Shown piece by piece: positions 1 to 31,279 of a stretch of DNA of 31,279 nt (position 1 is the first letter of the stretch; every line of letters starts with the position of its first letter). The translations under genes were made by a program, and so were the position numbers. The notes beneath the pieces were generated by a model. That model had not been told where the DNA came from. It was given only the letters and a program-made list of their open reading frames with translations, and searched no databases. Source of the DNA: a virus; the IMG/VR virus record IMGVR_UViG_3300032523_000273, positions 1 to 31,279 of that record, one strand, 5' to 3'.

Positions 1-1
1 C

Positions 2-283
2 ACAGCGTTAAATAACGTTGCCCCAGTTGTATTGAATGGCTTTTACTCAATCATAAACTGCGTCTTTGATAAACCTGCTTCAACCCTAGTGGCACTCTCT
101 GGAACTGGTGGTTCTACAGGTTCTATTGACTACTTCCAGTACGTCAACGCAGATAGACTTCTTATGCAAAATGGAACAGCCCCTGCTGCCAACTTAACAG
201 GCGGAGGAATCATTTATGTTGAGGCTGGTGCTCTCAAGTACCGAGGCTCATCAGGAACGATTACTACTTTAGGTCCTGCTTAA
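2..283 (+). CDS. Fibre-like structural protein, C-terminal end (partial)
   Basis: The reading frame is open to the left edge, so the gene begins before the window and only 93 C-terminal residues are seen. No ATG lies in this frame at the window start; the TTG at 32 is just an internal leucine codon. The piece is rich in Gly, Thr, Ser and Ala and ends with a motif of the form [19 protein letters not shown], a style I associate with C-terminal tips of phage fibre, head-fibre or minor structural proteins. There are no cysteines in the last 70 residues and no membrane segment. It lies upstream of the neck genes, so a head decoration or head fibre is as likely as a tail fibre. Its stop overlaps the start of the next gene (TAATG), which suggests one transcript. 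Confidence 0.6.
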
Positions 284-543
284 TGGCTGAGAAAAAGAAA
301 GTCGTTAAGCCAGAGAAGCCAGTTAGTCTAGGTATCGGCGTTCCTGGAAAAAAGAAAAGCGTTACCCACAAGGTCACAAAAAATAAAAAGGGTGATGTTG
401 TAGTTGAGCACACAAACACAAACCAAGGTAAATATGACAAAATTAACCTCACCAAAATGGGTGGCTCTAAGACAGTTCAGCAAGGCGTTAAGGCTGTGCA
501 GAAATGGCATAAAGCAAACCCACATACAAGTAGGAGCAAATAA
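283..543 (+). CDS. Small basic hypothetical protein
   Basis: This 86-residue protein is very rich in lysine, above all in the first 45 residues ([15 protein letters not shown]...), with a more mixed C-terminus. It has no cysteine, signal peptide or membrane helix. The start codon overlaps the stop of the upstream gene and its own stop overlaps the start of the next one, so it belongs to a translationally coupled run of small genes. I do not recognise a family. The strong positive charge would suit nucleic-acid binding or a role inside the capsid, but nothing in the sequence proves this. Confidence 0.7.
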   Translation: MAEKKKVVKPEKPVSLGIGVPGKKKSVTHKVTKNKKGDVVVEHTNTNQGKYDKINLTKMGGSKTVQQGVKAVQKWHKANPHTSRSK

Positions 544-1034
544 TGGCTAAGAAGCCATACACATTAGATGAACTTGAATCAGGCCACGAAGGACCCTTTG
601 TTCACAATAGCCATAGAGAAACTCGCGACAGCATTAAAAAAAGAGGTTTAGTACCTTCGCAACCAGTTGGTTGGGGAGACGAACACATGGGCGTATATGT
701 GCAGGAGCACCCAGAATTATATGAACCCACTTTAAAAGGCGACCCTGGGCGTGATTGGGCAGAAAATGCAAAGCAATACGGTGGGGACATCTACCAAATT
801 AACAAGCCTAAGAACACTAAAGTGTATTCAGACGTACAGGATGCTGCTGGCGGTTACTTCTTTCATAAAACAATTAAACACAGCGATTTTAAAAGAATAG
901 GGCATATATTCCGAAACGATGACGGTCACTCACAGGTGCATTGGCATAAAGAAGAAGAGTGTCCAGAGGGTAAGATGGCGGACCCAATGAGCCACATTGG
1001 TGAACAACTTAGTAGACATTCGAAAGGACTATAA
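543..1034 (+). CDS. Possible ADP-ribosyltransferase/KptA-fold protein
   Basis: The 163-residue protein has an N-terminal block FVHNSHRETRDSIKKRGLVP (residues about 19-38), then GVYVQEHPE (about 50-58). This matches the layout of ADP-ribosyltransferase-fold and KptA-like proteins: a His near the first strand, a helix ending in a GL.P turn, then a strand G-V-Y-V/L. A later segment with IYQINKP and KVYSDV fits further strands of such a fold. The C-terminal third is rich in His (FFHKTIKHSD, HSQVHWHKEE). Members of this fold use NAD to modify proteins or RNA, and phages carry them as host-takeover enzymes or packaged effectors. I cannot confirm the catalytic H-Y-E or R-S-E set, so the family call is tentative. 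It sits in a cassette of small genes between structural genes. Confidence 0.4.
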   Translation: MAKKPYTLDELESGHEGPFVHNSHRETRDSIKKRGLVPSQPVGWGDEHMGVYVQEHPELYEPTLKGDPGRDWAENAKQYGGDIYQINKPKNTKVYSDVQDAAGGYFFHKTIKHSDFKRIGHIFRNDDGHSQVHWHKEEECPEGKMADPMSHIGEQLSRHSKGL

Positions 1035-1171
1035 TGGCTAAAGATACGGACCCATGTTGGGACGGTTATGTTCAGGTAGGATTCAAGAACAAGAACGGCA
1101 AAAAAGTGCCAAACTGTGTTCCTGAAGGTTCAGGTAAGAAAAAAATCGCTAAACCTAAGAAAGGTAAATAA
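1034..1171 (+). CDS. 45-residue protein with a CW.GY...VPNCVP motif
   Basis: The ATG overlaps the upstream stop (TAATG) and the frame runs 45 codons to TAA. The first half holds two cysteines (C8, C28) in the arrangement DPCWDGYVQVGFKNKNGKK followed by VPNCVP. The last 15 residues are almost all Lys, Gly and Pro. From memory, the CW-x-GY...K.GK.VPNCVP pattern recurs in short proteins or protein tails of marine and freshwater phages, but I know of no assigned function. The overlap, the motif and the matching lysine tails of the neighbours make it a real gene in spite of its size. Confidence 0.65.
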   Translation: MAKDTDPCWDGYVQVGFKNKNGKKVPNCVPEGSGKKKIAKPKKGK

Positions 1172-1173
1172 CT

Positions 1174-1389
1174 ATGTGTGCAGCATGTGGATGTGGTAAG
1201 AAGAAGGGCGAGCCAGGATTTGGCAAAGGCCCAAAGTCTAAGTCAAAAAAGGCTTGTACTTGCGGTACCTGTAAGTCATGTAAGGGAAAAAAGTCACCTT
1301 TAAAAGGTAAACAAAGTAAACTTGATACAGACAAAGACGGCAAACTAGAAGGCTCTGACTTTGCTGCTCTAAGGAAGAAGAAGAAGTAA
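1174..1389 (+). CDS. Cys-rich N-terminus fused to a single EF-hand-like loop
   Basis: The 71-residue protein starts with MCAACGCGKKKG and has a second cysteine cluster, CTCGTCKSCKG, at residues 28-38 (seven Cys in all: 2, 5, 7, 28, 30, 33, 36). Residues 51-62 read DTDKDGKLEGSD and are followed by F, which fits the calcium loop D.D.DG.L...D of EF-hand and dockerin proteins. It ends in a lysine run. The cysteine part could bind Zn or form disulfides. The next gene begins with a nearly identical MCATCGC, so the two may be paralogues. It starts two bases after the previous stop, with no clear Shine-Dalgarno sequence, so coupling is likely. Function unknown. Confidence 0.65.
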   Translation: MCAACGCGKKKGEPGFGKGPKSKSKKACTCGTCKSCKGKKSPLKGKQSKLDTDKDGKLEGSDFAALRKKKK

Positions 1390-1517
1390 TGTGTGCTACC
1401 TGTGGCTGTATGCAGCCTAAGAACAAGCACGGCATGAAAACCCTGGCTTCAGCAAACAAAAAATTCGATAAAAAGGACAGCAGTAAAAAAGACAAACCCA
1501 AGCCTAAAAAGAAGTAA
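1389..1517 (+). CDS. 42-residue Cys/Lys-rich protein
   Basis: The ATG overlaps the previous stop (TAATG) and the frame runs 42 codons to TAA at 1515-1517. The protein starts MCATCGCMQPKNKHG (Cys 2, 5, 7) and ends in a Lys/Asp/Ser/Pro-rich tail. The N-terminus closely matches that of the upstream gene (MCAACGCG), which suggests a duplication followed by loss of the second Cys cluster and EF-hand loop. It is the last gene before the intrinsic terminator seven bases downstream. A C..C.C motif this close to the N-terminus could hold a metal. No known family comes to mind. Confidence 0.6.
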   Translation: MCATCGCMQPKNKHGMKTLASANKKFDKKDSSKKDKPKPKKK

Positions 1518-1523
1518 TGACTT

Positions 1524-1546
1524 AGCCCCCGCAAGGGGGCTTTTTC
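1524..1546 (+). terminator. Rho-independent terminator
   Basis: A perfect 7-bp stem AGCCCCC/GGGGGCT (1524-1530 and 1535-1541) closes a GCAA tetraloop of the stable GNRA class and runs into a T tract (1541-1545). It lies directly after the last gene of the small-protein cassette. The next gene starts about 90 bases later, so it should end the upstream transcript and separate the head-side genes from the tail block. Confidence 0.9.
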
Positions 1547-1561
1547 ATTTATTATCGTTGT

Positions 1562-1585
1562 GTTAAGAGCCGTGCGGTTTTTAAC
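1562..1585 (+). promoter_or_regulatory. Palindromic element, copy A (GTTAAGA...GTTTTTAAC)
   Basis: The 24 bases can pair over 10 positions (two G-T pairs) around a GTGC loop. The outer parts GTTAAGA and GTTTTTAAC recur at 13956-13973, the other gap that opens a new gene block. Both copies end 42-44 bases before the next ATG. Here the element follows the terminator and precedes the first neck gene. A phage promoter, activator site or RNA hairpin are all possible. No convincing -35/-10 pair of the host type was found. It could also act as a second terminator, but the T tract after it is poor. Confidence 0.35.
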
Positions 1586-1629
1586 GTTTTACCTGCTGAT
1601 TACTTTGCTTCTCCTGTTAGGGGTTTTCT

Positions 1630-1812
1630 ATGTCTACACCTTGGTGGCAACAGATTGCTGATATGCAATCTGCTCAAGAACGTGACGAATTTGTTAAGGG
1701 AATGTATGGGTTTAAGCCCCATAGTCAGCACAGTTTTTTAATCGGCCTTTTGGCAGGTTATGTAGGTACTGGCCTCCTTTTCAAATCTAAGAAGTCACGA
1801 AATGAAAAATAA
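1630..1812 (+). CDS. Small single-pass membrane protein
   Basis: This 60-residue protein has a soluble N-terminal half rich in aromatic and polar residues (MSTPWWQQIADMQS...). One hydrophobic helix follows (SFLIGLLAGYVGTGLLF, about residues 35-51), with small-residue spacing of the G...G type, and then a basic tail KSKKSRNEK. The Lys/Arg tail next to the helix predicts that the C-terminus stays in the cytoplasm. TTAGGGG lies seven bases upstream of the ATG and serves as the ribosome site. It is the first gene after the terminator and overlaps the next gene by 11 bases. It is too short for most enzymes and I cannot assign a role. Confidence 0.6.
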   Translation: MSTPWWQQIADMQSAQERDEFVKGMYGFKPHSQHSFLIGLLAGYVGTGLLFKSKKSRNEK

Positions 1813-2125
1813 CTCTAACTACACAAAAGTACTCAGCCAAGCAGCAAAAGAGACCACTAAGGTCATGACTGCTCAATTACGTTCTGAAGCCATTGCTAGT
1901 GGATGGGATGAAGAAGTCGCTAACGCTTTGAGCGTTAAGTTTTCCAACAATCAATTTAAAGTTTCTATCCCCGCAAAATACGATAAGCAAGTTAAAGACT
2001 TAGAGTACGGAACATCTTCTAGTCAACCTGCCCGTGCTATTCATAGATACTCGAATAGAACTGGTGCTGCAGAAAATCATCTGTTAAAAGTAGCAGGTGC
2101 ACTACTGAAAAGAGGTAAGTTCTAA
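1802..2125 (+). CDS. HK97-gp10-like neck / tail-completion protein
   Basis: The 107-residue protein has a long N-terminal helix (NYTKVLSQAAKETTKVMTAQL), then strands, and the segment LEYGTSSSQPARAIHRYSNR at about residues 68-87. An (E)YGT.....PAR..... signature in a 100-150-residue phage protein just before the tail genes is typical of the HK97 gp10-like family, which joins the head connector to the tail end. It sits between a small membrane protein and a probable tail terminator, where this family is expected. The role is assigned by motif and position together and has not been tested by a profile search. Confidence 0.6.
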   Translation: MKNNSNYTKVLSQAAKETTKVMTAQLRSEAIASGWDEEVANALSVKFSNNQFKVSIPAKYDKQVKDLEYGTSSSQPARAIHRYSNRTGAAENHLLKVAGALLKRGKF

Positions 2126-2766
2126 TGACTTTAGGACCTCTATTTTTAACAGAAGATAAAGCATTACGTGACCTTTTAAAAGGTATGACAGTTAACGACC
2201 AGCGAGGTGACCAAGAGGGTGTTGCTCGTCCTGTTGGTGTTTGGTTTGGTATGCCTGACCAAGAAATCAGAGACCAGTCTTACCCATACGTAACTATTGA
2301 CATGATTGATATTTCAGAGGCTCGTGACCGTGCTATGCGTGGTTACATTGAGATTGATTATCTAAAGCCAACTCTAGGTGCTAACAGAGGCTACGAAATT
2401 GAAATGCCTATACCCATTAATATTGATTATCAAATTACAACCTACAGCCGTAACCCACGTCACGACCGTCAAATTTTAACTCAACTACTTTATACAAGAC
2501 TACCTTTTCGGTTTGGAACAGTCATACCAGCAGACGACACAACGGTGCGTCGTCTAGATGTACTTGACGTTGCAAAACGAGATACGATTGAACAAGCAAA
2601 ACGTTTGTTCATGAATGCAATAACTGTGCGTATTTCAAGTGAAATCGCACAAACACTATACAAAGAACTATATAAGGTGCAGTCAATTCATCTCTCAAGT
2701 CCTTCTTTGACCCCACTAAGGGGAACAAGATTTGTGGGACCTCCAGGGGAAATCATTACGGCATAA
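2125..2766 (+). CDS. Probable tail terminator / completion protein
   Basis: The 213-residue protein starts on a TAATG overlap. Its core contains YPYVTIDMIDISEARDRAM (about residues 53-71), a strand-rich central part (MPIPINIDYQITTYSRNPRH) and a helix DRQILTQLLYTRLPF. This layout, a beta-sheet protein with a Y.(I/V)...T.SR....D..I...L segment, is common in tail terminator proteins of contractile-tailed phages, which cap the tube and stop its growth. The gene lies directly before the sheath gene, the usual place. I see no enzyme motif. The call rests on layout and position. Confidence 0.5.
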   Translation: MTLGPLFLTEDKALRDLLKGMTVNDQRGDQEGVARPVGVWFGMPDQEIRDQSYPYVTIDMIDISEARDRAMRGYIEIDYLKPTLGANRGYEIEMPIPINIDYQITTYSRNPRHDRQILTQLLYTRLPFRFGTVIPADDTTVRRLDVLDVAKRDTIEQAKRLFMNAITVRISSEIAQTLYKELYKVQSIHLSSPSLTPLRGTRFVGPPGEIITA

Positions 2767-2801
2767 CATGGCGCAACCCAACCCTACGATAGGAGAAAAT
2801 A

Positions 2802-4328
2802 ATGGCGACTTATAATCGTCCTGGCGTTTACATCAGTGAACGCGTACTTCCTGCTCCAGTTGCAGTAACGGCTTCGGCTAATGCAGCGGGTGCAGTCTCT
2901 GGCACATTTGCCAGCGGTCCAACCACAACAACCTTAGTAAGTTCTTGGTATGAATTTACAAAGAATTTTGGTGGCTATAACGCTCTTTACCCAGCAACAT
3001 TTCAGGTAGGAGCCTTCTTTAAGAACGGTGGACGTGACCTCTACGTAAAGCGTGTTGTTGCAACAGATGCAACAGCAGCAGCAGCCATAGTTGGTCGTGC
3101 TTCTCTAGCAGCAGGAACCGTTGTAACCTTTACTGCAAAAGCAGTTGGAACTGACGGAAACAACCTACGAGTAAAACTTCAGGCAGGAACTTTAGGTACT
3201 GGTTACTATGACGTTCTTGTTTATAAAGAAGGAGTTGCAGGAACATCAAGCGATGTAACCAACGACGTACTTCTTGAGTCTTATGAGAACGTTGTACTAA
3301 ACTCAACAACCTCTAGCGACTACATGACAACTGTTATTAACGCAGTGTCTACATACATCACAGTAACAGTTGCAGACAACGCTAATGCCCCTGCTCTTGC
3401 GGTTTATCCGTTAGCAACAGGAAGCAACGGAAGTGCTGTTGCTCTTACTGATTTCCAAAGTGCAACATCTGGAACAATTGCTGCTTTTGATAACATTGAC
3501 CGACCATTGGTTGTGTTTTTGCCAGCACTTGCAGATGCTATTACTGCTACAAATGCTTCAACTCACACTATTGAGTTAATCAGTTGGGCAACAGGTAAGG
3601 GTATCCACTTCGTGGTTGCTGATACAGTCTCAGGTAGAACAGTTGCTCAAGCACTTACTGTTGCTACTACTTTGGCTGGCTCAAGTCATTCAGCAGTATA
3701 TTATCCAAACTATTACATCACCGACCCAGTCGGACGTTCTGCAAGTTCAATTCGTTTAATTGGACCCGCAGGTGCTATGGCTGGTATCTACATGAATACT
3801 GATGCAACTTTTGGTCCATTCAAGGCTCCAGCAGGTATTGGAACAACTGTTCAAGGTGCTATTAGTCTAGAAAAAGCATTTACATCTGCAGAACTAGATA
3901 GCCTTAATGGTGCCTCTGCTCCAGTAAATGCTATTCGTCAACTTCCAGGTGCAGGTATCTCAGTAATGGGTGCTCGTACATTGAAGAATGACGGTACAGC
4001 AAATAGGTATGTAAATATGCGTCGTTCATTAATCTACATTCGTAAACAACTTAATGACTTAACACAGTTTGCATTGTTTGAGAATAACGATGAAAAGTTG
4101 TGGCAACGTATTAATGCTGGATTAGGTACCTTCTTAAACGAGTACTACAACCAAGGTGGTCTACGCGGTAATAGCCCAGACCAAGCCTTCTTCATCAAAT
4201 GTGATGCAGAAAACAACCCAGACAATCTGATTGCTCAAGGTCAAGTCAATATTGAAGTTGGTGTTGCTCTGCAATACCCAGCCGAATTTATTGTCATTGC
4301 TTTGTCTCAGAAGACCGTTAACTCCTAA
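2802..4328 (+). CDS. Contractile tail sheath protein
   Basis: The 508-residue protein begins MATYNRPGVYISERVLP, the classic N-terminus of tail sheath proteins (PGVY..E). Its C-terminal domain carries RQLPGAGISVMGART, NMRRSLIYIRKQL and RGNSPDQAFFIKCD, then VNIEVGVALQYPAEFIVI, which are the conserved strands that link neighbouring sheath subunits. The middle (about residues 115-215) is variable, as in T4 gp18 and related sheaths. The sheath surrounds the tube and contracts to drive it through the cell envelope. AGGAG lies seven bases before the ATG. The tail tube gene follows 19 bases downstream, the standard pair order. Confidence 0.96.
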   Translation: MATYNRPGVYISERVLPAPVAVTASANAAGAVSGTFASGPTTTTLVSSWYEFTKNFGGYNALYPATFQVGAFFKNGGRDLYVKRVVATDATAAAAIVGRASLAAGTVVTFTAKAVGTDGNNLRVKLQAGTLGTGYYDVLVYKEGVAGTSSDVTNDVLLESYENVVLNSTTSSDYMTTVINAVSTYITVTVADNANAPALAVYPLATGSNGSAVALTDFQSATSGTIAAFDNIDRPLVVFLPALADAITATNASTHTIELISWATGKGIHFVVADTVSGRTVAQALTVATTLAGSSHSAVYYPNYYITDPVGRSASSIRLIGPAGAMAGIYMNTDATFGPFKAPAGIGTTVQGAISLEKAFTSAELDSLNGASAPVNAIRQLPGAGISVMGARTLKNDGTANRYVNMRRSLIYIRKQLNDLTQFALFENNDEKLWQRINAGLGTFLNEYYNQGGLRGNSPDQAFFIKCDAENNPDNLIAQGQVNIEVGVALQYPAEFIVIALSQKTVNS

Positions 4329-4347
4329 GAAAGAAGGAAGCACATAA

Positions 4348-4986
4348 ATGGCAATCATTAATAATCGTTCGTCACTAGCGACCGACCCAGTTAGAAACTT
4401 TAGGTTTCTAGTTTCATTTCTACCTCTATCAACAGGTGATAGTAACCTCAAAGCCCTAGAAACCACAATCGGGTTTACATCAGTATCTGGACTAGCGGTT
4501 ACAACAGACTCAATTCCTTACCGTGAAGGTGGATACAACACCACTGTTCACCAGATTCCAGGACAGACATCCTTCCAACCAATCACACTACAACGTGGTG
4601 TGGTTCTTGGAAAACGTGCTCAATGGGATTGGATGCGTAACATGTTCGCAACTGTCCAAGGCGGTGCTGGTCGTACTATTAATCAGAACTTCCGCTGTGA
4701 CCTTGAAATCCAAGTTCTACCTCACCCAATTGCATCGGTTCCAACAACCCAAGTTATTGAAGATGTGGCGATGCGTTTCCATGTTTACAACGCTTGGCCT
4801 ACAGCAATTGCATACTCAGACCTAAATGCAGGAGACAACTCACTATTTGTTGAGCAAATGACTCTTGTACACGAAGGCTTTGATGCTGAATGGTCTAGTA
4901 TTAGTTCTACTGGAGTATTCGAGTCAGCAAAAGCAATTGAGTACAAAGCAGCAGCAGCAGTAAGCAAAACAGCAGGTTCAAACTAA
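4348..4986 (+). CDS. Tail tube protein (T4 gp19-like)
   Basis: The 212-residue protein has the pattern DPVRNFRFLVSF near the N-terminus, then SVSGLAVTTDSIPYREGGYN, QPITLQRGV and WDWMRN. These are the hallmarks of gp19-like tube proteins, which stack as hexameric rings to form the inner tube. The segment EQMTLVHEGFDAEW near the end matches the usual I..(V/L).HEG.... strand. The sheath gene lies immediately upstream and the chaperone and tape-measure genes downstream. The C-terminal 30 residues are Ala/Lys-rich and may be flexible. Confidence 0.95.
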   Translation: MAIINNRSSLATDPVRNFRFLVSFLPLSTGDSNLKALETTIGFTSVSGLAVTTDSIPYREGGYNTTVHQIPGQTSFQPITLQRGVVLGKRAQWDWMRNMFATVQGGAGRTINQNFRCDLEIQVLPHPIASVPTTQVIEDVAMRFHVYNAWPTAIAYSDLNAGDNSLFVEQMTLVHEGFDAEWSSISSTGVFESAKAIEYKAAAAVSKTAGSN

Positions 4987-5007
4987 TCTAAAGAATAGGC
5001 ATACAAA

Positions 5008-5817
5008 ATGACAACAGCAGTTAACGCAGCACAAAACCCAGACCTTGTTAATTCAATGGTTTCTGAGGTCCTTGCTTCTACAGAACAGAAGCAAGGCCCA
5101 GTAACCATTGTGCCTCCTTCTGAAACCGTAGTGACACTCCCTGGCGGATATGTAAATTCCGCTGGGGATGTCATCACGGAGGCAGAGGTTCGTGAATTAA
5201 ACGGTAAAGATGAAGAAGCAATTTCCCGTTCGACAAGCATGGGTAAGGCTCTTCTTGCAATTCTTTCTCGTGGCACAGTAAAAATTGGTGATGTAAAAGC
5301 AACAGAAGATATGTTAAACAGCCTTCTTTCAGGAGACCGTGACGCACTTATGTTGGGTATTTACAGAGCCACATTTGGACCAACAACAACTATTAATGGC
5401 GTATGCCCAGGGTGCAATACCTTTAAAGAGGTAGACGTTAATATCGACGAAGATATTAAGGTGCGACCATTAGTTGATGAATCTCTTCGTAGATTTACTG
5501 TTGATTGTAAAGTTGGAGAAGTTGTAGTAACTCTTCCAACAGGACACGTTCAAAAGGACCTTATTAATAACTCAGATAAATCAGTATCAGAGTTAACGAC
5601 AATTCTCCTTGAAAACTGTGTCCTAAGCATTAATGGTTCCCCAGTTATTAGCAAAGTCCAAGTACAAAACTTGGGAATTAATGACCGCAAAATGATTGCA
5701 GAAGCCATCACCGAAAACAATATTGGACCTCTATTTGATGACATCAAAGTGCAGTGTCCAGATTGTGAAAGTGAGGTAACGGTTCCTATTAATTTAGGTA
5801 ACTTGTTTCGCTTCTAG
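5008..5817 (+). CDS. Tail assembly chaperone / gp26-like protein with two CxxC pairs
   Basis: The 269-residue protein lies between the tube and the tape measure, where tail assembly chaperones are encoded. Two CxxC pairs, C133-P-G-C136 and C250-P-D-C253, probably form one zinc site that joins distant parts of the chain. The N-terminal 60 residues look flexible (PPSETVVTLPGGYVNSAGD), followed by helical segments with the tract GIYRATFGPTTTINGVCPGC. The zero frame ends NLFRF-stop. In the +1 frame a protein-like stretch of 46 codons continues to 5956, which suggests a longer frameshift product. Proteins of this kind are grouped with T4 baseplate hub assembly protein gp26 in some annotations. I am sure of the locus type but less sure of the family. 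Confidence 0.7.
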   Translation: MTTAVNAAQNPDLVNSMVSEVLASTEQKQGPVTIVPPSETVVTLPGGYVNSAGDVITEAEVRELNGKDEEAISRSTSMGKALLAILSRGTVKIGDVKATEDMLNSLLSGDRDALMLGIYRATFGPTTTINGVCPGCNTFKEVDVNIDEDIKVRPLVDESLRRFTVDCKVGEVVVTLPTGHVQKDLINNSDKSVSELTTILLENCVLSINGSPVISKVQVQNLGINDRKMIAEAITENNIGPLFDDIKVQCPDCESEVTVPINLGNLFRF

Positions 5818-5818
5818 C
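5803..5818 (+). promoter_or_regulatory. Candidate +1 programmed frameshift site
   Basis: The zero frame reads TTG TTT CGC TTC TAG C. Two slips are possible. The tRNA-Phe could move from TTT to the better-matched TTC one base on (5806-5809). The ribosome could also shift at the TAG stop, which is followed by C, a weak termination context. Both lead to the same +1 frame, which runs open to 5956. No SD-like stimulator stands out upstream. The choice between the two sites is inference. Confidence 0.45.
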
Positions 5819-5956
5819 ACTACGCACTATTCTAATTTGGTTGCCGAATGGTTAGCCATCTCAGATAGACATACAGGTTGGACCTTAAGTGAGGTTCAGG
5901 AACTTTCAGTTAGAGAACGCAAAAACTGGATAAATTTATCTAGTCAAGGATATTAA
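5816..5956 (+). CDS. +1-frame extension of the tail assembly chaperone
   Basis: Forty-six codons follow the zero-frame stop in the +1 frame and look like a real, folded segment, including AEWLAISDRHTGWTLSEVQ and SVRERKNWI. The pattern G-W-T/S-L-x-E-V/I-x-x-L followed by R-E-R-x-x-W is one I know from C-termini encoded by the second reading frame of phage tail assembly chaperones. The frame has no ATG or GTG; the only start-like codon is a TTG at 5837 without a Shine-Dalgarno sequence. Expression by frameshifting from the upstream gene is therefore the simplest reading, giving a product of 315 residues. Its TAA lies nine bases before the tape-measure ATG, and AAGGAG at the end of this frame is the tape measure's ribosome site. 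Confidence 0.65.
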   Translation, partial: STTHYSNLVAEWLAISDRHTGWTLSEVQELSVRERKNWINLSSQGY

Positions 5957-5965
5957 GGAGTTGCC

Positions 5966-8737
5966 ATGGCAGAAGACGTTACTAGTGGGTTAAAGTCCAC
6001 TAACGACCTTCTAAAAGAAGTCCTTAAAAACCTTGGTGCTATAAATAAAGAAACTGATAAAACTCCAGGCAAAGTTGGAAAAGCCTTTGGCACTCTTAAA
6101 GCCCTCATGGCTGGTGGGTCACGTGGTAATGGCACAGGTGCTTCCAGCCAGATGTCTCACATGGAAGGCAAGTTCAGTGGGCGTGGAGATAGTAGTTATC
6201 GCGCTTATCATGAAGAAGCCAACTCAGTAATTGGTCGGTTCTCTAACAATCAAGACAGCAAAGCACTTGGTGTTGGGCGAGGTGTAGCACAAGCCACCTT
6301 TGGAATTATTGCAGGTATTGCTGCATCTGTGCCTGGTGCAGCAGAAGTTATGGGAAGTGCTGGTAACTACTACGGTGCTTCTTTACGTTCTGGCGGAATG
6401 TCACGTCAAGCAGTTCGAGAGGCAACTTTTGGCGGTCTTGCTGGTGGTGTAACTAGTACCTTGTCTCCTTCAACTACATCAGCAATTTTGGCTGCTCGTG
6501 GAATCATGCCTGGAAGTGCACAGTACAACGCTACTGTTGCACAAATCGGTGGTGCTGCTCGTTATATGAATATGGCTAACGAGAATGCTGCCGTTGCTAT
6601 GTCAGGTCTTACACAAGGCGGATTTAGTGCTCAGTTATACGGTATGGGTATTAGTACCTATGATGCAAAGACTGGTCAGATGCGTGACCAAAACCAAGTC
6701 TTTGAACAACTACATAGCCGTTTAACTTTTGGTCGTCCTGAGATGAACGCCCAAGACACCATGACTAGTATTCAAGCAGGTCAATTAGGTTTTATGATGA
6801 ATAGCCTTAATATGAGCGAAGACCAAAAAGGTATGTTCTCTCAATTTATGTTAGATAAAGCAGGTGGAAAAGAGACCGATTTATCAAAACTTGGTTATGG
6901 AGATAACCCTCTTAAAGACAAGATGCGTATTACAACCTCTGATACCTCTGTCTTAAATAAATATGAAGAGCCTTTCTTAAAGGGCTTTGAAAAAGCAGCA
7001 GATTTAATTGTTAATACTGTAAACCCAGCATTAGAAAAAATGGCAGATTCTGCGGGAAGAGCAGCAGGTTTCTTAGGAGGACTTGGCGAATCTCGTGCAG
7101 GAACTGGTATGGGTATTGCTACTGGTGGTCTTCTTCAAGGATTGATGACTGCTGGTGGTGCGTTCTTAGGTGCTCGTGGTTTAAAGGGTCTTATGGGCGG
7201 TAAAGGCGGAGGAATATTTGCTGGTGCTAAGGGTCTTTTTTCAAAACTTGGCGGAGTAAAAGGTCTTTTTGGAAAAGCAGGTCTTGCTGGAATGACCTAT
7301 ATGGGGTTAGAGCAAGGGCAAAAGTTTTTAAACAAAGCAAATGTTCCAGATGAAGTTCGTTATATTGCAAACCTTCTTTATGATGCAGGACAAGGTGGTC
7401 TTTCTGGATTAGCAACTGGAAACCCGTATGTAGGTCTTGCGGGTGTAGCAGCAGGTACTGCAGGTGCAGTTGCAAATCCTTACGGTGGTTCAGGTGGTGG
7501 TTCTCCAGGATTCGGTGCTTCATTTGGTGGAAGCAGTGGAAGTACAAATGCAGTAGCCCCTATTACTGGTGGCTCTGTTGGTACTCCCTACGGTGCAAAA
7601 GGAAAAATGTGGCAAAGCGGAAGTCACACAGGTGATGACTACCCATGTCCAATTGGAACACCAGTTGTTGCTGCTATGGATGGAACTGTCTTTAATGATA
7701 ACCCTGGCGACCAATACGGTAAGACTGTACAAATTGACCACGGCAATGGTTTACAAACTCTTTATGGTCACCTTTCAGAAGTTTCTGTGGCGGTGGGTGC
7801 AAATGTAAAGCGTGGACAAGTCATTGGTCGTTCTGGTGATACAGGTAATGTTACTGGTCCCCACCTTCACTTTGAAGTTCGCAAAGGTAAGAACAACCCA
7901 GTTAACCCTTCAGAGTTAACTAAAGATGGCGGAACATTAGCAGAAAGCCTTTCAACCATAATCCAAAATGGTGGATTAGGTTCTAGCCCACTTACATCTG
8001 ACATCTCTGGAGTAAAAGCAAACGAAGTAAAACTTTCAAATTTATTAGGTTCTTCAAGCACTACTGCAATTTTGCAAGCATCTGTTGGACAAATAGGTGG
8101 TGGAGATAACGGTACTGGTACTGGTAGTTCTAGTGGCACTGCAAAAGTTGTAAAAGGAACTGGTGACAAGAAAAGTTGGGCTACACAACTACTTACTGCT
8201 ATGGGTGCTCCTGTAACTGATACAAATATCAATGCTCTTACTACTTGGCAAAGTAGAGAAGGGGGTCACTGGGAAAACAGTGCAAGTTACAACCCACTTA
8301 ATACAACTTATGACCCAGACAAAAAGTACGAGTCAATGAATAGCGTTGGAGTAAGACGTTATCCCTCTTGGGATGAAGGAATTGCAGCAACAGTAAATAC
8401 TTTAACAGGAAACAATGCTGAGGCTCGTGGGTATAGTGCAATTGTTAACGCTCTAAAAGGAGGTGCAAATACCTCTACTATTCTTAGTGCTATTAGCAAC
8501 TCTGCATGGGTGAGTGGAAAAACTGGACAAAACTCTTATAAAGGATTTAGTGGAGGCGGTTCTCCATCATCTACTGGAGCAACTATGTCTGGTAGCGGAG
8601 TACAAATCTCAGCCCCACAAATCACAATCAATGCTTCTTTTAGCGGAACAAGCGAAGCAGAAGCCATGAAATTAGTATCTGTTGTAAAACGAGAACTAGA
8701 AAAAACCATGACACTACACACGATTGGTAGAGGATAA
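5966..8737 (+). CDS. Tape measure protein with M23 peptidase and lysozyme-like domains
   Basis: The 923-residue protein follows the chaperone and is the longest tail gene, as expected for the tape measure that sets tail length and passes down the tube. Residues 1-530 hold helical and Gly/Ala-rich hydrophobic segments (for example [20 protein letters not shown]) and Gly-rich linkers. About residues 535-660 form an M23 metallopeptidase: HTGDDY with H554 and D558, then YGHLSEV, then HLHFE at 633-637. Residues about 735-870 resemble the lysozyme/transglycosylase-like module seen in actinophage tape measures ([32 protein letters not shown]). A short helical C-terminus follows. Such domains can open the cell wall during DNA entry. 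AAGGAG precedes the ATG, and the end overlaps the next gene. Confidence 0.93.
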
Positions 8738-9999
8738 TGGCAGCACCACTTCAAGCCAGGTATGGTTACAGAATTAAAATATCTGATAAACAACTTAAAG
8801 ACCCAATTTCAGTTCTTAAAGAAATTACTGCTCTACAAACCGCTATTAAATCGGAAAAAACTAGCCTTGAAACATTGAAAAAAAACTACGCAATTGAACA
8901 AAAAGCATATATTGCTGCCCAAAATGATGTTACTAAACTGTATGAATACACAGTAAAAAACCCAAGTGCAGGGGACATTGTTGCTAAAAAAGCAGCGTTA
9001 GCCGTTGCAAATAGCAAAGCAATTGCTGCAAAAAATCGTATGAATTTACTTAGTGGAAACATTAGTAATTTTAACACTGCTCTACAGGGAAATCAAAATA
9101 ACTTAAAAGACCTTACAGATTACAAATCTTTAAGTACTGCAGCGGTTGCAGCAAACGGGACTCCTCCTGGAGACGGACCAAAAACAGGTCCTGCAACTCC
9201 AAGAACAACTTGGCTATACAACGCCCCTATGATTCAACACGCTTACTTTAATGCTCGCTCAGTTGCTCCTTCATTACAGACTTCTTTAACTGATTTAAAA
9301 GGAACAACTCCCGAAAAGTTTCAAGATGCTTTAACTAGTGCTTTTAAATTAAAAGGAACTCGTGGAGTAATCCAAATGAGTTCCGACACAGCAGCCTATT
9401 ATAAAAAACAATCTAAAGATAAAAAAACATCATTGAAAGCGTATGGATTTAGGTTTCATTACAACCCAACCTCTATTTCTATGAACTACGGTCAAATGGG
9501 TGGTCAATCTCCAGAACTACTTATGAGTGGAAGAGACCAGTACAACCCATTGCTTCCTTTAGAGGGTGGAAGTGGACTACAGTTTGATTTGTATTTAAAC
9601 CGTATAGAAGACATGAACTACGTTCAAAAAGACGGAACGTTAAAAAGTGCAAACGGAAAAACCTTTTCTTCTACAGACCTTTACTCAGAAACCGTATTAA
9701 CTGACGATATAAAAGAAATTTATAACAAAGGAACTATGTACGACTTAGAGTATTTATTTAAAGCGGTTCATGGTAATTGGGGTAGTTACCAAAGTGCTTT
9801 GCGTGGTTGGACTTCTGATATTGGTTGGTTAAATGGCGTTGCAGTTGAATTTCATTTAGGTAACAATATGCGGTATTTATGTAGAATTAACTCAGTTGCT
9901 GTTAACCACGCAATTTTTAATGAACGAATGGTTCCAACTTTAAGTACTCTTCATATTACTGCTTCTAGGTTCTACGATATAAAGGTGAGTAAACCATGA
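8737..9999 (+). CDS. Baseplate/tube-initiator-like protein with N-terminal coiled coil
   Basis: The 420-residue protein begins [15 protein letters not shown] and then has a long, charged, Ala/Lys-rich helical region (about residues 25-125), probably a coiled coil. From residue 235 the chain has AYGFRFHYNPTSISMNYGQM, and later GGSGLQFDLYLNRIEDM. A segment of the F.F.YNP.SI.... type is typical of contractile injection system tube/LysM-partner proteins that link the tube to the hub. The gene lies between the tape measure and a gp53/LysM-like gene, which supports a role in the upper baseplate. It overlaps the downstream start by four bases. The family is inferred from the motif and context. Confidence 0.6.
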   Translation: MAAPLQARYGYRIKISDKQLKDPISVLKEITALQTAIKSEKTSLETLKKNYAIEQKAYIAAQNDVTKLYEYTVKNPSAGDIVAKKAALAVANSKAIAAKNRMNLLSGNISNFNTALQGNQNNLKDLTDYKSLSTAAVAANGTPPGDGPKTGPATPRTTWLYNAPMIQHAYFNARSVAPSLQTSLTDLKGTTPEKFQDALTSAFKLKGTRGVIQMSSDTAAYYKKQSKDKKTSLKAYGFRFHYNPTSISMNYGQMGGQSPELLMSGRDQYNPLLPLEGGSGLQFDLYLNRIEDMNYVQKDGTLKSANGKTFSSTDLYSETVLTDDIKEIYNKGTMYDLEYLFKAVHGNWGSYQSALRGWTSDIGWLNGVAVEFHLGNNMRYLCRINSVAVNHAIFNERMVPTLSTLHITASRFYDIKVSKP

Positions 10000-10274
10000 T
10001 TTATTTAGATAGCAGATATGCGGATGGAAACATATTTAAAGCCTATAACCCTACTAAAGACAGTTTTGAACAAACAGTGTTTAGAGTGTTCCCTGAAAAA
10101 GCCTCTGAAATTTTTTATTACCAGTGGAAAGAAGGAGACCGCATAGATTTAGTTGCAACTAAACTATTGGGGTTACCCGAATACTGGTGGCAAATTATGG
10201 ACTTTAACCCAGAGATTATTAATCCATTTACCATCACTAGTGGTACGTATATAAGGATTCCTAATGGCGATTAG
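9996..10274 (+). CDS. gp53/LysM-like baseplate protein
   Basis: The 92-residue protein contains YYQWKEGDRIDLVATKLLG, then PEYWWQIMDFNPEI, then PFTITSGTYIRIP. This is the LysM-like pattern (G-D at the start, a helix, W..I...N, and P-G-T-x-I-R-I-P at the end) used by T4 gp53-type wedge proteins and by tail protein X. In T4, gp53 ties baseplate wedges to the hub. It lies directly upstream of the hub gene and overlaps it by 11 bases. The protein is almost only this domain, preceded by a 35-residue arm. Confidence 0.8.
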   Translation: MIYLDSRYADGNIFKAYNPTKDSFEQTVFRVFPEKASEIFYYQWKEGDRIDLVATKLLGLPEYWWQIMDFNPEIINPFTITSGTYIRIPNGD

Positions 10275-11532
10275 CAGTATCCCAGCAGGGTATCAAGCAA
10301 GGTATGGGACTAGTTATACTGTAACTTTTCCTGACTTTCCAACTTTTAAAACTAAACCCTACGAGATTGAGTTGCATCAAGCAATTAGAACTCACGATAT
10401 TTTAATTTTAAAGTTTCAAGTTTCAACGCCTTTATTCTTTAAGGGGTTTAAAACTGGAACAACAGTGCAGGTAAATTGGACGAACTCTGCTCCCGCAAAA
10501 GGAGTATTTACTGGATACGTCTCAACAGTTAGAAAATCTAAAAAATCTCCAGTAAATAGTGATGTTGAAATCACGTGTATTGGTGGGTCTTTCCCTTTAA
10601 AAAACCAAGCCTCAAATATATGGAAGAAAAAAAGTATTCCTGAAGTTGTTCAAGAAATTGCAAAAAAGAGTAACATGAAAGCCATTGTTACTAGTCACCC
10701 AACTAAATGGAGTCAGTTAAACCAACAAGGGTTATCGTATTGGGAGTACCTAGTTACGTTAGCAACCTCCTTGGGTTATGCCTTATGGGTAAAGGGAACA
10801 ACTATTTATTTTAAAAGTATTGACGATGTGTTAACAAAATCTATTGGAACAACCCCAGTTCTTTACTTTGAAAATCAATTTGCTCCTCCATTTCACGCAC
10901 CTATTGAAAGAACTTTAGATTATTTTGAGCCAACTTCTGGAGACTTTATTGAAGGAGAAGGCGTTGTTCAAAGACGAACACAACAAGTAACTGGAGTTGA
11001 CCCAGTTACTGGAAAAACTTACGGCTCTGTCCAAACCCCTCAAACTAAAAAAACTATGAGAACTAAATTTAATCAGGTGTTGTTTGAACATCAGGGCACT
11101 ATGAAAGTTGTTAACTCTGCAAGTGACGCTAAAATAATAGCAAAAGGTGCTACCGAAAATGCACGATTAACAAATACAGCGTGGTGGTCAGGTCAAGGAG
11201 ACCCTCGTATAACTCCTTATGGAGCGGTAGATGTACAGGGTATTGACGACATCAATGACGGTATTTGGTTGGTCAGGTCTGCTACTCATGTGATGAGTAA
11301 AGTGGGTACATACATCTGTAGTGGTTATTTAATGTGCGAAGGAAGTGGACCCGCTGAGTCTACAAATCAACGAGTTTCTGGTCTTGGCCTTATCCCAGCA
11401 TTAAATTTAATTGACCTTGAAGATGGCGATTCACTAGGAGTATCGGCTACTCCAACATTATCGTCACCAACTTCTATGTTTAATGAAACCCAAAGCGGAT
11501 ATACTTTGAACTCTAGAAGATGGGTAGGATAA
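10264..11532 (+). CDS. Baseplate hub protein (gp27/gpD-like)
   Basis: The 422-residue protein starts MAISSIPAGYQARYG and contains VQVNWTNS.....GVFTGYVS and VEITCIGGSFPLKNQ. It then has SIPEVVQEIAKKSNMKA and HPTKWSQLNQQGLSYWEYL. The last pattern, an H...W.Q..Q.G.S.WE.L..LA...GY segment, is the hallmark of hub proteins of the T4 gp27/P2 gpD type, which form the tube-like trimer that joins the tail tube to the spike. The segment QGIDDINDGIWLVRSATHVM matches the second tube-like domain. The C-terminal 55 residues are low in structure. Its partners gp25 and gp6/J follow at once. Confidence 0.85.
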   Translation: MAISSIPAGYQARYGTSYTVTFPDFPTFKTKPYEIELHQAIRTHDILILKFQVSTPLFFKGFKTGTTVQVNWTNSAPAKGVFTGYVSTVRKSKKSPVNSDVEITCIGGSFPLKNQASNIWKKKSIPEVVQEIAKKSNMKAIVTSHPTKWSQLNQQGLSYWEYLVTLATSLGYALWVKGTTIYFKSIDDVLTKSIGTTPVLYFENQFAPPFHAPIERTLDYFEPTSGDFIEGEGVVQRRTQQVTGVDPVTGKTYGSVQTPQTKKTMRTKFNQVLFEHQGTMKVVNSASDAKIIAKGATENARLTNTAWWSGQGDPRITPYGAVDVQGIDDINDGIWLVRSATHVMSKVGTYICSGYLMCEGSGPAESTNQRVSGLGLIPALNLIDLEDGDSLGVSATPTLSSPTSMFNETQSGYTLNSRRWVG

Positions 11533-11534
11533 CT

Positions 11535-11936
11535 ATGGCTGAAAAAGCAATTTCGTTGCCGTTTAAGTTAGACTCTTACGGAAGAATAAGTACTTCTGCT
11601 ACCTATTCTGAAATTTGGTCTGACCGAGTTCTGTCTGTTATGGGTACTCTAAAGGGAGAAAGAGTTATGGAGCCAGATTTTGGCACCTATCTTGCAACCT
11701 TTGTTTATGGAAATGCAAGCAATTTAACGACTTCTATAGAAACAGAAGTTGAACAAGGGTTTATAAAGTTCTTGCCTTTGTTAAACTTGGTGTCTACAGA
11801 AGTTGTAGCAGACGAATTTACGGGTTCTTTAGACATAGTTATAACGTATGAACTACCTACTGAAGAAGAGCAAACAACCGTGGTAGCCCTTGCTGCTATC
11901 TCTAGAAAACAACCTATTTATCAGGAGAACCTATAA
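11535..11936 (+). CDS. Baseplate wedge protein gp25-like
   Basis: The protein has 133 residues from the ATG at 11535. An in-frame ATG five codons upstream (11520) lies inside the hub gene and has a weaker ribosome site; the TAGGA just before 11535 favours the later start. It contains LKGERVMEPDFGTYLATFVY, the conserved (G)ER.M.PDFG..L segment of gp25/gpW-like wedge proteins. The C-terminal half has the strands and helix expected of the small lysozyme-like fold of gp25, which has no catalytic activity in phage baseplates. gp25 joins the wedge to the sheath. The stop overlaps the start of the gp6/J-like gene. Confidence 0.9.
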   Translation: MAEKAISLPFKLDSYGRISTSATYSEIWSDRVLSVMGTLKGERVMEPDFGTYLATFVYGNASNLTTSIETEVEQGFIKFLPLLNLVSTEVVADEFTGSLDIVITYELPTEEEQTTVVALAAISRKQPIYQENL

Positions 11937-13486
11937 TGGCTATAAATGAAACCCCACCATCGGTCGATTATACAAGTCGCGACTACTATGCGTTAAAACA
12001 AGAGTTGATTGCTCGTGTTAAAAGAGTTGTTCCTGAGTGGAATGGTGCAGACAGTTCAGATTTTGGTCTTGCATTAGTTGAAGCATTTGCTTATATGGGA
12101 GATATGGCAAGTTACTACATTGACAGAATTGCTAACGAAGGATTTTTAGCGACAGCAACTCAAAGAAGTTCTATCCTGGCTTTGGCAGAAATCTATGGCT
12201 ATACACCAACAGGATATTCAAATGCTAATGTAACTTTGACTTTTACTAACACATCGACTTCTGCTGTTGAACTACCTGCTGGTGTAAGAGTCACTGCAGA
12301 TGTCACAGATGGGACTTCCGTAAAAAACGTAACCTTCACAACATACGTAGCAGTCAGCGTACCCGCATTTGCAAGTGGTGTTGCTGGACAAGCAACCGTT
12401 GCTGCTTATGAAGGTGCTGTTAATACAGTGGAGTCTTCCTCAGTTTATGGTGCCATTATCGGCACTTCTGACGGTTCTTCGGAACAACGCTTTACTATTT
12501 TTGACGACCCAATTGTTTCAGACAGCGTAGAAGTTTTTGTACAAAGCGGTAGTGATTATAAAAAGTGGACGCAAGTAAAACATCTATTAGATTTTGGTCC
12601 CGCTGATTCTGTATATTCTGTAGTTCTTGATAAAGACAATGTTGTTTCTATCGTTTTTGGCGATGGAATATCTGGTGCTATCCCAACTCTACAAGCAATT
12701 GTCCGTGCAAAGTACACAGTTGGTGGCGGAACTATCGGTAACATATCAATCGCACTTATAGATTCAATATCTTATGTTCCAGGACTTACTTCTAATCAAA
12801 CTGCTGCTTTAAGTGGAAACCTTTCCGTAACTAACGCCGTAACAGGCGTTGGTGGTCAAGACCCAGAGAGCAGTTCTTCAATTCGTGCAAATGCTCCTTT
12901 GTTCTTACGAGCACAAAACAGAGCAGTAACTTTGGAAGACTTTGAAAACTTGGCTTTATCTGTGGACAACTGCGGAAAAGCAAAAGCGGTATCAACGGGG
13001 TATACCTCCGTTACTGTTTATCTTGCTCCAAGACGAGACAGCGGAGATGCAGATGCAACTCCTGGTCTTGAGACAGACTCTCCTTATGGTGCAACAATTG
13101 AATGGACTGCTTTAAGAGACTCAGTTAAAGCGTATTTAGCAGATAAATTATTAGCGGGAACAACTGTAACTTATACAATTCCAACGTATGTTGCAGTAAC
13201 CTTAAACGTTCAATACAAATTAGACCCTTCATATACAACCGCAGAGGCCGAGTCTAATGTTAAGACCTACATCATTAATAACTTCTCGTATTTTTATCAA
13301 GATTTTGGGTCAGTAATTACTGCACAAGACCTTGAATATGTATTGCAAACAGTTCCTGGAATTACAAAAGGTAAAGTACAGTTTTTATATAAAACTGGAG
13401 GAAGCCCAAGCCTTACAGAAATATCTGCGCTTTCTAATGAAATCCTCTCCTTTGCTGAAGGCTCACTTATCCTAGAGGCATTATGA
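11936..13486 (+). CDS. Baseplate wedge protein gp6/J-like
   Basis: The 516-residue protein opens with VDYTSRDYYALKQELIARV and has SSDFGLALVEAFAYMGDMA at about residues 41-59, then YYIDRIANEGFLATATQR. These N-terminal motifs define the J-like (P2 gpJ/T4 gp6) family, whose dimers form the ring of the inner baseplate. Downstream are VFGDGISGAIP and a segment with NAPLFLRAQNRAVTLEDFEN, both well known in this family. The C-terminal region (TTVTYTIPTYVAVTLNVQYK) fits the last domain. It starts on a TAATG overlap with gp25 and overlaps the spike gene by four bases. Confidence 0.94.
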   Translation: MAINETPPSVDYTSRDYYALKQELIARVKRVVPEWNGADSSDFGLALVEAFAYMGDMASYYIDRIANEGFLATATQRSSILALAEIYGYTPTGYSNANVTLTFTNTSTSAVELPAGVRVTADVTDGTSVKNVTFTTYVAVSVPAFASGVAGQATVAAYEGAVNTVESSSVYGAIIGTSDGSSEQRFTIFDDPIVSDSVEVFVQSGSDYKKWTQVKHLLDFGPADSVYSVVLDKDNVVSIVFGDGISGAIPTLQAIVRAKYTVGGGTIGNISIALIDSISYVPGLTSNQTAALSGNLSVTNAVTGVGGQDPESSSSIRANAPLFLRAQNRAVTLEDFENLALSVDNCGKAKAVSTGYTSVTVYLAPRRDSGDADATPGLETDSPYGATIEWTALRDSVKAYLADKLLAGTTVTYTIPTYVAVTLNVQYKLDPSYTTAEAESNVKTYIINNFSYFYQDFGSVITAQDLEYVLQTVPGITKGKVQFLYKTGGSPSLTEISALSNEILSFAEGSLILEAL

Positions 13487-13956
13487 GTCAAGATTTATAT
13501 TACGGAGTTTACAGAGGCTTGGTTGTTGATAATAACGACCCACAAGGTCATCGTCGAGTAACCCTTAAGGTTCCTCAATTAACTGGCGACTTTGTTTCTG
13601 ATTGGGCTTGGCCTCAAGAAAACGGCTTTGCTAAAGTACAAGTGCCTGACATTGGTGAAGGTGTTTGGGTTATGTTTGAGGGTGGGGACTCTTCATACCC
13701 AATTTGGACTGGAACTTTTGGCAAGCCTAAACAAGACAAAAGAGTAAACATTAAAGTTTTGAAAGATACAACGTCTTTATCGGGAATAGAAAATACTCAC
13801 ATCATTACCGAACGTACAAAAAACGGCACAACAGAGGTAGACCTTGTAGCAACCCTCTTAGTTATGGCAGCCAAAATTAAAAGTTTAGAGACAAGAGTGA
13901 CTACTTTAGAGGGACAAATGGCAACAAAAGCAAGTACCAGCCATAGTCACGCATAG
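13483..13956 (+). CDS. Short OB-fold spike with coiled coil and HxH tip
   Basis: The 157-residue protein begins LYYGVYRGLVVDNNDPQGHR, the standard opening of the OB-fold of T4 gp5/P2 gpV-type spike proteins, followed by DIGEGVWVMFEGGD and PIWTGTFG. About residues 118-147 are heptad-like (VMAAKIKSLETRVTTLEGQM), suggesting a trimeric coiled coil. The protein ends SHSHA, with H154 and H156. In P2 gpV and related spikes three H-x-H motifs hold one metal ion at the tip. This spike lacks lysozyme and beta-helix parts. The gene follows the wedge gene rather than the hub, an uncommon order. Confidence 0.75.
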   Translation: MSQDLYYGVYRGLVVDNNDPQGHRRVTLKVPQLTGDFVSDWAWPQENGFAKVQVPDIGEGVWVMFEGGDSSYPIWTGTFGKPKQDKRVNIKVLKDTTSLSGIENTHIITERTKNGTTEVDLVATLLVMAAKIKSLETRVTTLEGQMATKASTSHSHA

Positions 13957-13973
13957 TTAAGACAGTTTTTAAC
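13956..13973 (+). promoter_or_regulatory. Palindromic element, copy B (GTTAAGA...GTTTTTAAC)
   Basis: The 18 bases repeat the outer parts of the element at 1562-1585: GTTAAGA, here two bases instead of eight in the centre, then GTTTTTAAC. They can form a 7-bp AT-rich stem. It sits in the 59-base gap before the first fibre gene and ends 42 bases before its ATG, almost the same distance as copy A. The first base is the last base of the spike stop codon. A promoter or activator site for the fibre block is a fair guess; it is too weak to be a terminator. Confidence 0.35.
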
Positions 13974-14015
13974 CCCATTTAACGACAAAATAGACCGAGA
14001 CATTTAGGAGACAAC

Positions 14016-14693
14016 ATGCCAGCCGTATATCCCAGTAGCGTAAAGCCCTTTGACCCAAAGGTTGACTTTACTCAGGTAGTAGTTGCAGAACACATTAACA
14101 GTCTGCAAGACGAAGTTCAAGCAGTTGAAACTTATGTTGGAGTGTCGCCTCACGTTTCCGCTGGATACGGCTCAGGTGTAGGTACTTTTATAACAGGAAC
14201 TACCACTTGGTCTACTTTGGCAGCCCGTGTTCAAAATCTTGAATACGGTATTAACGCTGATGTACACACCCAATATTTAAAGTTCACTGGTGGAGAAACA
14301 ATCCAGTCTTCCAACTCAACTGTTATTGCTCTAAACCTTCAAGGATTTTCAGGTCAAACTGCGGACCTTCTTCGGTTTAAAAATTCCTCTGGAACTGTTC
14401 TTACTAAAGTAGATTCTGCTGGAAAGTTATTTGTAAATAGCCAAGAAATTAAACCTATCTTGATGCAATCAACTCAACCTGATGCTGCTGCTTTAGGACT
14501 TCCAACAGGAACAATTTGGGTTGACTCAGATTCAGCACCTGCTGTTCTTACTGCTGACACGACACTACAAATTACTGGCGGAACTCTTACAGGAGACCAA
14601 GCACTTACCTCACGACTTCGTAATATCACGGTCTCTACTGCTGACCCAACTGGTGGTAATAACGGAGACATCTGGATTAAGTACACGGCTTAG
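14016..14693 (+). CDS. Tail fibre / short collar-fibre protein
   Basis: The 225-residue protein has an N-terminal helix with the pattern VVAEHINSLQDEVQAVETYV (about residues 22-41), probably a short trimeric coiled coil. It then has NADVHTQYLKF, an H.QYL motif common at the junctions of phage fibre proteins. The middle is rich in Ser, Thr and Gly and beta-prone (ALNLQGFSGQTADLLRF). The C-terminus (STADPTGGNNGDIWIKYTA) is a typical fibre tip or intermolecular segment. TTAGGAG lies six bases before the ATG. It opens the fibre block and may join the baseplate to the larger fibre genes downstream. No enzyme motif is visible. Confidence 0.75.
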   Translation: MPAVYPSSVKPFDPKVDFTQVVVAEHINSLQDEVQAVETYVGVSPHVSAGYGSGVGTFITGTTTWSTLAARVQNLEYGINADVHTQYLKFTGGETIQSSNSTVIALNLQGFSGQTADLLRFKNSSGTVLTKVDSAGKLFVNSQEIKPILMQSTQPDAAALGLPTGTIWVDSDSAPAVLTADTTLQITGGTLTGDQALTSRLRNITVSTADPTGGNNGDIWIKYTA

Positions 14694-14704
14694 GACGACC
14701 TTTA

Positions 14705-15922
14705 ATGGCTATCGGTTCTAAGGTATCTGGCAACTTTAAGTCTGCTTCTGGGCTATTTGCAAAAGTAAATGGCGGTTGGAAGAAGGCTAAATTTGGCTAC
14801 ATAAAAGTTAACGGTCAGTGGCAACAATTTTGGGCAGATAAGTTAGAAGATACATTTAACAGAACAGACACAACTAACACTCTTGGAGTTGCCGAGTCTG
14901 GTCAAGCGTGGACTATCCTAAGAAGTCAATGGCGTATTAACTCTAACAACGCTAATACAACGGGAGCAAAAACAGATTATCCATTAGCCTCTATTGATGC
15001 TGGTTTTTTAGACTTTGACCTTCAAGCCAACGAGTTAACTCCAGGAACAGGTGTTGCTATCCGTGTAACGGATGCAAATAACTGGTGGGGTGTTGTTCCT
15101 TACTATAATCAAACGGCTCAAACTTATTCTTACTGCGTAGCCTCTCATCAAGAAAGTTATTGTATTGCTGCTTGTACTGAACCTGCTGGATACAACCTAG
15201 TCTGTAATCCCCCAAATGTTTCCATTTTTGAAGATATTTACGACTGGACATGTCCTGGTGGATATGAACTTGTGTATTACGATGAATGGGTTTTAATTTC
15301 TGAAGGTGCGTGTACAACAGTAGTCGTTCCAGGTGAGTGCTACAACGAATACCGCCAAAACTGTTCTTACCAATGGACAACCTCTGGAATAAGACAAGTT
15401 TGTAATCCAGGTATGACACGAATCTGTGACCCAGCCACATCTGAAACGGTCTGTGACGACGATGTGTATGAATTACAAGAAACTTACTACGAAGACTGTC
15501 CTGGTGGAGAAGTTTATGCAAAAATAGGCTATTCGCACGAGTGTTCTCCAGACGGGTTCGATAATGTTCCGTATTATGATTGTTGCCAAGCAGGTTCTGA
15601 AACTATATGTGACCAAACAGCCACAGGCACGACATATACCAACTACTACTATCTACAGGTTGTAAAGATGGTAAATGGAGTGTTTTCTGTTGTAGCAGAT
15701 GTTTCTGTTCCAGAAAGATGGTCTGCGGTAAAGGTTTCTGCAAGCAGCAACTCTTTAACTGTTAGGGCCTTTACTGATAGCATTTACACCAATCAAATTG
15801 GGACCTATTCAACCACCTCCTTCTTTGAAACTGGAACTGGTTACGGAGTTGTAGCCCGTCCAAGTAACTTTGAAGATGGACGTACAATAGGCTCACTATT
15901 TGTTAAACCGTTAGGACAATAA
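14705..15922 (+). CDS. Jelly-roll fibre protein with a 16-cysteine insert
   Basis: The 405-residue protein opens with two short repeats of the K-V-N-G-x-W kind (FAKVNGGWKKAKFGYIKVNG), common in fibre N-termini. A laminin-G/concanavalin-like jelly roll starts near residue 50 (DTFNRTDTTNTLGVAESGQ) and ends near 400. Between VTDANNWWGVVPYYNQ and YYYLQVVKMVNG, which are adjacent strands in simpler relatives, lies an insert with 16 cysteines from C144 to C302. It is rich in Tyr, Asp and Glu and holds loosely repeated CPGGYEL/CPGGEVY and CNP units. Nothing else in the window has such a cysteine content. The insert probably sits on the particle surface and may bind the host receptor. Confidence 0.75.
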   Translation: MAIGSKVSGNFKSASGLFAKVNGGWKKAKFGYIKVNGQWQQFWADKLEDTFNRTDTTNTLGVAESGQAWTILRSQWRINSNNANTTGAKTDYPLASIDAGFLDFDLQANELTPGTGVAIRVTDANNWWGVVPYYNQTAQTYSYCVASHQESYCIAACTEPAGYNLVCNPPNVSIFEDIYDWTCPGGYELVYYDEWVLISEGACTTVVVPGECYNEYRQNCSYQWTTSGIRQVCNPGMTRICDPATSETVCDDDVYELQETYYEDCPGGEVYAKIGYSHECSPDGFDNVPYYDCCQAGSETICDQTATGTTYTNYYYLQVVKMVNGVFSVVADVSVPERWSAVKVSASSNSLTVRAFTDSIYTNQIGTYSTTSFFETGTGYGVVARPSNFEDGRTIGSLFVKPLGQ

Positions 15923-15923
15923 T

Positions 15924-16205
15924 ATGGAAAAAAGACCTTGGGATATTTGGAAAGAAAAACAAGCAGGAGATTCAGTTCGTCCTTGGGATTTACTCAACCC
16001 TAAAATAGGAAGAGTAGACGAAGAAACCTTTGAATATCGGTATACTAATCACTGTCTTAACTGCCCATTTTTAATTCAAGCCACAAAAACTTGTAAGAAA
16101 TGTGGTTGCTTTATGACTAAAAAGGCTGAATTGCCTCACGCTTCATGCCCCATAGGTAAGTGGGGACCTGTTACAGTATCTACCGAAGGAGAATCAAATG
16201 AGTGA
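15924..16205 (+). CDS. Cys-rich DUF6171-like zinc-ribbon protein
   Basis: The 93-residue protein has a duplicated RPWD motif (RPWDIW and RPWDLL) and then six cysteines: C44, C47, C57, C60, C62 and C75, in the frame C..C.........C..CGC............C. The segments KKCGCFM and CPIGKW are typical of a small zinc-ribbon family often found in tailed phages near structural genes (DUF6171, as I recall). It probably holds one zinc ion through four of the cysteines. It starts one base after the fibre stop and overlaps the next gene by eight bases. The role is unknown. Confidence 0.65.
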   Translation: MEKRPWDIWKEKQAGDSVRPWDLLNPKIGRVDEETFEYRYTNHCLNCPFLIQATKTCKKCGCFMTKKAELPHASCPIGKWGPVTVSTEGESNE

Positions 16206-16434
16206 ACCAGAAGTAACTAAAAAAGTTTTACGTGAACAACCCTCTAATATGACAAAACACTTAGCGTTTATACTAGACGGAGAAGTTGTTGTTATTATGG
16301 GGACAGACGACCGACACGCTGCCGTATTTACCAGTAACCCAACCGTTGTTGAGTTTACCCGTGGTGCTGAAAACAACCCACAACTTGGTTGGAAATGGGA
16401 CGGCACAAATCTCACACCCCCAGTTAGCGAGTAA
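16198..16434 (+). CDS. Small hypothetical protein of a phage-conserved type
   Basis: The 78-residue protein has the core HLAFILDGEVVVIMGTDDRH, then AAVFTSNPTVVEF. A short protein with the form A.I.DG.VV......D.R.AA.F.S.P..V.. recurs in T4-like and freshwater phages beside fibre genes, as I remember, without a known role. It has no cysteine and no membrane segment. The C-terminal part (GWKWDGTNLTPP) is aromatic. Its ATG lies within the end of the previous gene, and GAAGGAG lies seven bases upstream of it. Confidence 0.6.
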   Translation: MSEPEVTKKVLREQPSNMTKHLAFILDGEVVVIMGTDDRHAAVFTSNPTVVEFTRGAENNPQLGWKWDGTNLTPPVSE

Positions 16435-16436
16435 CC

Positions 16437-16883
16437 ATGCCTAATTACAGAGAAGTCCGAGTATGGAGCGGTACGGAATGGGAAGCCCTTGCTATTGCCT
16501 TTCCTGATTTAACCAACTATGCACGTCTCAATGCTGCAAACACATTTACTAGTGGGGCAACCTTTAATGGTCAGATAATTAGACCTGCACAGGTCCCTTA
16601 CGCTATTGAAGTTGGCACAGTAAATTTAGCCACAACTACTGGTGGAGACTCATTAATAATTGGAACAAAAACTTTTGACGGGGGTCGTTTTAATCAAATC
16701 CCTACTGTCTTTGTTTCAGTTACCTACCCAACAACTGTTAAAAACGGGTTTGGAACAGTAAAGACAATTTCAACTTCTGCGTTTACATACGAAGTTGAAA
16801 TGGATACACCAATTACAGATGGACAAGTAGGAAACAACTACCCTCTAAAGTTAAACTACATCGCCGTTCAAATGACTGCGTAG
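16437..16883 (+). CDS. Small fibre protein with H-type-lectin-like domain
   Basis: The 148-residue protein has an N-terminal attachment segment EVRVWSGTEWEALAIAFPDL and a short collagen-free linker (LNAANTFTSGATFNGQI). Its C-terminal domain of about 90 residues holds GGRFNQIPTVFVSVTYP, a pattern of the F..(I/V)P.V.VS.. kind typical of the H-type lectin domain of phage and slime-mould adhesins, which bind GalNAc-type sugars. It probably forms trimers at a fibre tip and adds a sugar-binding function to the adsorption block. There is no cysteine. The start is two bases after the previous stop. Confidence 0.6.
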   Translation: MPNYREVRVWSGTEWEALAIAFPDLTNYARLNAANTFTSGATFNGQIIRPAQVPYAIEVGTVNLATTTGGDSLIIGTKTFDGGRFNQIPTVFVSVTYPTTVKNGFGTVKTISTSAFTYEVEMDTPITDGQVGNNYPLKLNYIAVQMTA

Positions 16884-16893
16884 GTACTTTTAA

Positions 16894-19110
16894 GTGGCAA
16901 AGTACACAGGTGCTATTTACCGTGGAGCGTATTACGGTCAAACTCCACGGTTGGTTCTCTCAGCAGAACCTATGTCTGCCGTTGCGTTGGACTATGGTCA
17001 GGTATCCGTTCAATGGACTCCTCCACAAGGAACCTTTTATAAATTTAGGTTAGTTAGAAACAACGATAATTTTCCTGAGTCCGAACAAGATGGAGTAGTT
17101 CTTTATGAACAGGCTTCAACTACAAACTTGTCTGGAAGTGTTAGTCGAAACACTTTTACAGACGGTGTGGATAACTTTCTTGACAGTAGTACTGAAAACA
17201 ATGTTCCTATTGCTGCTGGGCAGTTTATTTATTATGCCATTTGGTTGTTTACTTCTGCAAATATTTGGGTTCTTTCAGGACGTTCTTATTGCTTAATGCC
17301 TAAAAACAAGGGAACTCAAAAGACCTTGTTTGACCTACTGCCAAAAGTTTATACAAGTTCAGAACAAAGTCCCACAGGTATTTCAGACCCTTATAGTGAT
17401 TTGTACAACTTTCTTCAACCGTTCTCTTTTACTTATGACCAACTATTGACCTATTCTGAGTTGTTAGCACCATCGTATGGAAAGAAAACAACTCCTCCAC
17501 AGTTAATAAATTTATTCGCAAATCAATTAGGTATGGAACCAGAAAACGGACTACCTTTTAAAAACAGAAAAAAGTTAATAAGAGAAGCATCCTACCTTTA
17601 TAAAGGTAAGGGAACTGAGTTAGGTATTAAGGGATACGCCGAGTCTTTAACAACTTGGTCACCAACTTTAACTATCTCTCCCAATTTAATGCTAGATGTG
17701 CAAGACTCTTCTTTCTATAAATCTATTGGGCGTTGGACAAAGACACATGGAACATTAACCTCAGTAAGTAACAAGGTAGGACCTACTGGAACTAACGCTG
17801 TAGACAGGAATTACTCTGGTCGTTTTGTAACTTCAACCTCAACAGTTACGTTTAAAACAAGAACAAACAACGTAGCAACACTGACACTCAACACTGCTCA
17901 TGGATTAGATATTGGTGACGCTATTGCTATTACAGGAGTTGATTCTACATATAACGGCAATTTTACTGTCGCATCTGTCCCTTCAACCACTACATTTACT
18001 TACGCTAACACAGACGTAAATCAAGCATCAACAGCAGCCACTGGCTCTGTTTCTAAAACCTCTACTATGAGTTTAGGAAGAAATAACCCTGTTATAAATG
18101 GAATACCAGTACAACCAAGCACGTCTTATCAATTTGCTTATCATGCTGCTTCAGATTCTAACGGAAATTTAATAGCCTATGTTTATTGGTACGACTACCT
18201 TGGAGTGCAAATTAGCACCTCAGTTGAAGGAACAAGCCTTGGAACTACAGGTGTTTATCAAAGACAATCTCAAACAGTTACTTCACCCGCTACTGCGGTG
18301 TACGCAGGTATTCGGGTTGTATTTACAACACAAAACTCTTATAACCTAGACATGATTCAATTTTCACCAACTGCTACGGCAACAACGTTTGATGAAGCAA
18401 GAGCGGTAGATTTGTTTGTAACCCCACGATTCGTTAATATTTTAAGAAACCCTTCGTTTGAAACAAACGCTACGGGTTGGACAACAAACTCTTCAACTAC
18501 GAGAGACAATTCCACCGTTCCTGAAGGTTTGCCTGGTTCATATTCTTTAAGGCTATCTGGACAAACAAGCCTAAGTCTTTCAACTATATGCAATACATTG
18601 CCAACTGTTTTTAAATTAACTCAAGGCAATTGGTATGTTTTTTCTCTATATATGAAAGCATCCACCGCCTCTACTTTAACCATGACTATTGTGGCAGATG
18701 ATGACGACTCCACTTCTTTAGAAAGTGGAACTAAAACTGTTTCAGTAACTACTTCTTGGGCAAGACAATTTGTTCAAGTGTATGTTCCTGAAGGGTTATC
18801 AGTCGCCAACAACATAACAGTTACTTTTACTTTATCTGGAACTGTAGGTTCTGGGGTTAACGTTTATGTTGATAATGCTCAGTTCGAACAGGCTTTTAAA
18901 CCTACCGATTATTTTGACGGCTCATTGCCACAGGCTTCTGGCGTTTTCTGGTCTGGAACAGCCCATGCTTCATACTCATATCGCTATGACAACTGGACTA
19001 TTAAAATGGCAAGACTTCTAAACACCCTAAAATACTGGGTTCCTATGAATTCTCCATGGCGTGTTAGGTCTTATAAAGGCTTAGAAGGAACCTCCGCTAC
19101 CTTTAGTTGA
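16894..19110 (+). CDS. gpI-like tail protein with FN3 and carbohydrate-binding modules
   Basis: The 738-residue protein starts with GTG. Residues about 20-125 resemble a fibronectin-III domain (VSVQWTPPQGTFYKFRLVRN). Residues about 140-255 match a gpI-like tail protein: FDLLPKVY, LYNFLQPFSFTYDQLLTYSE, then RKKLIREASYLYKGKGTELG and IKGYAESLT. Two jelly-roll, CBM4/9-like modules follow, from about 265 and from about 518 (NPSFETNATGW). A ThrSer-rich domain of about 65 residues, with TLNTAHGLDIGDAIAITGVD, interrupts the first. gpI-type proteins join the baseplate to the fibres. The CBMs suggest a sugar-binding tail surface. No enzyme motif is visible. Confidence 0.8.
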   Translation: MAKYTGAIYRGAYYGQTPRLVLSAEPMSAVALDYGQVSVQWTPPQGTFYKFRLVRNNDNFPESEQDGVVLYEQASTTNLSGSVSRNTFTDGVDNFLDSSTENNVPIAAGQFIYYAIWLFTSANIWVLSGRSYCLMPKNKGTQKTLFDLLPKVYTSSEQSPTGISDPYSDLYNFLQPFSFTYDQLLTYSELLAPSYGKKTTPPQLINLFANQLGMEPENGLPFKNRKKLIREASYLYKGKGTELGIKGYAESLTTWSPTLTISPNLMLDVQDSSFYKSIGRWTKTHGTLTSVSNKVGPTGTNAVDRNYSGRFVTSTSTVTFKTRTNNVATLTLNTAHGLDIGDAIAITGVDSTYNGNFTVASVPSTTTFTYANTDVNQASTAATGSVSKTSTMSLGRNNPVINGIPVQPSTSYQFAYHAASDSNGNLIAYVYWYDYLGVQISTSVEGTSLGTTGVYQRQSQTVTSPATAVYAGIRVVFTTQNSYNLDMIQFSPTATATTFDEARAVDLFVTPRFVNILRNPSFETNATGWTTNSSTTRDNSTVPEGLPGSYSLRLSGQTSLSLSTICNTLPTVFKLTQGNWYVFSLYMKASTASTLTMTIVADDDDSTSLESGTKTVSVTTSWARQFVQVYVPEGLSVANNITVTFTLSGTVGSGVNVYVDNAQFEQAFKPTDYFDGSLPQASGVFWSGTAHASYSYRYDNWTIKMARLLNTLKYWVPMNSPWRVRSYKGLEGTSATFS

Positions 19111-19140
19111 TTTACTTTAAGGTCGTAGTAGACTCCCGCT

Positions 19141-19392
19141 ATGACCACATTAATTGACTTATTTATAGCAACACTTTCCACCTCATACTTCATAGGGGCG
19201 ATTGATGCTTTCTATGACTTAAAGAAACTAAAAGGGTTTGTAGCATTGGTTTTCTCAGTGCTGGCTCTTTACTTTATAGGTTACTCAGAGTATGACCTAG
19301 CCCTTATGGCAACAGCAGCAGCCTTTGCATCTTTGGCTATTATGGCAATGCTTGACCGTCCTGTAACAATTCAACCACCTCGTCGCTACTAG
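19141..19392 (+). CDS. Three-helix membrane protein, holin candidate
   Basis: The 83-residue protein has three hydrophobic segments, roughly residues 4-22, 32-48 and 53-71, joined by short polar loops, and a C-terminal tail that ends PPRRY. This size and topology, with no enzyme motif, is the usual look of small holins. No endolysin gene is adjacent, however, and the peptidoglycan-cutting domains in this window belong to the tape measure. A general membrane protein is therefore equally possible. It lies 30 bases after the last fibre gene and just before the Rossmann-like gene. No strong ribosome site is seen before the ATG. Confidence 0.5.
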   Translation: MTTLIDLFIATLSTSYFIGAIDAFYDLKKLKGFVALVFSVLALYFIGYSEYDLALMATAAAFASLAIMAMLDRPVTIQPPRRY

Positions 19393-19400
19393 GAGAAAAA

Positions 19401-19868
19401 ATGTCCCGTCTAATTGTTGTTGGAACATCAGATGATGTAGATGTAACCCACGGGTTCCGTTTACTTTTGACGCAAAAAAAGTTTACTGAAGTGCACCTTC
19501 CTTTAGCACTAGAGAACGAAACCCACGACCAAGTAATTATGGCTGCTTCAGAGTTAAACATACCTGTCTCTACTGGTTCTTCTTTAGAAGAGTTACTACA
19601 GTCGGCTGCTCCAGATGACATAGTTGCTCTTGCTTGGGATGACTCTGACGACTGTTTTGAGACAGTTGCTTGGGCACATGAAAATCGTAGAGAAATCTGG
19701 GACATATCAGATGGGTTAAACCTTGTTGATATGGAGACAGACATCCTAGAAGAACGTCTTGAAGAGGTACTGCAGGACTTTACAGAGACACTCACTGCTG
19801 TGGTCTACAAAATGGTTATGGACCAGATTGACGAACAAGGTAAGCGCAAGTACCGTCGCTCTCAATGA
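19401..19868 (+). CDS. Rossmann-like hypothetical protein
   Basis: The 155-residue protein starts MSRLIVVGTSDDVDVTHGF, a beta strand followed by a G-T-S turn and a helix, like the first unit of a Rossmann-like fold. Later strand-like segments (DDIVALAWDDSDDCFETVAW and REIWDISDGLNLVD) fit a small alpha/beta domain of the kind found in SLOG/LOG or nucleoside-processing proteins. The C-terminal 45 residues form an acidic helix that ends in a basic tail. AGGAG lies seven bases before the ATG, and the stop overlaps the initiator start (ATGA). I cannot identify active-site residues and leave the function open. Confidence 0.5.
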   Translation: MSRLIVVGTSDDVDVTHGFRLLLTQKKFTEVHLPLALENETHDQVIMAASELNIPVSTGSSLEELLQSAAPDDIVALAWDDSDDCFETVAWAHENRREIWDISDGLNLVDMETDILEERLEEVLQDFTETLTAVVYKMVMDQIDEQGKRKYRRSQ

Positions 19869-20806
19869 ACATCCCACACGACCTCCTAGAGGCGGAACTG
19901 ACCCATCATCAGTTCCGTCTCTTAGTCGTGCTGTACTCATTAGCAGACCCTGATGGGGTCGTAGAGGCTTCCGTGGCTAATCTCGGTCGCCTGACCCAGA
20001 CCAAAGCAGACTCCCATGTAAGAGCCTCTCTAAAGGTTTTAGAAACGGGGGGTTATCTCGTCGCCACGGCCCAAAAGCGTAATCGCGGTTTCTACACAAC
20101 AAAGAAGTACACGCTGCCGTCGCCTCCACAGAGTCAAGCACCGTCGCCTGTACAGAGGCGGACAACACATGGTCAAGTGCTTAAGTCATATAGTCAACAG
20201 CCATTAGTACCTAATACCAGTAAGTCAGTAAGTTATGAAAATATAAAAATACTCAAAGTAGGTGAGGAAACCATGAATAAAAGTTGGCGAGAAGAACAAG
20301 CCAAGGATGATTCAATCGGAGGCATCGGCAAGTTGGCCTCAGAGCAACCGAGGTCCACGCCCAGCAAACGGGACACAAATACCCGTGGCAAGCGACCACA
20401 GGCAGAGTGGACAGTCCGCGATGTTGCAGCAGAGTTCTCATTCCTAGTCGGTCGTAAGTTCCCGTGGCTACCAGGCACCGTGAGCGTCAACAACCTGTCA
20501 GGCGGGCTGCAGCAGATGCGGACCAGGTTCCAAACGACAGCCCTGATGGAGTTAGAGATTCTAAAGATGTTTATGGTTGATGAAAAGAACTTTAAAGACG
20601 TTGGCGATGAAGCACCGCACTTGTACAAGACATACCTTGGGATGTTCCGCACTCACATGAACAAGGCACGAGAAAACCTAGGACTCGTTAACCCAACTGA
20701 AGAAGTCGGGGACAAGTTCGTGTACGCTTCAGATGGCAGAGAATTTGATAACACAATTGTCGGTCGCAAAGCACTGGAACGTTACGAGAGGAAACTAAAT
20801 GCCTAA
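19865..20806 (+). CDS. Replication initiator-like protein with winged-helix domain
   Basis: The 313-residue protein has an N-terminal winged helix (about residues 8-85): LTHHQFRLLVVLYSLADPDG, then LGRLTQTKADSHVRASLKVL and GGYLVAT. A Pro/Gln/Ser-rich linker (about 85-175) follows, then a helical C-terminal domain with WTVRDVAAEFSFLVGRKFP and LQQMRTRFQTTALMELEI. DNA-binding N-terminus, flexible linker and partner-binding C-terminus is the layout of phage replication organisers such as lambda O, and the helicase loader and helicase lie downstream. The gene is clearly richer in G+C than its neighbours. DNA repeats and an AT-rich stretch lie in its linker, and an in-frame ATG with a good ribosome site lies at residue 137. 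Confidence 0.6.
   Translation: MNIPHDLLEAELTHHQFRLLVVLYSLADPDGVVEASVANLGRLTQTKADSHVRASLKVLETGGYLVATAQKRNRGFYTTKKYTLPSPPQSQAPSPVQRRTTHGQVLKSYSQQPLVPNTSKSVSYENIKILKVGEETMNKSWREEQAKDDSIGGIGKLASEQPRSTPSKRDTNTRGKRPQAEWTVRDVAAEFSFLVGRKFPWLPGTVSVNNLSGGLQQMRTRFQTTALMELEILKMFMVDEKNFKDVGDEAPHLYKTYLGMFRTHMNKARENLGLVNPTEEVGDKFVYASDGREFDNTIVGRKALERYERKLNA
19888..19922 (+). repeat. Strong inverted repeat near the start of the initiator gene
   Basis: AGAGGCGGAACTGA (19888-19901) pairs with TCAGTTCCGTCTCT (19909-19922) across a CCCATCA loop: 14 pairs with a single G-T. It begins 24 bases into the gene. Nothing comparable is seen near other starts in the window. As RNA it could lower translation of the gene; as DNA it could bind a dimeric winged-helix protein. 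The AGAGGCGGA arm recurs once at 20154-20162. Confidence 0.7.
20117..20157 (+). repeat. Pair of 17-bp direct repeats, iteron-like
   Basis: CCGTCGCCTCCACAGAG (20117-20133) and CCGTCGCCTGTACAGAG (20141-20157) match at 15 of 17 positions with a 24-base period. Shorter partial copies are CCGTCGCT at 19853 and CGTCGCC at 20059. The repeats encode PSPPQS and PSPVQR in the initiator linker. They may be binding sites for the initiator itself, as in lambda O. A plain Pro-rich protein repeat is the alternative. Confidence 0.5.
20181..20260 (+). other. AT-rich stretch, possible DNA-unwinding element
   Basis: Only 22 of 80 bases are G or C (27.5%), against more than half in the flanking parts of the same gene. 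It contains repeated TAAGT(C) units (TTAAGTCA, AGTAAGTCAGTAAGTTA) and ends in AAAATATAAAAAT. It directly follows the direct repeats, so iterons plus an AT-rich region form a plausible origin. A promoter for the downstream internal start is another option. Confidence 0.4.
20258..20275 (+). promoter_or_regulatory. Internal ribosome site and in-frame ATG in the initiator gene
   Basis: AGTAGGTGAGGAAACCATG has GTGAGG six bases before an in-frame ATG at 20273 (residue 137 of the initiator). Starting there would give a 177-residue protein made of the C-terminal domain without the winged helix. This ribosome site is better than the one at the full-length start, which has none. The short form is inferred. 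Confidence 0.45.
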
Positions 20807-20969
20807 GTATGATTTTAAATGCGATACCTGCGAAGACAGTATTGTTGAAATGCACATGTCCTATGACGTTACAGAGCGACCTAACTGTGACCGTTGTGGC
20901 AATCCTATGAGTAAAGTATTCACACCACCTGCAGTTCAATTTAAAGGCGGAGGGTGGGGCGGACAATGA
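20799..20969 (+). CDS. FmdB-like small zinc-ribbon protein
   Basis: This 56-residue gene overlaps the end of the initiator gene by eight bases. It starts MPKYDFKCDTCEDS and has four cysteines, C8, C11, C30 and C33, in the frame Y.F.C..C......C..CG, ending in FKGGGWGGQ. This matches the FmdB/CxxC-CxxC family of small zinc ribbons, whose C-terminus has a similar FKG.GW segment. Such proteins are often regulatory or assist in complex formation, but their exact task in phages is unknown. AGAGGAAACTA lies just before the ATG. The next gene overlaps its stop (ATGA). Confidence 0.75.
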   Translation: MPKYDFKCDTCEDSIVEMHMSYDVTERPNCDRCGNPMSKVFTPPAVQFKGGGWGGQ

Positions 20970-21049
20970 ACCTAGTTCTTATTATTGGGATTTTAATTGG
21001 TATTCCAGTTGGGATGCTTGTACATACGTGGGTGGAAAAAGATGGCTAA
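20966..21049 (+). CDS. 27-residue single-pass membrane protein
   Basis: The start overlaps the FmdB-like stop (ATGA) and the frame encodes 27 residues: a hydrophobic helix (LVLIIGILIGIPVGMLV) and a short tail HTWVEKDG. The stop lies inside the next gene, so the three genes are chained by overlaps. The chain of overlaps and the clean transmembrane segment argue for a real microprotein. The function is unknown; it might anchor a replication factor or belong to membrane control. It could still be a chance frame. Confidence 0.45.
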   Translation: MNLVLIIGILIGIPVGMLVHTWVEKDG

Positions 21050-21248
21050 GAAGAAAAAAGTTGACCTTCCAGTATTCACCATGGTTGATATGCCCAAATG
21101 GAAAGCAAAGATTTGCGACATTGTTGTAAGTATTCTTTTTCCAGGCGAACAGTATTTTGTATTAACAATTCAGAGCACACACATGACCACAGATGGCAAA
21201 GGCAAGTACACCGACGACCGAGGGGTAACAGTTGACCTATCAAGTTGA
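21042..21248 (+). CDS. Small basic hypothetical protein
   Basis: From the ATG at 21042 the gene encodes 68 residues (MAKKKKVDLPVFTMVDM...). The same frame is open upstream to a TTG at 20997, but that part overlaps the 27-residue gene and lacks a ribosome site, so the ATG is preferred. The protein has a Lys-rich start and then strand-like segments (VVSILFPGEQYFVLTIQSTH), with no cysteine cluster. The end overlaps the loader gene by 17 bases. No family is recognised. Its place suggests a role in the replication operon. Confidence 0.55.
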   Translation: MAKKKKVDLPVFTMVDMPKWKAKICDIVVSILFPGEQYFVLTIQSTHMTTDGKGKYTDDRGVTVDLSS

Positions 21249-21948
21249 TGAACTTCCCTCACTTAACAAGCACTGGATTATGCGTAACTCAAATATCCCA
21301 CGACGCTTTCTGGGATACGAGCCAAGCGATATGGACACAGCGTTTCCTCAAGTAGTAAATGAGTGGCTTGAGGATTTAGTATCTGGGTCTGTCATCAAAC
21401 AAGTAGGTGGACTGGGACTTACGGGCGTGGGTCTTTTGTTTGATGGCGGACCTGGACTAGGCAAAACAACACATGCTGTAGTTGCAGCGATGGAGTTTGT
21501 TCGTCGATTAAACCCAGAAGAATGCAAAAACATATTGCGATACAACAGCGAGTCTGACTTCGGCATGTTGTCTCGTCCTATTTATTACCTAACTTACCCT
21601 GAATTTCTATCCCGTAAGAAGGCTATGTTTGACGCAGATATTGAAGAAAAACGTGAGATGAACAGACAGATTGAGGGGTTTCATGGTCGTGCTAAAGAAG
21701 ATTGGTTAAACGTTCGTTTATTAATACTTGATGATTTAGGAAAAGAGTACGGTTCTAAATACGATGACGCATCATTTGATGAGATTTTACGCAGTCGTTA
21801 TGACCGTGCATTGCCTACAATAGTAACTACCAACGAGATGCTGGAAAATTGGTCCGCCAAATACAGCAACGCGATGGCAAGTTTTGCTAATGAGGCGTTC
21901 CAACGTGTTCGACTAACTGGCAAAGACTTACGAAGGGCTACAGCATGA
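21232..21948 (+). CDS. DnaC-like AAA+ helicase loader
   Basis: The 238-residue protein starts with TTG at 21232. The stop just before it in the same frame, and GAGGGG eight bases upstream, fix this start; the first in-frame ATG comes only 16 codons later. Walker A is GGPGLGKTT (residues 72-80) and Walker B is LLILDDLGKEY (about 162-172). The later RYDRALPTIVTTNE matches the sensor-1 region, ending in a T-N dyad, and an Arg-containing C-terminus follows. These are the features of DnaC/IstB-type loaders, which place the replicative helicase on DNA. A DnaB-like helicase gene lies 0.7 kb downstream. Confidence 0.88.
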   Translation: MTYQVDELPSLNKHWIMRNSNIPRRFLGYEPSDMDTAFPQVVNEWLEDLVSGSVIKQVGGLGLTGVGLLFDGGPGLGKTTHAVVAAMEFVRRLNPEECKNILRYNSESDFGMLSRPIYYLTYPEFLSRKKAMFDADIEEKREMNRQIEGFHGRAKEDWLNVRLLILDDLGKEYGSKYDDASFDEILRSRYDRALPTIVTTNEMLENWSAKYSNAMASFANEAFQRVRLTGKDLRRATA

Positions 21949-22244
21949 AAGGTTCACAATTGGAACAGTGGCGTACAGTCCAAGTATTTCTCTCACCTAC
22001 GGGTGTGTATGAAGTACAACTACGCCCTAACGACACCGATGCACAATGTTCGTGTCCATCATTTAAAATTAGAAACGGGTGTAAACACGCTACGTTTGTA
22101 CAGACCCGTATGTCTGAGAACAACGGTCAGTATGCAATCCTGGTACCTGATGATGTGCCAGAAGAAATTCAAGCAAGAGCCAATGAGTCCGCAGAGACTT
22201 TCCGCAACTTCATTTTAAAGTACGCTAGAGTAGAGGTGTTGTGA
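21945..22244 (+). CDS. SWIM zinc-finger protein
   Basis: The 99-residue protein has C35-S-C37, then eight residues, then C46-K-H48. This is the CxCxnCxH signature of SWIM domains, preceded by a two-strand segment (VYEVQLRPNDTDAQ), as is usual. SWIM fingers bind DNA or proteins and occur in recombination and chromatin proteins. The C-terminal 40 residues are helical and charged (PEEIQARANESAETFRN). It starts on an ATGA overlap with the loader gene and its stop overlaps the next start, so it belongs to the replication operon. The partner is unknown. Confidence 0.8.
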   Translation: MKGSQLEQWRTVQVFLSPTGVYEVQLRPNDTDAQCSCPSFKIRNGCKHATFVQTRMSENNGQYAILVPDDVPEEIQARANESAETFRNFILKYARVEVL

Positions 22245-22657
22245 AGGGCGGGGACATCTCCAACGAAACCCCTCCTCGTTTAATTGTTCTTGCAGAAGTT
22301 GTTGCTGAGTTTGAAAAAGTTACGGAACGAAAGTTCTTAAATAAAACAACCTCTTTACAGTTAAAGAACATTAATAAAGCAGCGGTGTCTCAGTTGTGGA
22401 CTTTAACTTATAAGTATGGACTTGCAGTTGAGTTAGCAGGTATTGAAGAAGATGGTTGGGACCAAACTTCTTTAGAAAAAGTAATGGACATCTTAGACAG
22501 ACGCGGTACCAACCCCTTTAACCTTGTCCAAACTTATTTAACGACACAAGAATTAGTAGATGACTTGCCTTATCGCACAAACTTAAAAGGTGTGGTTGAC
22601 TTGCCAACCAGAGGTTTGAGATATGGCTCTTGGAGTATTGACTTAAACAGACTTTAG
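22241..22657 (+). CDS. Hypothetical protein in the replication operon
   Basis: The 138-residue protein starts with GTG, overlapping the SWIM gene stop. It appears helical in the N-terminal two-thirds (LIVLAEVVAEFEKVTERKF, LEKVMDILDRR), with the motif GTNPFNLVQTYLT near residue 89. There is no cysteine and no membrane segment. I do not recognise a family. Its position between the SWIM protein and the replicative helicase suggests a helper role in replication, but that is guilt by association only. The base composition is AT-rich like that of the helicase gene and unlike the initiator. Confidence 0.6.
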   Translation: MKGGDISNETPPRLIVLAEVVAEFEKVTERKFLNKTTSLQLKNINKAAVSQLWTLTYKYGLAVELAGIEEDGWDQTSLEKVMDILDRRGTNPFNLVQTYLTTQELVDDLPYRTNLKGVVDLPTRGLRYGSWSIDLNRL

Positions 22658-22672
22658 AGAAAAGATGGGGCA

Positions 22673-23926
22673 ATGGCAGCAGATAACGAGCATCGTTTAG
22701 TTAGCAAAGTAATTCGCGACAGAGACATATTGCCAGTCCTACAAAAAGGAATAACCCACGATTGGTTTTTAGATGACGACAACTCCAGAGTTTGGAAGTT
22801 TGTTGTTAAGCATTACAACGAGTATTCAGAAGTACCTACTGCAGTAACTGTTAAAGACCATTACCCAACTTACAAAGTTTTAGATGTACAAGACTCTTTA
22901 GATTTTCTTGTTGACCAAGCAGTTGCATTTCGTCGCAAAGTATTAGTTCGTCAAGGTCTTGAAGAGTCTGTAGATAAGTTAACTCACAATGACCACGAAG
23001 GTGCTTTGGTTGCAATGGAAGCAGCCATTACTCGTGTTAATACTTCTGGTGTGCAAGGCACAAATGAATTAGAACTAACACAAGATGCAACTAATCGTTT
23101 TGCTGAGTATCAAGCATTAGCAAGCCATGCAATGATTGGTATTCCAACAGGGTTTGATAAAATTGATGAAGCAACAGCAGGTTTGCAAGGCGGTCAATTA
23201 ATAACAGTTATTGCTCCACCAAAAACAGGTAAGTCACAGATTGCATTAGCAGTTGCAATACATGTGCACAAACAAGGGTTAGTTCCAATGTTTCAGTCTT
23301 TTGAGATGACTAACCGAGAGATACAACAACGTCACGACTCCATTCGTGCACAGATTTCACATGGTCGTCTTCGTCGTGGAAAGTTGTTTCAAGATGAAGA
23401 AGCCCGCTACATGGACATGCTTACAGGATTAGAGCAGATGTCTAACAAAAATTATTTAGTTGATGCCGTAAACGGATTAACTGTTGGGTCTTTATCAGCA
23501 ACCATTTCAAAGTTAAAGCCAAATGTCGTATTTGTTGATGGTGTGTATTTGATGATGGATGAGCAAACAGGAGAGATGAATACTCCTCAGTCAATTACCA
23601 ATGTGACTCGTTCCCTTAAGCGTTTGGCACAACGACATGACATACCTGTGGTTATTACTACTCAGACGTTGTTGTGGAAGATGCGTGGTGGCAAAGTATC
23701 TGCTGACTCAATCGGTTACTCATCATCATTCTTCCAAGACTCAGATGTTATCTTGGGACTAGAGCCTGTCCCCGATTACGACAACCTTCGTAACTTTAAG
23801 ATTGTTGCTAGTCGTAACTGTGGGCCAAGTGAGACCACATTAACGTGGAACTGGGAAACAGGTTGCTTCCATGAAGAGACGAAGATGTCTTCTTGTTTAG
23901 TTTGTAAGCGTGGGTTAATGATATGA
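22673..23926 (+). CDS. DnaB-like replicative helicase
   Basis: The 417-residue protein has a short N-terminal helical domain (about residues 1-115) and a RecA-like ATPase core. The core starts IGIPTGFDKIDEATAGLQGG. Walker A is APPKTGKS (181-188); E. coli DnaB also has Ala at its first position. Walker B is VVFVDGVYL, and VTRSLKRLAQRHDIPVVITT and SFFQDSDVILGLE follow. These are the conserved steps of DnaB-family helicases, which unwind the fork as hexamers and work with a primase. The loader lies upstream and the primase overlaps its stop by four bases. The C-terminus carries an extra C-L-V-C pair (SSCLVCKRG), a possible small zinc site. Confidence 0.9.
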   Translation: MAADNEHRLVSKVIRDRDILPVLQKGITHDWFLDDDNSRVWKFVVKHYNEYSEVPTAVTVKDHYPTYKVLDVQDSLDFLVDQAVAFRRKVLVRQGLEESVDKLTHNDHEGALVAMEAAITRVNTSGVQGTNELELTQDATNRFAEYQALASHAMIGIPTGFDKIDEATAGLQGGQLITVIAPPKTGKSQIALAVAIHVHKQGLVPMFQSFEMTNREIQQRHDSIRAQISHGRLRRGKLFQDEEARYMDMLTGLEQMSNKNYLVDAVNGLTVGSLSATISKLKPNVVFVDGVYLMMDEQTGEMNTPQSITNVTRSLKRLAQRHDIPVVITTQTLLWKMRGGKVSADSIGYSSSFFQDSDVILGLEPVPDYDNLRNFKIVASRNCGPSETTLTWNWETGCFHEETKMSSCLVCKRGLMI

Positions 23927-24885
23927 ACTTTAACATCACTCAAGTACTCGCAAATCTTTCAATTGAAGTTGTTAGAGCACGTGGCAGTGAAATTCTTTGT
24001 CTATGTCCTATGCACAAATCAAGGACGGGCAAAGAAGACAACAATCCATCATGGTGGATTAACGAAGACACAGGAGCACACATCTGTTTCTCCTGTGGTT
24101 TTAAAGGCAATGTCTTCTCCCTAGTTGCTGAAGTCCGTGAACTGTATATAGGTGACGGATTAGATTATGAAGCAGCAAAACAATGGTTAGCAAACGTCGA
24201 AGAAATATCGGTCGAAGAACTAGCAGAGAGGCTTAAGAGAGTGCCAACTCACGTCACATCAACTCAATCAGTACCTATGTCTGAAGCAAGACTGGCTTTG
24301 TTTGGTGACCCACCAGAATGGGCATTAGAGAAAAGAAGACTTAAACCAGAGTCTGCTAATAGATATGAGGTTCTTTGGGCACCAGATAACACGTGGATTT
24401 TGCCAATAAGAAACCCACATGATTACTCTTTAATGGGTTGGCAAGAAAAACAAGAGGGAGTTCGTAAGTTTAGAAACACTCCTGTTGGTGTGAAAAAATC
24501 AAGCACATTGTTTGGAGGACATGAACAAAACCCAGACATGGTTATTGTTGTTGAGTCCCCTTTAGACGCTGTAAGAGTTGCTTCAGCGGGAATTATTGGG
24601 GCAGTCTCTACCTTTGGAGCAATCGTAAGTGATGCTCAGGTTAAGTTACTTAGATATAGCGATACGGTCATTGCAGCCTTTGATAATCCAAACATAGATG
24701 AAGCAGGTAGAACTGCTTGTGCAGCAATGATAGTTAGTGCTCGTAAATACGGAATGACATTGAAGTTTTTTAATTATGCCTCTACAGGTATAAAAGATGT
24801 TGGAGATATGACTGATGAGCAAGTTCAACACGGAGTTGAAACTGCTAAAGACTCTATCTACGGAGAGAAGGCTTACCTAGGATGA
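23923..24885 (+). CDS. DnaG-like primase (CHC2 zinc finger and Toprim)
   Basis: The 320-residue protein has a zinc-binding CHC2 site formed by C28, H31, C55 and C58 (CPMH...CFSCG). A central linker with NRYEVLWAPDNTWILPIRN follows, then a Toprim core with the acidic residues of MVIVVESPLDAVRVA (E at about 211) and IAAFDNPNIDEAGRT (D at about 254). CHC2 plus Toprim in this order is the primase layout. It lays RNA primers for the polymerase. The chain is shorter than that of bacterial DnaG because it lacks the DnaB-binding C-terminus. It overlaps the helicase stop and the next gene by four bases each. Confidence 0.88.
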   Translation: MNFNITQVLANLSIEVVRARGSEILCLCPMHKSRTGKEDNNPSWWINEDTGAHICFSCGFKGNVFSLVAEVRELYIGDGLDYEAAKQWLANVEEISVEELAERLKRVPTHVTSTQSVPMSEARLALFGDPPEWALEKRRLKPESANRYEVLWAPDNTWILPIRNPHDYSLMGWQEKQEGVRKFRNTPVGVKKSSTLFGGHEQNPDMVIVVESPLDAVRVASAGIIGAVSTFGAIVSDAQVKLLRYSDTVIAAFDNPNIDEAGRTACAAMIVSARKYGMTLKFFNYASTGIKDVGDMTDEQVQHGVETAKDSIYGEKAYLG

Positions 24886-25076
24886 CTGATACAGCCGACC
24901 TTTTACGCGATGAACTTGTTGAAAAAGAACGACTAATGTTTCTTCAGAGTATTGAAAAAGTTAGAAGATTGTTAAAGAAACACAATGCTATGGACTTAGA
25001 AGACATGCTTCTTAAAGATATGGAAACCCACACAACTCGCATTGCTCTGTCTGGTTCTATTAACGGACGTAGTTAA
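24882..25076 (+). CDS. Small helical hypothetical protein
   Basis: The 64-residue protein is mostly charged and helical (LLRDELVEKERLMFLQSIEK, VRRLLKKHNAMDLEDMLLKD), with a possible coiled coil over residues 8-55 and a polar end. It starts on an ATGA overlap with the primase and its stop overlaps the helicase start (TAATG), so it is part of the operon. No known family or motif is seen. A helper of the primase or SNF2-type helicase is possible but unproven. Confidence 0.6.
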   Translation: MTDTADLLRDELVEKERLMFLQSIEKVRRLLKKHNAMDLEDMLLKDMETHTTRIALSGSINGRS

Positions 25077-26656
25077 TGTTTAAAGGAACACTAAAGCCCT
25101 ATCAGCCTGAAGCCGTTGACAAGATGGTGGAACGAGGCAAGGTTCTTGTTGCCTATGAAATGGGTCTTGGTAAAACCTGCATGACTATTGCAGCAATAGA
25201 GAAGATGCGTGACGAAGGACTAAAGAAGCCAGTACTAGTAATTGCACTAGCCAGTCTTAAGTATCAATGGGCTAGTGAGATAGCAAAGTTTTCAGACTCA
25301 ACATCTATAGTTATTGATGGAAACAAAACTACTCGTACAACTCAATACGCTGATTCTTGTAATTACAACTACGTAATTACAAATTACGAGTCAATAGTTA
25401 ATGATTGGGATGTGTTAAACCACATAGACTTTGGAGTTGTTGTTTGTGATGAAGCAACTGCTATCAAAAGTTTTAGGTCTAAAAGAACTAAAAAAGTAAA
25501 AGAACTTGCTTCTAGTATTCCTATTCGGTTTGCTTTAACAGGAACCCCTATTGAAAACGGTAAGCCAGAAGAGTTGTACAGCATTATGCAATTTGTTGAG
25601 CCAGGTCTACTGGGCCGATTTGACCTCTTTGATAAGACCTTCATAGTAAGAAACACTTTTGGCGGGGTACAGAGATACCGAAATCTTCCGTTATTACACG
25701 AGAAGATTAAAGTCGCATCAGTACGTAAAGCACAGTCTGATGAAGATGTTGCTCCGTACTTGCCCGCCACTATTCATTTAGCACCAATACGGATAAAACT
25801 AGATAAAAAGACACGTGATTTGTATGAAAAAATTGCGTTGGATTTAACCAATGAACTACAAGAAGCACAGGAACTTTTTGGTGTGGGGTTCTCTATTGAG
25901 TCTCACTACGGTCAAGGGTATGCAGTAGGCGGTCCTGCAGATGCTTTGCGGGGTTCCATCATGTCTAAGATAACTTCTTTAAGGATGCTTTGTGACAGCC
26001 CCTCATTGTTAACTCGTAGTGCAGAAAAGTTTGTTGAGGGTAACGGTATTAAAGGCGGAAGTTCTTATGTGGCGGGATTGGCTGACGACGGCTACCTAAC
26101 GGACATCACTGATGGCGGTCCTAAGTTAGACGCAATGATTAACTACGTTGCCGAACACCTAGAGACAGATGAGAACTCTAAGGTTGTAATCTTTGCCAGT
26201 TACCTGGGGATGCTTCCATTAATACAGCGAAGACTTATGTTAAAGAAGATTGAATCTCGTTTATACTCTGGAGAGTTGAATGCTAAGGAAAAAGAAACTT
26301 CTAAAGTAGAATTCCAAACTTCTAAAGAAGTTAGGGTACTTATATCAAGTGATGCTGGAGGCTATGGCGTTGATTTACCTCAAGCCAATCTTCTTGTAAA
26401 CTATGATTTACCGTGGTCTTCTGGTGCAGCGGTACAAAGGAACTCTCGTATAAGACGCACTTCTAGCACGTGGAAAAGCGTTATTATTCAGGACTTCTTA
26501 GCACTTAATTCCATTGAAGAAAGACAATATGAAATGCTGCAACAGAAGAACACAATCGCAGATGCTGTAATAGATGGACAAGGAATAAACACACGTGGAG
26601 GTGTTGACTTAACAGTTGGCAGCCTCTTAAACTTCTTACTAACTAATCAAATATAG
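25076..26656 (+). CDS. SNF2/SF2-type DNA helicase
   Basis: The 526-residue protein begins LKPYQPEAVDKMVERGK. It has motif I EMGLGKT (about residues 28-34), motif II CDEAT (D125 to T128) and motif III ALTGTPIENG. The C-terminal half has DAMINYVAEHLE, VRVLISSDAGGYGVDL, LPQANLLVNYDLPWSSG and QRNSRIRRT, which are motifs IV-VI of the SNF2 branch of superfamily 2. Phage members of this group move on DNA to remodel forks or aid recombination. There is no HNH or nuclease domain. It follows a small gene with a TAATG overlap. Confidence 0.9.
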   Translation: MFKGTLKPYQPEAVDKMVERGKVLVAYEMGLGKTCMTIAAIEKMRDEGLKKPVLVIALASLKYQWASEIAKFSDSTSIVIDGNKTTRTTQYADSCNYNYVITNYESIVNDWDVLNHIDFGVVVCDEATAIKSFRSKRTKKVKELASSIPIRFALTGTPIENGKPEELYSIMQFVEPGLLGRFDLFDKTFIVRNTFGGVQRYRNLPLLHEKIKVASVRKAQSDEDVAPYLPATIHLAPIRIKLDKKTRDLYEKIALDLTNELQEAQELFGVGFSIESHYGQGYAVGGPADALRGSIMSKITSLRMLCDSPSLLTRSAEKFVEGNGIKGGSSYVAGLADDGYLTDITDGGPKLDAMINYVAEHLETDENSKVVIFASYLGMLPLIQRRLMLKKIESRLYSGELNAKEKETSKVEFQTSKEVRVLISSDAGGYGVDLPQANLLVNYDLPWSSGAAVQRNSRIRRTSSTWKSVIIQDFLALNSIEERQYEMLQQKNTIADAVIDGQGINTRGGVDLTVGSLLNFLLTNQI

Positions 26657-26664
26657 GAGCAACA

Positions 26665-27102
26665 ATGGTTGAGCGAATTGATGGACCAAGAGAGTTTAAC
26701 TCTGATGACTTACTAGGGCAGACCAAAGAGTACGCCTCAATAAAGAAAAACTTAGACTTGTATGAAGCACGTCAAAAGGAATTAAAAGCATCTCTGTTTG
26801 AAAAAATTGAAGCCGATGGTTTTACTGATGACAAAGGTAACTGGTGGTTAGAGTTGCCTGAACCTGTTGGTGATTATGTAAGCCTACAAAAACAAAAGCG
26901 TGTTACTCGTAAGATTGATGAAATGATTGCAGAAGACCTTCTTGAAAAGAAAGGTCTTACTGAACGTCTTTACAAAACAGTTCGTATAGTTGATGAAGAT
27001 GAACTAATGGCTGCTTTGTACGAAGGACTTCTTACAGAAGAAGAAATTGATGAGATGTTCCCAGCAAAAATTGTCTGGGCATTAATGCTAAGTAAGAAGT
27101 AA
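26665..27102 (+). CDS. Hypothetical acidic protein with N-terminal coiled coil
   Basis: The 145-residue protein has a charged helical N-terminus (KEYASIKKNLDLYEARQKEL, possible coiled coil), a short strand region with NWWLELPEPVGDYVSLQKQ, and a helical C-terminus with the acidic pair EDELMAAL and TEEEIDEMF. AGGAG lies seven bases before the ATG. It sits between the SNF2 helicase and a MerR-like gene in the replication operon. I recognise the general style from phage replication regions but not a named family. Confidence 0.6.
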   Translation: MVERIDGPREFNSDDLLGQTKEYASIKKNLDLYEARQKELKASLFEKIEADGFTDDKGNWWLELPEPVGDYVSLQKQKRVTRKIDEMIAEDLLEKKGLTERLYKTVRIVDEDELMAALYEGLLTEEEIDEMFPAKIVWALMLSKK

Positions 27103-27104
27103 TA

Positions 27105-27584
27105 ATGGCTGGTTTACGTGGACAAGACGAGATTGATAAAGCCTTTGCTGATTTACAGTACAAGCCTGGGTCAAAACAAAAACGTCGTGAGGTTAATCCC
27201 GCAGCAAAACGTAAACGCAAATCTACTGAAGATACGGCTTGGGATTCCAACCCAATAGTTAAACATCTAAATGGAAAAGAAACAGAAGTGTTTACTGTAA
27301 GTGCTTTGGCTCAAGCATTAGAGAAAAGCATTATCAGTATTCGCTCATGGGAGAAGAAGGGGTACATTCCTGGGGCACCATATCGACTACGTTCTAAGTC
27401 CTTAAACGGTAAGAAAGTAGGAGGAAACCGTGTCTACACTCGGCAATTAATAGAAATTGCTGTAGAAGAGTTCTCAAAGCGTGGTCTTTTGGGTACTGCT
27501 CGTGTAGAATGGTCGCAACAGACGGAACTGACCTTTGCGATTACATCAAAATGGAAAGACGCTGTTGCCAACGAGAGTCAATAG
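27105..27584 (+). CDS. MerR-like helix-turn-helix DNA-binding protein
   Basis: The 159-residue protein has a basic N-terminus (QKRREVNPAAKRKRKS) and then, from about residue 61, EVFTVSALAQALEKSIISIR and SWEKKGYIPGAPYRL. This is a MerR-type winged helix: helix, turn, recognition helix with IRSWEKKG, then a wing ending in GNRVYTRQLI. There is no effector domain or cysteine set, so this is a DNA-binding module only. It may control the replication genes or act as an origin-binding or excisionase-like factor. It begins two bases after the upstream stop, in the same transcript. Confidence 0.75.
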   Translation: MAGLRGQDEIDKAFADLQYKPGSKQKRREVNPAAKRKRKSTEDTAWDSNPIVKHLNGKETEVFTVSALAQALEKSIISIRSWEKKGYIPGAPYRLRSKSLNGKKVGGNRVYTRQLIEIAVEEFSKRGLLGTARVEWSQQTELTFAITSKWKDAVANESQ

Positions 27585-27632
27585 ACCTCACAACTAACCG
27601 AGTGCGAAAGCCTCATTACCGAAAGAAGAAAA

Positions 27633-28301
27633 ATGCCTATCACGCAACCAGCAGTAAATGCTTCATCGTATTTGGATGAAGACAACGAAGATGCAGCACC
27701 TAAAGTCGGAACTACTGTTCAGTCTGGCTGGGAAGCAGCAACTAAGACACTCAAAGCAACATCAAAAGAGTCTGGTGAATATCCTAATGACTTTAAATTC
27801 ACCGAAGACTCACAACTAATCAAATTCATTGGTGACGGTCCATTTCGTTCTTACGAACAACATTGGATTGACCGTTCATCAGGCAAGCGTTCATTCGTTT
27901 GTATCGCTGATACGGGTGCTGAAGGTTGCCCATTGTGTGACCTTCTAGGAGATAAGCCACGTGGCAAGTTTGCTTTCACTGTTCTTGTTCTTTCATCAGA
28001 AGAGAAGAAGACAATGATTCTTACTGCTCCACCAACTTTTTTCCGTCAAATCAAAGCAGCACACGAAGACCCAAAGCGTGGTCCATTGAATAAGTTCTTC
28101 TATTCAATTTCACGCCAAGGTACTGGTCCACAGACAACATACTCATTAGAGCGTGTTCGTCCTACAGACCTTGTTGAAGATTGGGACCTTGACCCCGCTC
28201 AGGTTGAGGAACTTGTAGCACAGGCTGAACCATTTAGCCCTGAAGTAATTTGGGACACACCTCGTTCTGAATTACTTGAGATTGCTCGTTCAGTCGTCTA
28301 A
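27633..28301 (+). CDS. Single-stranded DNA-binding protein (gp32-like)
   Basis: The 222-residue protein has a flexible N-terminus, then an OB-like core with QLIKFIGDGPFRSYEQHWID and KRSFVCIADTGAEGCPLCDL, where C-P-L-C and nearby Cys/His suggest a zinc site. The core continues with GKFAFTVLVLSSEEKKTMIL and KFFYSISRQGTGPQTTYSLE. The last 35 residues are acidic (DLDPAQVEELVAQAE), like the acidic tails used by SSBs to recruit partners. This design, a gp32-like SSB with a CPLC zinc loop, is common in actinophages, as I recall. SSB coats unwound DNA for the polymerase, whose gene is next. The RBS is AAAGAAG. Confidence 0.8.
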   Translation: MPITQPAVNASSYLDEDNEDAAPKVGTTVQSGWEAATKTLKATSKESGEYPNDFKFTEDSQLIKFIGDGPFRSYEQHWIDRSSGKRSFVCIADTGAEGCPLCDLLGDKPRGKFAFTVLVLSSEEKKTMILTAPPTFFRQIKAAHEDPKRGPLNKFFYSISRQGTGPQTTYSLERVRPTDLVEDWDLDPAQVEELVAQAEPFSPEVIWDTPRSELLEIARSVV

Positions 28302-28318
28302 TCAACGACTCGTCCCAA

Positions 28319-28357
28319 GTGGTGGGTGTTGTTCTTAGCGGATGCAACACCCACCAC
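28319..28357 (+). repeat. 13-bp perfect inverted repeat between SSB and polymerase genes
   Basis: GTGGTGGGTGTTG (28319-28331) is the exact complement of CAACACCCACCAC (28345-28357), with a 13-base loop. It fills most of the 77-base gap between the SSB stop and the polymerase start. No T run follows, so it is not a standard intrinsic terminator. It could be an RNA attenuator, an mRNA-stabilising hairpin or a DNA-binding site. Confidence 0.75.
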
Positions 28358-28378
28358 ACTTAACTAACTAGGAGCATA

Positions 28379-30394
28379 ATGAATATTATTACAACACCTT
28401 TAGGTTTATTAGAGATGGTTGACTATTACTTAGACCAACCTGCTTTTGCTTTTGACGTTGAAACTGTAGGTCCCGATGATTTTTCTCGGCTACACCCATT
28501 ACTCAATGAAGTTACATGGATTGCATTTGCAACTGAAGGACGCACAGATGTAATACCAATGGGTCATCCCAATGGAGAGTTTATTCGTTGGGATAAGCCG
28601 TTACTAGGTTCTGGACAGAAACGATTAGATGAAGGAAGAGAAGTTCGTGAACAAGACTATTCAAAGCGTGAAGATAACTGGACACCAGTATTTGATACAG
28701 CCCCACCTCAGTTACTCCCAGGGGATGTGTTTAAAGCACTCAAGCCTTTATTGTTTAGTGACAAAATCAAAGTTGGACACAACATTAAGTTTGACCTTAA
28801 AGCAATCGCCAAGTATTACCGAGGAGTAGTTTGCCCAAAGCCGTACTTTGACACCATGATGGCTTCTTTCATTATAGATAACAGAACAAAGAACAACTTA
28901 GGACTTGCAGCCTGTGCTGAAAGAGAGTTGGGATTAGTTGTTGTTAAAGGCGTAGGTAAAGCAGTAGAACGCCATTCATTTAGTGAGGTTGCTAAGTATG
29001 CAGCCATTGATGCCGAATCAACTTGGCAGTTGTATCAGGTCTATGAGCCAAAAATTAAAAACTATAACTTAACAACTGTATGGGGCTTAGAGATGGACTT
29101 GATGTTAGTCCTTGCTGATATGGAATTAGCAGGTGCAAATATTGATGAAACAGAGTTAAAGAATCTCCACACTCAACTAGAAAAAGACATTATTAAAGTT
29201 ACTGGTGAGGCTTATAAACTTGCTGGACGTGAGTTCCACATGAACTCCATACAAGAAAAACAACAGTTACTGTTCACTCCTAAGTCTGAGGGTGGCAGAG
29301 GAATTAGACCTAATAAAACAATTAAGATTGCGTTAACTCCTAAAGGATTAGAGGCTGTAAAAGGTGGAGAAGAGGTAGGGCCTAAACATTATTCTGTAAG
29401 TGCTGAAGCCTTGGAGTATTATCGTGAGAAAGACCCCTTAGTTGCTTCCATCATGAAGTATCAAGATTTAAATAAAATCATGACTACTTACGTAACACCG
29501 TATACAGGTGGAGATGTAACTCGTACTTCTGGTGGAAAGTCTAAGACAACAGAACGTCAGAGTCTTTTAGTCAACGGCAAAGTACACACTAACTTTAAAT
29601 CGCATGGAGCAGAGACAGGTAGATTTTCTAGTAGTGAGCCTAACTTACAAAATATCCCATCTCAAGGAGAGTATGGAAAATTAATCCGTAATCTGTTTAT
29701 TGCTCCTCCAGGATATAAACTAGTGGTTGCTGATTATTCACAGATTGAACCACGCATTATTGCTTCGTTTTCAAAAGACGCAGCCTTCGTAGAAAACTAT
29801 TTACAAGGTGGAGACATCTACACAACCATTGGTTCTCGTATGGGAGTAGACAGAAGAGCAGGTAAAGTTTTAGTTCTTGCTATGTCTTACGGGGTAGGTC
29901 CTGAAAAAATTGCTGACCAAATTGGTTGCACAGTAAAAGAGAGCCATCAATTAATGGACCTATTTAACGATAAGTTTAAAGCAGTAAATAACTATCGTGA
30001 TTTTATTGTTAGAACTGCACGACAACAACGTCCTTTGCCTTTTGTATCTACTGTTTTAGGTCGTAGACGTTACATTCCAGAGTTACTTAATAAAGACCTT
30101 GGAATGAAATCACGAGCCGAAAGACAAGCCTTTAATACCGTTATTCAGGGGTCTGCTGCTGACTTAATTAAGTTGGCTATGGTTAGAGCACACTCTTGTT
30201 TTGTGACTGAGCCAGAGGTAAACGTCCTCTTGACGGTTCACGATGAACTAGTAACCCTAACTCCAGACCATTTAGTCGAAGAAACGGCTGAAGCAATTCG
30301 TCAATCCATGGAGGGGGTCAAACTTCCAGATATGATTGTCCCATTGATTGCAGATATAAAAACAGTTCAAAAGTGGGGTGAAGCAAAAGAATGA
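28379..30394 (+). CDS. DNA polymerase, family A, with 3'-5' exonuclease
   Basis: The 671-residue protein has a proofreading exonuclease with D26/E28 (FDVETVG), GHNIKFD (133-139) and YAAID (D at 211). It lacks a 5'-3' exonuclease. The polymerase part has TGRFSSSEPNLQNIPS and motif A VADYSQIEPRI (D452). Its O-helix is RRAGKVLVLAMSYG and motif C is VHDE (H621 to E623). In the O-helix, the residue matching E. coli Phe762 is Leu500. Family A polymerases of this size copy the phage genome. AGGAG lies before the ATG, in the gap with the inverted repeat, and the stop overlaps the next start. Confidence 0.95.
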   Translation: MNIITTPLGLLEMVDYYLDQPAFAFDVETVGPDDFSRLHPLLNEVTWIAFATEGRTDVIPMGHPNGEFIRWDKPLLGSGQKRLDEGREVREQDYSKREDNWTPVFDTAPPQLLPGDVFKALKPLLFSDKIKVGHNIKFDLKAIAKYYRGVVCPKPYFDTMMASFIIDNRTKNNLGLAACAERELGLVVVKGVGKAVERHSFSEVAKYAAIDAESTWQLYQVYEPKIKNYNLTTVWGLEMDLMLVLADMELAGANIDETELKNLHTQLEKDIIKVTGEAYKLAGREFHMNSIQEKQQLLFTPKSEGGRGIRPNKTIKIALTPKGLEAVKGGEEVGPKHYSVSAEALEYYREKDPLVASIMKYQDLNKIMTTYVTPYTGGDVTRTSGGKSKTTERQSLLVNGKVHTNFKSHGAETGRFSSSEPNLQNIPSQGEYGKLIRNLFIAPPGYKLVVADYSQIEPRIIASFSKDAAFVENYLQGGDIYTTIGSRMGVDRRAGKVLVLAMSYGVGPEKIADQIGCTVKESHQLMDLFNDKFKAVNNYRDFIVRTARQQRPLPFVSTVLGRRRYIPELLNKDLGMKSRAERQAFNTVIQGSAADLIKLAMVRAHSCFVTEPEVNVLLTVHDELVTLTPDHLVEETAEAIRQSMEGVKLPDMIVPLIADIKTVQKWGEAKE

Positions 30395-30816
30395 TGTTCT
30401 TTAGAAAACGCAAGATTGAATTAGACCTTGAAGCGTTAACAACTGAAGTCATGTTTCGTATGAGAGGTCTTCTGCTTGATGCCCAATTAGATGATGCTTT
30501 TTCTTTAAGCGTTATTGCTGGAACAACCATGGTTAGCGATGAAGTAGCCCAAAGAGAACAGGAAGAAAGCGATAAGCGTTATTCCAAAGTTGCTCACTTA
30601 TACCCGTTAGTTTTTGCTCATACGTACCAGATTGCCAAATCTGTGGCTGTATTGCAAAGAACTAAGTTGGGAAAAATTGCTGAAGAAATGCCAGAAGAAG
30701 TCTGGGAACACATAGTTAAAACAACACAACAGATTGCCATGGCATCTGTTTTAGGCTCAATTTCACAGATGGTAGACTTAGATTTATTAACCGTAGGGCC
30801 AAGGAGACCAAAGTAA
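30391..30816 (+). CDS. Hypothetical helical protein
   Basis: The 141-residue protein starts with a basic stretch (MMFFRKRKIELDLE) and is otherwise mostly helical, with AHTYQIAKSVAVLQRTKLG and IAMASVLGSISQMVDLDLL. No cysteine, membrane segment or known motif is seen. It overlaps the polymerase stop (ATGA), and its own stop overlaps the next start (TAATG). The tight coupling suggests a role in replication or in control of the polymerase. I do not recognise a family. Confidence 0.6.
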   Translation: MMFFRKRKIELDLEALTTEVMFRMRGLLLDAQLDDAFSLSVIAGTTMVSDEVAQREQEESDKRYSKVAHLYPLVFAHTYQIAKSVAVLQRTKLGKIAEEMPEEVWEHIVKTTQQIAMASVLGSISQMVDLDLLTVGPRRPK

Positions 30817-31190
30817 TGACTAATGCAGACTGGTGGGCTAAAAAACTACAGCAACCTAATAATCAACCACGTCAAGACATTACTCCCCCGATGCCTCCGT
30901 CTCAACAACCAATGACACGATATGAAGCACCTCAACCTCAAACTGTTAATTTGAGAATAGGAAGTGCTCAACAAACACAGACTTGTCCTGAATGTAGTTC
31001 CAGTAATTACATGGCAGTACAAAACTCAGCACCTCGTTGCTATGACTGCGGATACCCAATTAGTCAATCAGGTTCCCGTTATGGAGCCTTAACTGGTGCT
31101 AAGGTTGAGGGCAATGTAAAAGGTGCATTAGGAAATGACACCGCTAGTAACTGGAACCCACAAGGCATCGTAGGAAGAATTAACGGATGA
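30816..31190 (+). CDS. Zinc-ribbon protein with Pro-rich linker
   Basis: The 124-residue protein starts MTNADWWAKKLQQ, has a Pro/Gln-rich low-complexity linker (about residues 14-45), and then a zinc ribbon from C57-P-E-C60 and C75-Y-D-C78-G. The C-terminal 45 residues are Gly/Ser/Asn-rich (GALTGAKVEGNVKG). The MSNADWW... start and the ribbon recur in phages of actinobacteria beside replication genes, as I recall. Zinc ribbons of this style bind nucleic acids or proteins. It starts on a TAATG overlap and its stop overlaps the next start. Confidence 0.65.
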   Translation: MTNADWWAKKLQQPNNQPRQDITPPMPPSQQPMTRYEAPQPQTVNLRIGSAQQTQTCPECSSSNYMAVQNSAPRCYDCGYPISQSGSRYGALTGAKVEGNVKGALGNDTASNWNPQGIVGRING

Positions 31191-31279
31191 TAAATGATGA
31201 AGCAAAAAAGATTGCAGCATTACTCAATAAGAGGTTTGGCGACAACGTCGTTGTGGTCGCTTCTGATATTAGGGCTGAC
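31187..31279 (+). CDS. Start of a possible RecA-like recombinase (partial)
   Basis: The first 31 codons are visible: MINDEAKKIAALLNKRFGDN and then VVVVASDIRAD. The ATG overlaps the upstream stop (ATGA). A helix ending in a (K/R)(F/Y)G turn and then a V-V-V strand with S-D-I/L is how several phage RecA-like proteins begin, and a recombinase would fit here. The Walker motifs would lie beyond the window, so the call is weak. Confidence 0.35.
   Translation, partial: MINDEAKKIAALLNKRFGDNVVVVASDIRAD

Follow-up and report, generated by a model that had tools for sequence, protein, structure and literature searches.

A predicted disulfide-laddered hairpin arm in a jelly-roll tail protein of an uncultured contractile-tailed phage

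A 405-residue protein encoded in the window, by which we mean the whole 31,279-nucleotide stretch of viral DNA analyzed here (IMG/VR record IMGVR_UViG_3300032523_000273), is likely an adhesin-type protein from the tail of a contractile-tailed phage, with a disulfide-laddered hairpin arm. At its N terminus it would have a segment for attachment, followed by a lectin-type jelly roll resembling CBM66; from the turn between two adjacent strands of this jelly roll would grow a long antiparallel beta arm of two strands, roughly 30 nm in length if fully extended. The 16 cysteines of the arm are predicted to pair mostly from one strand to the other, forming a ladder with about eight disulfide rungs, the most likely pairs being 144-302, 153-293, 157-294, 167-280, 183-265, 203-250, 212-241, and 220-233. 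These bonds probably form once lysis has exposed the particle to oxygen, and they would make the arm rigid and protease-resistant. The arms of relatives would lengthen, shorten, and change face through matched changes on both strands, which would keep the cysteine number even, and contact with the host surface is most likely made by the exposed and rapidly varying faces and tip of the arm, either alone or together with the pocket of the jelly roll. The genes and protein segments concerned are the following (positions in the window):

2802-4328: tail sheath
5966-8737: tape-measure-like protein with an endopeptidase domain
10264-11532: tail protein
11936-13486, + strand: baseplate J / wedge protein (Pfam PF04865; PHROG 219, E 8.4e-49)
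13483-13956: OB-domain baseplate protein
14016-14693, + strand: tail-fiber-like gene just before the gene under study, 225 residues, no cysteine (PHROG 14064, tail fiber protein, E 3.5e-5)
14705-15922, + strand: gene of the 405-residue tail-region protein with the cysteine-rich insert; its neighbors are baseplate and tail genes
14705-14842, + strand: residues 1-46, KVxGxWK-type repeats with low pLDDT (PHROG 36019 matches residues 1-44, PHROG 25859 residues 5-45)
14843-15097, + strand: residues 47-131, first half of the jelly roll, VTDANNWW at 121-128; kept in 18 diverse sequences, fold match to CBM66
15098-15640, + strand: residues 132-312, cysteine-rich insert with all 16 cysteines, predicted from cysteine positions, a model of the insert alone, and mirror symmetry to be a single long antiparallel beta-hairpin arm
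15098-15379, + strand: residues 132-225, predicted outgoing arm with Cys 144, 153, 157, 167, 183, 203, 212, and 220 (insert-model strands 7-35, 41-51, 57-68, 72-77, and 81-94)
15380-15385, + strand: residues 226-227, predicted tip turn, the gap between insert-model strands 81-94 and 97-110 and between whole-model strands 212-225 and 228-241
15386-15640, + strand: residues 228-312, predicted returning arm with Cys 233, 241, 250, 265, 280, 293, 294, and 302 (insert-model strands 97-110, 114-119, 123-133, 139-150, and 155-180)
15641-15919, + strand: residues 313-405, second half of the jelly roll, source of the C-scaffold profile; kept in 18 sequences, fold match to CBM66

Gene neighborhood and jelly-roll scaffold

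The gene sits in the baseplate-fiber cluster of a contractile-tailed phage, and its place among tail, baseplate, and fiber genes is the genomic context of a phage receptor-binding protein. Residues 1-46 are probably the part that attaches the protein to the virion. Tail-fiber or sheath genes also lie near the family gene in five of the six relatives whose neighbors were scanned (L018, L009, L011, L020, and L043); the single scanned neighbor gene of L010 matched nothing. Over all 11,215 bases that were compared, an IMG/VR contig (L001) shows no difference from the window. Positions 11936-15922 gave no cultured-phage match at E 0.001 with blastn, and four family members gave none at E 0.01 with tblastn against 50,697 phage records. 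The best listed cultured-phage matches of the baseplate and polymerase genes are to Streptomyces phages, at about 30-36% identity, which is a weak hint at an actinomycete host.

Just downstream of the gene lies a 93-residue reading frame (15924-16205, +) with six cysteines (CLNCPF...CKKCGC), zinc-ribbon-like by eye, whose product matches DUF6171 (E 1.3e-5, 26 bits against a cut-off of 27) and phrog_13558. Elsewhere in the window, a 71-residue reading frame (1174-1389, +) holds seven cysteines (9.9%) with no Pfam match and may not be a gene; a 99-residue replication-region protein (21945-22244, +) contains a SWIM zinc finger (PF04434, above cut-off); and the product of 26665-27102 (+) has a weak ferritin-like match (PF00210, E 0.0024, below cut-off). 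An antisense reading frame of 154 residues with a TTG start (15057-15521, -) overlaps the cysteine-rich stretch and is probably no more than a side effect of codon usage. Two relatives have, close to their tail genes, a tryptophan-halogenase-like gene (L018:8509-9984) and a beta-1,4-glycosyltransferase-like gene (L009:2780-3844), respectively.

All cysteines of the protein, exactly 16, fall within residues 144-302, so that the interval given in the initial annotation, 15134-15610, begins with the first cysteine codon and ends with the last. Both flanking stretches it named, VTDANNWW and YYYLQVVK, are present, and the structural limits of the insert, residues 132-312 (15098-15640), are slightly wider than the cysteine span. 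Such clustering is far beyond chance, since the other 39 reading frames counted average 0.64% cysteine (62 in 9620 residues), a rate at which at least 16 cysteines in 159 residues have a binomial probability of 1.4e-14.

That this insert breaks a jelly roll between neighboring strands had been read from the sequence by the initial annotation, and structure prediction bears it out. An AlphaFold2 model of the whole protein (pLDDT 70.7, pTM 0.43, 9-row alignment) leaves the jelly roll intact on the two sides of the insert, which interrupts the turn between adjacent strands. The best-ranked solved match of the scaffold (VIA-align, predicted model residues 61..404) is a CBM66 chain, 4b1m_C, with Z 16.0, rmsd 2.9, and 149 of 161 residues aligned; on the predicted model, the halves on both sides of the insert align with this beta sandwich. 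The scaffold thus shares its fold with the CBM66 of Bacillus subtilis (4b1m, 4b1l, 4azz) and with concanavalin-like jelly rolls, a predicted likeness that says nothing on function. In contrast to the window protein, the CBM66 chain cannot accommodate an insert of this kind, because 149 of its 161 residues are taken up by the alignment, and the two have no sequence match: at E up to 1 the window protein hit no Pfam family and, in a sequence profile search, no PDB chain.

An insert-less relative also bears on the position. One peptide pattern searched against bacterial genomes matched 10 stretches, one of which, with half of the scaffold matched, is a relative: a Paenibacillus protein (L102) in which fibronectin-type-like repeats, judged by eye, accompany the jelly roll and whose scaffold is 35% identical over residues 47-128. 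Here a short turn links the VTDANNWW strand to the one after it, and the insert of the window protein therefore occupies the turn between two adjacent strands. Six predicted structures in BFVD match the whole-protein model at E <= 1e-3 (A0A6J5KM36, A0A6J5RDN1, A0A6J5MLT4, A0A6J7WRS3, A0A6J5REI5, and A0A6J7WYT9); all are proteins of uncultured Caudovirales annotated only as "Uncharacterized protein," and on this structural likeness they probably belong to the same family.

Cysteine parity, mirror symmetry, and the hairpin model

We built N- and C-scaffold HMMs from the two jelly-roll halves of 18 aligned proteins and ran them on all reading frames of 210 loci, so that inserts were bounded by scaffold rather than by cysteines. 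The N scaffold was found in 60 reading frames and both scaffolds in 54, yielding 49 distinct inserts of 58-378 residues; six reading frames with the N scaffold only were left out, four at contig ends (L077, L033, L118, and L108), one with no insert (L102), and one with a doubtful match (L092). Cysteine makes up 11.3% of the residues in these inserts and 0.06% in the scaffold. The inserts are far from uniform, their sequences being beyond alignment between groups, and every one of the 49 has an even number of cysteines, ranging from 2 to 40. The rule holds for 33 of 33 representatives at 60% identity and 28 of 28 at 50%, where 11 other residues are even in only about half (12 to 16 of the 28). 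Later scans added eight inserts, with 36, 32, 64, 32, 32, 0, 16, and 38 cysteines; these widen the sequences more than the families, because the majority are related to L105 or to the window family. The total is thus 57 distinct inserts at this site in IMG/VR loci, of which 56 contain cysteine (2-64), all of them in even number. The cysteine-free addition, L220 (match 2501-2770), counted among the 57 and left out of the 56, is a Tyr-rich insert of 92 residues with no cysteine at all. In L042, L043, and L044, two different family members lie close together on one contig, with inserts of 6 and 8 cysteines.

Common descent of the inserts was allowed for by Fitch parsimony on a FastTree phylogeny of the scaffold, which shows 32 changes of cysteine number and none of parity; on the same tree Ser, Thr, Tyr, Asn, Gly, Asp, Pro, Ala, and Val undergo 14-20 parity changes each. 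Counting even against odd cysteine numbers is a published sign of disulfide use, in the part of that work available to us (PMC3177088). The absence of parity changes indicates that cysteines are gained and lost in pairs and hence are most likely bonded in pairs, so that disulfide pairing of the insert cysteines is, on sequence grounds, well supported.

How the cysteines might pair is suggested by a model of the insert alone (AlphaFold2, residues 132-312, 7 sequences), a single antiparallel hairpin of great length that turns near residue 226, with a mean pLDDT of 87.3 (81.7 to 87.3 over five models). Its strands are palindromic (7-35/155-180, 41-51/139-150, 57-68/123-133, 72-77/114-119, and 81-94/97-110). 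The inner cysteine pairs 203-250, 212-241, and 220-233 stand in exact register, each summing to 453 (in insert numbering, 72+119 = 81+110 = 89+102 = 191), and the outer pairs sum to 446-451. The weak repeats CPGGYEL (at Cys183) and CPGGEVY (at Cys265), both pointed out by the initial annotation and both present, face each other in the predicted hairpin (183+265 = 448, with the axis at about 450). The "small module" that it had proposed becomes a very long hairpin in this prediction, which carries the caveats of low pTM (0.43 for the whole protein, 0.35 for the insert), shallow alignments (9 and 7 rows), and a possible preference of AlphaFold2 for long hairpins. The best match of the insert model among 985 chains aligned reached Z 2.8, and Foldseek returned none at E 1e-3; such failed matches do not prove a new fold. 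Pore-forming toxins were considered and dismissed, as they match only as long hairpins (TM <= 0.23 among the matches listed, best 50), with no functional meaning.

Two properties of the sequences that are independent of the model carry the same symmetry. We shuffled the gaps between cysteines in the 53 of 57 inserts with at least six of them, and found mirrored spacing in the window protein (p 0.008) and p < 0.05 in 18 of the 53, comprising the window family and several unrelated inserts. Among 28 representatives at 50% identity, seven fall below 0.05 (Fisher p 1.3e-6), and among 15 at 40% identity, four do (Fisher p 1.6e-4). None of the control residues Tyr, Thr, Ser, Gly, Asp, Pro, and Asn reached a Fisher p of 0.05 (0.098 to 0.73); Asn gave 0.098, and Thr, with p < 0.05 in 5 of 31, gave 0.14.

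The second property is variability. In eight close relatives the column variability of mirrored positions correlates, peaking at i+j = 450 with r 0.87; without detrending, high values also occur at both ends of the scan (0.72 at 422 and 0.77 at 478), where fewer positions overlap. After detrending, r is 0.61, and 0.58 with cysteines masked, values that none of 60 circular shifts reach. Taken by sequence pair, the peak lies at 449-453 in nine of ten and at 440 in one. In addition, one relative (L008) lacks Cys157 and Cys294 jointly, which favors the pairs 157-294 and 153-293 over strictly nested pairing at that place. In the window family alone, model and mirror tests together indicate an antiparallel hairpin with facing cysteines, and there the hairpin is well supported.

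Variation of the arms and competing readings

Several of the large inserts consist of two types of repeat unit, one per arm, in equal numbers: four and four in L105 and L107, seven and seven in L271 and L273, two and two in L280, where the order of the arms is exchanged, and five and five in L020. Counts are unequal in L272 (5/6), L106 (2/1), L277 (1/3), and L278 (1/3), and L109 has zero for both motifs. The motifs were picked after inspection of the sequences, and unit counts are therefore supporting evidence only. By eye, one unit type in L271 and L273 has mostly three cysteines and the other has one; the even totals are thus not the result of two-cysteine units, and in these two inserts the total stays even only when the two arms change in concert. 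A CCSGV-type unit lies in the outgoing arm of L271 and L273 and near the end of the returning arm in L280 (both units) and L106 (one of two), a placement that looks as if the faces had swapped places.

Close relatives differ by segments that mirror each other. The window protein and L003 are only about half identical at residues about 166-180 and 270-284 and 0.62-0.84 identical between them; around the tip (residues 211-254) L002 and L003 are 0.89-0.96 identical, and the window protein differs from both (0.58-0.76). This pattern would be expected if facing segments of the two strands were exchanged or evolved together. The earlier suggestion that the insert swaps as a unit thus holds in that whole inserts differ among relatives, and falls short in that close relatives also vary by mirrored segments within it. 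Diversification by a retroelement seems less likely: RVT_1 occurs in none of the seven phage records scanned, L001's included, records that may be fragments. The eight close relatives form 28 pairs, and in the 21 covered by the dN/dS analysis dN in the insert is about two- to fivefold that in the scaffold; dS is mostly higher too. Insert dN/dS is below 1 in 17 of the 21, that is, in every pair in which dS could be computed (e.g., dN 0.17 and dS 0.64 for the window and L002, 0.25 and 0.81 for the window and L003). These ratios do not point to positive selection on the insert, and we do not invoke it.

The insert could be disulfide-bonded and still be compact and knotted, or a chain of small loops closed locally, with the long hairpin an artifact of modeling. 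Cysteines are often closely spaced, in 94 CC, 64 CxC, and 66 CxxC clusters across the 57 inserts; 35 of the 53 inserts tested are without cysteine mirror symmetry (p of 0.05 or more), the pTM is low, and some bonds in L271 and L273 must lie within one arm, because one unit type there carries mostly three cysteines. Bonds may accordingly close local loops in the inserts without mirror symmetry. As an account of the arm this reading seems to us distinctly unlikely, given that variability in the window family stays mirrored with cysteines masked, that the three inner pairs are in exact register, that L008 is without both partners of one predicted pair, and that unit counts match between the arms of six inserts. 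The cysteines might instead bind metal, as zinc or Fe-S clusters that hold a compact module together. This would suit the frequent CxxC motif and the finding that cysteine number is a multiple of four in 22 of 30 cluster representatives, above the expectation for even counts (p 0.008). Pairing alone does not predict this excess; four-cysteine rungs, as in the 3+1 repeats, could explain it. Metal binding sits poorly with the eight of 30 representatives that are not multiples of four, with a His content of 0.3% of insert residues, and with the lack of a Pfam family for the window protein, and sites of three cysteines plus another ligand would permit odd counts, of which there are none among 56. 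We judge it very improbable, so that of the "disulfide- or metal-stabilized" insert first proposed, the disulfide half is upheld by the even counts in 56 of 56 and the metal half is disfavored.

With the laddered hairpin as the preferred structure, the remaining question is what the arm does. It might have no binding role and act as a spacer that gives structure or protects, say, from proteases or desiccation, the host being bound by the jelly roll or by another protein. The low dN relative to dS of the insert would fit a spacer, as would the contribution of disulfides to particle stability described for phage Milano in the part of that work available to us (PMC10811340). Yet insert dN exceeds scaffold dN about two- to fivefold in the 21 pairs, and whole inserts are beyond alignment between relatives that share the scaffold, as expected of a contact surface. 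A spacer without a binding role is therefore, in our estimation, rather unlikely, and the laddered arm would more probably serve receptor binding or surface adhesion and may in that way contribute to host range.

Known cystine ladders and significance

The ladder principle itself is known. In the portions of the literature available to us, theta-defensins carry a cystine ladder of parallel disulfides across a two-stranded sheet (PMC10096437), and green-algal HAP2, a surface protein, carries a species-specific, cystine-ladder-like loop insertion that is a potential interaction site (PMC6327110). Both share with the proposed phage arm parallel disulfides across antiparallel strands, a likeness of structural principle for which we claim no sequence relation. 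As described there, they hold three disulfides in 18 to 37 residues, whereas eight are predicted in the 181 residues of the window arm and up to 32 in its relatives, if all of 64 cysteines are paired. Neither arms of this size nor the rule of pairing, evolution in mirrored segments, or a location in a phage tail protein turned up among the papers listed by searches of open-access literature (titles and abstract openings), and no cysteine-rich insert of this kind is described in them.

Agrobacterium phage Milano establishes that disulfides can be numerous in the tail and baseplate of a phage: they are reported to be extensive in its contractile tail and baseplate, fiber attachment included (PMC10811340). 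In the passages available, many of them are inter-chain locks of sheath and baseplate, and the structural proteins average 2.1% cysteine (PMC10811340); in the window protein, unlike in Milano, cysteines are confined to one stretch of 159 residues with 10% cysteine. The same literature passages contain no account of how the Milano disulfides form. We considered a phage-encoded thioredoxin as a helper in the present family and rejected it, a thioredoxin family being found in one of seven whole records (L105's) and absent from L001's.

We tentatively suggest that giant cystine-ladder hairpins could constitute an undescribed class of phage appendage, inserted at a single turn of a lectin-like jelly roll, with 8 to about 32 disulfides each, gaining and losing facing units in a coupled manner under strict full pairing of cysteines, and acting as a variable host-contact element of various uncultured phages. 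To our knowledge, phage tail proteins, which are made in a reducing cytoplasm, seldom rely on disulfides. A whole family that seems to depend on full pairing of up to 64 cysteines raises the question of how and at what point these bonds arise. On a single conserved scaffold the arms show strong variation; they may be the element by which these phages contact their hosts, and a rigid arm that tolerates variation between two fixed anchors would be useful as a display scaffold.
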